Source of the DNA: an uncultured Erysipelotrichaceae bacterium
GTDB taxonomy: Bacteria > Bacillota_I > Bacilli_A > RFN20 > CAG-826
Assembly (NCBI GenBank): GCA_902777015.1
Contig: CACYSA010000005.1
Span: 1 to 64,000 of the forward strand
Direction of reading: 5' to 3'
DNA length: 64,000 nucleotides
Shown: positions 1-64,000 of the stretch, piece by piece
How the letters are laid out: the number at the start of each line of letters is the position of its first letter
Numbering within the stretch: position 1 is the stretch's first letter
The notes under the pieces: generated by a model
What the model was told of the DNA's origin: nothing
The model's input: the letters and a program-made list of their open reading frames with translations, nothing else
The model's database searches: none
Program-made: the position numbers and the translations under genes

Positions 1-76
1 ACTATTTAGATTATAAATCATTTTTTGATTTTTACATAATTTGATAGTTGTTTTTGTCGTGGAATGAAGTTTTTGC

Positions 77-107
77 TTGACTTTGCTTATCTAATTTTCT
101 TTATTAT
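77..107 (+). promoter_or_regulatory. possible promoter of the Abi gene
   Basis: TTGACT at 77-82 and TATTAT at 102-107, separated by 19 bp, which is longer than ideal. They lie 27 bp before the ATG at 135. The rest of 1-134 is AT-rich and shows no gene. Confidence 0.3.
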
Positions 108-134
108 TTTATAAGATTATTGCATACTATTTTT

Positions 135-1075
135 ATGGAAAAAGTTTTTAAATCTACAGATGAATTAATAACAATTCTTGAAAAAAAGGATTGTCTTTTT
201 CACAAAAACAAAGAGCAAAGAGATTGCTTAATGAGAATAATTATTATTGTATTACCGCTTACAAGAACCTTTTCTATAAGAAAGATGAAAGAAAATATAG
301 AGATGATGTCGATTTTGAAGATCTCTATGAAGTTTATTCATTTGATAAAGCGTTGAAAACGACAATTCTAAAGCACTTATTATTTGTTGAACAAAAGATA
401 AAAACTGCCTTAAGTAATCAAATATCTACTAAATATGGTGTCGATGAAAAGAAATATCTTAAATCAGTTAATTTTGATAAAACTAGCCCATTCCTTGATC
501 AAAATCTTAACAAGATAAGAAAACAAACTAGAACTTTCGGAGGTAAAAATACTGCTGTCAGACATTATAAAGAAAAACACGGATTCATTCCCTTTTGGGT
601 TCTTTCTAAATGTTTAACAATGGGTGTTATTAGAGATTTTCTTTATATCCTAAAACCAAGTGATCAAAGCGTAATTATTGATTCTTTATTAGAAAGGACA
701 ATAGACAATAAACCTGTTAAGAAAGCTAAATCAATGATCGCTCTCTTTTCTGATATTAGAAATATGTGTACTCATGATGAAATGTTGTGTAGCTATGTGC
801 ACGAAAGAATCACAATTCCTCCGTTACCTGAACATAATTGTGTAAAATGTAAAAGAAACAAAAACGGGGAGCCGATCCAGGGTAGAAGTGATATTTTAGC
901 GTTGATTATAAGCATAAAGTACTTTGTAAATAGAACTATGTATAACGAGTTCATTCAAAACATCTCATCCTGTATCAATAAATGCTACAACAGAATTAAA
1001 CACTGCGTTACTAAAGAAGAGTTTCTTAATTATATTGGTCTTCCTGAAGATTACGAGTCATTAAAGAAGATTTAA
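135..1075 (+). CDS. Abi_2 (AbiD/AbiF-like) abortive infection protein, read through a -1 frameshift
   Basis: The body of the protein (frame open from TTG 191 to the TAA at 1073) looks like the Abi_2 family: a NENNYYCITAYKNLF block near its N-terminus, then helical segments such as LFVEQKIKTALSNQI and ALFSDIRNMCTHDE. Abi_2 proteins are linked to phage resistance in lactococci; their biochemistry is poorly known. The expected family N-terminus (MEKVFKSTDELITILE) is encoded in a different frame from ATG 135. The two frames join if the ribosome slips -1 at A AAA AAG (182-188), giving EKKGLSFSQKQRAK and a product of about 313 residues. Without slippage, frame 0 ends at 356 after 73 residues. No Shine-Dalgarno sequence is obvious. 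The shift could be programmed, phase-variable, a true mutation or a homopolymer sequencing error. A short form starting at TTG 191 is also possible. Confidence 0.7.
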
Positions 1076-1187
1076 CATAAGGCAATTGTAAATATTAAAG
1101 CAGTTGCTAGAAGGTAGGCTCAAAATAGTATTAAACAATTTTTAAATTGTGTCTAAAACATATTTCTCTATCTATTTTCTAAATACA

Positions 1188-1196
1188 TGCTATTAT
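1188..1196 (+). promoter_or_regulatory. extended -10 promoter of the lipoprotein gene
   Basis: TGC followed by TATTAT (TGnTATAAT-type extended -10), about 75 bp before the ATG at 1271. The same TGCTATTAT string precedes genes at 22559 and 59821. No convincing -35 box is visible. Confidence 0.45.
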
Positions 1197-1270
1197 GTAG
1201 ATAGTTTCAGCATTACATACGATAATTTGAATCAATAAATATATTGGTTCCAAGGAGATTCTTAATACAT

Positions 1271-3412
1271 ATGAAGAAGATAAGCTATTTTGTCGCTACC
1301 CTCGTGGGTGTTTTGACTATGTCTTTAATAGGGTGCAGCGCTAAATTACCTACCACACCATATGAAAAAGTTAAATACGCTTTTAATGGTGTTGAAAAAT
1401 CACTTAAAACACCTAAAGCAAGTAAGAAATCTTTATTAAAACTAAAAAGAAATAAAATAGGTGGTAATAATACCGAAAGTGGTCTTAATACAATATTTAG
1501 TTTATATACTGACGAAGATAAAAGAGATGACTTCTTAGATGATGTTTCTTATAATCAACCCCCAATGATTCAATTCCAATATATCAAGAAAGTATTAGAA
1601 AAGATTGGAAACGGGTATGAGTTTAATAAGAAATACTATGACACTATTACTGGTGATGTCTATGTAGATATTAATACCGGCCATAAAAAAGATGGTGGTG
1701 ATGAATTTAAATATAACTACACCTTTGTTTTAGGTCTGGATATCAATATTGATGAAAATGATCTTATCACCGCGGATGTATCATTTGATATCAATCTTAA
1801 AAAAGGTAGTGAAAGCTATACCACTAAATGGTACGTGGGAATAGAACTAGATTATGATATGGCTAATAACTCTCCTAACTATGTTATGAGCATGGTAACA
1901 GAGAATGATGAAAGACAATTACCATATTATGGAAGATATACATATGAATATGATTACGTTGAAGTAAAGAACTCCGCGATTAACGAGTGGAGAAAGTTCT
2001 GCATGGATAATGATCATCGATTAGTGAAAGACGATACCCATCAAGACTTCAATTCATATGTTAATGAAGGATGTTCATATAAAGTCGATGCCTGTTCTTG
2101 GTATAAAGATGGTACCTATTACAAAAATAAGAAAGTTAGACAAGAAGGCGAACCCGCTAAAATAATAGCGAACGCCCTATTTACTAACTTAGGATTAAAC
2201 ACTAATGAGATTAACGCTGATGCTTTCTTTAATAAAACCGGTGAAGTAAATAGCAAGATTAAAGATTGTTATAATGACTTCTCTAAGATTGCAAAAGAAG
2301 ACATTATCTATAATCTAGTTTGTAAAGAAGATGAAGAAGAACATCAACAACAAATTGTTAGTATCAGAGCGATGAATGGTGATTTATCAGGTGGAGTGAG
2401 TAACTATCAAGTACCATCAACTGTCACAGTAAGAGAATTATTAAGTGGCTTTGTTGATGGCTCTGGTGAAAAACTAGCTATTCATTTATATTATGCTGAT
2501 CAAAATGACGGTCTTGTTTCAGAAATAACTGATTTAGTGTCTTTAAGATACTTTGTTAGACAACAAGATAATGATGAAGCTATTGAAGTCAGTCTAACCG
2601 ATACCTTATATGACATTATGGTTAGAGGTAAATTTACAAGTAGATGGTTATATATTGCCTTTATGGATAATCAAAATATCGGTGGAATGATGGACTTCAT
2701 CTATTCAGGTGATTTACCAGATACATATGTTAAACCAACATTCCCTAAAGTTTTGTTAGACTTAGGTATTCCTGAATACGATGGTGAAAGAATTATGTTT
2801 GGTAGCCAAGAATATAATCATGAACCATATGTATTAGAAATTACAAATACTAAATACGATGAAGCTCAAGCATATAAAACAAAACTCACTAACAGTGGTT
2901 TCGCCGCTGATTATGAATACTATGGTTCATATAAAGGTAGATATTACCGTAAAGAAGTAAACAATAAATATTTATATGTCAACTATGATGATAGTGATGT
3001 CTATAGTGGTGTTGTAACTATCCGTGTATTCCATGAAGATAAACCAGAACCACCAGTGGAAGATGAAGTCAATTCCATTACCATGGTCGGTGATTTCAAT
3101 GATTGGGATGTCACAAGTGGTGGTATGGTCATGATGAAAAGTGGCGACAAAACATTCTATCTTAACCAAGTTCGTGTAGAAGCACATCAAGCATTTAAGT
3201 TTGTGGTTAATAACCAGTGGGGCGTAAGAGGTGGTTTTGGCTATAGTGACTTTATTAATCTTCCTGATTATGCTCAATTCTTAACAGGTGGCGAAAACAA
3301 TAATGTTGTGGTTTTAGATCAAGCACTAGTGTTAACAATTGAAGCCACTGTTGAGAGCAGTAATGATATCTTCTTTAATATCATCAAACTCGAAGTCCAA
3401 CAACCAAAATAA
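1271..3412 (+). CDS. large lipoprotein with C-terminal starch-binding-like domain
   Basis: The start is ATG 1271, preceded by AAGGAGATT. The protein has 713 residues. Residues 1-17 form a signal peptide ending in the lipobox LIGC, so the product should be lipid-anchored outside the membrane. The next ~580 residues are acidic, Tyr/Asn/Asp-rich and mostly beta in appearance, with no family I recognise. The last ~110 residues begin SITMVGDFNDWD and continue AFKFVVNNQWG, resembling the E-set/CBM folds of SusE/SusF-type starch-binding proteins. A role in binding glycan at the surface is an inference. It sits just upstream of the polysaccharide cluster, but the 3445 gene seems to have its own -10. 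Confidence 0.75.
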   Translation: MKKISYFVATLVGVLTMSLIGCSAKLPTTPYEKVKYAFNGVEKSLKTPKASKKSLLKLKRNKIGGNNTESGLNTIFSLYTDEDKRDDFLDDVSYNQPPMIQFQYIKKVLEKIGNGYEFNKKYYDTITGDVYVDINTGHKKDGGDEFKYNYTFVLGLDINIDENDLITADVSFDINLKKGSESYTTKWYVGIELDYDMANNSPNYVMSMVTENDERQLPYYGRYTYEYDYVEVKNSAINEWRKFCMDNDHRLVKDDTHQDFNSYVNEGCSYKVDACSWYKDGTYYKNKKVRQEGEPAKIIANALFTNLGLNTNEINADAFFNKTGEVNSKIKDCYNDFSKIAKEDIIYNLVCKEDEEEHQQQIVSIRAMNGDLSGGVSNYQVPSTVTVRELLSGFVDGSGEKLAIHLYYADQNDGLVSEITDLVSLRYFVRQQDNDEAIEVSLTDTLYDIMVRGKFTSRWLYIAFMDNQNIGGMMDFIYSGDLPDTYVKPTFPKVLLDLGIPEYDGERIMFGSQEYNHEPYVLEITNTKYDEAQAYKTKLTNSGFAADYEYYGSYKGRYYRKEVNNKYLYVNYDDSDVYSGVVTIRVFHEDKPEPPVEDEVNSITMVGDFNDWDVTSGGMVMMKSGDKTFYLNQVRVEAHQAFKFVVNNQWGVRGGFGYSDFINLPDYAQFLTGGENNNVVVLDQALVLTIEATVESSNDIFFNIIKLEVQQPK

Positions 3413-3444
3413 TAATTGAATAATATTTTAATGTAGAATAATCT

Positions 3445-4269
3445 ATGAATATGGATTATTCGATTCTATTACCTGTCTATATCAAAGATAAACCAGAATA
3501 TCTTGTTTTAAGCATCGAAAGTATGCTTAATCAAACTGTTAAGTCTAATGATTTTATTATCGTTAAAGATGGACCAGTAACAGAAAGGCTGGATGCTGTT
3601 ATTGATAAATATGCTTCTAATTCTAATAATCATATTAACGTAGTCGCTTTAGAACAAAACAGTGGTCTAGGTGCAGCGTTAGACTACGGTTTGGGATTCT
3701 GCAAAAACGAACTAGTCGCAAGAATGGACGCGGATGATATATCTTTACCCACTAGATGTGAAAGATTATTAGAACTATTTAATAACGATCCAGAATTATC
3801 AATCGCGGGCACTAATATTGATGAATTTTATGATGACCCTAATGTCATAATATCTTCAAGAGTGGTTCCAACCACTGATGAAGGTATTAAAAAATACATG
3901 CATAAAAGGCAACCATTTAATCATCCCACAATTATGTTTAAAAAAAGTGAAGTCTTACGCGTGGGTTCATATCCTCATATCAAACATATGGAAGATAAAG
4001 ACTTATTCTTTAGAATGATGAATATGGGGTGTAAAGGCGCGAATATAGGGGAATCATTATTATTATTTAGAAGTAACGCTGATAATTTTAAAAGAAGAAG
4101 AGGTAAAGCCTATAGAAAAGCCACAATAGAAGTGGCTAAAAAAGCTTATAAAAATGGATATGTGACATATGGTGATTATCTATATATGTATTGGGGTCAA
4201 CAGTTAATGCGAATATTACCTAATTGGTTATTAATTAGATTATTAAGGAAGAAACATAAAAAGAAATAA
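3445..4269 (+). CDS. family 2 glycosyltransferase
   Basis: A 274-residue GT-A fold enzyme. The N-terminal strand SILLPVYIKDKPEYL opens a Rossmann-like nucleotide-sugar domain, IVKDGPVT and the DxD-type motif RMDADDIS follow, and residues 140-200 hold the acceptor region (HPTIMFKK, MEDKDLFFRM). It is similar in layout to AmsE/EpsE-type transferases that extend exopolysaccharide repeat units at the cytoplasmic membrane. Acceptor and donor cannot be told. First glycosyltransferase of the surface polysaccharide cluster. TAGAAT (3434-3439) lies 5 bp before the ATG and no Shine-Dalgarno sequence is seen, so it may be translated from a leaderless mRNA. Its 3' end forms the left arm of a terminator. 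Confidence 0.85.
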   Translation: MNMDYSILLPVYIKDKPEYLVLSIESMLNQTVKSNDFIIVKDGPVTERLDAVIDKYASNSNNHINVVALEQNSGLGAALDYGLGFCKNELVARMDADDISLPTRCERLLELFNNDPELSIAGTNIDEFYDDPNVIISSRVVPTTDEGIKKYMHKRQPFNHPTIMFKKSEVLRVGSYPHIKHMEDKDLFFRMMNMGCKGANIGESLLLFRSNADNFKRRRGKAYRKATIEVAKKAYKNGYVTYGDYLYMYWGQQLMRILPNWLLIRLLRKKHKKK

Positions 4270-4283
4270 ATGTTTCTTTTTTT
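4249..4283 (+). terminator. rho-independent terminator after the GT2 gene
   Basis: Arms AAGAAACAT (4249-4257) and ATGTTTCTT (4270-4278) with a 12-nt loop, followed by a T-run. The left arm lies inside the end of the coding region. TATAAT at 4283-4288 directly after it probably drives the next gene. Confidence 0.6.
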
Positions 4284-4309
4284 ATAATTAATAATTAATA
4301 TATTAACAA

Positions 4310-4942
4310 ATGGAAAAGTATGTATTAAGAAAGTCACAATATATATATCTATTCTTTAAAAGAATAATGGATATATTATTTTCTTTTTTAGCAATCATTA
4401 TCTTATCTTGGTTTATCTTAATACTTTTAATTATTAATTTATTCGCTTCTAAGGGCCATCCAGTATTTATTCAACAACGTATTGGCAAAAAAGGTAAATC
4501 CTTTGGTGTTCTTAAATTTAGAACAATGAAATATGGTGTTGATGAAAATCTAACAAGCGCAGAAATAATAAACGAACAACAATATTTAACAGGCTTTGGT
4601 AAATTCTTAAGAGTTACTTCTTTAGATGAGGTATTACAAATATTTAATGTCTTTATTGGTCAGATGTCTTTTATTGGTCCTAGACCATTAATAGATTTAG
4701 GTGTGGATCATTTAACTAATGAATACCGTAAAGAAAATGGTTCTATTAATTTAAGGCCTGGTATTACTGGTCTTGCTCAAATAAATGGTAGAGTTAATGC
4801 TTCTCCAGAAAAGAAAAGTGAATACGATGGTTTATATTATCAAAAGGTATCTTTCTTTTTAGATATCAAAATATTTTTTGTCACAATATTTAAAATATTA
4901 ACAAGAAAAGATATATTTGAAGAGAAAGAACAAAATGAATAA
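4310..4942 (+). CDS. initiating sugar-phosphate transferase (bacterial sugar transferase, PF02397-type)
   Basis: 210 residues, the size of the small PglC/EpsL-like class. One N-terminal hydrophobic segment (about 17-46) anchors it in the membrane. Hallmarks follow in order: RIGKKGKSFGVLKFRTM, the LRVTSLDEVLQ block (usual LRRTSLDELPQ), MSFIGPRPL and RPGITGLAQINGR. Such enzymes transfer a sugar-1-phosphate from a UDP-sugar to undecaprenyl phosphate, the first committed step in making a lipid-linked repeat unit. UDP-N-acetylfucosamine made by the CapE/G/F enzymes downstream is a plausible related precursor, though that link is inferred. TATAAT at 4283-4288 suggests its own promoter. It overlaps the next gene by 8 bp. 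Confidence 0.92.
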   Translation: MEKYVLRKSQYIYLFFKRIMDILFSFLAIIILSWFILILLIINLFASKGHPVFIQQRIGKKGKSFGVLKFRTMKYGVDENLTSAEIINEQQYLTGFGKFLRVTSLDEVLQIFNVFIGQMSFIGPRPLIDLGVDHLTNEYRKENGSINLRPGITGLAQINGRVNASPEKKSEYDGLYYQKVSFFLDIKIFFVTIFKILTRKDIFEEKEQNE

Positions 4943-5918
4943 TAAATTTAATATTCCTGTTGCCTTATTTACATTTAAACGTTCTAACACTGTGGAACGT
5001 ATTTTAAAAGTATTCAAAACAGTAGGGGTTTCTAAGTTATATCTATTTTCTGATTACGGTCGTAATGATAGCGAGAAAGCCCTAGTGGAACAAACCAGAA
5101 CAGAAATCCTAAACATGATTGATTGGGACTGCGAAGTCATTAAGAAGTTCGCTACTGAAAATAAAGGTGTCTTTAATTCCATCGCGATGGGCGCTAAAGA
5201 AGTATTTGAAGATGAAGATAAAGCCATATTTTTAGAAGATGATAATTTACCTGAAATATCATTCTTTAGATATTGCGAAGAAATGCTTAATAAATATGAA
5301 AATAATGATGAAGTGTTATGGATATGTGGCACGAATTATGAAAGTAAAAGTGAATATTTAGATACTGATTATATATTTACTAAACATATGCTCCCATGTG
5401 GCTGGGCCTCATGGGCTCATAAATTTAATAAATATTATTTAACATCTTTTGAAATATTAAATGATAAAAACAATATTAAGAAAATTAAAAAAGCTTATGA
5501 ATATAAATGGTTATATAGTCAACAAATAAGAAACTTCAAAATGGAGAAATATAGAGAAGACCATAATAGAAGATATTTATCATGGGATTTCCATATGGCA
5601 ATGTCACTAAGATATTTTAATAAATATGGTATTGCCCCTAAATATAATCAGATTAGAAATATCGGTGTGGATGTCCATTCCACACATGGTGGTAATTCAA
5701 TGAAAAAGCCTAATACAGCGAAGTTCTGTGAAATACCTACTTATGGATTACCTGAAGAATTAAAAGGACCAGAAAAAGTAGAAATAAATAAAAAGTGGGA
5801 AAAGAATATTACTAAGATCGTCTTAGTGCCACTCTACATAAGACTCCTATTCCCATTTATTACATTTACTAAAAAGCTATTAAGAATGTATCCAGATAAG
5901 TCATTTATAAATAAATAA
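4935..5918 (+). CDS. GT-A type glycosyltransferase (GNT-I/HlpA-like)
   Basis: The start is set at ATG 4935 because AGAGAAAG precedes it; an in-frame TTG at 4917 is less likely. 327 residues. The opening IPVALFTFKRSNTVERILK, the middle IFLEDDNLPEISFFRYCEEML and the WASWAHKF block resemble a family of nucleotide-diphospho-sugar transferases distantly like GlcNAc-transferase I and often annotated HlpA/'hemolytic protein'. LEDD is the probable metal/nucleotide site. The C-terminus has a short hydrophobic, basic stretch that may touch the membrane. It is translationally coupled to the sugar transferase before it. Acceptor unknown. Confidence 0.75.
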   Translation: MNNKFNIPVALFTFKRSNTVERILKVFKTVGVSKLYLFSDYGRNDSEKALVEQTRTEILNMIDWDCEVIKKFATENKGVFNSIAMGAKEVFEDEDKAIFLEDDNLPEISFFRYCEEMLNKYENNDEVLWICGTNYESKSEYLDTDYIFTKHMLPCGWASWAHKFNKYYLTSFEILNDKNNIKKIKKAYEYKWLYSQQIRNFKMEKYREDHNRRYLSWDFHMAMSLRYFNKYGIAPKYNQIRNIGVDVHSTHGGNSMKKPNTAKFCEIPTYGLPEELKGPEKVEINKKWEKNITKIVLVPLYIRLLFPFITFTKKLLRMYPDKSFINK

Positions 5919-5925
5919 AGTTATT

Positions 5926-7017
5926 ATGAGTAATAAGATTATCTTCTTTACTAGGCAAGAGCCTAAAGAAACATTAGCCCAATACTTGCGTATCTTAAAG
6001 TTAAGAGATTTATTTAAAAATGCCTTTGATAGTGAAGTAGAACTATTTAATACATATGAACCAATAAATAGAATTAAATTATTTATTAAAACTAAAAAAA
6101 GAATAAAAGAATATCTAAAGACATTAGATGACACCACTAAGATATTTGTTATCGATACTTTAGAACCAGGAAGTATTAAATTATTAAATAAATACGCTTT
6201 AAAGCATAATATTAAAGTCTATATCGATATCGTTGAATATGCTGATCCTAAAGAAAAGAAGGTAGGTAATTTATCTCCTTCTTTAATTCTTAATCACCAT
6301 ATGATTAATAAATCGGTGAAAAAGAATATGGTAGTTATAGCGATATCTGATTGGTTTGTTAGATATTACGCTAAAAAGGGAATAAGAACATTATTTATTC
6401 CTAATTTAATTGATGATAATGAAGAAAATTCATCTTTCATCGTGGATAGAAAAGAAGATAAGGTTTCTTTTATATTCGCTGGCTATCCCCAAAAGAAAGA
6501 TGCTTTAGATATGATAGTTAAAGCATTAATTAATATTTATAAAATTAGAAACGATTTTATATTTAATATCGCTGGTATTTCTAAAGATGATTTCTTTAAT
6601 AAATATCCATATCTAAATGCTGATAAAGATATCATTAATTCATTTACTATATTCCACGGACAATTATCTAGAGAAGAAATAAGAAAACTATATTACGTGT
6701 CTGATTATTCGATTATTTTAAGAGATCCAATGTTATTAGTCACTCAATCAGGCTTCCCCACTAAATTTAGTGAATCTTTAGGCTATGCTAGACCAGTTAT
6801 TGCTAATGACGTAAGTGATGTAAAAATGTACCTAAAAGACGGTTATAATGGCTATTTAATTGACGAGTTTCATATAGATTATTTATCTAGTGCTATTAAA
6901 AAAGCATTAGATAATAAGAAGAATAGGTCTATAATGTTTAAAAATGCTTTAGAATCTTCTAAAGAACATTTCTCCCCATCAATCTATATCAACTTGTTAA
7001 GAAATGAAGACAAATAG
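5926..7017 (+). CDS. family 4 glycosyltransferase (GT-B)
   Basis: 363 residues with two Rossmann-like halves. The C-terminal half carries typical GT4 features: SFIFAGYPQKKDALDMIVKA opening the nucleotide-binding domain, then FPTKFSESLGYARPVIANDVSDV with the conserved Glu (FSES), and the GYNGYLID tail. The N-terminal half (FTRQEPKETLAQYLRILKL) is the acceptor side. It starts 8 bp after the previous stop and overlaps the next gene by 14 bp, so it belongs to the same transcript. Likely adds a sugar to the undecaprenyl-linked repeat unit; the sugar cannot be read from sequence. Confidence 0.85.
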   Translation: MSNKIIFFTRQEPKETLAQYLRILKLRDLFKNAFDSEVELFNTYEPINRIKLFIKTKKRIKEYLKTLDDTTKIFVIDTLEPGSIKLLNKYALKHNIKVYIDIVEYADPKEKKVGNLSPSLILNHHMINKSVKKNMVVIAISDWFVRYYAKKGIRTLFIPNLIDDNEENSSFIVDRKEDKVSFIFAGYPQKKDALDMIVKALINIYKIRNDFIFNIAGISKDDFFNKYPYLNADKDIINSFTIFHGQLSREEIRKLYYVSDYSIILRDPMLLVTQSGFPTKFSESLGYARPVIANDVSDVKMYLKDGYNGYLIDEFHIDYLSSAIKKALDNKKNRSIMFKNALESSKEHFSPSIYINLLRNEDK

Positions 7018-8182
7018 TAATCCATTATCTCGCTTAATCAATAAGATTCCTCACGCTGTAATCTTCGTTTTGATTTTGCTTTTATCCATTATCATTGATG
7101 GTTCTATTATTTATGGTTTCAGTGGTTCTTCATTAGTGGCTAACGAAAGAGCCTTAACTAATTTACAAATTGATTCAGGATCAAATATCCATATTAGATA
7201 TAGTTTAGCTAATCAATCAGAAGCTTCTAGATTATCTTTTATTAATCCCGTTAATGATTTTAATGCCTATCGTATTAAAGAATTAGGTAGAAGTGTTACT
7301 TATGTATGCAATAAACAATATGAAGTCCAATATGAAGAAATAAAATTCAATTGTTCTTATATTGTTTATGGTGATTTTTATAATGATAGTTTTACTACTA
7401 GTAGATTTAGATTAGCCAATGGTAGTTATGCGAGTATCACTAATGAAAACTACATTTATATCTCTCCATCATTTTTAAAAAACATCACTGGCTTAAAAGC
7501 TAATGACGCGATTGGTAAAAAGATCAAATTATCATTAAACGAGAACAAGGAATATATCATCGGTGGTGTACTTCATGAAAGCATAGCCGCTGATTCTGGA
7601 ATCCATTTTAATCATCTATTCGATAGTTCTTATATTCTTTTTGGTAGTGCTTCCCTATATAAATACGGCTTCACTGATTTAATGTTTACATCCACTGATG
7701 AATACTTTGTTAATGATGCATTAGATTTTATTGATACATATAACAAATCATATCTTAAATATAACGATGCTTGGATGAGAGTAAGTTCATATAAATCATA
7801 TGTTGAAGGTAAATATATAACTTCTAACTCATCGACAGTATCAGCGAGATTTAAAGATGATAAAGGTAGTGACTTCTATTCGTTTATTACCATCTTTGTT
7901 ATTACCATTACTTTATTAATCTATATTGCATTAGTCATCTTCTATGATTTCAGAAAAGTGAAATGGTTTATTAAAGTACCTAGTGCTTTACTTTTGTTTG
8001 GTTATCAATTCTTAATATCATATTTCTTTACTAAACAACTAAAAGCGGGTCTATTTGTGTCTCGTTTATCTTTAATATGCTTTATGGTCTTTATGATTAT
8101 CTCTTTAATCGCTTATATTTATACACTTGCTTTCTTTAATTACGAAAGAAAGAAAATAAATGAGGAAACTGATAATGGATAG
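7004..8182 (+). CDS. MacB/FtsX-like membrane protein within the polysaccharide cluster
   Basis: 392 residues. One membrane segment near 16-38, a ~240-residue external domain, then three segments near 290-315, 322-345 and 350-382. This 1 + 3 topology with a large external domain after the first helix is that of FtsX/MacB permeases, and the external part (FLKNITGLKANDAIGKKIKLSL...YIIGGVL) reads like a MacB periplasmic core domain. No ATPase gene is nearby, so it may not be a transporter half in the usual sense. Overlapping starts on both sides show it is made with the glycosyltransferases and the polymerase-flippase. The family assignment is by eye and uncertain. Confidence 0.55.
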   Translation: MKTNSNPLSRLINKIPHAVIFVLILLLSIIIDGSIIYGFSGSSLVANERALTNLQIDSGSNIHIRYSLANQSEASRLSFINPVNDFNAYRIKELGRSVTYVCNKQYEVQYEEIKFNCSYIVYGDFYNDSFTTSRFRLANGSYASITNENYIYISPSFLKNITGLKANDAIGKKIKLSLNENKEYIIGGVLHESIAADSGIHFNHLFDSSYILFGSASLYKYGFTDLMFTSTDEYFVNDALDFIDTYNKSYLKYNDAWMRVSSYKSYVEGKYITSNSSTVSARFKDDKGSDFYSFITIFVITITLLIYIALVIFYDFRKVKWFIKVPSALLLFGYQFLISYFFTKQLKAGLFVSRLSLICFMVFMIISLIAYIYTLAFFNYERKKINEETDNG

Positions 8183-10928
8183 GGTAGTTAATATGGAAAA
8201 CATAAATAACAAACGCCCAACCATTATTAATGGTGTTTTTAAGTTTATTAAAGATTATCTATTCCCAACTTTGGTGGCTATTCTTATCTTATTAACCAGT
8301 GGTCACGCGAGAACAACGACAAGACAAGGTGACTTTAATAGATTTACTTTAATCACATTATTTATATTTACTGTTTTCTTTATTGTTTTGTTCTTTATTA
8401 AAACACCAACAAAGTTATATAAATCTTTCTTACATCCAATTAAAGATAAGCTATATAAGAATCCATTAATATATACAGTAATTATTCCTATTATCGCTTT
8501 AGCGGTATTCTCTTTCTATTATTGGAGACATGTTAATTCATTATCCACGATAGGCCATTATCTATTATTAATTACATTTGGTTTCTGTTTTGCTTTAACT
8601 GTCCCTATTAAGAAGTTTATTGATTTCTTTAATAAGACATTAGTGGTTTTATCAGTTATCGCTTTAGTATTATTCTTAACAACATTAACCATTGGTAAAT
8701 TACCATTCTATACATCAACATTTATATCCGTTAATGAAGCACAATATCGCTCATTCTTAGATGTCTATTTTAGAATTGATGTTGGTGATCCTCGTAACTA
8801 TGGTCCTTTCTGGGAACCAGGTATCTTCTCATTAATATTAATTATTGGCATTGTTTTTGAATTATTAGTCAAAGAAAAACCTAACTGGGTTAATATCACT
8901 GTTTTTGCTTTAACACTTATATCTACATTCTCTACATCTGGATTAATTTTATTAATATGCTGCCCACCTTTATATTTCGCTAAAAAGAAGCATCGATTAC
9001 CTTTCTATATTTCATTAATCATCTCTTTAGCGTTAGTGTTCTTATTTATCTATTTAGGTGATCCTTCTAGTAATGTACCTTTCTTTAGTAAAGTGTTCGC
9101 TAAGATGTTTAACACTAGTACCGCTAATGGTTCATTTAAAACAAGAATAGATTCCCCTCAATATGGTTTCCAATTGTTCTTAATTAGCCATGGTATAGGA
9201 TATGGTCCTAATTTATTTGATACAGTATATGAATCAATAGGTATTGCTCAAACATCAACATTTGGTTGGTTAGTGGGCGCCTTTGGTATCATGGGCTTAT
9301 ATTTCTTAATTGTCTTTGTGATTGCCTTATTCTGGTATTTCTTTAAAAAGAACAATTTAAGAACGGCTTTATCTGTCTTAGTCTTTACTGTCATTATCAC
9401 TAACTGTGAACCAATGTATGCTTTCTCAATATTCTGGGTATTAGCGATGTATCCAATTGCTAGCTTAATTAAGAAGAGCTATGTGAAACACGGTTACGTT
9501 ACTACATTAGATGAATCAGTTACTAATTCTAGTACGGGCACTAAATTAACATTCACTAATTTATCTGGTTCATTAGTCGTTAAAGTATTAGCGCTTTTAA
9601 TTGGTTTATTTACTTATCCTTTATATATCAAATACTTCGCTAATATGACTCCTATTATGGGTGTAAACGGCAACGAAACAACATATGGTGCGATAGCACT
9701 AGGTGCATGGCTAGTTATATTACAAATATTATCTTGGATATTAACTTTTGATATCGGTATTGGTAATGGTTTAAAAAACAAAGTAGTGGCCGCATTAAAT
9801 GAAAATAGAAGAGATGATGTTCGTAAATATATCTCATGTGCTTATATCACTAATTTAGCGATTATCATCGTTGTTTTAGCATTTGGTGTTCATATTATTG
9901 AATCAATTAATTTCAATACCTTACTTAATATTTCTGAACAAGTAGTGCCTCTTAAAACTCTCCAATTAGCGTTCACTCTTGCCTTTATATCAATCTGCTT
10001 AGAATTCTTCTTGAAGATTGTTTTAAATATTTATCAAGCATTACAAAAAGAAACAATCGCTTCTTTAATTCCATTATTATCTACAGTTTTATTATTAATA
10101 TTTGTTTCTATTATTCGTATAGAAAAGATGGATGAAGCATTAATCGCTATTTCTGGCTTCTATATTGCTTCCGTTAATGTTCCTTTAATTATATTAACTA
10201 TCATTCTTTTTACTACATCGTTAAAAGACTGTAAGCCATCGCTTAAGAAATGGTCATTCCCTGTGGCTAGAAGCATTATTACCTTAGGTGGTTTATATTT
10301 CTTAATTCAAATATTCTTATTGATTATTAATTCGACAAATAAAGTTATTATTTCTCATACATATGGGGCATCTGTAGTTACTGAATATGAACCATATCTA
10401 AAGATATTCTCTGCGATCACTATGGTGGGTAGCGCAATATCTTTACCTTTATGGACATTAACCGTAAGAGCGGATGTTAATAAAGATTATATCTGGATGA
10501 AACGCACGCAAAAGATGACAGTCTATATGGTCATATTATTTATTGTTGGCGCTGCTCTTGCGGCATCATTCTTACAGCTCATATTTAATTTATGGCTAGG
10601 TGATGAAACTATTAAAGTCGACTTCTTTAAAGCGGGTATGTTTGCCTTATGGGCGGTAACGACGATTATCTCTTATTTCGCTAGTGCTTTCGCTAATGGC
10701 TTACAAATATTAAAACCACAGTTAATCGTGTATGGAGTGGGCGCTATCGCTAAAGTACCATTATTTATTGTCTTAAATAAAGTCGTGCCTAATTTAGATT
10801 GGATAAGTTTAATTATTATTGATACAGCGATTATGTTAATCGCATCAATATTAATGATAGTTATTAATCATATCGCTATTAATAATCGCATTAAAAATTT
10901 AGAGGTTAGTAATAATGAAAACAAATAG
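8160..10928 (+). CDS. fused O-antigen/capsule polymerase (Wzy-like) and flippase (Wzx-like)
   Basis: A single uninterrupted 922-residue membrane protein. Residues ~15-430 have ten or more hydrophobic segments with the Wzy/ligase-type hallmark of a long external loop containing GPFWEPGIFSLIL and later FKTRIDSPQYGF. After a hydrophilic linker (~435-460) residues ~460-915 look like a MOP-family polysaccharide flippase (LIGLFTYPLYIKYF, WLVILQILSWILTFDIGIGNGLKNKV, RKYISCAYI). Wzx moves the lipid-linked unit across the membrane and Wzy polymerises it outside; they are normally separate proteins. The first ATG (8160) overlaps the previous gene; ATG 8175 has the better Shine-Dalgarno-like GAGG. The next gene overlaps by 14 bp. 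Confidence 0.8.
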   Translation: MRKLIMDRVVNMENINNKRPTIINGVFKFIKDYLFPTLVAILILLTSGHARTTTRQGDFNRFTLITLFIFTVFFIVLFFIKTPTKLYKSFLHPIKDKLYKNPLIYTVIIPIIALAVFSFYYWRHVNSLSTIGHYLLLITFGFCFALTVPIKKFIDFFNKTLVVLSVIALVLFLTTLTIGKLPFYTSTFISVNEAQYRSFLDVYFRIDVGDPRNYGPFWEPGIFSLILIIGIVFELLVKEKPNWVNITVFALTLISTFSTSGLILLICCPPLYFAKKKHRLPFYISLIISLALVFLFIYLGDPSSNVPFFSKVFAKMFNTSTANGSFKTRIDSPQYGFQLFLISHGIGYGPNLFDTVYESIGIAQTSTFGWLVGAFGIMGLYFLIVFVIALFWYFFKKNNLRTALSVLVFTVIITNCEPMYAFSIFWVLAMYPIASLIKKSYVKHGYVTTLDESVTNSSTGTKLTFTNLSGSLVVKVLALLIGLFTYPLYIKYFANMTPIMGVNGNETTYGAIALGAWLVILQILSWILTFDIGIGNGLKNKVVAALNENRRDDVRKYISCAYITNLAIIIVVLAFGVHIIESINFNTLLNISEQVVPLKTLQLAFTLAFISICLEFFLKIVLNIYQALQKETIASLIPLLSTVLLLIFVSIIRIEKMDEALIAISGFYIASVNVPLIILTIILFTTSLKDCKPSLKKWSFPVARSIITLGGLYFLIQIFLLIINSTNKVIISHTYGASVVTEYEPYLKIFSAITMVGSAISLPLWTLTVRADVNKDYIWMKRTQKMTVYMVILFIVGAALAASFLQLIFNLWLGDETIKVDFFKAGMFALWAVTTIISYFASAFANGLQILKPQLIVYGVGAIAKVPLFIVLNKVVPNLDWISLIIIDTAIMLIASILMIVINHIAINNRIKNLEVSNNENK

Positions 10929-12615
10929 ATTTAAAATCTCTAAATGGATCATGCTTTCTTTAGCCATTCTTTTTAATGGTTTTATTATTGTTTATTCATG
11001 TTTAAGTGATAAGGTCACTAATGAATGGTCACGTTTTGTTAGTAATATCTTTACTAATCTCATTAATGGTGTGACTCATAAAGAAGTGGAAGTAATTCCT
11101 ATTACCGCTTTATATCCAGAAATTGATACTGAACGTACATATAACAAACTTCCTGGTTATGAATTAGATGAAATACCATTAGGGTATTGTAAAGAAATAA
11201 GCGCAAACTTTAGACCATTTGACGCTACTAATAAAGCGATTAATTTCACGACAGAACAAAATGATGTTGTAAGAATTGAATCAAAATTTGATACCGCTTT
11301 TATCTATGGTTTAAGAACAGGTGAAGCTACTATCACAATTAGTAATAGTGATAAAACCATTAGTAAAGATGTAAAAGTTAAAGTTGTTGATAATATTGGT
11401 CCAATAGAGTTTTACACAGAAATAAAAAATAAACAAATCGCTATTGGTCATCCAGAAACAATTAATTTGTCATATCTAGATACTGATAAAGATACAGATA
11501 AGTCATATCGTTATTCAATCGCCTATGATTTTACAAAGCTACATTTTGATTCATCTGATGAAAGTGTCGCTACAGTTGATAAATTTGGTGTCATCCATCC
11601 AATAAGCGAAGGGACTAGCCTTATCTCTATATATTGCGATGGTGGTTTAACAGTTCATAACTATGATATTACAGTGGTAGCAGGAACATCACCCACTCCG
11701 TATTCTAATTTAGAATTAGAAGGCAGTGATGTTTGTTATGAAAATGATTACGTTAAAGATAAAGGAAAAGGCAATAAGTATTGTTATCCATTAACAATTA
11801 AAGACAATAATAGTTCTCTAAATCCAAAAGATTTCATATGGGAAAGCTCTAATAACTTGAATGTTAAGGTGAACACTAATGGTGTAATGTGGGGCTTTAC
11901 TAAACTATCAAATACTGATGAACAAGTTACTATTACTGCGACAAGTAAAAAGACAGGTCAATCAGTTAGTAAAGTAGTGACACTAAAGAAACAATTACCA
12001 GAAAGCATTACTACTTGCTTTACTATGGGTGAACGTGAAATGTGGTCACCAACACAATTAACAGCCTTTGTGGGTGATGTAGTGACAGCGAAAGTCTATT
12101 ACGAAGTATCCGCTGATAATCTAAATATCATTGTTAACGCATCTAATGATGAAATGGTTGATATTGTTAATCAAGGTAGCAGTGTTGTTTTAGAATTCAA
12201 AAAAGAAGGAACTGTTGATATTACTATCACCTCCGAGTTAGTGCCTTCATTAAGTAAAAAGACAACATTTACCATCACTAAAGCTGGCGCAATTACTAAA
12301 GATGATTATGAAGATCTTAATTTAACAATTAGAAAATCTATTGGTCATGCGATGATGTTTGGTGTGACTCAAATATTCACATTCTTAGCTATCTATATGT
12401 TCTTCTATGATAAGAAGTGGTACTGGTTAGCGCTTATATCTTTAGGATGTGGTGTTGCTTTGGCAAGTATATCTGAATTAATACAATTCTTTATTCCATT
12501 AAGAAGCGGTACATTTATTGATGTTTTAATTGATTTATCTGGTGTCGCCATTGGTCTTGCTTTAGTAGTGGGTATCTTATTATTAATTAAGGTATTTAAG
12601 AAATTGAACAAGTAA
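10915..12615 (+). CDS. VanZ-family membrane protein with bacterial Ig-like (Big_2-type) external domains
   Basis: 566 residues. One membrane helix at ~12-30, then ~440 external residues made of repeated beta domains that read like Big_2 Ig-like modules (VVRIESKFDTAFIYGLRTGEATITI; SVATVDKFGVIHPISEGTSLISIYC). The C-terminal ~95 residues carry the VanZ core: SIGHAMMFG, SELIQFFIPLRSGTFIDVLIDLSG and three more helices. VanZ proteins give low-level teicoplanin resistance in enterococci, and relatives occur in envelope gene clusters. Here the Ig region replaces the short loop after helix 1. It overlaps the Wzy-Wzx gene by 14 bp and ends its operon. 12616-12827 downstream holds no gene that I can see. 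Confidence 0.75.
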   Translation: MKTNRFKISKWIMLSLAILFNGFIIVYSCLSDKVTNEWSRFVSNIFTNLINGVTHKEVEVIPITALYPEIDTERTYNKLPGYELDEIPLGYCKEISANFRPFDATNKAINFTTEQNDVVRIESKFDTAFIYGLRTGEATITISNSDKTISKDVKVKVVDNIGPIEFYTEIKNKQIAIGHPETINLSYLDTDKDTDKSYRYSIAYDFTKLHFDSSDESVATVDKFGVIHPISEGTSLISIYCDGGLTVHNYDITVVAGTSPTPYSNLELEGSDVCYENDYVKDKGKGNKYCYPLTIKDNNSSLNPKDFIWESSNNLNVKVNTNGVMWGFTKLSNTDEQVTITATSKKTGQSVSKVVTLKKQLPESITTCFTMGEREMWSPTQLTAFVGDVVTAKVYYEVSADNLNIIVNASNDEMVDIVNQGSSVVLEFKKEGTVDITITSELVPSLSKKTTFTITKAGAITKDDYEDLNLTIRKSIGHAMMFGVTQIFTFLAIYMFFYDKKWYWLALISLGCGVALASISELIQFFIPLRSGTFIDVLIDLSGVAIGLALVVGILLLIKVFKKLNK

Positions 12616-12827
12616 GTATTCTTCCATAATAAGAGTATCTTAATAGACATTAAAAACAGCTGTGATAATTGCCTACTAGCAACAATCTTTTGAATATTAT
12701 TGCCCAATACGGAAAAAATATTCAGTGAGTATTATATTTATTAAGGATAAATAATTAGTAAATACGCAAATACTGCTTAAATATTTAGAAATATAATTGA
12801 TTTTATGGATATCAATAATTATTTAGT

Positions 12828-12856
12828 TTGCAAAGTTTGCATATTTCTTTTATAAT
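12828..12856 (+). promoter_or_regulatory. promoter with overlapping dyad upstream of the HTH-CapE gene
   Basis: TTGCAA (12828-12833), a 17-bp spacer, then TATAAT (12851-12856). The perfect dyad TGCAAA-G-TTTGCA (12829-12841) covers the -35 box and start of the spacer, where a repressor would block polymerase. GGAGG (12875-12879) precedes the ATG. The dyad is a candidate operator for the HTH domain of the gene it drives. Confidence 0.7.
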
Positions 12857-12885
12857 GTGCTTACAATCAATAATGGAGGCACACT

Positions 12886-14091
12886 ATGACATTATTAGAA
12901 ATAAGAAATAAATGTAAATTAACACAAAAAGAAGCTAGTGATATTACTCATACTTCTTTAAGAACATATTGTTCATATGAAAAAGATGAAGATAAAGCGG
13001 ATCAACTAAAACTTCAAAGAATTAAACAATTATTAGAAGAATACGCTGATAACGATATCAATGTCTTAAAGGATAAAGTCTTATTAATTACCGGTGGTAC
13101 AGGTTCTTTCGGTGGTGCGGTTCTTAAAAGATTTATCACTTCCGATTTAGCGGAAATCCGTATCTTCTCTAGAGATGAAAAAAAACAAGATGATCTTAGA
13201 CATGAATTACAAGTTAAATATCCAGAACATGCTTCTAAAGTTAAATTCTATATCGGTGATGTTCGTTCTTTAGAATCTTGTAAAGGTGTGATGCCTGGTG
13301 TTGACTATATCTTCCACGCTGCAGCATTAAAACAAGTTCCATCTTGTGAATTCTTCCCAATGGAAGCTGTGAGAACAAATGTTATTGGTACTGATAATGT
13401 GCTTACCGCTGCAATTGAAGCGGGTGTTAAATGTGTCATCTGCTTATCTACAGATAAAGCGGCTTATCCAATTAACGCGATGGGTATTTCTAAAGCCTTA
13501 GAAGAAAAAGTCGCTATCGCTAAATCACGTAACAGTGGTCAAACACGTATTTGCTGTACTAGATACGGTAATGTTATGTGCTCAAGAGGTAGTGTTATCC
13601 CATTATGGATTGATCAAATTAGAAGTGGTAACCCAATTACCTTAACAGAACCATCTATGACAAGATTTATCATGTCCTTAGATGAAGCGGTTGACTTAGT
13701 TTTATTCGCCTTTAAGAATGGTGAAAATGGTGACTTATTAATCCAAAAAGCACCAGCGTGTACCATCCGTACACAAGCGGAAGCAGTCTGTGAACTCTTT
13801 GGTGGTAAGAAATCCGATATTAAAGTTATCGGTATCAGACATGGTGAAAAAATGTATGAAACATTATTAACCAAAGAAGAATGCGCTAAAGCGGTTGATA
13901 TGGGTAACTTCTATCGCGTACCTGCGGACAACCGTTCTTTAAATTATGATAAATATTTTATTGAAGGTGATAAGAAGAGAGCCACGATTGATGAATTCAA
14001 TTCCAATAACACTAAAATCTTAGATGTTAAAGAAACTAAAGCAAAGATTGCGTCTTTAGATTATATTAAAGATAGATTAAATGAAAAATAG
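12886..14091 (+). CDS. capE: HTH domain fused to UDP-GlcNAc 4,6-dehydratase/5-epimerase (CapE/FnlA-like)
   Basis: 401 residues, about 60 more than CapE/FnlA. Residues 1-50 form an Xre-like helix-turn-helix (CKLTQKEASDITHTSLRTYCSYE). The enzyme follows from ~61: Rossmann motif TGGTGSFGG (69-77), STDKAAYP with Lys191, and AMGISK where Met199-xxx-Lys203 replaces the usual SDR Tyr-xxx-Lys, as in the CapE subfamily. The reaction converts UDP-GlcNAc to the 4-keto-6-deoxy-L-talo intermediate for UDP-L-FucNAc. Good Shine-Dalgarno GGAGG and ATG 12886 show the HTH part is in the reading frame, not an annotation artefact. First gene of a capE-capG-capF operon. Autoregulation through the promoter dyad is inferred. 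Confidence 0.9.
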   Translation: MTLLEIRNKCKLTQKEASDITHTSLRTYCSYEKDEDKADQLKLQRIKQLLEEYADNDINVLKDKVLLITGGTGSFGGAVLKRFITSDLAEIRIFSRDEKKQDDLRHELQVKYPEHASKVKFYIGDVRSLESCKGVMPGVDYIFHAAALKQVPSCEFFPMEAVRTNVIGTDNVLTAAIEAGVKCVICLSTDKAAYPINAMGISKALEEKVAIAKSRNSGQTRICCTRYGNVMCSRGSVIPLWIDQIRSGNPITLTEPSMTRFIMSLDEAVDLVLFAFKNGENGDLLIQKAPACTIRTQAEAVCELFGGKKSDIKVIGIRHGEKMYETLLTKEECAKAVDMGNFYRVPADNRSLNYDKYFIEGDKKRATIDEFNSNNTKILDVKETKAKIASLDYIKDRLNEK

Positions 14092-14102
14092 GAGGCCCCT
14101 AT

Positions 14103-15263
14103 ATGTTCAAATGGCAAGATAACGGTAAAACCAAACTCTTAATCATCTGTGGCACACGTCCAGAAATCATTAGATTAGCCGCGGTGATGAAAAGAAGTAG
14201 AGAATATCTAGATACATGTATTTGTTATACAAATCAAAACTATGATAAAAATTTATCAACAGTTTTCTGGGAAGACTTTGATTTAGGTGGTCCAGATATC
14301 TTATTACATGTCGCTGGTAAAAACCTTGGTGAGACATGCGGTAATATCATCTCTCAAACATATGACCTCATGGTGGACCTTAAACCCGAAGCAGTCTTAG
14401 TCTTAGGGGACACAAATAGCTGCTTAAGCGCGATTAACGCGAAAAGATTACATATCCCATTATTCCATATGGAAGCGGGTAACCGCTGCAAAGACGAATG
14501 TCTACCAGAAGAAACAAATAGAAGAATCGTTGATATCATCTCTGATGTCAATCTTCCATATAGTGAAGCGGCGAGAAGATATTTAATCGAATGTGGTATG
14601 CCTAAAGAAAGAACATATGTCACTGGTTCTCCAATGGCGGAAGTTCTCTCTATGAATTTAGATAAGATTAAAAAGAGTGATGTTCTTAAACGCTTAGGCT
14701 TAGAAAAGAATAAATACATTCTTTTAAGCGCGCATAGAGAAGAAAACTTAGATAGTGATAAGAACTTCAATAATCTCTTTAATGCGATTAATGCTTTAGC
14801 AAGAAAATATGATATGCCAATTCTTTATTCTTGCCATCCACGTAGTAAAAAGAAACTAGACGCTAGTGGATTTAAACTTGATCCAAGAGTGAGAGTTAAT
14901 GAGCCATTAGGATTTAATGATTATAACAATTTACAAATGAACGCTTTAGCCATTGTTAGTGATAGTGGCACTCTTCCTGAAGAAAGCAGTTTCTATTTAT
15001 CAATTAATAGTCCAATCGCTGCAGTCTGTATCCGTACATCTACAGAAAGACCAGAAGCCATTGAAGCGGGTGATTTCATCATCGCTGGTATTACTGAAAA
15101 AGAATTATTACAAGCTACTGATATGGCTATAGAAATGAAGAACAATAATGTATTAGGTAAGCCATGTCCTGATTATGTAGATACATGTGTCTCTATGAAA
15201 GTAGTGAGAATCATTCAAAGCTACACAAATATCGTTAATAGAATGGTGTGGAGAAAAGAATAA
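14103..15263 (+). CDS. capG: non-hydrolysing UDP-sugar 2-epimerase (CapG/FnlC-like)
   Basis: 386 residues of the WecB/CapG fold. Visible motifs: IICGTRPEIIRLAAVM (N-terminal Rossmann half), VLVLGDTNSCLSA, HMEAGNRCKDECLPEETNRRIVD with the conserved acidic and basic active-site residues, SAHREEN, and DSGTLPEESSFY near the UDP site. It acts in the cytoplasm on the UDP-2-acetamido-2,6-dideoxy-L-talose made by the CapE/CapF steps, inverting C2 to give UDP-N-acetyl-L-fucosamine. A strong AGGAGG precedes the ATG; the gene lies 11 bp after capE and overlaps capF by one base (TAATG). Confidence 0.9.
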   Translation: MFKWQDNGKTKLLIICGTRPEIIRLAAVMKRSREYLDTCICYTNQNYDKNLSTVFWEDFDLGGPDILLHVAGKNLGETCGNIISQTYDLMVDLKPEAVLVLGDTNSCLSAINAKRLHIPLFHMEAGNRCKDECLPEETNRRIVDIISDVNLPYSEAARRYLIECGMPKERTYVTGSPMAEVLSMNLDKIKKSDVLKRLGLEKNKYILLSAHREENLDSDKNFNNLFNAINALARKYDMPILYSCHPRSKKKLDASGFKLDPRVRVNEPLGFNDYNNLQMNALAIVSDSGTLPEESSFYLSINSPIAAVCIRTSTERPEAIEAGDFIIAGITEKELLQATDMAIEMKNNNVLGKPCPDYVDTCVSMKVVRIIQSYTNIVNRMVWRKE

Positions 15264-16459
15264 TGAAGATTCTAGTAACTGGTTCTAAAGGCATGGTGGG
15301 AACCGCCTTAATCAATAATCTTAAAAATATAAGAGACGGTAAAAACAAAACAAGACCTAATATCCATATTGATGAAATATATGAATATGATTTAGGTGAT
15401 GAAGATAAACTAGATGCTTATTGTGCTGATTGTGACTTTGTCTTTAATCTAGCGGGAGTTAATAGACCACAAAATCAAGAAGACTTTATGAAAGGTAATT
15501 TTGGTTTTGCTTCTACCTTATTAGAAACATTAAAGGAACATCATAATAAAGCTCCTATTATGTTATCTAGTTCCACTCAAGCATCTTTAAGTGGCAGATT
15601 TGGTAATAGTGAATATGGTAAAAGTAAATTAGCGGGAGAAGAATTGTTCTTTAAATACGCTAAAGAGAATAATACTAAAGCATATGTCTATAGATTCCCA
15701 AATCTCATGGGCCATAGTAGACCTAAATATAACAGTGCGGTATCAACATTTTGTTGGGCGGTTGCTAATGATGAAGAATTCACCGTTAACGATAGAAATA
15801 CAGAATTAGAACTTCTCTATATTGATGACCTTATTGAAGGAATGTTCGATTTATTAGAAGGTAAAGAAAAGCACTGCGAATTTGACGGCGTGGACGCTAT
15901 TTTAAAAGATGATGGTAGATACTGCGTTGTTCCTGTTACTCATAAAGTGACACTAGGGGAAATCGTTGATCTACTGCAAGAATTTAAAACTCAACCAGTA
16001 TCATTAATGATGCCAAAGATGCCTGATGGTAGCTTCGCTAAAAAGTTATTTAGTTTATATTTATCTTATCTACCAAAAGATAAGTTTAAATATCAATTAA
16101 AGATGAATGTTGATGATAGGGGTTCTTTTACAGAATTAGTTCATACATTAGATTGTGGTCAAGTATCTATTAATATTACTAAACCAGGTATTACCAAAGG
16201 TAACCACTGGCATAACTCTAAATGGGAACAATTCATCGTTGTCGCGGGACACGGCTTAATCCAAGAAAGAAATATCAACACTGGTGAATTTGTTGAATTC
16301 GAAGTCAGTGGTGATAAAGTTGAAGCGGTCTACATGATTCCAGGTTGGACCCATAATATTATCAATCTATCTAAAACAGAAAACCTTGTTACTGTTATGA
16401 CATGTAATGAGATATTCAATAAAGATAGACCAGATACCTTCTTTGAGATAGTTAAATAA
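15263..16459 (+). CDS. capF: UDP-sugar C4 reductase, SDR plus cupin (CapF/FnlB-like)
   Basis: The start is ATG 15263, sharing one base with the capG stop; the upstream GTG 15248 is less likely. 398 residues. N-terminal SDR domain with ILVTGSKGMVGTA, FVFNLAGVNRP and the YGKSK active-site motif, then a C-terminal cupin (~290-398; TKGNHWHNSKWEQFIVVAGHG and IPGWTHNI give the metal-binding His/Glu set). CapF is a two-domain enzyme in which the cupin aids conversion of the 4-keto sugar and the SDR reduces it with NADPH. With capE and capG it completes UDP-L-FucNAc synthesis, so the surface polymer probably contains N-acetylfucosamine. Confidence 0.9.
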   Translation: MKILVTGSKGMVGTALINNLKNIRDGKNKTRPNIHIDEIYEYDLGDEDKLDAYCADCDFVFNLAGVNRPQNQEDFMKGNFGFASTLLETLKEHHNKAPIMLSSSTQASLSGRFGNSEYGKSKLAGEELFFKYAKENNTKAYVYRFPNLMGHSRPKYNSAVSTFCWAVANDEEFTVNDRNTELELLYIDDLIEGMFDLLEGKEKHCEFDGVDAILKDDGRYCVVPVTHKVTLGEIVDLLQEFKTQPVSLMMPKMPDGSFAKKLFSLYLSYLPKDKFKYQLKMNVDDRGSFTELVHTLDCGQVSINITKPGITKGNHWHNSKWEQFIVVAGHGLIQERNINTGEFVEFEVSGDKVEAVYMIPGWTHNIINLSKTENLVTVMTCNEIFNKDRPDTFFEIVK

Positions 16460-16462
16460 TTA

Positions 16463-16527
16463 TTCGTTGTATAAACGCAACGAATGTGCAACGAAAACAA
16501 ATGCGTTGCACTTTCGTTGCTTTTTTG
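16463..16527. repeat. upstream copy of a repeat flanking the AlbA_2 gene (CAACG/CGTTG array)
   Basis: About 52 bp here match 17794-17848: 25 of the first 31 positions agree, the following ~22 are identical. The core is an 8-bp stem GTGCAACG/CGTTGCAC. CGTTG or its complement occurs five times. The right arm supplies TTGCAC (16506-16511), the -35 box of the next gene, so the array may be an operator. It may also terminate the capEGF transcript. Confidence 0.75.
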
Positions 16528-16534
16528 ATATACT
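16506..16534 (+). promoter_or_regulatory. promoter of the AlbA_2 gene
   Basis: TTGCAC (16506-16511), exactly 17 bp, TATACT (16529-16534), then GAGG and ATG 16554. The -35 box is embedded in the CAACG inverted repeat. Confidence 0.75.
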
Positions 16535-16553
16535 GATAGTGAGGAAAAACAGT

Positions 16554-17804
16554 ATGTCAGACAAAGAAAACAAGTACTTAGAATTTAAAGAAAAACAGAC
16601 TAGAGCATATTTAAAGACAGTTAGCGCGTTCGCTAATTATTTTGATGGTGAAATTAGATTTGGCGTTGACGATGATGGAAAAATAGTTCCTATTGAAGAT
16701 CAAAGATCATTTGCTCTCAACCTTGAAAATCAAATCAACGATTCTATTAAACCGCGTCCTGATTACTCAATTGTTTGTAACAAAAACGGCACGATTTCTT
16801 TGTTTGTTAAAAAAGGAACAAATGCTCCATATTTTTATGACAGCAAAGCTTATACAAGGAAGGATACATCTTCTGTAGAAGTTGACACTATTGAGTTAAA
16901 AAGGCTTGTTATGGAAGGAGCTAATAAGACTTTCGACGAAATTGATTATTATGGACCAAGCTTATCTTTTAAGGATTTAGAAGAAGCACTAAAAGAATCA
17001 ATTAAGATTTCTAGTTTTAACAATGATGTTCTTAAAACATTAGAACTTATTAATACTAGGGGTTATAACAATGCAGCCAGTTTATTATCTGATAGTAATA
17101 ATTTTCCTGGTGTGGAAATTAGAGTTTTTAAAGACGATAACACAATCAAAGAAGAAGTTAACCTTGTCGGAAAATCTTTAATTAGACAGTTTAACGAATC
17201 CATTGAAGTGTTTAAAAGGAACTATGTAGTAGAAGAAATTAATGGAGACAAGAGAACCGTTAAAGAATTAATTCCATTAATAGCTTTTAGAGAAATAATC
17301 GCTAACGCAATTGTTCATAGAACATACGATATTCCTGCTAACACTAAAGTTGCTATGTATGTAGACCATATTGAAGTATCTTCTCCAGGAGGTCTTATGT
17401 TTGGTCTTTCAAAAGAACAATATTTGAGAGGAGCATTCTCTCAATTAAGAAATCCAATTGTTGCTAGTGTCTTTAAAAGAATTGGAATCATTGAAGCCTT
17501 TGCGACTGGTATTAAAAGAACACTTTCCTGCTATTCAAATCGATCTTCTAAACCTGTTTTCGATGTAGATGAATACGCTATTTCTGTCAGTCTTCCAAAC
17601 GCCGATATTATTTCTCCAAAAACAATGACCGAAAACGAGTTGTTGACCAATATGAGTGCCAATATCAAATACACAAGGGCTGAACTAGAAGCGCTCACTG
17701 GTTATAACAAAGATAAAATAATTAGAGTTTTAAACAAACTAATCGAGCAAGGCGCTATTAAAAAGGAAGGCAATGGTAAAGGAACGTTATATTTCGTTGC
17801 ATAA
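16554..17804 (+). CDS. AlbA_2/schlafen-type ATP-binding transcriptional regulator
   Basis: The start is ATG 16554 after GAGG; frame upstream of it is open but lies in the repeat. 416 residues. Residues ~5-115 look like the AlbA_2 (divergent AAA_4) domain (ESKYLEFKEK-type opening, here NKYLEFKEKQTRAYLKTVSAFAN). ~235-320 holds a GHKL-like segment (EIIANAIVHRTYD, IEVSSPGGLMFG). ~370-416 is a winged helix (YTRAELEALTGYNKDKIIRVLNKL). Proteins of this layout are often annotated as ATP-dependent helicase RecG-like or transcriptional regulators, and some sit in mobile or defence loci. The stop codon lies inside the downstream copy of the flanking repeat, suggesting the gene and a repeat moved or duplicated together. 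Confidence 0.8.
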   Translation: MSDKENKYLEFKEKQTRAYLKTVSAFANYFDGEIRFGVDDDGKIVPIEDQRSFALNLENQINDSIKPRPDYSIVCNKNGTISLFVKKGTNAPYFYDSKAYTRKDTSSVEVDTIELKRLVMEGANKTFDEIDYYGPSLSFKDLEEALKESIKISSFNNDVLKTLELINTRGYNNAASLLSDSNNFPGVEIRVFKDDNTIKEEVNLVGKSLIRQFNESIEVFKRNYVVEEINGDKRTVKELIPLIAFREIIANAIVHRTYDIPANTKVAMYVDHIEVSSPGGLMFGLSKEQYLRGAFSQLRNPIVASVFKRIGIIEAFATGIKRTLSCYSNRSSKPVFDVDEYAISVSLPNADIISPKTMTENELLTNMSANIKYTRAELEALTGYNKDKIIRVLNKLIEQGAIKKEGNGKGTLYFVA

Positions 17805-17848
17805 TTACAACGCAAGTGCAACGAAAACAAATGCGTTGCACTTTTTTT
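17794..17848. repeat. downstream copy of the AlbA_2-flanking repeat, also a terminator
   Basis: Contains the last codons of the AlbA_2 gene. The stem GTGCAACG/CGTTGCAC is followed by a run of T, so this copy can act as a rho-independent terminator, unlike the upstream copy, which carries a promoter. From here to 17929 no gene is seen. Confidence 0.75.
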
Positions 17849-17929
17849 CAAATCACTGAACGAAATTCTTTCATTTCACCGAATGGTTTTCTTTCAAAAC
17901 GCCGAAAATAATCAAATCAAAGTAAAAAC

Positions 17930-17957
17930 AAAACTAGTTTTTATGGACTAGTTTTTT
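17930..17957 (+). terminator. hairpin with T-run just before the aminotransferase gene
   Basis: Arms AAAACTAGT (17930-17938) and ACTAGTTTT (17947-17955), 8-nt loop, six T. It lies only 22 bp before the ATG at 17979, so it may be an attenuator in that gene's leader. Confidence 0.6.
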
Positions 17958-17978
17958 GTGGGGTGGTATTTTTTACTT

Positions 17979-19118
17979 ATGAAAAAACTATCTAGTCTCA
18001 TCTCTAACATGAAACCCTCTGGCATCAGAGAGTTCTTTAACTATGCTTCTGAAAGACCAGAAGTAACTTCTTTAGGGGTTGGTGAACCTGATTTCACAAC
18101 ACCTAAAGCAATTATAGATGCTGCGAAAGATAGTTTAGATAAAGGCAAAACATTCTATACTTCTAACCAAGGTTTACCAGAATTAAGAAATAAGATATCT
18201 AAATATTTATTAGATAGATTTAATGTTGATTATAAACCTGATGAAATGATACTTACCGCGGGTTCTTCTCAAGGCATACTTGCAGCGTTAATGGCTATCA
18301 TTAATCCAGGAGATGAAATAATCGTTACTGAACCAACATATATCTGCTATATCCCTGATATTGAGATGTGTGGTGGTAAAGCAGTAGTGATACCACTTAA
18401 AGAAGAGAATAACTTTAAATTAACAAAAGAAGAATTAGATTCTCATATTACTTCTAAAACCAAAGCGGTCTTCTTATCTTTTCCTAATAACCCAACTGGG
18501 GCAATCATGACCAAAGAAGATTTAGAAGATATAGCGCCTCTCATCTTAAAGAATGATTTATACGTTATTAGTGATGAAATATATGCTGAACTCACATATG
18601 GTAAGAAGCATTGTTCTATCGCTTCTTTTAAAGGCTTTAAAGAAAGAACAATATTAATAAACGGTTTCTCTAAAGCTTTTGCGATGACTGGTTGGAGACT
18701 AGGCTATGTTTGTGCTCCTAAAGATGTCTTAGATCAAATATTAAAGATTCAACAATACATTATGTTAAGTGCTCCTACCATGGCGCAGTATGGGGCAATC
18801 GCTGCGTTAGATTATTGTGTTTCTGATATGGAAAACATGGTTAAAGAATATAACCATAGAAGAGAATATCTATTAAGATCATTTAAAGAATTAGGCATTC
18901 AATGTTTTACCGCTGAAGGAGCGTTCTATTTATTCCCTTCTATTAAGAAATTTAATTTATCTTCTAGAGAATTTTGTTTAAAACTATTACAAGAATATGA
19001 TGTCCTTGTTGTGCCTGGTACCGCCTTTGGTGACAGTGGTGAAGGCTATATTAGAATTAGCTATGCTGCAGGTATGGATAAATTAGAAAGATTAATCGAA
19101 GTATTAAGATTACTCTAG
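17979..19118 (+). CDS. PLP-dependent class I/II aminotransferase (PatA/AspC-like)
   Basis: The start is taken as ATG 17979; the frame is open to GTG 17958. 379 residues of the fold-type I aminotransferase family: VTSLGVGEPDFTTP at the N-terminus, SFPNNPTGAIM with the substrate-binding Asn, VISDEIYAELTYG with the PLP-ring Asp/Tyr, and INGFSKAFAMTGWRLGY with the Schiff-base Lys. The C-terminus has the conserved IRISYA arginine. Such enzymes exchange amino groups between amino acids and 2-oxo acids (aspartate, aromatic or N-acetyl-LL-diaminopimelate); the exact substrate cannot be read from sequence. The tag stop overlaps the first GTTTAC repeat of the following regulatory region. Confidence 0.85.
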   Translation: MKKLSSLISNMKPSGIREFFNYASERPEVTSLGVGEPDFTTPKAIIDAAKDSLDKGKTFYTSNQGLPELRNKISKYLLDRFNVDYKPDEMILTAGSSQGILAALMAIINPGDEIIVTEPTYICYIPDIEMCGGKAVVIPLKEENNFKLTKEELDSHITSKTKAVFLSFPNNPTGAIMTKEDLEDIAPLILKNDLYVISDEIYAELTYGKKHCSIASFKGFKERTILINGFSKAFAMTGWRLGYVCAPKDVLDQILKIQQYIMLSAPTMAQYGAIAALDYCVSDMENMVKEYNHRREYLLRSFKELGIQCFTAEGAFYLFPSIKKFNLSSREFCLKLLQEYDVLVVPGTAFGDSGEGYIRISYAAGMDKLERLIEVLRLL

Positions 19119-19172
19119 TTTACGGTACGGTTTACGATAACTTCTTTACTTGGTTTACGATACGGTTTACAA
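19118..19172 (+). repeat. two direct repeats of a GTTTAC-N6-GTTTAC unit upstream of the Fic gene
   Basis: GTTTAC occurs at 19118-19123, 19130-19135, 19153-19158 and 19165-19170, as two pairs each with a 12-bp period, 35 bp apart. The second unit ends in TACAAT (19167-19172), a possible -10 box 7 bp before the ATG at 19180. The array looks like an operator for a protein binding direct repeats. Confidence 0.65.
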
Positions 19173-19179
19173 TGAAGGC

Positions 19180-20439
19180 ATGAATAATAAATTTGAAGAT
19201 GCTTTTAAAGTACAACTAGGACCTAAATATTTAACTGAGAAAGAATTAGAATACGATAATTCCGCGGGTGTATTTTTATCACCATATGAATATAGTCAAT
19301 ATTTGCTATATAAAGAACAATTAATTGAAAATAAAGATAAAAGGATTGTTAAACTTCCTTTAAAAACTTTTAATCATAAATGTATTTATTTTTCTATTGG
19401 TGATGAACTTCATTCTATTGTGAATAGTTACCTATCTTTAACTCAAGATGACTATTCATCTAATAAATTATTTATCGGTGATAGATTATCCACTAATATT
19501 TATAAATCTAGAATCTATTCAGAAATAGAGGGATCATTAAACGTTGAAAACGTTCCCACTACAAGAAGGAGATTAAAAGAGCTTTTAGAAGAAGATAAAA
19601 CTCCAGAATGCCTTAATGACATCATTATTAAAAACATGGATAAGGCGATTAAATATGTTGAAACCGCTCCTAGTTTTAATAAAGAAAACTTATATCATCT
19701 ATATAACTTATTAAGTGAAGGATGTTTAAAAGATGATGATAAATTAAAAGTGGGAGAATATTACCGCTACGATACTGTTGAAGTAGGGGGCTATAAAGGC
19801 TGTCCACATTCGATGATTGAAGAATGTATGGATAGTTTATTTAGTTTTGCTAACGAACAACTAAAAGAGAAAAAAGCCAGTAGCATGATGTATTTACCAC
19901 ATGTCTGTCATTACTATATTCTTTATATCCATCCATATTTCGATTATAACGGTAGAATCGCGAGAATGGTTTCTTATTGGATATATCTACTAGGGGATAA
20001 GAAATACCATCCTCCAATTATTTCAGAAGCTATCAATCAAACAAAAAATAATTATTATCACGCGATTGAATTAAGTAGAGATGCACATAACGATATCTCA
20101 TATTTCTTGCTTTATTTATTTTCTATGTCTTGTGACTGTATTCTTTGTTACCAAAACTTAGAATTCATTGAACAACTATTAAAAAATAAGGGTGAGCTAT
20201 TAACGGAAACAGATAGTAATTATCTTAAGAAAATAATGGTTACTTATAACGGCAAATTCACTTATTTAGATTTTTTAAATAACTGCAAAATCGAAATGAC
20301 TAAACAAGGTGCATTAAAGCTATTAAATAAATATGTCAGTTATGGAATATTACAAGAAGTTGAAACACCATCAAAAAGTAAACTATTCGATTTGGATAAA
20401 AAAATGATTAAATATAGATTGAAGAATATAAAATTATAA
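19180..20439 (+). CDS. Fic-domain protein with a variant active-site motif
   Basis: The start is ATG 19180. 419 residues. The Fic core motif is near residue 250: HPYFDYNGRIAR, matching HPFxxGNGRxxR but with Tyr in place of the first Gly. An inhibitory-helix-like YSEIEGS lies near residues 110-116, upstream of the core, as in class II Fic proteins with an N-terminal inhibitory helix (S/TxxxEG). The C-terminus looks like a winged helix (LKLLNKYVSYGILQEVE). Fic enzymes usually AMPylate proteins using ATP. Target unknown. The Gly-to-Tyr change might alter nucleotide handling. No Shine-Dalgarno sequence. Confidence 0.8.
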   Translation: MNNKFEDAFKVQLGPKYLTEKELEYDNSAGVFLSPYEYSQYLLYKEQLIENKDKRIVKLPLKTFNHKCIYFSIGDELHSIVNSYLSLTQDDYSSNKLFIGDRLSTNIYKSRIYSEIEGSLNVENVPTTRRRLKELLEEDKTPECLNDIIIKNMDKAIKYVETAPSFNKENLYHLYNLLSEGCLKDDDKLKVGEYYRYDTVEVGGYKGCPHSMIEECMDSLFSFANEQLKEKKASSMMYLPHVCHYYILYIHPYFDYNGRIARMVSYWIYLLGDKKYHPPIISEAINQTKNNYYHAIELSRDAHNDISYFLLYLFSMSCDCILCYQNLEFIEQLLKNKGELLTETDSNYLKKIMVTYNGKFTYLDFLNNCKIEMTKQGALKLLNKYVSYGILQEVETPSKSKLFDLDKKMIKYRLKNIKL

Positions 20440-20444
20440 ACAAT

Positions 20445-21656
20445 ATGGACAAACAATTATTAAAACAATATGACCACTATAAGTCTTTAAACCTCAACAT
20501 CTCTATGGCTAGAGGCAAGCCTTGCAAAGAACAAGTTGATTTATCTTTACCAATGTTAGATTTATTAAATTCATCTTCTAATTTAATTATTAATAATGCT
20601 GATTATCGAAATTATGGAATATTAGACGGCATCCCTGAATGTAAGAAGATGTTTTCTAATATCATGGGTATTAAAGAAGAAAACATTATTGTTTACGGTA
20701 ATTCTTCTTTATATATCATGGCCTCACTTGTGGAAAAAAGTGTCCTTCATGGTGTTAATAACGGCCTTCCATTTTCTAAACAAAAACATATCAAATGGCT
20801 ATGTCCAGTTCCTGGATATGATAGGCACTTTACAATATGTGAATCACTAGGCATTGAAATGATTAACATCCCAATGGATGAACATGGTCCAGATATGGAC
20901 AAAGTGGAACAATATATTAAAGATCCAACAGTTAAAGGTATTTGGTGTGTACCTAAATATTCAAATCCAACTGGTATTAATTATAGTGATGAAGTGATAA
21001 GAAGATTTGCGAAATTAAAACCCGCCTCTAATGATTTTAGAATCTACTGGGATTTAGCGTATCTCGCTCAACAATCTTTTGATCAACAATATGAACCTAT
21101 ATTAAATATCTATGATGAATGTAAAAAGTATAACAATGAAGATATTGTTTATATGTTTACATCAACTTCTAAGATGACATTCCCTGGTTCAGGTGTCTCC
21201 GCTTTAGGGTGCAGTGAAAATAACATCAAAGATATTAAGAACACATTAAAATATCAAACCATCGGTTATGATAAATTAAATCAATATAGACACGCATTGT
21301 TCTTTAAAGATGATAAAGCCATTAAAGAACATATGAATAAACACGCTAAATTATTAAAACCAAAATTTGATATCGTTTTAGATATATTTGAAAAAGAAAT
21401 AAAAGACATTGCTAGATGGAGTAAACCAACAGGTGGATATTTTATATCCCTTTACGTTAAAAACGCCTCAGAAGTCGTAAAAACATGCAAAGAATTAGGA
21501 GTAACACTTACAGATGTTGGTGCTTCTTATCCATATCATAAAGATCCTAATAATGAACACATAAGAATCTGTCCTAGCTATCCATCATTAGAAGAACTTA
21601 AGTTAGCGACAGAAGTTATTTGCCTAGCGGTAAAACTAGTTCACGATAAAGCGTAA
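20445..21656 (+). CDS. aspartate aminotransferase-like enzyme (PF12897-type)
   Basis: 403 residues, slightly shorter than typical members (~420). The N-terminal ISMARGKPCKEQVDLS matches the LNMARGKP-type opening of this family, followed by GNSSLYIM, CPVPGYDRHF, VPKYSNPTGI, and the Schiff-base Lys in TSTSKMTFPGSG. These are PLP enzymes annotated as aspartate/other aminotransferases; the physiological substrate is not certain. It starts 5 bp after the Fic stop, so the two are probably co-transcribed, and it ends at a strong terminator. Confidence 0.85.
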   Translation: MDKQLLKQYDHYKSLNLNISMARGKPCKEQVDLSLPMLDLLNSSSNLIINNADYRNYGILDGIPECKKMFSNIMGIKEENIIVYGNSSLYIMASLVEKSVLHGVNNGLPFSKQKHIKWLCPVPGYDRHFTICESLGIEMINIPMDEHGPDMDKVEQYIKDPTVKGIWCVPKYSNPTGINYSDEVIRRFAKLKPASNDFRIYWDLAYLAQQSFDQQYEPILNIYDECKKYNNEDIVYMFTSTSKMTFPGSGVSALGCSENNIKDIKNTLKYQTIGYDKLNQYRHALFFKDDKAIKEHMNKHAKLLKPKFDIVLDIFEKEIKDIARWSKPTGGYFISLYVKNASEVVKTCKELGVTLTDVGASYPYHKDPNNEHIRICPSYPSLEELKLATEVICLAVKLVHDKA

Positions 21657-21659
21657 AAA

Positions 21660-21691
21660 CAAAACGTTCCTTTTTCTCGGAACGTTTTTGT
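21660..21691. terminator. strong, probably bidirectional terminator
   Basis: AAAACGTTCC (21661-21670), 8-nt loop, GGAACGTTTT (21679-21688), with T-runs in both directions. It ends the Fic/aminotransferase transcript and could also stop leftward transcription through the tandem RNAs. Confidence 0.85.
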
Positions 21692-21781
21692 TTACCGACC
21701 GGGGCAGTTACCATCCCGGATCACCTTTCCACCTATTTCCAGGTGCGTCGTGGTCGTGCACTGATTCTCCACCTTCGGTAA
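21692..21781 (-). ncRNA. structured RNA repeat A (family not recognised)
   Basis: Distinctly more GC-rich than its surroundings. It matches repeat B over most of its ~90 nt. Closing stem TTACCGA (21692-21698)/TCGGTAA (21775-21781); inner hairpin CCGGG (21699-21703)/CCCGG (21715-21719); hairpin 21730-21745 that on the minus strand is CACCTG-GAAA-TAGGTG-type with a GAAA tetraloop. The minus strand is favoured because the loop-closing pair is G-U there but A-C on the plus strand. Not a riboswitch, ribozyme or tRNA that I recognise. Confidence 0.7.
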
Positions 21782-21792
21782 TTATAAGTTTG

Positions 21793-21887
21793 TTTTGTCA
21801 ACCGGGGCAGTTACCATCCCGGATCGCAGTAGCCATCTATTTCTAGATGCGTCGTGGTCGCGCACTGATTCTCCACCTTTGACAAAA
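21793..21887 (-). ncRNA. structured RNA repeat B (family not recognised)
   Basis: Second copy. Closing stem TTTTGTCAA (21793-21801)/TTGACAAAA (21879-21887) differs completely in sequence from that of repeat A yet pairs perfectly. The GAAA hairpin (21834-21849) has compensatory changes relative to A. The CCGGG/CCCGG hairpin and the block before the closing stem are conserved in sequence. It begins 24 nt after the stop of the minus-strand gene at 21912, so it could be that gene's 3' UTR or a processed RNA. Confidence 0.7.
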
Positions 21888-21911
21888 TCATTATATCAAA
21901 CTTTTCTAAGT

Positions 21912-22295
21912 TTAATAGTCTTTTATTTTATAAGCTATGAACACAGTTTTTATGTAATAAATTTTACTTTCCCCCTCTTTTAGTTTTATTGCCAATTGGA
22001 TAAAACCCTTATTGCCTCCTTTTCTTTTAATGTAGTAGTAATAAGTATCTTTTAATTCTTTGCTCTTAGTGAATCTTATGTAATTTTTTATTCCTTCAAT
22101 TATTGTTTCGATGTCTCTCACTTTAAGCTCATGTGTGCTTTTGGCAATATGTTGGAATCTAGTCTCGTTACTCCTTGATTTGTCATTTTCAACAGAAATG
22201 ATGAACCCATGTCTTTTATCTTCGATTGTGGGAGGCAGCTTTTCTAATGCCTCGATGATTTTCAAGTTGTATTTGCTGTAAGATTTCTTTGCCAT
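21912..22295 (-). CDS. small basic protein, possible BECR-fold RNase (PBECR-like)
   Basis: 127 residues, Lys-rich. The order RFQHIAKSTHELKVRDIETII, then DTYYYYIKRKGG, then IYYIKTVFIAYKIK resembles the small phage/toxin RNases of the Barnase-EndoU-ColicinE5/D-RelE (BECR) superfamily, with His in the first helix and a final strand carrying Thr/Tyr. This is a reading by eye; no catalytic set is proven. There is no clear Shine-Dalgarno sequence. It is immediately followed on the same strand by the two tandem structured RNAs and a terminator, which makes a protein-RNA pair plausible. Confidence 0.5.
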   Translation of the reverse strand: MAKKSYSKYNLKIIEALEKLPPTIEDKRHGFIISVENDKSRSNETRFQHIAKSTHELKVRDIETIIEGIKNYIRFTKSKELKDTYYYYIKRKGGNKGFIQLAIKLKEGESKIYYIKTVFIAYKIKDY

Positions 22296-22354
22296 AAAGT
22301 GACTACATTTTAGAACACAAAAAAGTTAGAAAACAACACATATTTTTTGCTCAA

Positions 22355-22440
22355 GATGACCATCCCCATTTATTTATATTTATACTCAATGTAGATGTAG
22401 ATTAGTAGATATACTAAATATAAATATGGGGATGACCATC
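22355..22440. repeat. long inverted repeat between the small minus-strand gene and gdh
   Basis: Left arm from 22355 (GATGACCATCCCCAT then TTATTTATATTTA) pairs with the right arm ending at 22440 (TAAATATAAATATGGGG then ATGACCATC). About 24 of 28 positions pair, with a two-base bulge. A T-run follows at ~22447. The rest of 22296-22558 is AT-rich with no gene seen. Could be a terminator/attenuator or the remains of a MITE-like element. Confidence 0.6.
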
Positions 22441-22525
22441 TAAAAAATTTTTTTGAAGTAGGTGGATAGATATATAAAAAATATATAATTTTGATACGTT
22501 TTTTGTATGATGTTGTTTTTCATAG

Positions 22526-22534
22526 TGCTATTAT
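22526..22534 (+). promoter_or_regulatory. extended -10 promoter of the first glutamate dehydrogenase gene
   Basis: TGC followed by TATTAT (22529-22534), 24 bp before the ATG at 22559; AAGAAGG lies in between as ribosome binding site. Confidence 0.5.
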
Positions 22535-22558
22535 TTTTCCATAAAGAAGGTCTTACTT

Positions 22559-23905
22559 ATGTATAAGAACGAATATTTAAACCGTATTTTAGACGATGTG
22601 AAAGTCAAATACGCTGAACAAAAAGAATTTATCCAAGCAGTAGAAGAATTCTTAGATTCTATGGATTTCATTGTTGATAAGGATCCAAGAATTGAAGAGA
22701 ACGCTATTCTTGAAAGATTAGTGGTCCCAGAAAGAATTGTGCAATTCAGAGTACCTTGGGTTGATGATAATGGCAAGATTAGAGTCAATACTGGTTACCG
22801 TGTCCAATTTAATTCCGCGATTGGTCCATATAAAGGCGGTATGAGATTTGATAAGTCTGTGAATTTATCAATTCTTAAATTCTTAGGTTTTGAACAGACA
22901 TTTAAAAACTCCTTAACTGGTTTACCAATGGGTGGTGGTAAAGGTGGTTCTGATTTTGATCCACGAGGCAAAAGTGACGCTGAAGTGATGAGATTCTGTC
23001 AATCCTTTATGGCAGAAATGTTCCGTCATATTGGCCCTAATACCGATGTTCCTGCGGGTGACTTAGGTTTCGGTGCTAGAGAAATCGGCTATATGTTTGG
23101 TTATTATAAAAAACTTAGAAATGAATGGTCTGGTGTCTTCACTGGTAAAAACATCTCCTATGGTGGTTCCTTATATCGACCAGAAGCTACAGGCTATGGC
23201 TTATTATATTTCGCTGAAGAAATGTTAAAAACTTACTTTAATGATGATATTAAAGGTAAGAAAGTTGTTATCTCCGGTAGTGGTAAAGTCGGTTCAATGG
23301 CCGCTTTAAAAGCTAAAGAATTAGGCGCTATTATCGTTGGTATGTCTGATATCAATGGTTGTGTTAGTGATCCTAATGGCTTAGATGTTGATAAGATTAT
23401 CGAACTTGCTAAAGCTAAAGGTGAATTCGTTAACGATTATGTGAAGTTATATCCAAATGTTAAATATAGCAAAGTCAGTAGAGACTTATGGAAGACACCA
23501 TGTGATATTGCCTTACCATGTGCGACCCAAGGTGAAATCAATTTAGATAACGCTAAAGAATTAAAAGCTAATGGCTGCTATATGGTTGTGGAAGGCGCTA
23601 ATATGCCATGCGATTTAGCGGCTATCCGTTTCTTTAACGAAAATGATGTTATCTTCTCACCTGGTAAAGCAAGTAATGCTGGTGGTGTCGCAGTATCTGG
23701 ATTAGAAATGAGCCAAAACGCTATGCACTTATCTTGGACAGCGGAAGAAGTTGATGAAAAACTTAAAGGCATTATGAAGAACATCTTTAGACAATGCTAT
23801 GAAACCGCTAAGAAATACGGAGAACCAAAGAACTTAGCGTTAGGCGCTAATATCGCTGGTTTCTTAAAAGTCTATGACGCAATGCTCGCGGAAGGCATCG
23901 TCTAA
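22559..23905 (+). CDS. gdhA: NADP-type glutamate dehydrogenase
   Basis: 448 residues, the length of hexameric GdhA. Motifs: GGMRFDKSVNLSILKFLGFEQTFKNSLTGLPMGGGKGGSDFDP-type substrate domain with the catalytic Lys in GGGKGG, PAGDLGFGAREIGYMFG, and the nucleotide fold VVISGSGKVGSMAA. It interconverts 2-oxoglutarate plus ammonia and glutamate in the cytoplasm; assimilation is the usual direction of this class. The second residue of GSGxVG-type loop is Lys rather than Asn, seen also in some NADP enzymes. A paralogue lies directly downstream. Confidence 0.95.
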   Translation: MYKNEYLNRILDDVKVKYAEQKEFIQAVEEFLDSMDFIVDKDPRIEENAILERLVVPERIVQFRVPWVDDNGKIRVNTGYRVQFNSAIGPYKGGMRFDKSVNLSILKFLGFEQTFKNSLTGLPMGGGKGGSDFDPRGKSDAEVMRFCQSFMAEMFRHIGPNTDVPAGDLGFGAREIGYMFGYYKKLRNEWSGVFTGKNISYGGSLYRPEATGYGLLYFAEEMLKTYFNDDIKGKKVVISGSGKVGSMAALKAKELGAIIVGMSDINGCVSDPNGLDVDKIIELAKAKGEFVNDYVKLYPNVKYSKVSRDLWKTPCDIALPCATQGEINLDNAKELKANGCYMVVEGANMPCDLAAIRFFNENDVIFSPGKASNAGGVAVSGLEMSQNAMHLSWTAEEVDEKLKGIMKNIFRQCYETAKKYGEPKNLALGANIAGFLKVYDAMLAEGIV

Positions 23906-23933
23906 TATATCTGATTCTTTCGCATAAAATCTT

Positions 23934-24004
23934 AAACATATCATTTTTGTATAGTATTCATATTAAATAAGTATTATTTATTTGTTGTTGCAAATGATAT
24001 GTTT
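23934..24004 (+). promoter_or_regulatory. leader hairpin between the two gdh genes (terminator/attenuator)
   Basis: Perfect 13-bp inverted repeat AAACATATCATTT (23934-23946)/AAATGATATGTTT (23992-24004) ending in T-rich sequence, with a smaller internal hairpin AAATAA-GTA-TTATTT. GGAGG of the next gene follows at 24016. It can stop read-through from gdhA or act as an attenuator. Confidence 0.6.
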
Positions 24005-24029
24005 TTTTCATTATTGGAGGAATCTAATT

Positions 24030-25325
24030 ATGGATTACGAGAAATATAACGATCAGCCAGAATTTAAAGCGGCTTTACATGAAATGTTTACTTCATTAGA
24101 TGATTCCATCCTCAATGACCCTAAATACGCTGCTGTTATTGAAAGAATTGTCGAACCAGATAAAATCATCACCTTTGATGTGAAGTGGAAAGACGACCAA
24201 GGCAATATCAGAGTTAACAAAGGATACCGTATTAGATTTAATAATGTTAACGGTGTTTATAAAGGTGGTTTAAGATTCCACCCATCTGTTAATTTATCAA
24301 TTTTAAAATTATTAGGTTTTGAACAAATATTTAAAAATTACTTAACTGGTTTACCAATGGGTGGCGCAAAAGGCGGTAGTGACTTTGATCCTAAAGGTAA
24401 AAGTGATAACGAAGTCAAAAACTTCTGCTACGCATTTATGAAAGAATTGTATCCATATATTGGTGTTAATATTGATGTTCCAGCGGGTGACATTGGTGTC
24501 GGTGGTCGCGAAATCAGATACCTTTATGAAGCTTATAAAGAATATAGTGGTAAATCTGATTGTTCGTTAACAGGTAAACCATTAGACTTAGGTGGTTCTT
24601 TGTGTCGAACAGAAGCCACTGGTTATGGTGTTACCTATTTTGCTAGAGGCGCATTAAAAACATATAAAGACACTAATTTCAAAGGTAAAAAAGTTATTGT
24701 TTCCGGTAGTGGTAATGTTGCCTTATATTGCTTAAAGAAAGTGACAGAATATGGTGGCACAGTCATTGCGATGAACGACTCTAATAATACAATATATGCA
24801 CCGAATGGTATTGATTTTGAAACCATGAGAGCGCTTAAAGAAGATAGACGTGGAAGAATTAAAGAATATAAAGATTTAGTAAATGATGAAGTCACAGTCT
24901 TAGATAGAAAAGATATCTGGTCTATTAAATGTGATTTAGCCTTCCCATGCGCAACACAATTTGAATTAGATATAGAAGACGCTAAGAAATTAATCGCTAA
25001 TGGATGTATCGGTGTCTTTGAAGGCGCTAATATGCCATGCACATTAGATGCCGCTAATTTGTTTATTAAAAATAAAGTTATCTATTCTCCAGGTAAAGCC
25101 AGTAACGCTGGTGGTGTTGCGGTATCTGGTTTAGAAATTGAACAATACTTAAAGAATGAAAAATGGCCATTTGAAGAAGTCGATTTAAAGTTAAAGCACA
25201 TTATGAAAACAATCTTCAAAAACTGTTATGACACCGCGAAAGAATTAGGCGATGAATATAACCTTATTAAAGGCGCTAACAATTTTGCCTTTAAAGGTAT
25301 CGCTGATAAAATGTTATCGCTATAG
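24030..25325 (+). CDS. second glutamate dehydrogenase (paralogue)
   Basis: The start is ATG 24030 behind GGAGG; 431 residues. The same core as its neighbour: GGLRFHPSVNLSILKLLGFEQ, LPMGGAKGGSDFDP with catalytic Lys, DVPAGDIGVGGREI, nucleotide fold VIVSGSGNVALYC, and the C-terminal SPGKASNAGGVAVSGLE. It differs in GGAKGG versus GGGKGG and GSGNV versus GSGKV, which may reflect different cofactor preference or direction. Identity with gdhA is moderate, so the duplication is old. Ends at a terminator. Confidence 0.93.
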   Translation: MDYEKYNDQPEFKAALHEMFTSLDDSILNDPKYAAVIERIVEPDKIITFDVKWKDDQGNIRVNKGYRIRFNNVNGVYKGGLRFHPSVNLSILKLLGFEQIFKNYLTGLPMGGAKGGSDFDPKGKSDNEVKNFCYAFMKELYPYIGVNIDVPAGDIGVGGREIRYLYEAYKEYSGKSDCSLTGKPLDLGGSLCRTEATGYGVTYFARGALKTYKDTNFKGKKVIVSGSGNVALYCLKKVTEYGGTVIAMNDSNNTIYAPNGIDFETMRALKEDRRGRIKEYKDLVNDEVTVLDRKDIWSIKCDLAFPCATQFELDIEDAKKLIANGCIGVFEGANMPCTLDAANLFIKNKVIYSPGKASNAGGVAVSGLEIEQYLKNEKWPFEEVDLKLKHIMKTIFKNCYDTAKELGDEYNLIKGANNFAFKGIADKMLSL

Positions 25326-25348
25326 GAACAATTCGTTGTTCCTTTTTT
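25325..25348 (+). terminator. terminator after the second gdh gene
   Basis: GGAACAA (25325-25331), loop TTCG, TTGTTCC (25336-25342), six T. The stem begins at the last base of the stop codon. Confidence 0.9.
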
Positions 25349-25388
25349 CTTGATATAGTAAGATTATTTTTATCAGGAGATTCCCTTT

Positions 25389-25991
25389 ATGAAAAACTTA
25401 AGAAAACTATTTGCATTTGCACCAATTATGGTTCTTTCTTTATCCGCATGTGAGGCTCAATTATCGGAAGATAAAGCTAAAGAAAGAATGAATAAATATA
25501 ACGCTAGTGAAGTAGCAAAAGAATATAAGACATTTGACGTCAATTATAAATTAACTATTAATAAGAAGACTGGTGTCTTTGGTGAAGGTGGTGCTTTAGA
25601 AACAGTTACTAAATCATTTGAAACTGCTTTTGATATGGCGGAAGAAACATATAAAGATCAACCAGCTACTAATGGCATATTCAAAGTTAGTTCCACTAGT
25701 GATGCTTTAGTGGCCATCGATCAATTAGGTTTCAAGATGGACGCCAAATTTACTTATTATTCATATAAGACTGATGGTCTTAAAATCACGACAACCGCTT
25801 CAGCGAATGTTAATGAAAATGGTATGCTCATGAAACTATCATCAAAAGGAAATACATATGTTCTTGATGATGGTCGTGTGGAAAAAGATGAAAGTAATAT
25901 CAAGATGAATGTTTCTGGTGAAATGTTGGGCTTAAAGGTCAGTGGTGATTTAGACATTAGCATTCTTACAACCTATACTTGGAACAAGTAA
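25389..25991 (+). CDS. small lipoprotein, member 1 of a tandem pair
   Basis: 200 residues. CAGGAGATT precedes the ATG. Signal peptide with lipobox LSAC (Cys about 21), so surface-anchored by lipid. The mature part alternates polar and aliphatic residues as in a beta barrel or LolA-like sheet, and ends YTWNK. The neighbour at 26111 shares the signal peptide style (ACEAxL), VLDDGRxEK, and the YTWNK end. I do not recognise the family; function unknown. Confidence 0.8.
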   Translation: MKNLRKLFAFAPIMVLSLSACEAQLSEDKAKERMNKYNASEVAKEYKTFDVNYKLTINKKTGVFGEGGALETVTKSFETAFDMAEETYKDQPATNGIFKVSSTSDALVAIDQLGFKMDAKFTYYSYKTDGLKITTTASANVNENGMLMKLSSKGNTYVLDDGRVEKDESNIKMNVSGEMLGLKVSGDLDISILTTYTWNK

Positions 25992-26015
25992 CTAAACATT
26001 AACAAAATAGTGGAT

Positions 26016-26045
26016 AAGGCCTGGTAATTATCAGGTCTTTTTTTC
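26016..26045 (+). terminator. terminator between the lipoprotein paralogues
   Basis: AAGGCCTG/CAGGTCTT (one G-T pair) around an 8-nt loop, followed by a long T-run. Confidence 0.85.
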
Positions 26046-26053
26046 TAAAAATT

Positions 26054-26083
26054 ATTCAATTATTGAATAGCAAGTAGTAGAAT
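26054..26083 (+). promoter_or_regulatory. possible promoter with a 15-bp palindrome
   Basis: Palindrome ATTCAAT-T-ATTGAAT (26054-26068) overlaps a weak -35 box TTCAAT (26055-26060); 17 bp later TAGAAT (26078-26083). AAAGGGAG precedes the ATG at 26111. Confidence 0.45.
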
Positions 26084-26110
26084 ATTTCTATCAAAAGGGA
26101 GAATTATAAA

Positions 26111-26701
26111 ATGAATGTTTTAAGAAAATTAGTCGTTCTCGCTCCAGTCATGCTTTTATCATTAACCGCATGTGAAGCAAAACTCGACGATGCAAAAGCT
26201 CAAGAAAGAGCCGCTACATATGATGCTGCTAAAGTATCAGAAACTTACAAATCATATGACCAAAAAGGTAAATGTGATGTTAAAAAACAAACAGGTATCT
26301 TCGCTGATGATAACCCAATCATGGGTAAAATCGTCAAAGCCATGAAAGAAGCCCTCAACAAAGAACAAAAAGGTTTAGCACCTGAAACTGGTATCTATAC
26401 AGCGGGCGCATTTGATGAATTAGTTAAATCTGTTTCTACTGAAGGTGCTGGTAAAGCCACTCTTAGCTACTATGCTTATAAGAGCTCTGGTCTTAAGATC
26501 GTTGCCGAAGCCAAGAATGGTAAAGACGATAATGATGGCATGACCGGTGGCACAAAAGTCACAATGTACGTCTTAGATGATGGTAGAATCGAAAAAGCAA
26601 CTGGCTCCATCAAATTAGATGTCTCCGCTAGTACGGGTGGTGTCTCCATGGAAGGTGCATTAGATATGTCCTTCTCCATGAACTACACATGGAATAAGTA
26701 A
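26111..26701 (+). CDS. small lipoprotein, member 2 of a tandem pair
   Basis: 196 residues. Lipobox LTAC (Cys about 21), then the same plan as the 25389 product: short helix-forming Lys/Ala-rich stretch, several beta strands, VLDDGRIEK, and the terminal YTWNK. Its codon choice is richer in GC-ending and 'optimal' codons (AAA, GCC, ATC) than its paralogue, suggesting higher expression. It has its own promoter-like region and terminators on both sides. Function unknown. Confidence 0.8.
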   Translation: MNVLRKLVVLAPVMLLSLTACEAKLDDAKAQERAATYDAAKVSETYKSYDQKGKCDVKKQTGIFADDNPIMGKIVKAMKEALNKEQKGLAPETGIYTAGAFDELVKSVSTEGAGKATLSYYAYKSSGLKIVAEAKNGKDDNDGMTGGTKVTMYVLDDGRIEKATGSIKLDVSASTGGVSMEGALDMSFSMNYTWNK

Positions 26702-26736
26702 AACCTAATTATCCATTTAATTAAGATTTATAGATT

Positions 26737-26760
26737 GAGAGTGTTCACGCACTCTCTTTC
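26737..26760 (+). terminator. terminator after lipoprotein 2
   Basis: GAGAGTG (26737-26743), 6-nt loop, CACTCTC (26750-26756), then T-rich sequence. Confidence 0.85.
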
Positions 26761-26847
26761 TTTTATATATCCTTATATTTATTTAATTAGTATTAGTGGA
26801 TGTAAAGAAAAATTACTAATTGAGTAAACAAAAAATTTTAATAATGT

Positions 26848-26876
26848 TTGCATTATATATAACATAGTTATAGTAT
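26848..26876 (+). promoter_or_regulatory. promoter with dyad upstream of the HTH-GlmM gene
   Basis: TTGCAT (26848-26853), 17 bp, TAGTAT (26871-26876). The spacer and the first bases of the -10 hold a perfect dyad TATAAC-ATA-GTTATA (26858-26872). The dyad is a candidate operator for the HTH domain of the downstream product. The ~100-nt leader to 26976 ends in AAGGAG. Confidence 0.6.
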
Positions 26877-26976
26877 TTAAAAGCGACTACTAGGTAAATG
26901 AAAGTTTACAAGATTTAGTTGCAATTATGCTAAAAACTCTATAAGGTTAAGGCATAGTGGAAAAGGAGCATTCATT

Positions 26977-28617
26977 ATGACAATTGGCGAGAAAATCGTT
27001 CACTTGAGAATTGTTAACAACATCTCACAAGAAGAATTATCTAAGATCTTAAAGGTCTCAAGACAATCATTATCTAAATGGGAAAATGGTGACACATTAC
27101 CTCCATTAGATAAAACTAAAGAATTATGTCAAATCTTTAAAGTCAGTGCGGATGAATTGATTGACGATAACATTGTTATTCATAAAGGTAAGAAAATTGA
27201 ATTACCTGATGAAAACATTAAAACCAAATATTTTGGTACAGATGGCTTTAGAGGAGAAGCTAATGAATTACTTAACTCCGATAGAGCATATAAAATTGGT
27301 AGATTCTTAGGCTGGTTCTATTCCAATCCTAAATACAATATGCAAAAACCAGGCTATAGACCAAGAATCGTTATTGGTAAAGATACAAGAAGATCTTCCT
27401 ATATGCTTGAATATAGTGTGGCCGCTGGTGCGGCATCAAGTGGTGCGGACGTGGAATTATTACACGTTACAACCACTCCATCAGTTTCTTATATCGTTAG
27501 ACAAGACTGCTTTGACTGTGGTGTTATGATCACAGCGTCACACAACCCATTCTATGATAATGGTATTAAAGTCATTAACGGTAATGGTGAAAAATTAGAA
27601 GATGGTGTTGCCTATTTAGCGGAAGCTTATTTAGATGGTGATTTCAAAACACTTGGTTTAGAAGGCGAAACAGATTTACCTTTTGCTAAACGTGGTGATA
27701 TTGGCACAATTAACGACTACTCTTCTGGTAGAAATAGATATATCGGTTATTTAATCTCTTTAGCGAAACATTCAATGAAGAAATTAAGAATCGGTTTAGA
27801 TACCGCTAACGGTGCTTCTTGGATGATTGCGAAATCAGTCTTTGAAGCCTTAGGCGCACAAGTGTTTATTACCAATAACCATCCAGATGGTTTAAATATT
27901 AACTTTAATGCTGGTAGTACACACATTGAAAACTTCTGTAAATACGTTAAAGAAAATAAATTAGATTTAGGCTTTGCCTTTGACGGTGACGCTGATAGAT
28001 GTATCGCTGTTGATGAAAATGGTAAAGAAGTTGATGGCGATAAGATTATGTACTTATTAGCCTGCAAACTCCAAAGCGAAGGTTCTTTAGAAAAGAATAC
28101 TGTTGTGGCCACAATTATGTCCAACAGTGGTCTTGAAAAAGCCTTAAAAGGCATCGGCTGCAGATTAGAAAGAACCAAAGTTGGTGATAGATTCGTCTTT
28201 GAAAGAATGATGAACGAAGGCTATTCATTAGGTGGTGAACAATCTGGCCATATCATTATTAGAAAATACGCAACCACTGGTGATGGTGTTTTAACTGCCA
28301 TCATGGTCACAGAAGAAATTCTTGAAAGAAAAGAAACATTATCTAAGTTAGTGGCCCCAGTTAAATTATTACCACAAAAGACAAAGAACGTCAGAGTCAC
28401 TGATAAGAACGCCACTGTCGAAGATGAAGTTGTTAAAGCTAAATTCGAAGAAGTGAATAAAGAGATTGGTGATAATGGTAGAGCGTTATTAAGACAATCT
28501 GGTACTGAACCAGTTATTCGTATCATGGTCGAACATGGTTCTTTAGCGGAATGTGATAAATATATCGACGCTATCTATAGTGTCATCAAAAAGAGAGGAT
28601 ATGTCATCGATGAATAA
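26977..28617 (+). CDS. Xre-type HTH domain fused to phosphoglucosamine/phosphohexose mutase (GlmM-like)
   Basis: 546 residues, about 90 longer than GlmM. Residues 1-63 are a clear Xre helix-turn-helix (IVNNISQEELSKILKVSRQSLSKWENG). The mutase begins near 84 with KYFGTDGFRG; phosphoserine loop ITASHNP (Ser188), metal loop DGDADRC (336-342), sugar-binding GGEQSGH, and the C-terminal phosphate loop RQSGTEPVIRIM. GlmM isomerises glucosamine-6-P and -1-P for cell-wall precursor synthesis; phosphomannomutase activity cannot be excluded. A strong AAAGGAG and ATG 26977 place the HTH firmly in frame. The gene heads an operon with a GlmU-like protein and NagB. A role as a self-regulating enzyme is inferred. 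Confidence 0.9.
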   Translation: MTIGEKIVHLRIVNNISQEELSKILKVSRQSLSKWENGDTLPPLDKTKELCQIFKVSADELIDDNIVIHKGKKIELPDENIKTKYFGTDGFRGEANELLNSDRAYKIGRFLGWFYSNPKYNMQKPGYRPRIVIGKDTRRSSYMLEYSVAAGAASSGADVELLHVTTTPSVSYIVRQDCFDCGVMITASHNPFYDNGIKVINGNGEKLEDGVAYLAEAYLDGDFKTLGLEGETDLPFAKRGDIGTINDYSSGRNRYIGYLISLAKHSMKKLRIGLDTANGASWMIAKSVFEALGAQVFITNNHPDGLNINFNAGSTHIENFCKYVKENKLDLGFAFDGDADRCIAVDENGKEVDGDKIMYLLACKLQSEGSLEKNTVVATIMSNSGLEKALKGIGCRLERTKVGDRFVFERMMNEGYSLGGEQSGHIIIRKYATTGDGVLTAIMVTEEILERKETLSKLVAPVKLLPQKTKNVRVTDKNATVEDEVVKAKFEEVNKEIGDNGRALLRQSGTEPVIRIMVEHGSLAECDKYIDAIYSVIKKRGYVIDE

Positions 28618-29281
28618 GAAAGTTGTTTTAACTAGCGAATTATTCGACTGTGGTATTCCATATTTAAGAGAATATTTCGAAGCCGCTAAATATCCTTGGG
28701 AATTACTTCCACAAATTAAAGAGATCATTAAGAAAGTTTTAGAAAATGGTCTTCCAGGATATACCTTACTTAAAGAAGGTGTCCTCGTCGGTGAAAATGT
28801 TACCATTTCTCCTACCGCCACAATTATTCCTCCAGCCATTATCGGTAGTAATACTGAAATTAGACCAGGAGCCTATATTAGAGGTAACCTCATCTGTGGT
28901 GATAACTGTGTATTAGGTAATTCATGCGAATTCAAAAACGCTATTATTTTATATCACGTTCAAGTGCCACATTATTCCTATGTTGGTGATTCAATCTTAG
29001 GTAACTATGCTCATATGGGTGCGGGTTCTATCTGCTCTAATTTAAAGAGTGATGGTAAGAATATTGTTATCCACGGTGAAGAAGAATATGAAACTGGCTT
29101 AAGAAAGATCGGTGCAATCTTAGGCGATTATGCTGATATTGGTTGCCAATCCGTCTTAAATCCAGGTACAGTCATTGGACCACATTCTCAAGTTTATCCA
29201 TTAAGCATGGTGAGAGGTGTTGTCCCAGAAAATAGCATTTATAAAGCAAAAGATAATATTGTTGTCAAAGAAAAGAGGTAA
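28610..29281 (+). CDS. left-handed beta-helix acyltransferase-like protein (GlmU C-terminal-like)
   Basis: The start is set at ATG 28610 (AGAGAGG ends 11 bp upstream), overlapping the mutase stop by 8 bp; ATG 28601 is too close to that site. 223 residues. After ~55 helical residues come hexapeptide repeats (GENVTISPTATIIPPAIIGSNTEIRPGAYIRG) forming a left-handed beta helix, like the acetyltransferase half of GlmU and the C-terminal domain of sugar nucleotidyltransferases. The pyrophosphorylase half of GlmU is absent. The place between a GlmM-like mutase and NagB supports action on glucosamine-1-phosphate, but this is inferred. Confidence 0.75.
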   Translation: MNKKVVLTSELFDCGIPYLREYFEAAKYPWELLPQIKEIIKKVLENGLPGYTLLKEGVLVGENVTISPTATIIPPAIIGSNTEIRPGAYIRGNLICGDNCVLGNSCEFKNAIILYHVQVPHYSYVGDSILGNYAHMGAGSICSNLKSDGKNIVIHGEEEYETGLRKIGAILGDYADIGCQSVLNPGTVIGPHSQVYPLSMVRGVVPENSIYKAKDNIVVKEKR

Positions 29282-29287
29282 ACAAAA

Positions 29288-30010
29288 ATGAAAGTTGTCG
29301 TTGGCACAAATGAAGAAATCAGCAAATTAATCGCTGAAGAATTTATCAAACAAGTTCAAAAGAAACCAAACAGTGTCTTAGGTTTAGCCACAGGTACATC
29401 CCCAATCGAAGTGTACGCTAACATGATTAAGGCTAATAAAGAAGGTAGAGTGTCATTTAAAGATGTCGCTACATTCAACCTTGATGAATACATTGGTTTA
29501 GAAGGTACACACGATCAATCATATCGTTACTTCATGAATAAATATTTATTCGATGGTTTGGATATCGATAAAGCTCGCACACACGTTTTAAAAGGTGTTG
29601 GTGACTATTTAGCTTACGCTAATCAATACGACGCTGAAATCGCTTCTTTCGGTGGCATTGATCTTCAAATCTTAGGTATCGGTAGTGATGGTCATATCGC
29701 CTTCAACGAACCAGGCACACCATTTGATTCTTTAACTCACGTCGCGGAATTAACAGAACAAACAATTAGAGATAATTCCAGATTATTCAATGATATCTCT
29801 GAAGTTCCTACAAAAGCCGTTACCATGGGCTTAAAGAGCATTATGAACGCTAGAAAGATTGTCTTAATCGCTACAGGTAAAAACAAAGCTCAAGCTATTT
29901 ATAACTTATTAAAAGGTCCAAAGACTGAAGAAGTTCCTTGCTCCATCCTTCAAGACCACCCAGATTGCACAATCTATGTCGATGAAGATGCTTATAGCTT
30001 AGTTAAATAA
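29288..30010 (+). CDS. nagB: glucosamine-6-phosphate deaminase
   Basis: 240 residues, the normal length of NagB. VLGLATGTSPIEVYANM phosphate loop, NLDEYIGL, and the active-site block LGIGSDGHIAFNEPG are all present. It converts glucosamine-6-P to fructose-6-P and ammonia, and can run in reverse. AAGAGG lies 6 bp after the preceding stop, so it is the third gene of the operon. It abuts the oppositely oriented NERD gene with no spacer. Confidence 0.95.
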   Translation: MKVVVGTNEEISKLIAEEFIKQVQKKPNSVLGLATGTSPIEVYANMIKANKEGRVSFKDVATFNLDEYIGLEGTHDQSYRYFMNKYLFDGLDIDKARTHVLKGVGDYLAYANQYDAEIASFGGIDLQILGIGSDGHIAFNEPGTPFDSLTHVAELTEQTIRDNSRLFNDISEVPTKAVTMGLKSIMNARKIVLIATGKNKAQAIYNLLKGPKTEEVPCSILQDHPDCTIYVDEDAYSLVK

Positions 30011-30703
30011 TTAGATCTTTATAAAATTGTTGCACTTAGTGCATTTCAAACCATTAGGCGCAATAGAGAGTATGCCTCCACATTGGGGGCATATTTTCTT
30101 TTCGATAGCTTGACGCAATTCTTTTTGATAATCTCTTCTATCTTTCTTTATTTTTTCAATGCTTTGTAAATGAATCTCATCATTAACATATGCTTCGTTA
30201 TCTAAAAGAGTGTCATAGATATGTTCAATCGTGGTCCTACTTAAAGGATTATCAATAGTGATGAGATTGATTCTTTTTAAGATGTCTGATAGACCACAGA
30301 CATTAAATAAATCTATCCCATCCGCATTATTTTGAATAAAAACAACAAAACAGTAGATAGGGTAGTCTTTACCAATTACTCTTTTAATTATCCTGATATG
30401 TGATTGATTTTGTTTTAAAGGATTGTGAAATGTTTCTGTTTTGATTTTACCTTTCACGAAGAATGTTTTTTTCCAATACGAATCATCTTCTAAACCAGTA
30501 ATATTGCCATAATAGTTTTTAGTTTCAATAACAAAAATGCCATTCTCTCTAATAAGAATATGATCGATTTGATGAGATACTTTATTTTCCCCTAGTAGAA
30601 CTAAGTTATTTATTAAACGATGAAATGATTGGTCAGCGTCTAATGTGGACGCGGCCAATAATTCTCCTTGTTCTCCACGTTTTAGTTTATTCTGCTTCCC
30701 CAT
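30011..30703 (-). CDS. NERD domain protein with C-terminal zinc ribbon
   Basis: 230 residues. ~8-115 is a nuclease-related (NERD) domain: KRGEQGELLAA with the Glu, QIDHILIRENGIFVIETKNYYG with the D-(E/V)xK-type core. The C-terminal ~25 residues form a topoisomerase-like zinc ribbon (CPQCG...CTKC). NERD proteins are thought to act on DNA, but their substrates are mostly unknown. It overlaps its upstream neighbour (YbjN-like) by 17 bp. Confidence 0.8.
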   Translation of the reverse strand: MGKQNKLKRGEQGELLAASTLDADQSFHRLINNLVLLGENKVSHQIDHILIRENGIFVIETKNYYGNITGLEDDSYWKKTFFVKGKIKTETFHNPLKQNQSHIRIIKRVIGKDYPIYCFVVFIQNNADGIDLFNVCGLSDILKRINLITIDNPLSRTTIEHIYDTLLDNEAYVNDEIHLQSIEKIKKDRRDYQKELRQAIEKKICPQCGGILSIAPNGLKCTKCNNFIKI

Positions 30704-31118
30704 TAAGAATTGGTTTTAAGTATTTTAAAACTGGTTCGTTTAATAATTCATTAAGTAAGAAACCAAATGTATCAATGGCTTCATTTTCATGATTTAAACC
30801 AACCGCAGCGTAATGTAATTCTAAATAGTCTCTATCTTTGATATTAGTGATGTACGCTCTAAACCAAGGATTGTTTTCATTAAATGCATTAATTAAATAT
30901 AAGTTATCGTATGTGCTTTCAATAACATCGAATGTTAAGAATAAATGAATAGTGCCACTTTGATAGGCAACGAATCTGCAATATACAGAATTAATAAAAT
31001 AATCTTTCGCTGTTATTTGGGTATGAAGAGTAATTTGATCAGCTTTTTCTTCATGAACTTGTAAACCAATCTTTTCTCCAAATTTTAGTAATTGTTCTTT
31101 TAAGTTTGTGAGATTCAT
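30687..31118 (-). CDS. YbjN-domain protein
   Basis: 143 residues with the alternating alpha/beta plan of YbjN/type III secretion chaperone-like proteins: an N-terminal helix (LKEQLLKFGEKIGLQV), beta strands ending in YCRFVAYQSGTIHLFLTFDV, a helix YLINAFNENN, and a second sheet. The function of the family is unclear. Extended -10 TGCTATAAT (minus strand, about 31147-31155) and AAGGAG precede it, in the divergent region shared with the 31200 gene. Confidence 0.6.
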   Translation of the reverse strand: MNLTNLKEQLLKFGEKIGLQVHEEKADQITLHTQITAKDYFINSVYCRFVAYQSGTIHLFLTFDVIESTYDNLYLINAFNENNPWFRAYITNIKDRDYLELHYAAVGLNHENEAIDTFGFLLNELLNEPVLKYLKPILNGEAE

Positions 31119-31163
31119 ATCTAGTGGCTCCTTATTAGGCCTAGTTATTATAGCATATTTACT

Positions 31164-31191
31164 TTGAATAACTTCACTAAGTGTGTAAAAT
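31164..31191 (+). promoter_or_regulatory. promoter directly before a GT2 gene (leaderless arrangement)
   Basis: TTGAAT (31164-31169), 16 bp, TAAAAT (31186-31191). The ATG (31200) comes 8 bp after the -10 box, so transcription should start at or within two bases of the start codon. Confidence 0.65.
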
Positions 31192-31199
31192 AATGTGGT

Positions 31200-31916
31200 A
31201 TGAAATTAAGCATAGTTATTCCTTGCTATAACGAAAGCAAGGATATAAAGAAAAATACATTAATGGTGCAAGAATATCTTCGTAACCTTAAAATCGATTA
31301 CGAACTTATTTTAGTTAACGATGGTAGTAAAGATAAAACCAAACAAGTTATCGAATCTATCGAAGGTATTAAAGCGTTATCTTATGACACTAACCGTGGC
31401 AAAGGTGGGGCGGTTAAATATGGCATTGAAAATGCGACTGGTGACTATGTCTTATTCATGGACGCTGATTTATCCACTAATTTAGAAGCCATTGAAAAAT
31501 TAATACCATTATTACCTCAATATGATGTTGTTATTGGTAGTAGACATGCTAAAGATAGTGTTATCAAAAAGAAACAACCAGCCTTAAGAGTGTTTATTGG
31601 TTGGTGTTGCCGTAAACTCGTTAATATGAAATTCCATTTCAACTATAAGGATACTCAATGCGGCTTTAAAGCCATGAGAATTGATGTTGCTAAAAAGATT
31701 GTCTCTAAACAAGTAGTGAATAATTTTGCTTTTGATGTTGAATATCTATACATCGCTAAATTAAATAATTTATCAATCCATGAAATGGGTGTTATCTGGT
31801 CTGATGATAGAGGTAGCACTGTTTCACCATTAAAATCATCCATTAAATTCTTTAAGGACTTATCATTTATCAAAAAACATAAGAAAGATTATTTATTCGA
31901 TAATCAAGTTAAGTAA
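31200..31916 (+). CDS. family 2 glycosyltransferase (polyprenyl-phosphate glycosyltransferase type)
   Basis: 238 residues. LSIVIPCYNESKDI, LILVNDGSKDKT and the FMDADLSTNLEAIEKL block are those of ALG5/DPM1-like transferases that put a sugar on undecaprenyl or dolichyl phosphate. No C-terminal membrane segments, as in ALG5-type soluble/peripheral enzymes. Likely makes an undecaprenyl-phosphate-linked sugar donor for an extracytoplasmic glycosyltransferase. The last 24 bp overlap the end of the opposite-strand gene at 31893. Confidence 0.87.
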   Translation: MKLSIVIPCYNESKDIKKNTLMVQEYLRNLKIDYELILVNDGSKDKTKQVIESIEGIKALSYDTNRGKGGAVKYGIENATGDYVLFMDADLSTNLEAIEKLIPLLPQYDVVIGSRHAKDSVIKKKQPALRVFIGWCCRKLVNMKFHFNYKDTQCGFKAMRIDVAKKIVSKQVVNNFAFDVEYLYIAKLNNLSIHEMGVIWSDDRGSTVSPLKSSIKFFKDLSFIKKHKKDYLFDNQVK

Positions 31917-32963
31917 TGTTTCTTCTTTTAAAAGATTAAGTAAATCATCCTCGTTATTAATGACGAGGTTTTTTGTTTTTTGGTAGTAATGATTAATCAC
32001 TTTATCAGTAGTGGTTTTCGCATGTTTATAGGCATTTTCATCTAATCCCTCGAGTGTTTCTTCAATTAATGTAATCATGCATCTTCTAAGTAAAGCGATA
32101 AGTGAAGTTTCTAGCCAACAATTAATACCCGTATCAATTGCTTTTAATTTGATGAATAAATCTAGACCATCTTCTGGAGAATGCCATAAATCAGCGAAAG
32201 CATAGTCAAAACCTTTATTGTTTTTATAATAATTAATTGCATCATCGTGGATGATTTTGATTTTGTTTTTAAATGGGAAAGAAGGGAACAATAATTTATT
32301 AAACAAATTAATAATATTTTGATCTTTTTCAACAATAGTGATGTGCTTTACTTCAGGCTTATTAGCCATCATAAATGGCACATAACCCATACCCAAACCC
32401 AACACTAAAACATTGCCTTTCGCATCTTTAATAAAAGGTTCCATTGTTTCTATTTCATTAGGATTAAGTGACATCCAAATATTATTACCTTCACATAAGG
32501 CTAAATAAGAGAATGGTTCTTTAAAATAACCAATGTTGCTATATTCTTTATAATCACTAGTAACTGTTATTTCATCATATGGAAAAGTTTGATAAGGTTC
32601 ATATTTAATCATTCTTAAAGAATATGGACCATATTTACCAGTAGCTTTAACTCTTTTAGTGTATTCATTGTTTTTATATTTATTAGCGTTCAAACATTTA
32701 AGACGTTTAGTGCAATATTCATTAATGACTTCATTAGTTTCCTGATCATCTCTATCTAAAGAATAAACATCATAAAAAGAATCAATCATCGCTTCTTGTT
32801 CTTTTAATCCTTGTTTTACTAATTCATTAATCTTTGATTCATCAAAGAAATCAGTGTAGTTACAAGCATCGTTAAATAGATCCGCCGCCCAAATATTTTT
32901 TTGATTAGTGACGATAACTTTATCTATTTTCTCTTTGAGAAACTTATTAATATTTATTTTCAT
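31893..32963 (-). CDS. class I methyltransferase-like/spermidine synthase-fold protein
   Basis: The start is chosen at ATG 32963 (TATTAT on the minus strand lies 6 bp upstream; no Shine-Dalgarno sequence). 356 residues. After ~180 residues without a known pattern, VLVLGLGMGYVPFMM, ITIVEKDQNIINLF and DDAINYY are motifs I, II and acidic loop of a Rossmann methyltransferase; DYAFADLWHSPEDG is the post-II strand. Resembles polyamine-synthase-like domains. Substrate unknown; it could be inactive. Confidence 0.6.
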   Translation of the reverse strand: MKININKFLKEKIDKVIVTNQKNIWAADLFNDACNYTDFFDESKINELVKQGLKEQEAMIDSFYDVYSLDRDDQETNEVINEYCTKRLKCLNANKYKNNEYTKRVKATGKYGPYSLRMIKYEPYQTFPYDEITVTSDYKEYSNIGYFKEPFSYLALCEGNNIWMSLNPNEIETMEPFIKDAKGNVLVLGLGMGYVPFMMANKPEVKHITIVEKDQNIINLFNKLLFPSFPFKNKIKIIHDDAINYYKNNKGFDYAFADLWHSPEDGLDLFIKLKAIDTGINCWLETSLIALLRRCMITLIEETLEGLDENAYKHAKTTTDKVINHYYQKTKNLVINNEDDLLNLLKEETLLNLIIE

Positions 32964-33054
32964 ACAACTATAATACATCACAAATGACACTTTTTAATGA
33001 AATAAATATTTTTATAAGTATAATAGGTGTATCCCTATTAGAGGTCTCCCTACC

Positions 33055-34725
33055 ATGAAAAAGTTTTTTAGAGGTTTATTAATTACCCTTGTTGTTCTTA
33101 TAATTCTTCCAATCGCTTTAGCCTTTATTTTCCTATTTGATACTGGAAAAATGAAAGTCGCTTATGATGACAATTTTACAGTGGAAAATTGGTCTAAGAG
33201 CTTAGTGGTTGATTCATTAGATAACGCTCCAACGAATGCAAAAGCAAAATTTGTTTTAACGGAAAATGATTTAAATAACTTTATCCATTCACAAGTTAAG
33301 AATAATACCCAATTACAAAAATATCTCACCCAATTAGCGGTGGACATTAAGAATGATTCTTATGTTTTAAATATTTCTGGAAAAGCATTCTTCTTTGAAA
33401 CAAGAGCAAAGCTCACTGCGAAATTATCTAAAGAAGTTGTCGTTTCTGATGAAGGCGAAAAAGAAGCATTTGTCTTATCAGTGGATAAGATGCAATTAGG
33501 TAGACTTTCACAGTTAAAGCCAATCATCATGTTCTTCTTAAATACTTTTGTTAATAATGAAACAATTGACGCTTTAACTTCTTCAATTAAGTTACATACA
33601 GATTTAGCCAATTCTCGTTTATTCTTATATGTTTCTGATTTTAGAGACATGATTAATAAAAATGTCACTGGTGGATCAGGCACATCTGAATTCTATTTCT
33701 CATTTATTAATGATTTCTTTGATATGAATTTAGTGAGCATCGATTTCTATTCTGATGATGCATTAACAATTAACGTTAACTTAGAACCATTAACCGGTAA
33801 TGATTATGGTGCGGACGCTGGTGAATATGTTTATTACCCAATGAACTATGAAGGCACCACCACAAAATTAACAATTAACGGTCAAGAAAAGAAATTATCA
33901 TTGAACACAATTAGAGATGCGATTGTTTCTTTATTAGATGACCGCATTATTGAAACTAAAGACATGAGTTTAGTCTCTAATTATCTATTTGAAGGCTATA
34001 AGATTAATAACGCTCCTGATGTCAATTTATCTAGCATTGGTATTCCAGTTAAAGAAGCATATCAAGGTTTCAATCTCGTCAGTTCTGATTCCATTGACGA
34101 TATGATGAAAAACGCCATTGCGACATTCTCTAGCTACACTCCAAGTTTAGATACGTTTGATATTGCGACATTAACTGAAAGCGAAATTAATTTGTTCTTA
34201 AAAACACAAAGTGCTTTAGGTCATAAATATTTCCTCCAAAGAGCGGTAGCGGATAGCAAAAACAAAGTTAACTATATTGCTGTTGATAATGCTTATTTAA
34301 ATATTTATGGTGATGACTTAGTTATCAGCGTTGGTTTAAACTTAAACGGCTTAGAAACATTCTTAACTATTAAGATGACTTTAGATAAAGTGGCGTCCAC
34401 CGATAAATTAGTCTATAAAACATCAAAAGTATATTTCGGTAAAGAAGATAAGAACTTAAATATCTCTAAAGAGACACAACAAGTTATCTTTGATACTTTA
34501 TCTCAAGCAATGAATCAATCATCATTTAAATTCAGTAATGATGGTACATTAACAATCTCTTTTGATGGCTTAATTAATACTGCGATTAATTCCATTGATA
34601 CATCTAATCCAATCAGCGCTCAATATAAGACATTCTTACAAAACAATGCTGATTTAAAAGTCGTTATCGAAGGTAATAACGTCACTGATAATTCATTAGT
34701 GAAGATTCAAGCTAAACGCCGCTAG
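33055..34725 (+). CDS. membrane-anchored external protein, family not recognised
   Basis: 556 residues. One N-terminal membrane anchor (9-30) with cytoplasmic MKKF, then a long external region rich in beta strands with two related halves (ENDLNNFIHSQVK near 85 and TESEINLFLKTQSAL near 380), the pattern seen in YpmS/DUF2140-type or AsmA-like proteins. No enzyme motif. TATAAT at 33019-33024 and AGAGG support the start. It overlaps the opposite-strand phosphatase gene by 4 bp. Confidence 0.6.
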   Translation: MKKFFRGLLITLVVLIILPIALAFIFLFDTGKMKVAYDDNFTVENWSKSLVVDSLDNAPTNAKAKFVLTENDLNNFIHSQVKNNTQLQKYLTQLAVDIKNDSYVLNISGKAFFFETRAKLTAKLSKEVVVSDEGEKEAFVLSVDKMQLGRLSQLKPIIMFFLNTFVNNETIDALTSSIKLHTDLANSRLFLYVSDFRDMINKNVTGGSGTSEFYFSFINDFFDMNLVSIDFYSDDALTINVNLEPLTGNDYGADAGEYVYYPMNYEGTTTKLTINGQEKKLSLNTIRDAIVSLLDDRIIETKDMSLVSNYLFEGYKINNAPDVNLSSIGIPVKEAYQGFNLVSSDSIDDMMKNAIATFSSYTPSLDTFDIATLTESEINLFLKTQSALGHKYFLQRAVADSKNKVNYIAVDNAYLNIYGDDLVISVGLNLNGLETFLTIKMTLDKVASTDKLVYKTSKVYFGKEDKNLNISKETQQVIFDTLSQAMNQSSFKFSNDGTLTISFDGLINTAINSIDTSNPISAQYKTFLQNNADLKVVIEGNNVTDNSLVKIQAKRR

Positions 34726-35165
34726 ATATTAGCAAAGATATCGTGAATACAGTCTGTGATTTCATCGCAGACTTTTTCATATCTGCCTGTATACCATGGA
34801 TCTTCAATCTCATAGATACTTGGTGTGTATTTATTAATGCGATAAATAATGTTTTTGTAATTATCTAATTGTCTTAATAATGAATAATAATTTTCATCAT
34901 CCATGCAAAAGATATAGTCAGCCTTATCATAATCACTTTGTCTAATACGAGTGGCAGCATGAGGATACATTTGCATACCTCTTCTATATAATTCTCTTTT
35001 CATTGGAGGATAGACATCATTACCGATTTCTTCACTTGATGTTGCTCTTATTAAGATATTAAATTCTTTATCACGTCCCTGCTCTTTTAAATATTGTTTA
35101 GCAATAAAAGCCGCAGCAGGACTACGGCATATAGAACCATGACAAACAAATATAATAGTTTTCAT
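34722..35165 (-). CDS. low-molecular-weight protein tyrosine phosphatase
   Basis: 147 residues. Active-site P-loop CHGSICRSP (C-x5-R-S) at 8-16 and the general-acid loop EDPWYTG near 120 are both intact, so it should be catalytic. LMW-PTPs counteract BY-kinases in capsule export or act on phospho-arginine/tyrosine in Bacillota. No BY-kinase is in the window. It is the last gene of the ABC exporter operon, sharing a base with the previous stop (TAATG). Confidence 0.93.
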   Translation of the reverse strand: MKTIIFVCHGSICRSPAAAFIAKQYLKEQGRDKEFNILIRATSSEEIGNDVYPPMKRELYRRGMQMYPHAATRIRQSDYDKADYIFCMDDENYYSLLRQLDNYKNIIYRINKYTPSIYEIEDPWYTGRYEKVCDEITDCIHDIFANI

Positions 35166-37156
35166 TATTCTAATTCAACAGCGCCTGTATAAAGTTGATA
35201 ATAGGCACCTTTTTCAGCGATTAAGCTTTCGTGATTACCTCTTTCGATAATCTCACCATGGTCAAGAACTAAAATATAATCAGCATTTTGAATAGTGGAT
35301 AATCTATGAGCGATAACAAATGTTGTTCTACCTTTCATTAATTGATCCATACCTTTTTGCACTAAGCGTTCGGTTCTAGTATCAATAGAAGATGTCGCTT
35401 CATCAAGAATCATAACAGGAGCATCTGCGATTGCCGCTCTAGCGATAGAAATCAATTGTCTTTGACCTTGTGATAAGTTATCACCGTTTGCAGATAACAT
35501 AGTGTTAAAGCCTTGTGGTAATCTCATGATGAAATCATAAGCATTAGCAATCTTTGCCGCTTGATAGACTTCTTCATCAGTGGCGTCAAGTCGACCATAT
35601 CTAATATTGTCCATGACAGTACCAGTAAATAAGTTTACATCCTGTAAAATAACGCCTAAAGAGTGACGTAAGTCGTCTTTTTTAATCTTATTAATATTTA
35701 TGCCATCATAACGGATTTTGCCGTCCGCAATGTCATAAAATCTATTAATTAAATTAGTAATAGTGGTTTTACCAGCGCCTGTCGCGCCCACTAAAGCGAT
35801 TTGTTGACCTGGGTGAGCGTAAACAGAAACGTTTTTAAGGACTGTTTTCTTACCATCATAACTGAAATCAATATCATCAATGACAATATCACCTTTTAAT
35901 TCGGTATATGTAATCGTACCATCCGCTTTATGAGGATGTTTCCAAGCATAATATCTAGTTCTTTCACTTGTCTCTTCAAATGTTCCATCATCATGGTATT
36001 TGATATTAACTAATGTAACGTAACCATCATCTGCTTCTTTTGTTTCGTCTAATAGATCAAAACATCTAGATGCACCAGCGGTACCCATGACAACGAATGT
36101 CACTTGTTGAGAGAAGTTACCGATGTTTTGAGTAAACATTCTAGATAACATTAAGAAAGGCACTAATAATTGAGAATAGAATGTTGAGGCATTAACTTCC
36201 GCTAAACCGGTTAATGATAAGTTAAATGTATTAGGAGTGATATAAAGAATACAACCTAAAATAGCGATAAAGACATAGATGAAGTTACCGATATTGCCGT
36301 TAATTGGCATCATGATATTGCCGTGTATATTAGCGACGGTGGCGTTCTTATACAATTCATCATTAACTTTATCAAAATCATCTAAACTATCTTCTTCATG
36401 AGTGAATACTTTAATGACTTTTAAGCCAGTAATACTTTCTTCAATATTACCTTCAACTTTACCAACACTAATTTGTTGGGCAACGAAATAACGTGAAGCA
36501 CGTCCACCAATTATCTTGGTATTAAGTATCATGGCAATAGTGCCTAAGATAACCACTAATGTCATCCAAATAGAGAAGAACATCATCACTGTTAAGCAAC
36601 CAACAGCGGTTAATAATGTAGTAACGATATTTGGTAATGATTGAGAGATTAATTGTCTAATTGTATCAATATCGTTAGTGTATAAAGACATGATCGCACC
36701 ATTTTGGTGTGTATCAAAATATTTGATTGGTAATTTTTGCATGTGGGAGAACATCTTGTTACGGAAGAGATTTAAATACTTTTGAGTAACAATCGCCATT
36801 GTTCTATTCCATGTCCAAGAACAAATCACACCAACAGCGTAAATGCTTGCTAAAGCAATAACTAAAACAGTCAAATTAGCGTTAAAACTAATAGCCCCGA
36901 ATAATGACACTTCAAACGAACCAGTTAATAGGCTTACTTCTTGAGTGGCGTCTAACTTTTGAGGGATAGCTTTAGTTAATAAATCAGTAATTAAGCTAGC
37001 GAAAATAGAACCACTTAAATTAACAAGAATGGAAAGGGTGAGAGTAACTAAAGAAAGAATAAGTTCAAATTTAAAATTCTTCCAAAGCGATTTGATTAAA
37101 CGTCCAACTGTGCCTTTTTTAGGCTTGGCGTAACTTCTAATACGTGGCGCTGGCAT
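35165..37156 (-). CDS. ABC exporter subunit B (heterodimeric, MdlB-like)
   Basis: The start is ATG 37156, one base after the partner's stop, with AAGGAGGAG inside the partner's last codons. 663 residues. Six membrane helices (~40-370), then an NBD with Walker A GATGAGKTT, signature LSQGQ and Walker B VMILDEATSS. About 45 extra residues lie between the membrane domain and NBD (YVTLVNIKYHDDG...). The canonical Glu after Walker B is present, so this subunit carries the consensus ATP site partner. Substrate may be drug, lipid or peptide. Confidence 0.92.
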   Translation of the reverse strand: MPAPRIRSYAKPKKGTVGRLIKSLWKNFKFELILSLVTLTLSILVNLSGSIFASLITDLLTKAIPQKLDATQEVSLLTGSFEVSLFGAISFNANLTVLVIALASIYAVGVICSWTWNRTMAIVTQKYLNLFRNKMFSHMQKLPIKYFDTHQNGAIMSLYTNDIDTIRQLISQSLPNIVTTLLTAVGCLTVMMFFSIWMTLVVILGTIAMILNTKIIGGRASRYFVAQQISVGKVEGNIEESITGLKVIKVFTHEEDSLDDFDKVNDELYKNATVANIHGNIMMPINGNIGNFIYVFIAILGCILYITPNTFNLSLTGLAEVNASTFYSQLLVPFLMLSRMFTQNIGNFSQQVTFVVMGTAGASRCFDLLDETKEADDGYVTLVNIKYHDDGTFEETSERTRYYAWKHPHKADGTITYTELKGDIVIDDIDFSYDGKKTVLKNVSVYAHPGQQIALVGATGAGKTTITNLINRFYDIADGKIRYDGININKIKKDDLRHSLGVILQDVNLFTGTVMDNIRYGRLDATDEEVYQAAKIANAYDFIMRLPQGFNTMLSANGDNLSQGQRQLISIARAAIADAPVMILDEATSSIDTRTERLVQKGMDQLMKGRTTFVIAHRLSTIQNADYILVLDHGEIIERGNHESLIAEKGAYYQLYTGAVELE

Positions 37157-37157
37157 A

Positions 37158-38942
37158 TTATTCTCCTCCTTTCTGTGTTTGTGATTGATAGATTTCACGA
37201 TAAATCTCGTTATTGGCTAATAATTCTTGATGTGTACCAATATCGTTAATTTGACCGTTATCTAAAACAATGATTTGATCAGCTTCTTCAATAGAACTAA
37301 TTCTTTGAGCGATGACAATTTTTGTCATCTCTGGTAAATCATTCTTTAATGCTTTTCTAATTAATCTATCTGTTTTGGTATCAACAGCGGAAGTGGAGTC
37401 ATCTAAGATTAAAATCTTAGGATTCTTTAATAACGCTCTAGCGATACAAAGTCTTTGTTTTTGACCACCAGAGAAGTTAGCGCCACCTTGTTCAACAACT
37501 TTATCAAGTCTTTCTTTAGTGGCTTCAATTGTTTCAGAGATTTGTGCCACTCTTAAAGCATTAATCATTTCTTCTTCAGTAGCGTCTTTTTTACCCCAAC
37601 GCATGTTAGAAGCAACTGTACCACTAAATAAGAAGTTCTTTTGTAAAACTACCGCAACAGAATCTCTTAATACTTTAAGATCATATTCTTTAACATCATG
37701 ACCACCAACAATAACATGTCCTTCAGTAGTGTCATATAATCTTGAAATCAAATTAACTAATGTGGATTTGCCAGAACCAGTGGAACCAATAATACCAACA
37801 AATTGACCACTTTTAATATTGATATTTAAATCGCTAACTGCATAACGTTCGGCTTCTTTTTTATATTTGAAAGAAACATTATCAAATACTACAGAACCAT
37901 CATTTACTGCCATCACAGGGTTTTCTGGATTCTTAATTGTTGGTTCTTCATCTAAGACTTCACTGATACGTCTAATTGATTCAAATGACATGACTAACAT
38001 GGTGACAATCATGGAAATCATCATGATAGACATTAAGATTTGAATACCATATGTGAGTAACGCTGACATTTGAGCGGTACTTAATTGACCCCAAACAATC
38101 TTCACTCCACCTTGGCCATCTGCTTCAGGTGTCGCAGTGTTAAAGATTATTAATGCTGATAAGAACATAGTGATTAAATAAACCACATGGATAGATGTGT
38201 TCATCATTGGCATCATTAAGGCCACAATCTTTTCCGCTTTGATGAAGTCTTTGCTTAAGTTATTAGAGGCAGTAGAGAATTTATTGTCTTCATATTCTTC
38301 TCTAACATAAGATTTAACAACACGCATACCTGCAACGTTTTCTTGCACAGATTCATTTAATGCGTCATAACGCTTAAAAACTCTTCTAAAGATACCCATT
38401 GCAAATTTTGCAACAACTACGAAGATAATGCCAATCACAGGAATAGCAATAACAAAGATCCACGCTAAATTGCCACCAACAATAAACGCCATGACCGCGG
38501 AGAAGATAAGCATTAATGGTGCTCTAACAACAATTCTAATGGCCATCGCAAATGAGTTTTGTGCGTTGGTGACGTCAGTAGTCATTCTAGTCACTAAACT
38601 AGAAGCGTGGAAATGATCAATGTTCTCGAAAGAGAATGATTCAACTTTCTTATATAAATCTCTTCTTAAATTTTTAGCAAAGCCACTAGCGGCGTAAGCG
38701 GCAAATCTACCACCTAATATGCCACATGTAATAGATACAATGGCCATGCCTAAGATAATTAAGAAATAAGGAACTAATTCAGAAATAGATGTCACAAATT
38801 CAATTTTGTCGACAAATTGTGACATGACAAATGGTAAAGCACACTCAACAGCCGCTTCACCAATCATGAATAAAGGAGTGATAATAGCGAATATTTTATA
38901 TTCTCTGACGCTTTTTAAGACTTTAGCAATCATTTTAAACAT
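37158..38942 (-). CDS. ABC exporter subunit A (heterodimeric, MdlA-like)
   Basis: 594 residues. Six membrane helices (~15-320), NBD with Walker A GSTGSGKST, signature FSGGQ and Walker B ILILDDSTSAVD, in which the usual catalytic Glu is Asp. That degenerate site, paired with a consensus site in the partner, is the mark of heterodimeric exporters such as BmrCD or TM287/288. GGGGGAGG precedes the ATG. First gene of a three-gene operon (subunit A, subunit B, LMW-PTP). Confidence 0.93.
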   Translation of the reverse strand: MFKMIAKVLKSVREYKIFAIITPLFMIGEAAVECALPFVMSQFVDKIEFVTSISELVPYFLIILGMAIVSITCGILGGRFAAYAASGFAKNLRRDLYKKVESFSFENIDHFHASSLVTRMTTDVTNAQNSFAMAIRIVVRAPLMLIFSAVMAFIVGGNLAWIFVIAIPVIGIIFVVVAKFAMGIFRRVFKRYDALNESVQENVAGMRVVKSYVREEYEDNKFSTASNNLSKDFIKAEKIVALMMPMMNTSIHVVYLITMFLSALIIFNTATPEADGQGGVKIVWGQLSTAQMSALLTYGIQILMSIMMISMIVTMLVMSFESIRRISEVLDEEPTIKNPENPVMAVNDGSVVFDNVSFKYKKEAERYAVSDLNINIKSGQFVGIIGSTGSGKSTLVNLISRLYDTTEGHVIVGGHDVKEYDLKVLRDSVAVVLQKNFLFSGTVASNMRWGKKDATEEEMINALRVAQISETIEATKERLDKVVEQGGANFSGGQKQRLCIARALLKNPKILILDDSTSAVDTKTDRLIRKALKNDLPEMTKIVIAQRISSIEEADQIIVLDNGQINDIGTHQELLANNEIYREIYQSQTQKGGE

Positions 38943-38974
38943 CTATGTTTCCTCCCCCTTTAGTATGCTAGAAA

Positions 38975-39003
38975 ATTGTAAAGTTTGATAACAAACTTGT
39001 CAA
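38975..39003 (-). promoter_or_regulatory. promoter and operator-like dyad of the ABC exporter operon
   Basis: On the minus strand TTGACA, 17 bp, TACAAT (plus-strand 38998-39003 and 38975-38980). The spacer is nearly filled by a perfect dyad AAGTTTG-ATAA-CAAACTT (38981-38998), a likely repressor site. No regulator gene adjoins it. Confidence 0.8.
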
Positions 39004-39031
39004 TTGAAATGCACACATGATTGTAAAGTTG

Positions 39032-39037
39032 TATAAT
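39032..39037 (+). promoter_or_regulatory. -10 box of the glf gene (leaderless arrangement)
   Basis: TATAAT 9 bp before the ATG at 39047. No -35 box at normal spacing and no Shine-Dalgarno sequence. Confidence 0.5.
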
Positions 39038-39046
39038 TATATTGCT

Positions 39047-40156
39047 ATGGAAACTAATTATGATTATTTAATTGTTGGCGCTGGTCTTTATGGCGCCGTT
39101 GCCGCTCATGAATTACATAAACGCGGCTATAAAGTCCTCGTGGTGGAAAAAAGAAATAACATCGCAGGCAATATCCACACAGAAGAAATAGAAGGCATTC
39201 AAGTTCATAAATATGGACCACATATCTTCCATACTTCCAAAAAAGAAATATGGGACTATGTTAATCAATTTGCAAAGTTTAATGACTTTGTGAATATGCC
39301 TTTAGCGTTCTATAAGGGTAAATACTACAATATGCCTTTTAACATGAACACCTTCCATCAAATATTTGGTGTTAATACCGCAGAAGAAGCTAAAGCACGC
39401 ATTGAAAAAGAAATCAAAGACGCAAATATTAAAGAACCAAAAAATCTTGAAGAAAAAGCTATCTCCATGGTGGGCACCACAATTTATGAAATGCTCATTA
39501 AAGGTTATACACAAAAACAATGGGGTAGGCCATGTAACGAACTACCTCCATTTATCATCACTCGCTTACCAGTGAGATATGAATATAACAACAATTACTT
39601 CAACGATACCTATCAAGGAATTCCTATCGGTGGATATACCAAATGGATTGAAAATATGCTAGACGGTATAGAAGTAAGGCTCAATTGTGACTATCTAGAA
39701 CACAAAGAAGAACTTAATAAAATCGCTGATAAAATCATCTATACAGGTGAGATAGATAAATACTTTGATTATTGTTTAGGTGCTTTAGAATGGAGATCAC
39801 TCCGTTTTGAAGAAGAAATCATCGATAAACCAGATTATCAAGGAAATGCAGTTGTTAATTATACGGAATATGAAGTGCCATATACCCGTATTGCGGAACA
39901 TCAATATTTTGAACCAGGTCAAAAGCATAACAAGACTGTCATCACTAAAGAATATTCTAAGAACTGGACATTAGGTGATGAAGCCTATTATCCTATTAAT
40001 AACGATAGAAATAGTGAGTTATACGCTAAATATCAAGAATTAGCCAAACAAAACAAAAAAGTTTATTTTGGTGGTCGTTTAGGTACCTATTCATATTACA
40101 ATATGGATGTGGTAGTAGAGAAAGCTTTACAATTAGTAGAGTCATTAATTAAATAA
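39047..40156 (+). CDS. glf: UDP-galactopyranose mutase
   Basis: The start is ATG 39047. 369 residues, the normal length of Glf. FAD-binding YLIVGAGLYGAVAAHELHKRG with VVEKR, the GNIHTEE and KYGPHIFHT blocks, the conserved GYTQKQWGR and the C-terminal FGGRLGTYSYYNMD are all present. It converts UDP-Galp to UDP-Galf in the cytoplasm. This suggests galactofuranose in the surface polymer. The next gene, a GT2, could be the matching transferase, but it has its own promoter. Confidence 0.95.
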   Translation: METNYDYLIVGAGLYGAVAAHELHKRGYKVLVVEKRNNIAGNIHTEEIEGIQVHKYGPHIFHTSKKEIWDYVNQFAKFNDFVNMPLAFYKGKYYNMPFNMNTFHQIFGVNTAEEAKARIEKEIKDANIKEPKNLEEKAISMVGTTIYEMLIKGYTQKQWGRPCNELPPFIITRLPVRYEYNNNYFNDTYQGIPIGGYTKWIENMLDGIEVRLNCDYLEHKEELNKIADKIIYTGEIDKYFDYCLGALEWRSLRFEEEIIDKPDYQGNAVVNYTEYEVPYTRIAEHQYFEPGQKHNKTVITKEYSKNWTLGDEAYYPINNDRNSELYAKYQELAKQNKKVYFGGRLGTYSYYNMDVVVEKALQLVESLIK

Positions 40157-40161
40157 TTAAC

Positions 40162-40189
40162 TTGCTTAAATACTCAACTTTACTATAAT
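40162..40189 (+). promoter_or_regulatory. promoter of the GT2 gene at 40225
   Basis: TTGCTT (40162-40167), 16 bp, TATAAT (40184-40189). Confidence 0.65.
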
Positions 40190-40224
40190 GTTGTAAGGCC
40201 AAGAGGCTGAATTATTAAAAAATT

Positions 40225-41259
40225 ATGAAGTACATTACATTTACAATCCCTTGCTACAACTCCCAAGACTACATGCGTCACTGCATCGATAATATCGTTG
40301 CGGCTGGTGAAGAAGTCGAAGTCATCATCGTCAATGACGGTAGCAAAGACGACACAGGAAAAATTGCTGACGAATACGAAAAGAAATACCCAACAATCGT
40401 GAAAGCCATTCAAAAAGAAAATGGTGGACACGGTTCAGGTGTTATGGCGGGTATCCGTAACGCTAACGGTATGTTCTTTAAAGTTGTCGATAGTGACGAC
40501 TGGGTTGAAACAAAAGATATTTTAGACATGCTTTCATTAATCAAGAAGCACGAAGAAGAAAAAGCTAATATCGATTTATATATTACTAACTATGTTTATG
40601 AACACGCTGCGGATAATACACAATTTGTCATGCATTATCGTAAATGCTTACCAGCGGAACAAATATTCACCTGGGAAAAGATGAAACGTGTGAAATTAGA
40701 AACAGTCTTCTTAATGCATTCATTAATGTATAGAACATCTAAATTAAGAGAAAGTAAGATGGAACTTCCAAACCATACTTTCTATGTTGATGATATCTAT
40801 GCTTATCAACCATTACCATTTATGAAGAAGGTTTTCTATCATGATATCGATTTATATCACTATTTCATCGGTAGAGCGGATCAATCCATTAACTACAAGA
40901 CAATGTGCCAACGTTATGAACAACAAATGAGAGTGTTCAAAATCATGTTCACAGCGTACACATATGATGAAATCTATAAACAACCATATCATTTAAGAAA
41001 ATACATGATTAAATGGTTAATGACGATATGTGGTATTACCTATATGACTATTGTGGGTGTTAAAGACGATAAAGAAACACGTTGGAAAACATTTAAACAA
41101 TATTTTAAGGAACTTAAACAAATTGATAGAAAATTATATAACAAGATTCGTCATCGTTCCTTAGCGGCATTTGCCTTCGCTGTTCCTGGCTACAATTTAA
41201 AATCATTTGCTTCGAGAAAAGTTTACGGAGCATATCAAAAGAAATTGAAACTTGGCTAA
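40225..41259 (+). CDS. family 2 glycosyltransferase
   Basis: 344 residues. FTIPCYNSQDYMRHCIDNI, VIIVNDGSKDDTGKIADEY and the DxD site KVVDSDDWVE show a GT-A enzyme of the EpsJ/capsular type. The C-terminal third is basic with aromatic residues but has no membrane helix. It follows glf by 68 bp. A galactofuranosyl or other hexosyl transferase role is possible. Ends at a strong terminator. Confidence 0.87.
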   Translation: MKYITFTIPCYNSQDYMRHCIDNIVAAGEEVEVIIVNDGSKDDTGKIADEYEKKYPTIVKAIQKENGGHGSGVMAGIRNANGMFFKVVDSDDWVETKDILDMLSLIKKHEEEKANIDLYITNYVYEHAADNTQFVMHYRKCLPAEQIFTWEKMKRVKLETVFLMHSLMYRTSKLRESKMELPNHTFYVDDIYAYQPLPFMKKVFYHDIDLYHYFIGRADQSINYKTMCQRYEQQMRVFKIMFTAYTYDEIYKQPYHLRKYMIKWLMTICGITYMTIVGVKDDKETRWKTFKQYFKELKQIDRKLYNKIRHRSLAAFAFAVPGYNLKSFASRKVYGAYQKKLKLG

Positions 41260-41265
41260 TCAATG

Positions 41266-41289
41266 ACCTCTCTAAAAGAGAGGTTTTTT
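41266..41289 (+). terminator. terminator after the GT2 gene
   Basis: ACCTCTC (41266-41272), loop TAAAA, GAGAGGT (41278-41284), T-run. Confidence 0.9.
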
Positions 41290-41290
41290 G

Positions 41291-41318
41291 TTGCAAATAA
41301 TTTTATTGATACTACAAT
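41291..41318 (+). promoter_or_regulatory. promoter of the small membrane protein gene
   Basis: TTGCAA (41291-41296), 16 bp, TACAAT (41313-41318); GGGAGG before the ATG at 41345. Confidence 0.7.
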
Positions 41319-41344
41319 ATTGCATGTATAAGGGAGGTTTTCTC

Positions 41345-41866
41345 ATGAAAGAAAAATACATTAGAATTATTTCCGCGATTATCATGATCGTGATGGGTAT
41401 CATCATCGCCGTTTGTGGTGCGGGTACCGCTCTTGATTTGTATTTTGGTATTGGCTTTGTCGTAACAGGCGCTGTACTAATCGTCTTAGACATCATCAGC
41501 TTAACCAAAAACAAAATCATCTCATTTGGCCAAGTATTCCTTGCTGCGGCATTTACGACAATTGGTATCACATTATTAACAACCCATTATGTCTCATTTG
41601 CTATACTAGTAAACTTAATTGTTATATTAGTCTTAGGCATGGGTATTGCATTAGCAATCTTTGGCTTACTAACACTTATCTTAACCAAACAAGTTCCTGT
41701 TGGCATTGCCCAACTTGTTATTGGCTTAGTTGTGGTGGCCTTAGTTATTGTTTACTTAAATGTCGAAGAATTCAGAACAGTCTTCTGGATCATCGCCGGT
41801 ATCTTAATTGCCGCTTATGGTGTTCTTGATTTAATCCTCACATTAACAAACAAGAAGCTTAAATAA
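41345..41866 (+). CDS. six-helix membrane protein (HdeD/DUF308-like), function unknown
   Basis: The start is ATG 41345. 173 residues with about six closely spaced hydrophobic segments and Gly-rich helices (VMGIIIAVCG, GMGIALAIFGLLTLI, GVLDLILTL), the look of HdeD/DUF308 proteins. No catalytic residue is evident. It has its own promoter and terminator, so it is a single-gene unit. Confidence 0.65.
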   Translation: MKEKYIRIISAIIMIVMGIIIAVCGAGTALDLYFGIGFVVTGAVLIVLDIISLTKNKIISFGQVFLAAAFTTIGITLLTTHYVSFAILVNLIVILVLGMGIALAIFGLLTLILTKQVPVGIAQLVIGLVVVALVIVYLNVEEFRTVFWIIAGILIAAYGVLDLILTLTNKKLK

Positions 41867-41887
41867 CAGAATTTTTTTGATAGAAAC

Positions 41888-41920
41888 AACCCTTATTTCC
41901 AAAGTAAGGGTTTTTCTTTT
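41888..41920 (+). terminator. terminator after the small membrane protein gene
   Basis: AACCCTTA (41888-41895)/TAAGGGTT (41905-41912) with a 9-nt loop and T-rich tail. Confidence 0.85.
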
Positions 41921-41973
41921 TGCACTCATAAGATATACTCATATAGGCTATTTTTTCATAAAATGCGCTTCAA

Positions 41974-42026
41974 AGTTTACATAAAAACAACCTCAAGTTG
42001 GTGGTATGTAAATATTAATATCTAAT
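41974..42026 (+). promoter_or_regulatory. possible promoter/operator of the Xre membrane regulator
   Basis: TTGGTG (41998-42003), 17 bp, TCTAAT (42021-42026). A separated inverted repeat TTTACAT (about 41974)/ATGTAAA (about 42006) spans it. GAGGAGGG precedes the ATG. Confidence 0.4.
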
Positions 42027-42060
42027 AGAATATACCCGACACTTATGAGGAGGGCTAACT

Positions 42061-42807
42061 ATGACCACAGGTGAAAAACTACAAAAACTAAGAAAAGAAA
42101 ACAATTACACTCAAGAAGAACTCGCTGAGATTATGAATGTTTCTCGTCAGTCAATTTCTAAATGGGAAAGTGACATCGCTTTTCCTGAAACTGAGAAGTT
42201 GATAGCCTTATCCAAGTTATATCATTGTTCAATTGATTATTTATTGAACTCTGAAAACAATGAGATGGTAGTCTCTGATAAAGAAACAAAAGAAAAAGTC
42301 ATCTCTAAAAAAGCGTATAACAAGAAGAGACTTCCTTTGATTATATCTACATTAGGAACATATACTTTAATGCTAATTCTATTCTTCTTTATTTGGTTCA
42401 CTGGAAGCGGTGTTCTACATTATAAAATAACTTATTTAAACGGGTACGTGTATGAAACAGGACCAGAAGTCTCTTTTGCTTTAAACTTCTATTCACTTTT
42501 AGGGATAAATGGCGATCCATTCATTAATGCCGCTGCATTAAGAAATATTGGCATCTTCTTGGTGGCCTTTCTTTCAATAATTATTGTTCTATCTATTATT
42601 TATCTTGTTTACGATAATAAAGCATTGAAAATAGCTATTAGAGTATCAAATTGCGTTTTCTTAGCAATGTTTACAATACTGATGATTCTAACTCTTACTG
42701 CGGGTGTAAATATCGGATGGACAGCGGCTCCTGGCATTGCGTATTTTTTAGTCGCAGCATTAGTCATACTACAATACGCAGTTAAACCGATCAGAAGGAC
42801 TCGTTAA
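42061..42807 (+). CDS. Xre-family regulator with C-terminal membrane helices
   Basis: 248 residues. 1-62 is a standard Xre HTH (NNYTQEELAEIMNVSRQSISKWE, IDYLL). A Lys-rich linker leads to four hydrophobic segments (~92-115, 150-185 in part, 192-215, 220-240). Membrane-tethered Xre regulators of this type are common in Bacillota and often control the adjacent gene; here no obvious target adjoins. The HTH is of the same subtype as the one fused to the GlmM-like mutase. Its 3' end overlaps the GH2 gene by 17 bp. Confidence 0.8.
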   Translation: MTTGEKLQKLRKENNYTQEELAEIMNVSRQSISKWESDIAFPETEKLIALSKLYHCSIDYLLNSENNEMVVSDKETKEKVISKKAYNKKRLPLIISTLGTYTLMLILFFFIWFTGSGVLHYKITYLNGYVYETGPEVSFALNFYSLLGINGDPFINAAALRNIGIFLVAFLSIIIVLSIIYLVYDNKALKIAIRVSNCVFLAMFTILMILTLTAGVNIGWTAAPGIAYFLVAALVILQYAVKPIRRTR

Positions 42808-44476
42808 TCTCATTAATAACTGGTATGTCCACTTTGATTTCTTTACGGTCATAAGTAACGAAACCATTCATTTCTTCTTCAACATCACTTAGTTGAGTAT
42901 AGATAAATCCAGACATACCTTTTTCTTTAGCGGGTTTAATTTCTTCGTTAATAAATCTTATATATTCTTTTTGGAAGTCTTCTTTGTTATTAAATAGCAA
43001 GTAAATGAAGCCTTCCTTTTTCTTTGCTTCTTTTAAACGTTTATCAAGAATATAAGCGCCACATTCAGAGCAGACATACGCTCTACCTTTTAATTTATAT
43101 TTAGCAGGAACTTTTACTTTCCATTTATAGATATGCATTGATTTAACATCGCTGCTACCCTGGTCATGCCATCCTGAAGCATGGTCATAGATTCTAGTAG
43201 GGTCAACAAACTTTAATTTTTGATATATTTCTTTAGCGTCGAATTGTCCCCAGCCTTCATTAAATATCGTCCAATAAACGATGCAAGGACAGTTATATAG
43301 AAGCGCAATTGTATCTAGGAATTCTTGATAAGCTTCTTTCCTTCCTTCTTCATTTTCTCTAAAGAATTTTTTATATCTATGGTCGTTAATTTTATATCTC
43401 ACAAATAGTGGTACTTGGTTCAGCCAGAAATCATATTTTGTGCAGCCATTTACAAAGTCTTGCCACACTAATAAACCGAGCCTGTCGCAGTGGTAATACC
43501 ACCTCATAGATTCAATCTTAATATGCTTCCTAGAAACATTAAATCCAAGTGACTTAATGAGGTTAATATCATTGATGTAATCTTCATCGCTATTTGGCGT
43601 TAATAAACCTTCTTCATAATAGCCTTGATCAAGGACACCTTTCATAAAATAAGGTTTATTATTAAGAGCGATAACTTTCATTCCTTTTTCATTTTGCATT
43701 AAAGAAATTTTTCTCATCGCAAAATAGGAAGAAACTTCATCAACTTCATTATAAATTTTGAATTCATAAAGGTATGGATTTTCTGGTGACCAGAGATTCA
43801 TATCTTCAATTGGAATGATATTATCTTTTTCCGCTTCAATTTCGTAAATTCGATTTTTTAAATTGAGTTTTGCGGACTTATTGGAAGATTTAAAGCTTAT
43901 TCTGACGACTTTTTCGTCAATATTTGGTGTAATCTTTATCGATTCAATATAACCGTTATTGACACTTTCTAACCACACTGGCATATAGATACCAGATTGC
44001 GGTTTATACCATATTCCACCTGGCTTTAAATGTTGCTTTCCTGAACTATGATACGAGCTATTCGTAGTGTCTATAACTCTAACAATTAAGGTGCCTTTTC
44101 CATCATTCAAATATGGTTTGATATCCATTTCAAAAGGCAAGAAACCACCGATATGTTTCTTCACAAATTGATTGTTAACAAACACTTCTGCGATTTGGTC
44201 GACCGCTCCAAAGTGTAGTATAACTTTATCTTTCATAAATTCTTTAGGTAATTCTAAATTTAGACGATAGAAAAGATAGTCATCTGGCATGACAGTTTTA
44301 TTGACTCCACTCTTAGAAACTTCAGGAGAAAAAGGCACTAAAATTTGACCATCAAAATCAGTGGGAATTTCTTCGCTTTTTCTAATCGCATATTCCCAAT
44401 ATCCATTAAGGCAAATATAGGAATCTCTTTTAAACTGAGGACGTGGATATTCACTTAGTGGAATCGTTTGTTTCAT
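42791..44476 (-). CDS. glycoside hydrolase family 2 enzyme (beta-galactosidase-like)
   Basis: 561 residues, no signal peptide, so cytoplasmic. N-terminal jelly-roll sugar-binding domain (LNGYWEYAIRK, VEVFVNNQFVKKHIGGFLPFE-type strands), Ig-like sandwich, then the TIM barrel with acid/base Glu in IFNEGWGQF and nucleophile Glu in SECGAY. Short for GH2, lacking C-terminal extra domains. Co-localised with a sugar MFS permease and galactokinase, which supports release of galactose from an imported galactoside. Overlaps the permease gene by 26 bp. Stop codon is TGA. Confidence 0.88.
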   Translation of the reverse strand: MKQTIPLSEYPRPQFKRDSYICLNGYWEYAIRKSEEIPTDFDGQILVPFSPEVSKSGVNKTVMPDDYLFYRLNLELPKEFMKDKVILHFGAVDQIAEVFVNNQFVKKHIGGFLPFEMDIKPYLNDGKGTLIVRVIDTTNSSYHSSGKQHLKPGGIWYKPQSGIYMPVWLESVNNGYIESIKITPNIDEKVVRISFKSSNKSAKLNLKNRIYEIEAEKDNIIPIEDMNLWSPENPYLYEFKIYNEVDEVSSYFAMRKISLMQNEKGMKVIALNNKPYFMKGVLDQGYYEEGLLTPNSDEDYINDINLIKSLGFNVSRKHIKIESMRWYYHCDRLGLLVWQDFVNGCTKYDFWLNQVPLFVRYKINDHRYKKFFRENEEGRKEAYQEFLDTIALLYNCPCIVYWTIFNEGWGQFDAKEIYQKLKFVDPTRIYDHASGWHDQGSSDVKSMHIYKWKVKVPAKYKLKGRAYVCSECGAYILDKRLKEAKKKEGFIYLLFNNKEDFQKEYIRFINEEIKPAKEKGMSGFIYTQLSDVEEEMNGFVTYDRKEIKVDIPVINEINESF

Positions 44477-45791
44477 TGTTTTTAATTCTTCTTTCTTTTC
44501 TAATCATGATAATTACTGGAATGATTGCTAAGGCGAATATTACACCAGTAGCAAAGAATAACCATTTATTTGGAGGATAGACTGTTACTCCATATTCGTT
44601 TTGATATGGATTACCACCTAATCGACAAATGATTTCGGCAATAACCATTGGTCCAATGATCATTGGAATTAAAACTGTAAAGATCATTCTTACACCTTGG
44701 AATAAACCAACTTCATTTGTTGGTGTATAATCTCTAACTTTAGCCCCTAATACAGCGGTGCTAATTAAATATCCTGACATTAAGACAATACCACCGATGA
44801 TTAGACCAACTTGAGTGCCCATTCCTTGTCCACCTGGAATAGCAAATATGGTGACGCCACCAACAGCACCAACAATAAGAGCGGGAATCATAATCTTATT
44901 TTTACCAATCTTATCCATAAATAGACCAAAGACAACAGTAATCAAACTAGCGATTAATAAAACAGCGCCTAAGCTTACAGTGAAGTTATCTCCAGTGATG
45001 CCTAAAACGTTTTGAACGTATAAAATGAAATAAGGCATAAATACTTGTAAGCCAATATTGAAAACCATAAACGCTATTAAAGTAATATAAAGAATAGGAT
45101 TGGCTTTAATGACACTTGGTCTAAATCCATGAATGATATTCTTCCAATATGGTTCTTCTTTATTTGCTTTAACGATATCTTTAGGCGCTAAGAAGATAGT
45201 GATAATACCAATAACTAAAGTAATACCACCAAAGATATAGAAGAAGATATCCCACCTCTTAGGGCCTTCAACATCCACAAATATACCTGCTACAAGAATA
45301 ACAGCGATTAACGCTAACAAAGGGAATACTGATAAAACACTTTCGACTTTACTTCTATTATTTTCAGTAGTGTTATCAGTAACTAAAGCATTAAATGCCG
45401 CATCATTCGCGGTACTACCAAAGAATGTCATCACACAGTCCATAATTACAATGAGAGTGCCTGCTAAAAAGACATTATGAGCAACAATAGTGATTGAAGA
45501 ATGAGGATCTAAAAAGGCAAAAGTAATAATAGATAATCCCCATAAAATATAACCAGTGGATATTAATAATTTTCTTTTACCCAATCTATCACTAACTGCA
45601 CCCATTAATAATGTTGTGATAGTGGCCGCCGCAGCGCTACAAGCGGTCATCACAGGAATAAATCCATATTCAGAAGTACAGTCAAAAACGTACACGTTAA
45701 AATAATTGTTTTCGATAGCCCAGGCTAGTTGACCAACAAAGCCCGCTAAGATAAACATTAGCCATCGACGAATGCCGATTTTATTATCCAT
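44451..45791 (-). CDS. MFS sugar transporter (SLC45/GPH-like)
   Basis: 446 residues, twelve membrane helices. Major facilitator signature between helices 2 and 3 (LMGAVSDRLGKRKLLISTG), and the N-terminal FILAGFVGQLAWAIENNYFNVYV resembles SLC45-type glycoside permeases. Context (GH2 and galactokinase) suggests uptake of a galactoside such as lactose or a beta-galactooligosaccharide. It starts 10 bp after galK and ends inside the GH2 start. Confidence 0.87.
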   Translation of the reverse strand: MDNKIGIRRWLMFILAGFVGQLAWAIENNYFNVYVFDCTSEYGFIPVMTACSAAAATITTLLMGAVSDRLGKRKLLISTGYILWGLSIITFAFLDPHSSITIVAHNVFLAGTLIVIMDCVMTFFGSTANDAAFNALVTDNTTENNRSKVESVLSVFPLLALIAVILVAGIFVDVEGPKRWDIFFYIFGGITLVIGIITIFLAPKDIVKANKEEPYWKNIIHGFRPSVIKANPILYITLIAFMVFNIGLQVFMPYFILYVQNVLGITGDNFTVSLGAVLLIASLITVVFGLFMDKIGKNKIMIPALIVGAVGGVTIFAIPGGQGMGTQVGLIIGGIVLMSGYLISTAVLGAKVRDYTPTNEVGLFQGVRMIFTVLIPMIIGPMVIAEIICRLGGNPYQNEYGVTVYPPNKWLFFATGVIFALAIIPVIIMIRKERRIKNNETNDSTK

Positions 45792-45801
45792 ATGAAGCTC
45801 C

Positions 45802-46962
45802 TTATTTTATTTCGGAAGGTATATCATTACGCACGCTAACTAGATGGACATTTTTAACACCATACCGACTAATCGCTGCGTTTTTAACGTTTTCAAGTAC
45901 GCTATTTGGAACAAGAGCAATAACGGAACCAGCAAAGCCACCTCCGTTAATTTTGACACCAGCTTTATTATTAGATGCCTTTAAAATCAATTCACACGCT
46001 TCAAGTGGTGAACCTTCAATTTTATCGACATACATATTCTTTAATAAATCAGTTGATGAGACGCGTGATTCATTAATTAATTTGATAAGTGTATCAATAT
46101 CGTTATTATTTATTGCCTTATATGCATTTCTTACGCGGTTATTTTCTCCGTAGAAATGTTCCGCTCTTTGATAAGCAGATAAGCCACATTTTTCAATGAC
46201 GTCTTGCTTATTTTGTCTAAATTGCTCTTCATCAACTTCTCTTAAATATTCTTTTCCAAAGTAGTGGGCAACTTTAAACATATCATCAGGTATAGCTTTA
46301 TATAAATGGTCTAAACCAGCGTGACTACCACCTGAATTAACAATGAGGAATGAATAATCATCCATATGGCTCTTTAATGTTTTAACTTCTGGATTAGCAA
46401 TATCCACAAAATCAATATAGACTAGGCCACCATAAGCCACGCCTATTTGATCTAATAAGCCACACATCTTACCGTAATAGTTTCTTTCCGCAAATTGTGA
46501 AGCTTTGCATAAAGTCATTAATGGTATTTGTTCGTTATTGAATAACTTATTAACTGTTTGTGCTATTAATAATTCAAAAGCCGCGCTACTAGATACACCT
46601 GCGCCACCTGGAATTTGACTCATCATATAAATATCAAAGCCACCATAACGGTATTCTTTTGCTAAATATGAAACGATACCTCTAATTAATGCACTTGATT
46701 TACCAATTTCGTTATCAAGTTTATCTAATTTACTTAAATCAATAGTGTATTCATCAAATCCTTCTGAATATACTCTCACTAATAAGTCATCTCTTTTTCT
46801 AATCGAGGCAAAAATTGATAAAGAACAAGTCGCAGCAATACATAAACCATGATTATGGTCAGTATGATTGCCTAATACTTCAAATCTGCCACCACAACTA
46901 AGATATAGTTCTGGTTCGTTATTAAATGTTTCAATAAATTTATTCTTGAGGTAATTCTTCAT
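45802..46962 (-). CDS. galK: galactokinase (GHMP kinase)
   Basis: 386 residues, the normal GalK length. GGRFEVLGNHTDHNHG is the galactose-binding signature (usual GRVNLIGEHTDY), GGAGVSSSAAFE the GHMP ATP loop, and GVKINGGGFAGSVIAL the third motif. It phosphorylates galactose at C1. The EHTDY-to-NHTDH change occurs at the sugar site, so a related sugar is possible. No galT or galE is in the window. Overlaps the upstream DUF368 gene by 23 bp. Confidence 0.88.
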   Translation of the reverse strand: MKNYLKNKFIETFNNEPELYLSCGGRFEVLGNHTDHNHGLCIAATCSLSIFASIRKRDDLLVRVYSEGFDEYTIDLSKLDKLDNEIGKSSALIRGIVSYLAKEYRYGGFDIYMMSQIPGGAGVSSSAAFELLIAQTVNKLFNNEQIPLMTLCKASQFAERNYYGKMCGLLDQIGVAYGGLVYIDFVDIANPEVKTLKSHMDDYSFLIVNSGGSHAGLDHLYKAIPDDMFKVAHYFGKEYLREVDEEQFRQNKQDVIEKCGLSAYQRAEHFYGENNRVRNAYKAINNNDIDTLIKLINESRVSSTDLLKNMYVDKIEGSPLEACELILKASNNKAGVKINGGGFAGSVIALVPNSVLENVKNAAISRYGVKNVHLVSVRNDIPSEIK

Positions 46963-47941
46963 TTTCTTTATTCTCTAACTCCGCTCTTTTTCTTTGAGCA
47001 ACAACTAATCGATAACTTAAGAAAGCACATAAGGCTAATGTTGCTATACCGATTAATATTTCTGCCCACATTGGTAAAACAGGATGGATATTATATTTAT
47101 CGCCTAATGAGTTATCCGCCCAAACGCGATAATAGTTAACAATATTGGAATTTAGGAATAAAACGATAATTGATCCAGAAATGAATCCGATAATGGCAAA
47201 GAATGTTTCCTTACGCCATTTTTTAAGCAAGATGTTCATGATTTTAGAAACTAGAACTACACCAATTAAACAGCCAATAGCAAAGCATCCTAAAACACCA
47301 AACAATGCACCTGTGTGGCTAAAATCACCTTGTTTAATCATTTCGCTAGCCCAGCCTTTAACGTTATCAACAAGCGGTCTATAGAATCCTAAAATCAAAA
47401 GAATTAAAGAACCAGATAAACCAGGAACAGTTAAAGCAACCGCTGCAACAGCGCCAACTGGAATTAATACTAAATATAACCACCAAGCAGGTTGAGGCAA
47501 GAATAATGATTCAACGCTGAAATCATTTAAACCTGCAACAACATTTAAAACACCTAGACCAATAACAAACAAAGCGCCTAGAGCGATAAGTAAACCATAT
47601 TTCTTATTAACCTTAGTGCCTTTCACTTCATCAGTAATACCAGGGAATGAACCAATTAAGAAACCAGCGAATACACAAATTAAAACAAACATTAAGTATT
47701 CAAAGGCATATGAGAAGATAATAATGCACGCTACTACGGCAATAAGAATACCAAGTAAGATAGGAATTAATACTTTAATTGCCCAGCCAAATCTTTTTCT
47801 AAAATTATTGACTGCGCCAATAATATCTTCATAAACGTGGAAGATAACAGCAATAGCTGCTCCACTAACTCCAGGGATCGCGGCCCCTGCACCGATGGCT
47901 AAACCAGCCACTAGTTTTCTAAACCATTCTTTAATTTTCAT
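46940..47941 (-). CDS. DUF368/PopT-like undecaprenyl-phosphate transporter
   Basis: 333 residues. LVAGLAIGAGAAIPGVSGAAIAVIF at the N-terminus and PGLSGSLILLILGFY near residue 180 are the paired motifs of DUF368 proteins, with about nine helices. DUF368 members (PopT) have been reported to move undecaprenyl phosphate back across the membrane for reuse. That fits a cell making several lipid-linked polymers. It is the first gene of the operon with galK, the MFS permease and GH2, an odd pairing. On the minus strand TTTACT-N17-TATAAT lies upstream, with the ATG 9 bp after the -10. Confidence 0.88.
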   Translation of the reverse strand: MKIKEWFRKLVAGLAIGAGAAIPGVSGAAIAVIFHVYEDIIGAVNNFRKRFGWAIKVLIPILLGILIAVVACIIIFSYAFEYLMFVLICVFAGFLIGSFPGITDEVKGTKVNKKYGLLIALGALFVIGLGVLNVVAGLNDFSVESLFLPQPAWWLYLVLIPVGAVAAVALTVPGLSGSLILLILGFYRPLVDNVKGWASEMIKQGDFSHTGALFGVLGCFAIGCLIGVVLVSKIMNILLKKWRKETFFAIIGFISGSIIVLFLNSNIVNYYRVWADNSLGDKYNIHPVLPMWAEILIGIATLALCAFLSYRLVVAQRKRAELENKENEELPQE

Positions 47942-47950
47942 ACCTAATCA

Positions 47951-47979
47951 ATTATACGAGAGTTATTTAATTAAGTAAA
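47951..47979 (-). promoter_or_regulatory. promoter of the DUF368-galK-MFS-GH2 operon
   Basis: Minus strand TTTACT (plus 47974-47979), 17 bp, TATAAT (plus 47951-47956), 9 bp before the start codon, so a near-leaderless mRNA. Confidence 0.6.
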
Positions 47980-48002
47980 TAAAGTGCCTTTTTCTATCAT
48001 TG

Positions 48003-48011
48003 TGATATAAT
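48003..48011 (+). promoter_or_regulatory. extended -10 promoter of pth
   Basis: TGATATAAT (TG at 48003-48004, TATAAT at 48006-48011), 15 bp before ATG 48027. Faces away from the operon at 47941. Confidence 0.55.
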
Positions 48012-48026
48012 AACTCACGGATATTT

Positions 48027-48581
48027 ATGAAACTGATTGTTGGTTTAGGTAATCCTGGTAAAAAATATGACAAGACACGTCATAATATGGGCTTTATGGC
48101 TATCGACCTTTTAGCGGATCAAGCAAAGATTGATATCGATAAAGAAGTTTTTCATGCTTTGTTAGGTCGTGGAAAGATTTATAACGAAGACGTGATATTG
48201 TTTAAGCCACAAACATTCATGAATTTATCCGGAACAGCGGTGCAAGAAGTAGTTCATTATTTTAAGATTGAAATGGATGACATCATCGTTGTTTATGATG
48301 ACATGGCTTTAGAACCAGGGAAGATCAGATTGCGTAAGGAAGGCTCTTCTGGTGGTCATAAAGGCATGCAAAACATTATTGATTGTTTATCAACCGACAA
48401 GATTAAACGTATTCGTATTGGTATTGGTGAACCTGGTGAATGGGATACTGTTGACTTTGTTTTATCAAAACCACTTAAAGACGAACAACCTTTAATCGAT
48501 CAAGCAATTGAGAATACTGTCGAAGCATTAAAGGAGGATTTAAGGTCTGATTTTGATCGGGCGATGAACAAATACAACTAA
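48027..48581 (+). CDS. pth: peptidyl-tRNA hydrolase
   Basis: 184 residues. LIVGLGNPGKKYDKTRHNMGF with the catalytic His in RHN, FMNLSG, and YDDMALEPGKIRLRKEGSSGGHKGM with the catalytic Asp are intact. Recycles peptidyl-tRNA released from ribosomes. The pth-mfd order is conserved in many Bacillota. Confidence 0.97.
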   Translation: MKLIVGLGNPGKKYDKTRHNMGFMAIDLLADQAKIDIDKEVFHALLGRGKIYNEDVILFKPQTFMNLSGTAVQEVVHYFKIEMDDIIVVYDDMALEPGKIRLRKEGSSGGHKGMQNIIDCLSTDKIKRIRIGIGEPGEWDTVDFVLSKPLKDEQPLIDQAIENTVEALKEDLRSDFDRAMNKYN

Positions 48582-48596
48582 AAAGGAGGTATCTAA

Positions 48597-51500
48597 TTGG
48601 ACCTTTTTAGCAAATTAAAAAATAATAATGTTACCCCCCTCTTCCAAAAGAAAATGGGGCATTTTGTCGTTGATGATAATAATGGAATTGCTCTTTTAGT
48701 GGCTTCTTCCTATAAAAATAAAAAAGAACCATATTTATTAGTTACTTCTAATTTATTTAAAGCACAGAAACTATATTCTTCTTTAGTGACATTCCTTTCT
48801 AGAGATGATGTTTATCTATTTCCAAGTGATGAACTTATTAGAGCGGAAACAATTGCACAATCTAAGGAAATGGCGGCGCACCGCCTATTTGTGTTAAATA
48901 AAATCTTAAATAAAAAAGATATTATCGTTATCGCTAATATCGCTAGTGCATGTCGTTATTTACCTGCGCCTACATTATTTAAAGAAAGAACATTTAATAT
49001 CAAAGTTGGTAAGAACTATAAACTTGAAGATTTAAGAAGACAATTAGTGAATAATGGCTACATTTCCGTTAATAAAGTTGATCAATCATTACAATTCGCT
49101 ATTAGAGGTGATGTTTTAGATATTTTCTCTGTAAATAACGATAATCCAGTACGTATTGAGTTTTTTGATGATGAAGTAGAAAGTATTCGTTATTTCGATT
49201 TAGCTAAACAAACATCAATTGAACAATTAAAAGAAGTTACTATCTTACCTGCTTCCGATATCTTATTTAATGAAGAAGAAAAGAAAGAATGCGCGGATAA
49301 GTTATATAACAATATTGAAAGAGAAAAAGAAATCATTGGTTTAACATTATTTGAAAAATTAAGGGACACGGTAGATGATTTAGCCTTCCAAATCAATGAT
49401 GGACAGATTGATGAAAAAGTTTATAAGTATTATGGTTTCTTAACTAACAATCATTATTCGATATTTGATTATTGCAAGGACTATAAAAACGTTTTAGTGG
49501 ACATAAACGGCATTAAAAACGCTCATGATATTCTTCAAAACGATTCAAGAGTCTATTTAGATGAATTATATGAAAATGGTAAAGCCTTACCTAGATTACA
49601 GATTTATCAAGACATCACACGTTTAGTGGATTTTAATCATAACATTACCACATCTTCATTAATTGATTCACCAAATGCGATTAGTTTCCCTGTTAAAAAT
49701 ATCCCATTCCAAGCATCTAAGAAATCAGATGCCATAAATATTATCTTTTCTTATTACAATGATGGCTATCAAGTCATTGTTGCCCTTAATAATAAAGAAC
49801 ATATCCACTTAATTGAGGAAATATTAGACTTCCAGCATATTAAACACCAATTATTGGATGGCTTTAATTTACCAAAAGAAGGCTATGTAGGTATTACTTT
49901 AACTAACTTATCTAGTGGTTTTGCGTTAAGCGAAGAAAGAATCGCTTATTTAACAAGCGCGGAATTATTTAATGAAAAAGTTAGAACCGCTAGATTTGAT
50001 AATAGATTTAAAGAAGCCACAATATTAAGAAGTTATGAAGAACTTGAACCTGGTGATTATGTTGTTCATGAATATCAAGGTATCGGTCAATTTATTTGCT
50101 TACAAACTTTAGAAGTTGATGGAGCGCATAAAGATTATCTTAAAATCGCTTATTGGGGTAATGAATTCTTATATGTTCCAGTTATTCAGTTCCAATTAGT
50201 TAGAAAATATTTAGGCAAAGAAGGCGCTGCGCCTAGATTATCTCATTTACACAGCAAAGACTGGGAAAACACTAAGAAGAAAGTTAAAGCACGTGTTAAC
50301 GATTTAGCGGAACGATTAATGCAACTTTATGTCGAAAGAAGCAAGACGGTAGGATTTTCTTATCAAAAAGATGATGAATTTCAAGAACAATTTGAAAACG
50401 AATTTGAATATCCTTTAACTCGTGATCAACAAAAAGCATTAGATGAAATTAAACACGATATGGAATCATCTTCACCAATGGATCGGCTACTATGTGGCGA
50501 TGTTGGATTTGGCAAAACTGAAGTTGCTTTTAGAGCGGCTTTTAAAGCTATCCTTTCTGGTAAACAAGTTGCTATTTTATGTCCAACTACCTTATTAGCG
50601 AGACAACACTACGAATTAGCGATGAAACGCTTTGCGAATTTTGATGTTAATATTGCTGTCTTCTCTCGACTTGTTAAAACTTCACAACAAAATAAATACA
50701 TTAAAGAAGTTGAAGAAGGTAAGACACATCTTATTATTGGTACTCATCGTTTACTTTCTAAAAATCTTCACTTCAAAGATTTGGGTTTATTAATCATTGA
50801 TGAAGAGCAACGCTTTGGTGTGGAACAAAAAGAAAGAATCAAAGAATTAAAGAATAATATTGATGTATTAACATTAAGCGCAACGCCTATTCCAAGGACA
50901 TTACAAATATCTCTAATCGGCGTAAGAAGTATGTCTAAGATTGATACTCCTCCACAAGATAGAATGCCAATCCAAACATATGTCACCCCGTTTAAATTAG
51001 ATGTTGTTAAAGAATTAATCGAAAGAGAGCTTGGAAGAAACGGACAAGTATTTTTCCTTCATAACAATATCGCTACTTTATATAACCGTGTAGCGACATT
51101 ACAAAAGATGATGCCAAATGTTCATATCGGTGTGGCGCATGGCAAGATGGATAGAGAAGATATCGAAGATGTGATGATGCGTTTCTATGAAGGTGAAATC
51201 GATGTTTTAGTTTCTACTTCTATTATTGAAAACGGCATTGATGTCCCTAACGCTAATATGATTATCGTTGAAGATAGTGAGAACTATGGTTTATCACAGT
51301 TATATCAAATCAAAGGTCGAGTTGGTCGTTCTTCTAGAATTGCTTACGCTTATTTAATGTATAGCGAATATAAAGTCTTAAATGAAAAAGCACAAAAGAG
51401 ATTAAAAGCTCTTCAAGATTTCACAGAACTTGGTAGTGGCTATAAGATTGCCCAGCGTGACTTGATGATTAGAGGTGCAGGTGACATCTTAGGACCAGAA

Positions 51501-52076
51501 CAAGCAGGATTCATTGATTCCATCGGTTTAGATATGTATATCAAATTATTAAATGAAGCCGTTAAGGAAAAGATGGAAGGAACAGAAACTGTTGAAGAAG
51601 AAGTTGAAATCAATCCAACACTTAATGTTGATGCTTATATTCCAAATAGCTACGCAAAAGAAGGAGATAAGATTGAACTCTACCAAGAGATCCTTCATGC
51701 GCCTACATTATTTGATTTAGATTATATTAAAGAAAAGACTAGAGATGTTTATGGTCGTCTTCCAGAAGAAGTTGAATCATTATTCGCTAAAAGAAGCATT
51801 GATTTATTAACAAAAGAAGCTCATGTTTTGAAGTTAACTGATAAACCAAAGTTTGTGGAAATTACTTTAGGAGACGAATATATTAATATCAAAGGTATAG
51901 GAAACATTCTTTTTGAAGCATTAATCCCATTTTTAGCGTTTGTCAAAATCAGCTACGCTAATAACGTATTTAGAATCTTATTAACCAAGGGTAAAAATTG
52001 GATTCATGACTTAGAAAATATTCTTAAAAGTTTATTAGAAATTCAGACCCATTTTGTCATAAAGGAAATCAATTAA
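48597..52076 (+). CDS. mfd: transcription-repair coupling factor
   Basis: 1159 residues, full length. The start is TTG 48597, supported by AAGGAGGT (48583-48590). UvrB-homology N-terminus (DDVYLFPSDE), RNA-polymerase-interacting domain near 480 (LEPGDYVVHEYQGIGQF), helicase motifs CGDVGFGKTEVA (Walker A), DEEQRFG (DExQ) and SATPIPRTL, then the TRCF C-terminal domain. It removes stalled RNA polymerase and recruits UvrA. It starts 15 bp after pth. Confidence 0.97.
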   Translation: MDLFSKLKNNNVTPLFQKKMGHFVVDDNNGIALLVASSYKNKKEPYLLVTSNLFKAQKLYSSLVTFLSRDDVYLFPSDELIRAETIAQSKEMAAHRLFVLNKILNKKDIIVIANIASACRYLPAPTLFKERTFNIKVGKNYKLEDLRRQLVNNGYISVNKVDQSLQFAIRGDVLDIFSVNNDNPVRIEFFDDEVESIRYFDLAKQTSIEQLKEVTILPASDILFNEEEKKECADKLYNNIEREKEIIGLTLFEKLRDTVDDLAFQINDGQIDEKVYKYYGFLTNNHYSIFDYCKDYKNVLVDINGIKNAHDILQNDSRVYLDELYENGKALPRLQIYQDITRLVDFNHNITTSSLIDSPNAISFPVKNIPFQASKKSDAINIIFSYYNDGYQVIVALNNKEHIHLIEEILDFQHIKHQLLDGFNLPKEGYVGITLTNLSSGFALSEERIAYLTSAELFNEKVRTARFDNRFKEATILRSYEELEPGDYVVHEYQGIGQFICLQTLEVDGAHKDYLKIAYWGNEFLYVPVIQFQLVRKYLGKEGAAPRLSHLHSKDWENTKKKVKARVNDLAERLMQLYVERSKTVGFSYQKDDEFQEQFENEFEYPLTRDQQKALDEIKHDMESSSPMDRLLCGDVGFGKTEVAFRAAFKAILSGKQVAILCPTTLLARQHYELAMKRFANFDVNIAVFSRLVKTSQQNKYIKEVEEGKTHLIIGTHRLLSKNLHFKDLGLLIIDEEQRFGVEQKERIKELKNNIDVLTLSATPIPRTLQISLIGVRSMSKIDTPPQDRMPIQTYVTPFKLDVVKELIERELGRNGQVFFLHNNIATLYNRVATLQKMMPNVHIGVAHGKMDREDIEDVMMRFYEGEIDVLVSTSIIENGIDVPNANMIIVEDSENYGLSQLYQIKGRVGRSSRIAYAYLMYSEYKVLNEKAQKRLKALQDFTELGSGYKIAQRDLMIRGAGDILGPEQAGFIDSIGLDMYIKLLNEAVKEKMEGTETVEEEVEINPTLNVDAYIPNSYAKEGDKIELYQEILHAPTLFDLDYIKEKTRDVYGRLPEEVESLFAKRSIDLLTKEAHVLKLTDKPKFVEITLGDEYINIKGIGNILFEALIPFLAFVKISYANNVFRILLTKGKNWIHDLENILKSLLEIQTHFVIKEIN

Positions 52077-52078
52077 TT

Positions 52079-52336
52079 ATGCGCTTAGATTTAGTACTAA
52101 AATTATCCGGTTTGATCAAGAGAAGAACCGTTGCAAAAGAGCTTGCCGAACGTGGCAAAATTTTGATTAATGATCGCGTTGCAAAACCATCAAGTGAAGT
52201 CAAAGAAGGAGACACTTTGGAACTCAGATTAGGCAACAGAATTTTAGTCGTAGAAATTAATTATGTTCTTAAGTTTAAAAAGGAATTTCCAGTCTATAAA
52301 GAAGTGCTTACTAAGAAGGTAAATAGCGATGCTTGA
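52079..52336 (+). CDS. rqcP: S4-domain RNA-binding protein (RqcP/YabO-like)
   Basis: 85 residues with the S4 fold from residue 1: MRLDLVLKLSGLIKRRTVAKELAERGKI and the loop VKEGDTLEL. In Bacillus the orthologue acts with RqcH in adding poly-alanine tails to stalled nascent chains. The position right after mfd matches the Bacillus mfd-yabO neighbourhood. It begins 2 bp after mfd and overlaps tilS by 8 bp. Stop codon TGA. Confidence 0.88.
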   Translation: MRLDLVLKLSGLIKRRTVAKELAERGKILINDRVAKPSSEVKEGDTLELRLGNRILVVEINYVLKFKKEFPVYKEVLTKKVNSDA

Positions 52337-53534
52337 TTTGGACAAAAACCAAAAATATTTATTAGCGTGTTCCCATGGTCCAGACTCTATGGCGCTTTTA
52401 CACATGCTAAAAAATGAAGGTTATAACTTTTCAGTCGCTCACGTTAATTATCATCTCCGTAAAGAATCAGATGAAGAACAAAAACAACTAACCAATTATT
52501 GCAATAAAAATAACATCGAAATATATGTTAAAGAAGTCAATGAATCGTTAGGAAAATCTAACTTAGAAGAACAATGTCGAATCATTCGTTATACATTCTT
52601 CAAAGAACTGGTAAACAAACACAATTTTTATGCTGTTTTAGTGGCCCATAATGAAGATGACCTCATTGAGACATATTTAATGCAAAAAACTCGGCAAAAC
52701 TTGGTTCAATTTTTCGGAATTAAGCAAAATCCCATTATTTTTGACATAAAAATCATTCGACCTGTGCTACAGTTTACAAAACAAGATCTTTTGCTTTTTT
52801 GCCAGGTAAATTGTGTTGAATATTCGATTGATAAAACTAACTTAGAAGACGTCTTTCTTCGTAACAAAATTCGTCATCAAGTCGTTGAGAAAATGTCACG
52901 TGAAGAAAGAGATAATATCTTAAAAGAAATCAAAGAGAAAAATGATGAGCTTTCCGCTCTTAATGAAAGAATCTCTTCAATCATTAGTAGCAATAAACTG
53001 TCTGATTATAATAGGTTAACTGATGATGAGTTCTTATACGCCATTGTGAAACTTGGAAGAAGCAAAAAACCCAACTTCACATTAAGTAGAAATCAAGGTT
53101 TAGAATTAAGAAAAATCTTCAATTCTGATAAGGCAAACATCTCAGTAAATGTTTCTAATTTATTGCTCGTTAAAAGCTATGATTCTTTCTATTTGGAAGA
53201 CGCTGATGAAGCGATAAATTATGAATACAAAATTGATAAACCAATTGAGTTAGACACTCCATATTTTTATTTAGATTTTACAGGTGATACAACTAATCGA
53301 AATATCACTACTGATGACTATCCTTTAACTATCAGAAATGCGCATAGTGACGATAGCTATTGTATTAAAGGTTACGAGAAAAAAATTAGGCGCTTATTTA
53401 TTGACTGGAAGATGCCAATTTTGATAAGAAAAAGGTGGCCAGTAATTATCAATAAAAATGGCCGCATTATCTACATTCCTCGTTACAAAAGTGATTTTGT
53501 TAAAGAAGAAAAGTGCAATTTTTACGTTAAATAG
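52329..53534 (+). CDS. tilS: tRNA(Ile)-lysidine synthetase
   Basis: 401 residues. The N-terminal PP-loop domain begins LLACSHGPDSMALLHML; the usual SGGxDS loop reads SHGPDS here, with the key Ser and Asp-Ser kept. VAHNEDDLIETYLMQ is the HNxxDxxET motif. The C-terminal substrate-recognition domain is shorter than in E. coli. It changes C34 of the CAU-anticodon isoleucine tRNA to lysidine. Start overlaps rqcP, consistent with one operon pth-mfd-rqcP-tilS. Confidence 0.93.
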   Translation: MLDLDKNQKYLLACSHGPDSMALLHMLKNEGYNFSVAHVNYHLRKESDEEQKQLTNYCNKNNIEIYVKEVNESLGKSNLEEQCRIIRYTFFKELVNKHNFYAVLVAHNEDDLIETYLMQKTRQNLVQFFGIKQNPIIFDIKIIRPVLQFTKQDLLLFCQVNCVEYSIDKTNLEDVFLRNKIRHQVVEKMSREERDNILKEIKEKNDELSALNERISSIISSNKLSDYNRLTDDEFLYAIVKLGRSKKPNFTLSRNQGLELRKIFNSDKANISVNVSNLLLVKSYDSFYLEDADEAINYEYKIDKPIELDTPYFYLDFTGDTTNRNITTDDYPLTIRNAHSDDSYCIKGYEKKIRRLFIDWKMPILIRKRWPVIINKNGRIIYIPRYKSDFVKEEKCNFYVK

Positions 53535-53618
53535 TTTCCATTAGGTGTGTTTTTCTTTTATAAATAAAGAAATGTGGTTATAATAAGTCGACATCTTAAA
53601 TATTAGGAGGTACTAATT

Positions 53619-55679
53619 ATGGATGAAGAAAACAATAGACCTCAAAATCGTGGTGTATCTAGAAGTTTTATTTTCTCAATTATCTTTGTTGGTCTAATTC
53701 TTGCCCTAGTTGCTTACTTTGTATTTTCCAATTTAAATACCGCTAAAGTTATTAGCTATCAAGAATTTGCTCAATATTTAGGTCAAGGCAAAGTTAATGA
53801 TGTCCAATTAGTGGAAGCTCAAACTGTTGTTACCGCTAATGGTCACTACACCTTAACTGATTCTCAAGGTAAGAAAGTTACCACAACATTCACCACAAAT
53901 ATTCCTCGTGAAGTTTGTGATCAACCTTTGAAATGGTACATTGACCTTGATGGTGATGGTGCAAGAGAAGACATCGATGCTTCTATTTATCAAATGATTA
54001 ATGAAATTGAAAAAGGTAATGATTCTAAACCAGAAAAAGAAAAATTTACTGTGACAGTCAAGAATCCTTATCAAGTTTCATGGTGGGATCAATGGGGCCC
54101 AACAATCATCTTAGTCGGTGTGACAGCCTTATTGTTCTTATTCCTCTTCTCAAGAATGTCTTCAACAGTCAATTCTTCCAATAGACAAGCGATGGACTTC
54201 AACCGTTCACGTGCTAGAAGAGTTAACACAAGCAAAATCAAATTCGATGATGTTGCGGGTGCTGATGAAGAAAAAGCAGAAATGCAAGAGCTCGTTTCTT
54301 ACTTAAAAGAACCAAAGAAATACACAAGATTAGGCGCCAAATTACCAAAAGGTGTCCTACTTGTAGGACATCCTGGCTGTGGTAAGACTTTATTGGCCAA
54401 AGCCGTTGCTGGTGAAGCTGGTGTTCCATTCTTCTCAATTTCAGGTTCTGACTTCGTCGAAATGTTCGTTGGTGTCGGTGCGGGACGTGTGAGAGATATG
54501 TTCAGAATCGCTAAAGAAAATGCTCCATGCTTAATCTTTATCGATGAAATCGATGCTGTTGGTAGACAAAGAGGTGCTGGCTTAGGTGGTGGTAACGATG
54601 AACGTGAACAAACACTTAACCAATTATTAGTCGAAATGGATGGCTTCAATGATAACTCTGGTATTATCGTTATCGCTGCGACAAATAGAGACGACGTTTT
54701 AGACCCAGCCTTATTGAGAGCGGGACGTTTCGATAGAAAGATTACAGTTAATTTACCTGATAGAAAAGGTAGAGAAGCAATCTTCAAAGTCCATTCTCGT
54801 AACAAACAATTAGATGAATCAGTTAACTTTGAAAATATTTCAAAGCGTACTGTCGGTTTCAGTGGTGCTGATATTGAAAATATCATGAATGAAGCTGCTA
54901 TCTTAGCAATCCGTGCTGGTAGAGAAAAGATTACTGTTGATGATATTGATGAAGCTATTGACCGTCGTGTTGCTGGCCCAGCCAAATCTTCTCGTTCTTT
55001 AACAAAGAAAGAAAAAGAAATGATTGCCTACCACGAAAGTGGCCACGCAATTATTGGCTTAAGATATCCTCATTCAGATAAAGTTCAAAAGATTACAATC
55101 ATCCCACGTGGTAATACAGGCGGTCACGTCCGTATGACACCTGAAGATGATCGCTTCACAAGCAGTAAGAAAGAATTAATCGCTCGTATCGTCGGCCTAA
55201 TGGGTGGACGCGCTAGCGAAGAAGTCTTCTGTGATGATATCTCCAATGGCGCTTCCAGCGACATTGAAATGGCAACCGCTCTTGCACGCGCTATGGTGTG
55301 CGAATGGGGTATGTCTTCATTAGGACCAATTCAATACGAAAGAGATACAGGCAGTGTCTTCTTAGGAAGAGATTACACCAGTACCCAAAAGAATTTCTCC
55401 GTTGAAACTGCAACAAAAATTGATGCAGAAATCCGTAAGATTATCGATGATGCTCACGCTGAAGCAATTCGTGTTATCAAAGAGAATAAAGCTGATGTTG
55501 AACTCTTAGCAAAAACATTAATTGAACACGAACAAATCACCGGTGAAGAAATCGATTATTTGATGGAACATCGTCATCTTCTTCGCGATGAAAAAGTCGA
55601 AGCTCCAGTAGCAGAACAAGCACCTGAACAAAAGGTGGAAGAACCTGCTCCTGAAGTGAAAACTGAAGAAGAAAAATAA
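53619..55679 (+). CDS. ftsH: ATP-dependent zinc metalloprotease FtsH
   Basis: 686 residues. Membrane helices at ~17-38 and ~160-180 with an external domain between; AAA module with Walker A GHPGCGKT (usual GPPGTGKT, two changes), Walker [40 protein letters not shown]; protease HESGHAI zinc motif. The C-terminus ends in a Glu/Ala/Pro-rich tail. Degrades membrane and regulatory proteins at the cytoplasmic face. TATAAT at 53579-53584 and AGGAGG support an own promoter. Confidence 0.97.
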
Positions 55680-55689
55680 TTAAAACTAG

Positions 55690-55712
55690 GAAGGGCAAAA
55701 CCTTCCTTTTAC
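55690..55712 (+). terminator. weak hairpin between ftsH and dus
   Basis: GGAAGG/CCTTCC around GCAAAA, then TTTTA. It ends directly before ATG 55714, so it could partly terminate or modulate dus. Confidence 0.45.
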
Positions 55713-55713
55713 T

Positions 55714-56691
55714 ATGTGGAAATTAGGTAACTTAGACATCAAAGGAAAAGTCGTTCTTGCCCCCATGGCAGGAGTAACAAGTGCAGGTTATAGAAAATAC
55801 CTCAATACTTTTGGCGTGGACGTTTGTGTTTCTGAGATGGTTAGCGATATGGGGTTAATTTATCAAAACAAAGAAACAGAATCTTACGTTACTTATGAAA
55901 AAGATCAAACAATTACTGGCGTGCAACTATTCGGCGCTAAGGCTGAAAACTTGGCGAAAGCTGCAGCCGTATCGCTTACTTTAAACCCTAACATTGACTT
56001 CTTTGATGTTAATATGGGTTGCCCTGTTCCTAAGGTCACTAAGACCGGTGCGGGGTCCGCTTTAATGCTTAATCCTAAGCTTTGTGGCGATATCATTAAA
56101 GCTATTAAGCAAGTAACGGATAAGCCAGTAACCGCAAAGATAAGATTAGGCTATAATGAGGTTAACTTTTTAGATGTCATCAAAGAGCTTGAAAATGCAG
56201 GAGTGGACGCTATTGCAATCCACGCTAGAACAAGAAAAGAACTCTATATGGGAACACCTCATTTTGACTTGTTAAAAGACTTAAGAAGTAAGATGAAAGT
56301 ACCTCTTATTGTTTCTGGAAATATATACACTTTAGATGACGCAATTAACGCTTTAGAAATCACAGGAGCGGATGCTGTCATGGTGGCGCGTGGTGGTATG
56401 GGAAATCCATATCTCATTACCCAAATAAAACACTATTTTGAAACAGGCGAAAGACTATTAAATCCATCCTTTGATGAACAGTGCAAATACTGTTTAGAAT
56501 TAGCAAAATCAATATGTGAAGAAAAAGGTGAATTGACAGCGATGAGAATATATCGTGGTATTGCTCCTAAATTCTTCTCTGGATTCGCTAATTCTAGAAC
56601 GCTTAGAACAGTCTTAGCAACATCACTTACCGACTACCAATCTCTAGTGAACATTCTTGATGAATTCAAGAAAGAAAATATGAATTTTTAA
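55714..56691 (+). CDS. dus: tRNA-dihydrouridine synthase (DusB-like)
   Basis: 325 residues. FMN barrel opening VVLAPMAGVTSAGYRKY, the catalytic Cys in DVNMGCPVPKVTKTGAGSALM, IHARTRKELYMG and the phosphate-binding VMVARGGMGNP. Reduces specific uridines in tRNA. 34 bp after ftsH and the same position as dus in Bacillus (between ftsH/hslO region and lysS). Confidence 0.93.
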   Translation: MWKLGNLDIKGKVVLAPMAGVTSAGYRKYLNTFGVDVCVSEMVSDMGLIYQNKETESYVTYEKDQTITGVQLFGAKAENLAKAAAVSLTLNPNIDFFDVNMGCPVPKVTKTGAGSALMLNPKLCGDIIKAIKQVTDKPVTAKIRLGYNEVNFLDVIKELENAGVDAIAIHARTRKELYMGTPHFDLLKDLRSKMKVPLIVSGNIYTLDDAINALEITGADAVMVARGGMGNPYLITQIKHYFETGERLLNPSFDEQCKYCLELAKSICEEKGELTAMRIYRGIAPKFFSGFANSRTLRTVLATSLTDYQSLVNILDEFKKENMNF

Positions 56692-56693
56692 GT

Positions 56694-56715
56694 TTTGACT
56701 ACTTAATGTCAAAAA
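56694..56715. repeat. inverted repeat between dus and lysS
   Basis: TTTTGAC and GTCAAAA flank an 8-nt loop starting just after the dus stop. May be a regulatory dyad or a leftward-type terminator. TATAGT about 56723-56728 is a possible -10 for lysS. Confidence 0.4.
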
Positions 56716-56764
56716 ACTCGTATATAGTATTAAGGCGTGGATATTTGAAAGGAAAGTTGAAAAT

Positions 56765-58249
56765 ATGAACATTAATGAATTAAACGACCAAGAACTAATC
56801 CGTTTAGAAAAGATTAAAAAATACCAAGAATTAGGTATTGATCCATTTGGTCAAGCTTATAAAGTTTCCCATTCGATTAAAGAGATTCGTGCTTTGTGCA
56901 ATAAGAAATCAGAAAAAGCCCTTGCTAAAATGGCTTTAAAAGTTTCTGTTGCAGGTAGAATCAAAGCTATTCGTAAAATGGGTAAAGCCTCCTTTATGAA
57001 TATCCAAGATAAAACTGGTAATATCCAAGTTTACTTATCACTTGATGGTTTAGGCAAAAAAAATTACGAACTTTTCAAGATGGCTGACATTGGTGATATC
57101 GTCGGTATCAAAGGTATTATGAATTTAACAAGAACTGGTGAATTAACAATCAAAGCCCAAAAGTTCATTCACTTAACAAAATGCTTACATCCATTACCAG
57201 AAAAATTCCATGGTTTAACTGACGTTGAAGAGCGTTCAAGAAGAAGATATTTAGACTTAATTATGAATGAAGAAGCTCGTAAAGTTGCCTTTATGAGACC
57301 ACAAATCATTCGTAGTATTCAACACTTCCTCGACGGCAAAGGCTTCACCGAAGTTGAGACATCAATTCTCTCTCCAATTTTAGGTGGTGCTTCCGCTCGT
57401 CCATTCATTACACATCACAATACTTTGGATAAAGATTTCTATTTAAGAATCGCTACAGAACTTAACCTCAAACGTTTACTCGTTGGTGGTATGGAAAGAG
57501 TGTATGAAATTGGTAGACTTTTCCGTAATGAAGGTATGGATGCTTCTCATAACCCAGAATTCACCACGATTGAGATTTATCAAGCCTACTCTGATTTAAA
57601 AGGTATTGGTGACTTAACTGAGAAGATGATTAGAAACGCCGCTAAAGAAGTCACAGGTTCAGCAATTATCACATACGGTGATCAACAAATCAACTTCAAA
57701 GACCCATTCAAATGGATTTCAATGAACGACTTAATTAAAGAAAAATGTGGCATTGATTTTAAGGCTGTTAAAACATATGAAGAAGCTAAGAAATTAGCGG
57801 ATGAAAAAGGCTTACATTTAGACAAATTTAAGAACACAGTTGGCTATGTCATGAACGAGTTCTTTGAAGAGTTCTGCCAAGCCGATTTAATTCAACCTAC
57901 CTTTGTTTATGAATATCCAATTGAAGTTTCTCCATTAACTAAGAAAGAAAAAGATCCAAGATTCGTTCAAAGATTTGAATTATTCGTTAATGGTCGTGAG
58001 CTCGCTAACGCCTATACAGAACTTAACGATCCACTAGATCAAGAAGAAAGATTCCTTGCCCAATTAGAAGCTAAGAAATTAGGCGATGAAGAAGCAAGCG
58101 AAATGGATAAAGACTTCGTCGAAGCTCTTGAATATGGCATGCCTCCAACAGGTGGCGTTGGCATGGGTATTGATAGATTAGTTATGCTATTAACCAACCA
58201 ACCACAAATCCGTGAAGTCATCCTCTTCCCAACAATGAGAGATAGATAA
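56765..58249 (+). CDS. lysS: lysyl-tRNA synthetase, class II
   Basis: 494 residues. OB-fold anticodon domain (VAGRIKAIRKMGKASFMNIQDKTG), motif 1 region EVETSILSPILGGASARPF, motif 2 GRLFRNEGMDASHNPEFTTIEIYQAY, motif 3 GVGMGIDRLVMLL. Charges tRNA-Lys. AAAGGAAAG precedes the ATG. Confidence 0.97.
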   Translation: MNINELNDQELIRLEKIKKYQELGIDPFGQAYKVSHSIKEIRALCNKKSEKALAKMALKVSVAGRIKAIRKMGKASFMNIQDKTGNIQVYLSLDGLGKKNYELFKMADIGDIVGIKGIMNLTRTGELTIKAQKFIHLTKCLHPLPEKFHGLTDVEERSRRRYLDLIMNEEARKVAFMRPQIIRSIQHFLDGKGFTEVETSILSPILGGASARPFITHHNTLDKDFYLRIATELNLKRLLVGGMERVYEIGRLFRNEGMDASHNPEFTTIEIYQAYSDLKGIGDLTEKMIRNAAKEVTGSAIITYGDQQINFKDPFKWISMNDLIKEKCGIDFKAVKTYEEAKKLADEKGLHLDKFKNTVGYVMNEFFEEFCQADLIQPTFVYEYPIEVSPLTKKEKDPRFVQRFELFVNGRELANAYTELNDPLDQEERFLAQLEAKKLGDEEASEMDKDFVEALEYGMPPTGGVGMGIDRLVMLLTNQPQIREVILFPTMRDR

Positions 58250-58290
58250 TTTCAAAAAAAATAAAAATATTTCGGACAAAAATCAAAAAC

Positions 58291-58318
58291 AGCCCCTACT
58301 AAAGATATGAGGGGCTTT
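58291..58318 (+). terminator. terminator after lysS
   Basis: AGCCCCT (58291-58297)/AGGGGCT (58310-58316), 12-nt loop, TTTT. Confidence 0.9.
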
Positions 58319-58392
58319 TCTAATGGTTTATCTAACTTTTCCATTAAATAGTTCCTCATTACCTAGGTAAAAATGTCGAAAGGAGTTGATCC

Positions 58393-58512
58393 ATGAGACA
58401 TTTAAAGGGCAGTTGCTATCTGACTTTAGATTATTGGAATGCAGGAACTAATTCTTGTATTATTGCTGTGCTATTAATTTTGGTTGCTTTGAAGAAGTCT
58501 TCCATTAGGTAG
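58393..58512 (+). CDS. 39-residue hydrophobic peptide, possible type I toxin
   Basis: ATG 58393 is preceded by AAAGGAG at good spacing. The product has 39 residues: a polar start (MRHLKGSCYLTLDYW), one membrane-spanning stretch (CIIAVLLILVAL) and a basic end (KKSSIR), the general plan of small membrane toxins. It occupies the 489-bp gap between lysS and rpsF. Imperfect direct repeats (58342-58361 and 58501-58521) flank it, and a strong minus-strand promoter lies just downstream. No homology known to me. Confidence 0.45.
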   Translation: MRHLKGSCYLTLDYWNAGTNSCIIAVLLILVALKKSSIR

Positions 58513-58526
58513 TTTCTTCATAAAAA

Positions 58527-58595
58527 AGAAGGGCTTTGCAACCCCTTCAAAAAAACCAATATTATTATACCAAAACCATAGTCAAAGTCAACGGG
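58527..58595 (-). promoter_or_regulatory. strong minus-strand promoter and terminator facing the small peptide gene
   Basis: Minus strand TTGACT, 16 bp, TGGTATAAT (extended -10), within plus 58555-58590. About 15 nt after the expected start comes GAAGGG...GCCCTTC plus six T (plus 58526-58548 region), so a very short leftward RNA complementary to the 3' UTR of the peptide mRNA is predicted. Confidence 0.5.
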
Positions 58596-58630
58596 CATCT
58601 GCCCGCCTAGCACTAAGTGTACGTACGCGC

Positions 58631-58659
58631 TTTACAAATGGAAAGAACACTAGTATAAT
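58631..58659 (+). promoter_or_regulatory. promoter of the rpsF operon
   Basis: TTTACA (58631-58636), 17 bp, TATAAT (58654-58659). The ~75-nt leader has a hairpin GCTACC/GGTAGC (about 58691-58712) that might be the site of S6:S18 autoregulation, though I do not see the usual CCG loop. GGGAGG precedes rpsF. Confidence 0.8.
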
Positions 58660-58738
58660 TGTCACGCTAACTTAATTAGCACAAATCTCTGCTACCAAGA
58701 GAATATGGTAGCCATTAGACCAGAGGGAGGTAAATAAA

Positions 58739-59029
58739 ATGCGCAATTATGAAATTATGTACATTTTGAAAGCCGACTTAGACGAAGCCGCTCGTGAAGC
58801 AGAAATGAACAATGTTCAAGCTCTTCTCGAAAAGAACGGCGCCAAGGTTAACAATACAGATACCAAGATGGGTTTACGCGAATTAGCGTACGAAATCAAG
58901 GATCAAACCAAAGGTTTCTACGTCGTCCTCAAAGTGGAAGCTGATGAGAATGCACTTTATCAATTCAATCGTAAAGTCAAAATCAATCCAGCCGTGTTAC
59001 GTCACTTAGTCACAGTTGATCAACAATAA
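58739..59029 (+). CDS. rpsF: 30S ribosomal protein S6
   Basis: 96 residues. MRNYEIMYILKADLDEAA at the N-terminus, GLRELAYEIKDQTKGFYV in the middle and RKVKINPAVLRHLVT at the end match S6. First gene of rpsF-ssb-rpsR. Codon use is biased toward C-ending codons, as expected of highly expressed genes. Confidence 0.97.
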   Translation: MRNYEIMYILKADLDEAAREAEMNNVQALLEKNGAKVNNTDTKMGLRELAYEIKDQTKGFYVVLKVEADENALYQFNRKVKINPAVLRHLVTVDQQ

Positions 59030-59041
59030 GGAGGACAACAC

Positions 59042-59464
59042 ATGGTTAACAGAGTAGTTTTAGCAGGTCGTTTAGTTAAAGACCCTGAACTAAGAAAAAC
59101 CAATTCTGACATTAGTTTCGCTACATTCACTTTAGCAGTGGATAATCGCGTCAAAGAAGCAGATGGCACAAGAGGAACACTCTTCATTGATTGCCGTGTC
59201 TTCAGAGACCAAGCGGAAAACTTAGTGAAATTCACCAGAAAAGGTTCAATGATCGCAGTTGATGGCAGTCTCAATCAAAGAAACTTTACCCGTCAAGATG
59301 GCAGTAAAGGTAAATCAGTAGAAGTCGTGGTCGACTCAGTAACATTCTTAGAACCTAAGAAAGACGCTCCAGTCGAAACACCAAAATTCGATGATACACC
59401 AGCACCATCTAACGGTAACAATTTAGACTCAATTGATTTGCCAGATGACGATCTTCCATTTTAA
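59042..59464 (+). CDS. ssb: single-stranded DNA-binding protein
   Basis: 140 residues. OB fold MVNRVVLAGRLVKDPELR, FTLAVDN, FIDCRVFRDQAENLVKF, then a flexible tail ending in the acidic tip DLPDDDLPF that binds partner proteins. AGGAGG lies upstream. Confidence 0.97.
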   Translation: MVNRVVLAGRLVKDPELRKTNSDISFATFTLAVDNRVKEADGTRGTLFIDCRVFRDQAENLVKFTRKGSMIAVDGSLNQRNFTRQDGSKGKSVEVVVDSVTFLEPKKDAPVETPKFDDTPAPSNGNNLDSIDLPDDDLPF

Positions 59465-59482
59465 TTAAAGAAAGGGAAAATT

Positions 59483-59710
59483 ATGGCATTTAGAAAAGTT
59501 AGACCACATAAAAAAGTATGTATCTTCTGCAAGAACAAATCTAAATTCATTGACTACAAAGACGTCGAACTCTTAAAGACAATGATTACCCCAAACGGTA
59601 AGATTTCCGCCAGAAGAGCAACAGGCACATGCGCTAAGCACCAAAGAGAATTAGCCAAAGCTATTAAAAACGCTAGATTCATGGCTCTTCTCCCATACGT
59701 TGCTGACTAA
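59483..59710 (+). CDS. rpsR: 30S ribosomal protein S18
   Basis: 75 residues. [21 protein letters not shown] and the [30 protein letters not shown] core are diagnostic. The CIFC and Cys of GTC suggest the zinc-binding S18 form. Last gene of the operon. Confidence 0.97.
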
Positions 59711-59735
59711 TTAAGTCAAATACTTATTGAAAACA

Positions 59736-59761
59736 AGTCGTCCATAACGGGCGACTTTTTG
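59736..59761 (+). terminator. terminator after rpsR
   Basis: AGTCGTCC (59736-59743)/GGGCGACT (59749-59756), one G-T pair, five T. A near copy of this hairpin sits at 60609. Confidence 0.85.
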
Positions 59762-59795
59762 TGTGGCACATTTGTGACATTCATAATGCTATTAT
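59762..59795 (+). promoter_or_regulatory. peptide-gene promoter element, copy 1
   Basis: Direct repeat TGTGGCA (59762-59768) and TGTGACA (59773-59779), 11-bp period; extended -10 TGCTATTAT with TATTAT at 59790-59795. The repeat takes the place of the -35 box. AAGGGAG then leads to ATG 59821. Confidence 0.7.
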
Positions 59796-59820
59796 CAAAT
59801 TAACAAGGGAGACTTTGAAT

Positions 59821-60081
59821 ATGAAAGAAGAATTATTGAAAGGCTTAACTAAAGAACAAATAGCTAAAGCGCAAGCATGTAAGAATACACAAGAACTTTT
59901 GGCGTTAGCAAAGCAAGAAGGTATTGAATTAACCGATGAGCAGCTTGCCGCTATTTCTGGTGGATGTAATGCAACAGTTACAGTTCAAGAATGTCCTTAC
60001 TGTGGTTGTACTTGGGTTGCATTTGTATCTAAGAAACGATATAAGTGTTTAGCTTGTAATAGAAAATTTGATAGAAATTAA
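59821..60081 (+). CDS. Nif11-type leader peptide with zinc-ribbon core, copy 1
   Basis: 86 residues. 1-46 is a Nif11/NHLP-like leader (ELLKGLTKEQIAKAQACKN, LALAKQEGIELTDEQLAAI) ending in Gly47-Gly48, the double-Gly cleavage type of RiPP precursors. The 38-residue core has CPYC (58-61) and CLAC (76-79), a zinc ribbon, which is unusual for a RiPP core. No modifying enzyme (LanM, YcaO, radical SAM) is in the window. The C39-like protease at 62357 could remove the leader. Alternatively the protein is never cleaved. Confidence 0.75.
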   Translation: MKEELLKGLTKEQIAKAQACKNTQELLALAKQEGIELTDEQLAAISGGCNATVTVQECPYCGCTWVAFVSKKRYKCLACNRKFDRN

Positions 60082-60097
60082 TTTTAAAAAAATATAG

Positions 60098-60130
60098 AAA
60101 AGTTGGTAGTCCGCTATCAACTTTTTTGTT
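60098..60130 (+). terminator. terminator after peptide gene 1
   Basis: AAAAGTTGGTAG/CTATCAACTTTT with loop TCCG and a T-run (one G-T pair). Confidence 0.85.
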
Positions 60131-60175
60131 TTTTTGATGTTTAAATGATAAGTCAGTAAAAAAGAAGGCACTATT

Positions 60176-60250
60176 ATGTTTATCCGTTTTAAATTTAGTA
60201 AATGGGAAAAGAAAGTTATCATCAAGAATAATAATCTAATAAGAGAATAA
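60176..60250 (+). CDS. possible 24-residue basic peptide
   Basis: ATG 60176 after AGAAGG; product MFIRFKFSKWEKKVIIKNNN plus LIRE, strongly basic. Could be chance in AT-rich DNA; no promoter seen. Confidence 0.2.
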   Translation: MFIRFKFSKWEKKVIIKNNNLIRE

Positions 60251-60262
60251 TCAATCTTTATA

Positions 60263-60296
60263 TGTGGCACTTCTGTGGCAGGGTCTATGTTAATGT
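60263..60296 (+). promoter_or_regulatory. peptide-gene promoter element, copy 2
   Basis: TGTGGCA (60263-60269) and TGTGGCA (60274-60280), 11-bp period; a weaker -10 (TATGTTAAT, 60286-60294). GGAG leads to ATG 60323. Confidence 0.6.
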
Positions 60297-60322
60297 GAAA
60301 ATAGCAAAGGAGAACTTTGATA

Positions 60323-60549
60323 ATGAATAAAGAATTATTGAAAGGATTAACTAAAGAACAGATCGCTAAAGTTAAACAATGTAAAAATCACGAAGAATTA
60401 TTAGCGTTATCACCTGCAGCGTTGTTTCAGATATCGGAGATTATATCAATCCATATGATTGTCCAAGATGCGGTAGTAATAATATTAAAGACAAAGGTAC
60501 CTATTATATCTGCCAAAGCTGTGGTTACAAAATCGAAAATTACGATTAA
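60323..60549 (+). pseudogene. Nif11-type zinc-ribbon peptide, copy 2, broken
   Basis: The leader (MNKELLKGLTKEQIAKVKQC...ELLAL) is intact in frame to ~60408, then the AKEEG...GG part is missing. The core continues one frame back: CSVVSDIGDYINPYDCPRCG, then ICQSCGYKIENYD and TAA at 60547-60549. So a deletion of roughly 50 bp has removed the leader end and shifted the frame. Without the shift the leader frame runs to 60574 with no zinc ribbon. Confidence 0.7.
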
Positions 60550-60564
60550 ACAAACGTGTATAAT

Positions 60565-60586
60565 CGAGTGCTAACTCGGTTTTTTA
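60565..60586 (+). terminator. terminator after peptide copy 2
   Basis: CGAGT (60565-60569), loop GCTA, ACTCG (60574-60578), T-run. Confidence 0.75.
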
Positions 60587-60608
60587 TTAATCTTAAATTG
60601 GGATAATT

Positions 60609-60635
60609 AAGTCGCTCATCATGGGCGACTTTTTG
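60609..60635 (+). terminator. terminator directly before promoter element 3
   Basis: AAGTCGCTC/GGGCGACTT, T-run, then TGCTTGTGGCAC. Hairpin plus TGTGGCA element repeats the arrangement at 59736-59779. Confidence 0.75.
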
Positions 60636-60637
60636 CT

Positions 60638-60671
60638 TGTGGCACTTCTGTGACAAATGCTTTGATACAAT
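60638..60671 (+). promoter_or_regulatory. peptide-gene promoter element, copy 3
   Basis: TGTGGCA (60638-60644) and TGTGACA (60649-60655), 11-bp period; TACAAT at 60666-60671, the same 28-bp distance as in copy 1. AAAGGAG leads to ATG 60700. Confidence 0.7.
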
Positions 60672-60699
60672 GAAATCAACGACAAAGGAGAATCTTATA

Positions 60700-60978
60700 A
60701 TGAAAGAAGAATTATTGAAAGATTTAACCAAGGAACAAATTGAAAAAGTCAAAGCCTGTAAAGATCAAAATGAATTATTAGCCCTCGCTAAAGAAGAAGG
60801 CATTCAATTAACTGATGAACAATTAGAAGCCGTTAATGGTGGATGGTGTAGTGAAACAACTGAACCATGTCCAAAATGTGGTTCCACAAGTATCTACAAG
60901 GAACATCGCGGCAATGATGTCCATATGCATACAGTCTTCATCTGCAAGAAATGTGGCAATGAGTGGAATCCTGATTAA
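60700..60978 (+). CDS. Nif11-type leader peptide with zinc-ribbon core, copy 3
   Basis: 92 residues. The leader (ELLKDLTKEQIEKVKACK, LALAKEEGIQLTDEQLEAV) is nearly identical to copy 1 and ends NGG (Gly47-Gly48). The 44-residue core has CPKC (57-60) and CKKC (82-85) with His-rich sequence HMH between. Leader conserved, core divergent: the pattern of a peptide family under diversifying change. Function unknown. Confidence 0.75.
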   Translation: MKEELLKDLTKEQIEKVKACKDQNELLALAKEEGIQLTDEQLEAVNGGWCSETTEPCPKCGSTSIYKEHRGNDVHMHTVFICKKCGNEWNPD

Positions 60979-61004
60979 TTATATAAAGGATAATTTACAA
61001 CAAT

Positions 61005-61031
61005 AAGCCGTCTATAAAGGCGGCTTTTTAT
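61005..61031 (+). terminator. terminator after peptide copy 3
   Basis: AAGCCGTC (61005-61012)/GGCGGCTT (61019-61026), loop TATAAA, T-run. Confidence 0.85.
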
Positions 61032-61139
61032 AGAGAAATCTTCCGTTATTTAAAGCCAAAAAATTATAAAAAAACATAATATCCAACTTTTGATAATATT
61101 TTTAGAAAAATTCTTGTGTTATTATTAAATAATAAAACT

Positions 61140-61739
61140 ATGAAAAAGAGAATCGCTAGAATCGCTATTTTATCCACGCTAGTTATTGTTGGTATATTAG
61201 GTATCATTTTTACCACTTTATCAAATAGTTTTATGGGTGGCTTATCAGTATTCTTATTCTTTACTGTGCAAAGCAATATATTCATTATCATTATGGCGAT
61301 AATTACCATTGCTAATGAAATATATAAATTAGTTAAACATCAATCGTTCATGAATCAAATACTTCATTATTTTAAATTCGTGGCGACGATTGCAATTACT
61401 ATCACCTTCTTAGTATTTTTCACCATGCTAGCCCCTTTAATGGGTATGGATTATCTATTGTCATTCAATAATTTCTCATTACATGCGATAGTGCCTATTC
61501 TTGCTATTGTTGATTTCTTTTTATTCGATACGGGTATCAATATTACTTATCCAAGATCATTAACGGGTGCCGCTATGCCGTTATATTATGTGACCTTTGT
61601 TTATATTGGTGTTCCACTTAATTTCCAATATGGTCCTGATCTTAAATTCCCATATTTCTTTTTAGATTATGAGAAGAACGGTTTCTTATTTGAAAAAGGA
61701 TTTGGCATTATCTTATGGATTATAGTTTTATTAATATGA
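61140..61739 (+). CDS. Pr6Pr-family six-helix membrane protein
   Basis: 199 residues. Six hydrophobic segments; TVQSNIFIIIMAIITI, LHAIVPILAIVDFFLFD and PYFFLDYEKNGF match the Pr6Pr (FAR-17a/AIG1-like) pattern with conserved QSN and His. Eukaryotic relatives hydrolyse fatty acid esters of hydroxy fatty acids; bacterial members are uncharacterised. It overlaps the next gene by 4 bp (ATGA), so the two are coupled. TATTAT (61120-61125) may be its -10. Confidence 0.7.
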   Translation: MKKRIARIAILSTLVIVGILGIIFTTLSNSFMGGLSVFLFFTVQSNIFIIIMAIITIANEIYKLVKHQSFMNQILHYFKFVATIAITITFLVFFTMLAPLMGMDYLLSFNNFSLHAIVPILAIVDFFLFDTGINITYPRSLTGAAMPLYYVTFVYIGVPLNFQYGPDLKFPYFFLDYEKNGFLFEKGFGIILWIIVLLI

Positions 61740-62296
61740 AGAAATGTCATATTATCGCTACCGCTTTATTAGCAAGCAGCTTATTAATCAGTGGCTGTAC
61801 ACAAAAAGAAAAATCAATAGATGCCAGTAGTGCGAATGTTCCTGAATCATCAGAAAAAGTAGAACTACCATCATATTTAACGTTCTTAAAAGATAATCAA
61901 ATTAGATTTGATATCATGAATGATGATTTAGGTCTTACCTTTAAGTATCAAGATAAAGATCTCACTAATGGTACATTATTAAATATTGTCGAAGGCGAAT
62001 TAACTTCAAGTGGCGAAGCCACAAAAGAAAAACTCAACTTCATCATGGTTTGTCAAAAGAAACCATCTGGCGATTCTGTTGGTGAAACAAATCTCCATGT
62101 CGCTAAAGGTTTAAGAGTTAGTGCTTTGGAAAGCTATTTAGAGAAATTTGGTAGAAACTATATCAATCCATATGTTGGTGGTAAAGTTTATATCGCTATT
62201 TCTGATGGTACAGATAATCCTAAATGGACAACTGGCCTAAGCGAAAAAATGGATGAAGCTATTAGATTTGAAATAAATAGAAATATTACAATTTAA
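61736..62296 (+). CDS. lipoprotein, function unknown
   Basis: The start is ATG 61736 within the ATGA overlap. 186 residues. Lipobox LISGC (Cys about 21), Ser-rich linker, then a ~140-residue domain with mixed alpha/beta character (FDIMNDDLGLTFKYQDKDL, LNFIMVCQKK, KVYIAISDGTDN). I do not recognise the fold. Coupled to the Pr6Pr gene and ended by a terminator. Confidence 0.75.
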   Translation: MKKCHIIATALLASSLLISGCTQKEKSIDASSANVPESSEKVELPSYLTFLKDNQIRFDIMNDDLGLTFKYQDKDLTNGTLLNIVEGELTSSGEATKEKLNFIMVCQKKPSGDSVGETNLHVAKGLRVSALESYLEKFGRNYINPYVGGKVYIAISDGTDNPKWTTGLSEKMDEAIRFEINRNITI

Positions 62297-62317
62297 TCCA
62301 TTAACATTTGAAAAATT

Positions 62318-62340
62318 GTCTCCATTCGTGGAGACTTTTT
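62318..62340 (+). terminator. terminator after the lipoprotein
   Basis: GTCTCCA (62318-62324), loop TTCG, TGGAGAC (62329-62335), T-run. Confidence 0.9.
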
Positions 62341-62342
62341 GT

Positions 62343-62348
62343 TATAAT
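62343..62348 (+). promoter_or_regulatory. -10 box before the C39-like protease
   Basis: TATAAT 8 bp before ATG 62357 and no Shine-Dalgarno sequence; probably a leaderless mRNA. No -35 box at normal spacing. Confidence 0.5.
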
Positions 62349-62356
62349 CTTTAAGC

Positions 62357-63025
62357 ATGAAAAAGAAAAGCAAGATTATCTTATTCTCAATACTAGGATT
62401 TATACTAACTATCGGATTAGTGGTTACCATACCTTTTATGGTTTTAGATATCAAAACAGGTAACATGTCCACTGGTTATGCATATCTAAAAGAAGATGAT
62501 ACATATAAAGAAAAAGTAGAAATTACTGGACTTGAATTAGTGACACAACATGTTTCATGTGGTTACGCATCTATTGAAATGATATCTAAATATTATAATT
62601 CTCCAGTGACGGAAGACGATTTAGATAGTAGAAATAGTGCAATATCGACCGCCTCCACTGATGGATTTATTAAAGAGATAAATAAATCAATTCCTTCTAA
62701 AAAGTTCGTTAAAAGAACTTATTTGGCATACGATCAATTATTAAAAGAAATACATGGTTCGATAAAAAAGAAAAATCCTGTTACTATTGAATGGGCGGCT
62801 AAATATGAAGATGAATGGACATTACATTTCTCAGTCGTTAGTGGTTTAGATTTACCAAATGATAATGTCACTGTTTATAATCCATATGGATACATAGAAA
62901 ACATTACTATTAATGACTTCTTAAATAGAACAACATTTAAAGCATATAAAAACATGCCTCTATTCTTAGATTTTGGCTTTGCTTTTGGAGCGTTCCATAA
63001 AAACACAATCTTCTACGCAAAATAG
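62357..63025 (+). CDS. membrane-anchored C39-like cysteine protease
   Basis: 222 residues. One N-terminal helix (8-30) anchors a papain-like domain outside. QHVSCGYASIEMISKYY gives the oxyanion Gln64 and catalytic Cys68; LHFSVVSGLD gives His157, followed by VYNPYG with Asn175 where C39 enzymes usually have Asp. It resembles stand-alone C39_2 proteins rather than ABC-fused peptidases. C39 enzymes cut after double-Gly leaders, as found in the peptides at 59821 and 60700. The pairing is an inference from proximity. Confidence 0.7.
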   Translation: MKKKSKIILFSILGFILTIGLVVTIPFMVLDIKTGNMSTGYAYLKEDDTYKEKVEITGLELVTQHVSCGYASIEMISKYYNSPVTEDDLDSRNSAISTASTDGFIKEINKSIPSKKFVKRTYLAYDQLLKEIHGSIKKKNPVTIEWAAKYEDEWTLHFSVVSGLDLPNDNVTVYNPYGYIENITINDFLNRTTFKAYKNMPLFLDFGFAFGAFHKNTIFYAK

Positions 63026-63031
63026 AATCAA

Positions 63032-63060
63032 AGCCACCTGCTTAATTGAGGTGGCTATTT
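63032..63060 (+). terminator. terminator after the protease gene
   Basis: AGCCACCT (63032-63039)/AGGTGGCT (63049-63056), 9-nt loop, T-rich tail. Confidence 0.85.
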
Positions 63061-63152
63061 TGTTTTTATCGAACAACGTTTTAATCGTTGGGCGTAAATA
63101 AAACCGCCTCCTCTGGGGGCGAGAAATGAATAAGCGGAAGCGTTCGATAACA

Positions 63153-63217
63153 AATAAAAACTCCTTTGGTATAATGAGACATGTTCAGTTGCCTTGTCAT
63201 AGAAAGGAGTTTTTATT
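63153..63217 (+). promoter_or_regulatory. RBS-sequestering inverted repeat with internal promoter in the IS200 element
   Basis: Perfect 15-bp arms AATAAAAACTCCTTT (63153-63167) and AAAGGAGTTTTTATT (63203-63217); the right arm holds the tnpA Shine-Dalgarno AAGGAG. The extended -10 TGGTATAAT (TATAAT 63170-63175) lies between the arms, so only read-through RNA contains both. Confidence 0.8.
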
Positions 63218-63685
63218 ATGTCACATAAAAATGATGACGAAAGTAGTCTATCACATACTAGGTGGAATTGTCAGTATCACATAGTCTTTACCCCTAAATA
63301 TCGCAGAAAAGCGATATATGCAAAACTAAGAAGTGATATCGGTAAATATATCAGAAGATTATGTGCCTATAAAGGAGTGGAAATCGTTGAAGCTCACGCG
63401 ATGCCTGATCACATTCACATGCTCGTCAAGATTCCACCTAAGATAAGTGTGTCATCTTTCATGGGATATCTCAAAGGAAAAAGCAGTCTTGTTATATTTG
63501 ACGAGCATGCAAATCTTAAATACAACTATGGAAGCAGACACTTCTGGTCAGAAGGTTACTATGTTTCGACCGTCGGTCTAAACAAGAAAACAATACAGAA
63601 TTACATTAGGAATCAAGAATTAGAAGACCAACTTCTAGATAAGAAATCATTAAAAGAATACAAAGATCCGTTTACGGATAAGTAA
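63218..63685 (+). CDS. tnpA: IS200-type Y1 transposase
   Basis: 155 residues. HUH motif in AHAMPDHIHMLVK (His-Ile-His), the RHFWSEGYYVSTVGLNKKTIQNYIRNQ end carries the catalytic Tyr on the C-terminal helix, and the opening WNCQYHIVFTPKYRRK is typical of the IS200/IS605 transposases. It cuts and joins single-stranded DNA at the element ends. Intact, so the element may be active. Confidence 0.95.
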   Translation: MSHKNDDESSLSHTRWNCQYHIVFTPKYRRKAIYAKLRSDIGKYIRRLCAYKGVEIVEAHAMPDHIHMLVKIPPKISVSSFMGYLKGKSSLVIFDEHANLKYNYGSRHFWSEGYYVSTVGLNKKTIQNYIRNQELEDQLLDKKSLKEYKDPFTDK

Positions 63686-63766
63686 GGGTGACAAAGGCAA
63701 CTGGGCAAACTAAAGAGCAGCATGATTGCTGCTGCCAGTAACCTGTCTTGGAGACAGGAGAGAAAA

Positions 63767-63792
63767 ACCGCGCCTTGTAAGACGCGGATTGT
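63767..63792 (-). terminator. terminator of the partial minus-strand gene
   Basis: On the minus strand CCGCG...CGCGG followed by TTTTT, directly after the TAA at 63795-63797. Confidence 0.8.
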
Positions 63793-63794
63793 TA

Positions 63795-64000
63795 TTATTT
63801 GATGATTCTTTCCGCTACAAGAGTGGAGATGCTACTGAATACGGCATTTATCGCTGCATTAGTCTTTTCTAATAAAGACATATTCTCTTCGATATCAGCG
63901 TAGCCAGGATTAATCATATATTTAACGATTGGGAATAATATTTCTCTTTGTGCTTTTAAGATATCCTCTTCAATCTTGATATCATCTTTTTTGAAAGTAA
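63795..64000 (-). CDS. partial gene, C-terminal end only
   Basis: The frame is open from the window edge to TAA (63797-63795). The last ~67 residues are visible: helical, acidic and amphipathic (IEEDILKAQREILFPIVKY, LLEKTNAAINAVFSSI, VAERIIK). No family recognised. The remainder lies outside the window. Confidence 0.75.
   Translation of the reverse strand, partial: TFKKDDIKIEEDILKAQREILFPIVKYMINPGYADIEENMSLLEKTNAAINAVFSSISTLVAERIIK

Follow-up and report, generated by a model that had tools for sequence, protein, structure and literature searches.

The window, by which we mean the complete stretch of 64,000 nucleotides under study, contains two tandem structured RNAs on its minus strand, directly downstream of an unannotated gene predicted to encode a small ribonuclease, and we consider it probable that gene and RNAs form a toxin and RNA-antitoxin module. 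An RNA antitoxin was one of the three roles suggested for these RNAs in an earlier note on this DNA, and has become the best-supported reading. The features of the locus are as follows:

22355-22440, minus strand: long inverted repeat upstream of the predicted toxin gene (GGTCATCCCC-ATATTTATATT ... ATAAATAT..GGGGATGGTCATC), seen in the alignment of a close clade of homologues
21912-22295, minus strand: unannotated gene for a 127-aa protein, a predicted toxin and ribonuclease of the BECR fold (RelE/BrnT/PBECR-like; from ORF, alignment, AlphaFold2 and profile)
21890-21898, minus strand: extended -10 element TGATATAAT between the stop codon of the predicted toxin gene and RNA copy B (at least 5/6 match to TATAAT)
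21795-21885, minus strand: RNA copy B, proximal to the predicted toxin gene (R1 99.8 bits, RF02924 30.9 bits, covariation)
21864-21867, minus strand: 5' side (CAGU) of the copy B pseudoknot, partner 21808-21811 (all four pairs covary between alignment columns 21-24 and 81-84)
21808-21811, minus strand: 3' side (ACUG) of the copy B pseudoknot, in the P4 loop (alignment covariation)
21692-21781, minus strand: RNA copy A, distal (R1 90.0 bits, RF02924 30.9 bits, covariation)
21760-21763, minus strand: 5' side (CAGU) of the copy A pseudoknot, partner 21705-21708 (alignment covariation)
21705-21708, minus strand: 3' side (ACUG) of the copy A pseudoknot, in the P4 loop (alignment covariation)
21661-21688, minus strand: intrinsic-terminator-like hairpin with T run, closing the RNA unit (one found versus 0.6 in shuffles, weak on its own)

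Structure and covariation of the RNA pair

Both RNA copies are approximately 90 nt long and lie in tandem, 8 to 13 nt apart, and a scan of the 64-kb window with R1, a covariance model built from relatives of these RNAs, gave no other site up to an E-value of 10. Copies A and B share a tRNA-shaped architecture of four helices, in which the loops of P2 and P4 form a pseudoknot: the 7-bp end stem (P1) is separated from a 4-bp arm by two unpaired bases, one or two bases lead to the third arm, and after a variable stretch comes a 5-bp arm which abuts the end stem. The order of the arms and the pattern of the junctions are those of tRNA, which suggests that the RNA may be a decoy; the likeness is architectural only, as neither ARAGORN nor Rfam identified a tRNA gene at these positions.

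The earlier note had described two tandem structured RNAs with compensatory base changes, and the R1 matches and the covariation across 21 homologous copies bear this out, with the minus strand as the coding strand. In a plain MAFFT alignment of these copies, which come from related genomes so that cells do not represent independent events, 96.4% of the pairing cells were paired; shuffles reached 83.8%, and sliding the partners left 28 to 49%. Changes on both sides were seen in 20/28 pairs. These include all four pairs of the pseudoknot, which the earlier note had proposed as a possible CAGT/ACTG interaction and which is real: all four are changed on both sides, and 100% of the cells are paired over the 21 copies. 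Four types of pseudoknot were found (CAGU/ACUG, CGGU/ACCG, CGCU/AGCG and GAGC/GCUC), and these recur alongside different clades of the predicted toxin. The other pairings put forward previously are likewise correct, with the closing stems TTACCGA/TCGGTAA and TTTTGTCAA/TTGACAAAA differing in sequence and both pairing perfectly, and the C-G to T-A exchange in the GAAA hairpin being present. The nested helices are recovered unaided by RNAalifold, and since the minimum free energy of the single sequences is unremarkable (z-scores of -0.85 and -1.06 for the two copies), the evidence for the structure is the covariation. A lack of covarying homologues, or identity with a known mobile DNA repeat, had been named beforehand as outcomes that would speak against structured RNAs, and neither was what we found.

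Tandem copies are present in the window and at locus L013, and single copies are common elsewhere. Two subtypes of the RNA were noted, both tracking certain clades of the predicted toxin: one (L021, L022, L023, L034 and L099) has an extra hairpin of about 40 nt in the P2 loop (TGTACGTCC...CACCGGTGAG), and in the other (L023, L026, L030, L032, L033, L037 and L038) P4 is longer by about 45 nt (GGAAGCTAATAGATGACCTC...).

Promoter, terminator and flanking sequences

A hexamer with at least a 5/6 match to TATAAT precedes 35/35 RNAs examined, ten stand-alone copies included, compared with a background of 9% in random stretches from the same loci. The hexamer mostly ends 12 nt before GGTGG and frequently has an upstream TG, and its presence at all 35 RNAs suggests that the RNA is transcribed on its own, with a start near the first base of P1. 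At the other end, the terminator-like hairpin (21688-21661, minus strand) sits where the earlier note had expected the transcript to end, similar hairpins are found 3' of the RNAs in other loci, and beyond it lies a convergent aminotransferase-like gene (20445-21656, plus strand).

This arrangement bears on the two other roles suggested previously, a riboswitch pair or ribozymes. A tandem of GC-rich structured RNAs with a pseudoknot would be in keeping with either, but the RNAs are located 3' of a gene, come with a promoter and a terminator of their own and can also stand alone, so that neither role is supported. The RNAs follow the coding gene and their terminator faces a convergent gene, which leaves nothing downstream to regulate, and no riboswitch or ribozyme was among the Rfam matches, making this explanation extremely improbable.

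The inverted repeat at 22355-22440 is also found upstream of the genes at L015-L021 and L104 (CATCCCCATATTTATATT ... AATATAAATAT.GGGATG), and its outer arm shows compensatory-looking changes, e.g. CATCCC, TATCCC and CATCAT. Possible roles for this element are an operator, a hairpin in the 5'-UTR or leader, or a cruciform.

The adjacent gene is predicted to encode a BECR-fold nuclease

No match to the 127-aa protein was found in Pfam, PHROGs, NCBIfam or PADLOC, and the Pfam PBECR models PF18810 and PF18812 did not match it either. In the alignment of the 22-sequence family, H49, H55, D61 and R91 are invariant and position 117 is always Thr or Ser (T117 in the window). PBECR nucleases are described as having a His in an N-terminal helix and a C-terminal Thr/Ser (PMC5512222), and the conservation of H49 and of Thr/Ser at 117 fits this description. 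Profile comparison with a set of phage PBECR domains using hhalign gave an E-value of 2.2e-5 and a probability of 76 over 81 columns. An AlphaFold2 model based on seven sequences (pLDDT 87.5, pTM 0.80) had mostly members of the RelE superfamily as structural neighbours in VIA-align, with BrnT as best match (Z 6.4, a modest score which chance arrangements also reach), together with RelE, HigB, ParE, RegB and CdiA-CT. Foldseek searches with the predicted structure gave no match at E ≤ 0.001, with BrnT ranking second (E 0.035); many weak Foldseek matches to NTF2-like proteins extend over just the sheet, and we gave preference to the RelE superfamily neighbours. As the Z-score is modest and Foldseek on its own is not significant, we consider the BECR fold of the modelled protein likely rather than proven.

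Some homologues were reported with an in-frame stop close to their 3' end, which at L020, L027 and L036 is the true stop codon that the search had read through. The homologue at L022 has no intact start region, and from its sequence may be decayed.

Association of gene and RNA in related bacteria

A protein search in 144 related genomes identified 25 homologous ORFs in 20 genomes, and in 25/25 an RNA encoded on the gene's own strand is located 13 to 50 nt past the stop codon. Four further homologues (L099, L136, L104 and L106) likewise have the RNA directly downstream on that strand, giving 29/29 in total, a count that does not stand for 29 independent events, as the genomes are related. Two of these four (L104 and L106) were found across the class by protein profile alone, after the RNA model had been made, and L106 is very divergent, with P2 altered to GATGG/CCATC-like partners. 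The weakest match to the protein profile (L107) proved to be a DNA glycosylase and was excluded. The genome from which the window originates contains a second homologue, 26% identical and on another contig, which is followed by three more copies of the RNA. Named records with the module were uncultured Bacilli and Erysipelotrichaceae, several of them from ruminant gut; a scan of viral sequences with the exact motif of this RNA family gave no match, and these searches found no relatives of the protein in viral contigs or plasmids. From these sequences, the close family seems confined to a single family of bacteria.

The RNA model gave 54 matches in 27 genomes, of which 34 are behind a predicted toxin gene and 20 are without one. 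In genome G004, the orthologous site has flanks that are 95.9 and 96.4% identical to those in the window and retains both RNAs, and the segment with the predicted toxin gene (approximately 21896-22471) is absent; the same site in G006 has a single RNA and no predicted toxin gene. That the predicted toxin never occurs without the RNA, and the RNA often occurs without the toxin, is the pattern expected of a toxin and its antidote. The two components also diverge in parallel, as distances between RNAs correlate with those between the predicted toxins (Mantel r 0.77, p ≤ 0.0005, with all 2000 permutations at 0.21 or lower). Where a genome has two unrelated modules, each RNA keeps to its own type of toxin in 8/10 cases, its closest counterpart in other genomes being the one that accompanies the closest toxin.

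Many small toxins encoded beside a small RNA are regulated by base pairing of the RNA with their messenger, and we considered such type I-like repression here. The RNA shows no complementarity to the start of the predicted toxin gene, with duplex energies of -27.55 for cognate and -27.47 for non-cognate pairs, a mean z of +0.28 against shuffles and 0/24 below -2. It is encoded on the same strand as the gene rather than antisense to it, and with its soluble, enzyme-like predicted fold the 127-aa protein is no small hydrophobic peptide, so we regard repression by base pairing as very improbable. The reading we prefer, an RNA which acts on the nuclease itself, is developed below.

Relation to the skipping-rope RNA

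At its curated cut-off, Rfam gave no match in the two RNAs. With a looser threshold, copies A and B each match the skipping-rope model (RF02924) over its full length (1-80 of 80) at 30.9 bits (E 2e-5 for 401 nt), and since this is below the gathering cut-off of 36.7, we term them relatives rather than members of skipping-rope. The label 'unknown family' of the earlier note thus needs a small correction. A search of the whole source genome with RF02924 gave no match, as the first-look filter passed over these divergent copies.

As with RF02924, the helices of the window RNAs are in the order P1-P2-P3-P4, with a two-nt joint between P1 and P2 and P4 abutting P1, and the loops of P2 and P4 also form the pseudoknot reported for RF02924 (PMC7779021). 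They differ in that P2 is GUGG/CCAC with four pairs, the P2 loop is longer and the score is sub-threshold, and a subset of the family has the extra P2-loop hairpin or the long P4 extension. Our search of the literature outside subscription found no published function for skipping-rope, its name or accession being mentioned only in passing, and no report tying it to nucleases.

Skipping-rope RNAs and PBECR nucleases in phages and other genomes

Of 43 loci identified by scanning viral contigs for a pattern, 37 carry a total of 39 RF02924 matches over the cut-off; six pattern matches (L054, L063, L072, L074, L080 and L090) were without Rfam skipping-rope match and were dropped. The nearest upstream ORFs (n=33) matched PBECR2 (17), PBECR3 (15), Phage_Mu_F (six) and Phage_min_cap2 (three), so that PBECR nucleases make up at least 17/33 of these ORFs versus at most 2/114 of control ORFs, the latter being an upper limit of one each for PBECR2 and PBECR3, which were outside the 25 commonest families of the controls. 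The PBECR domains are often on capsid proteins of the MuF type, and the RNA typically starts 24 to 54 nt past the stop codon. For about half of the skipping-ropes in phages, no PBECR gene was recognised next to the RNA.

The association also holds when starting from the protein. PBECR3 is over the cut-off in 6/295 genomes from the phylum, and all three stand-alone genes are within approximately 160 nt of an independently found skipping-rope, with the RNA first in two; the other three proteins are giant polyvalent proteins of over 2300 aa, near which no RNA was detected. Similarly, phage MT835941.1 was found by protein only and has a skipping-rope 34 nt downstream. Two side observations concern gene content: in L071 (802-1024) a Streptococcus-type SpF41 sRNA (RF02435) is located 43 nt from a skipping-rope on the same strand, and the two may form one unit, and G399:C4 has four skipping-ropes (L041, L047, L048 and L050) within 5 kb beside a PBECR3 gene, together with a possible PemK/MazF-like ORF and a RelBE-like pair.

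The stand-alone units with promoter and terminator at many sites would also suit a free-standing regulatory sRNA or a small mobile cassette that neighbours the predicted toxin by chance, with the toxin controlled in another way. Chance does not account well for the 29/29 adjacency, the matched divergence and the independent recurrence with phage PBECR genes, and the units in the window are not framed by inverted or direct repeats, and we therefore consider this unlikely. In two homologous phages, the RNA is identical over 99 nt (L083:5015-5113 and L092:6419-6517) and the toxin C-termini of the capsid genes are unrelated, as if the RNA was left behind after replacement of the toxin, in the manner of orphan immunity genes.

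In three large phages, a skipping-rope is near or inside a tRNA cluster with no nuclease gene beside it (L076:12324-12420, L062:883-966 and L067:6524-6616), the L076 copy being between tRNA-Ala and tRNA-Ile and the L062 copy next to tRNA-Ala; such lone copies are possibly counter-defence decoys. These phages also bear on the idea that the RNA is a cofactor or guide required by the nuclease, as in an RNA-dependent effector, since fixed adjacency and co-divergence would suit any ribonucleoprotein. A cofactor has no reason to persist, promoter included, where the nuclease is gone, nor to be carried by phages as lone copies inside tRNA clusters, and a guide would be expected to have a variable guide-like segment, whereas here the sequence varies only in covarying stems and loops. 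There is, in our view, little chance that this idea is correct.

Proposed mechanism

With the RNAs as antitoxin, the gene at 22295-21912 (minus strand) would give a small metal-independent endoribonuclease with a BECR fold, and the tandem RNAs, which have a strong extended -10 promoter to themselves, would be made independently of the toxin. The RNAs would fold into pseudoknotted tRNA-shaped structures which inhibit the nuclease in trans by binding to it. We infer that the nuclease is toxic and is neutralised by direct binding of the RNA. BECR nucleases include enzymes that cut tRNA, e.g. colicins D and E5, and the RNA may thus act as a substrate decoy by occupying the tRNA-binding surface of the toxin, which is the least certain step of this scheme.

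Skipping-rope probably serves as antidote against nuclease toxins that make up a large family. A broader proposal, for which we see the arguments as evenly balanced, is that skipping-rope and its relatives are tRNA-shaped antitoxins or immunity factors for the whole PBECR class, both chromosomal and capsid-carried, with the lone copies in tRNA clusters serving as counter-defence decoys. If true, the immunity factor in a polymorphic toxin system would be an RNA and not a protein. The antitoxin reading, if right, would provide skipping-rope with a function and the predicted capsid-delivered PBECR nucleases with their missing immunity factor. It would also extend RNA-antitoxin systems to a second toxin fold, unrelated to the first and found in another gene order, and the tRNA-like shape would hint at what PBECR nucleases bind.

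Comparison with known systems

The locus resembles type III systems (ToxIN, CptIN and TenpIN) in combining an endoribonuclease toxin, predicted in our case, with an adjacent tandem of pseudoknotted RNAs. In type III systems the RNA repeats are upstream of the toxin gene, with one promoter and a terminator in between (PMC5086642), whereas here the RNA is downstream and has its own -10 box, and the type III toxins belong to the ToxN, CptN and TenpN families, to which the protein with its predicted BECR fold has no match. The best reading is thus a module with the working principle of type III which departs from that type in gene order and in toxin family, both of them defining features.

With regard to the toxin, the profile match is to the PBECR nucleases, which phages and conjugative elements carry (PMC5512222), and compared with these the window gene is stand-alone in a host genome, lacks the fusion to a capsid protein and is too divergent for the Pfam models. 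The consulted part of PMC5512222 makes no mention of an RNA partner. A precedent for the RNA is AbiF with RCd22 in C. difficile, a proven RNA antitoxin that came from an RNA class defined by comparative genomics (PMC12373285). Both are small structured RNAs with a sigma-A promoter, and RCd22 binds and neutralises its toxin, as we propose here, although toxin and RNA are different ones and RCd22 is upstream of the toxin gene (PMC12373285). Finally, the MuF polymorphic toxins of temperate phages are capsid proteins with C-terminal toxin domains, for which small proteins are the presumed immunity factors (PMC5576092). The capsid toxin domains that we found are often PBECR domains, with the immunity factor expected directly downstream as in the MuF systems; the search in that study was for small immunity proteins, whereas the candidate factor at this position is an RNA.
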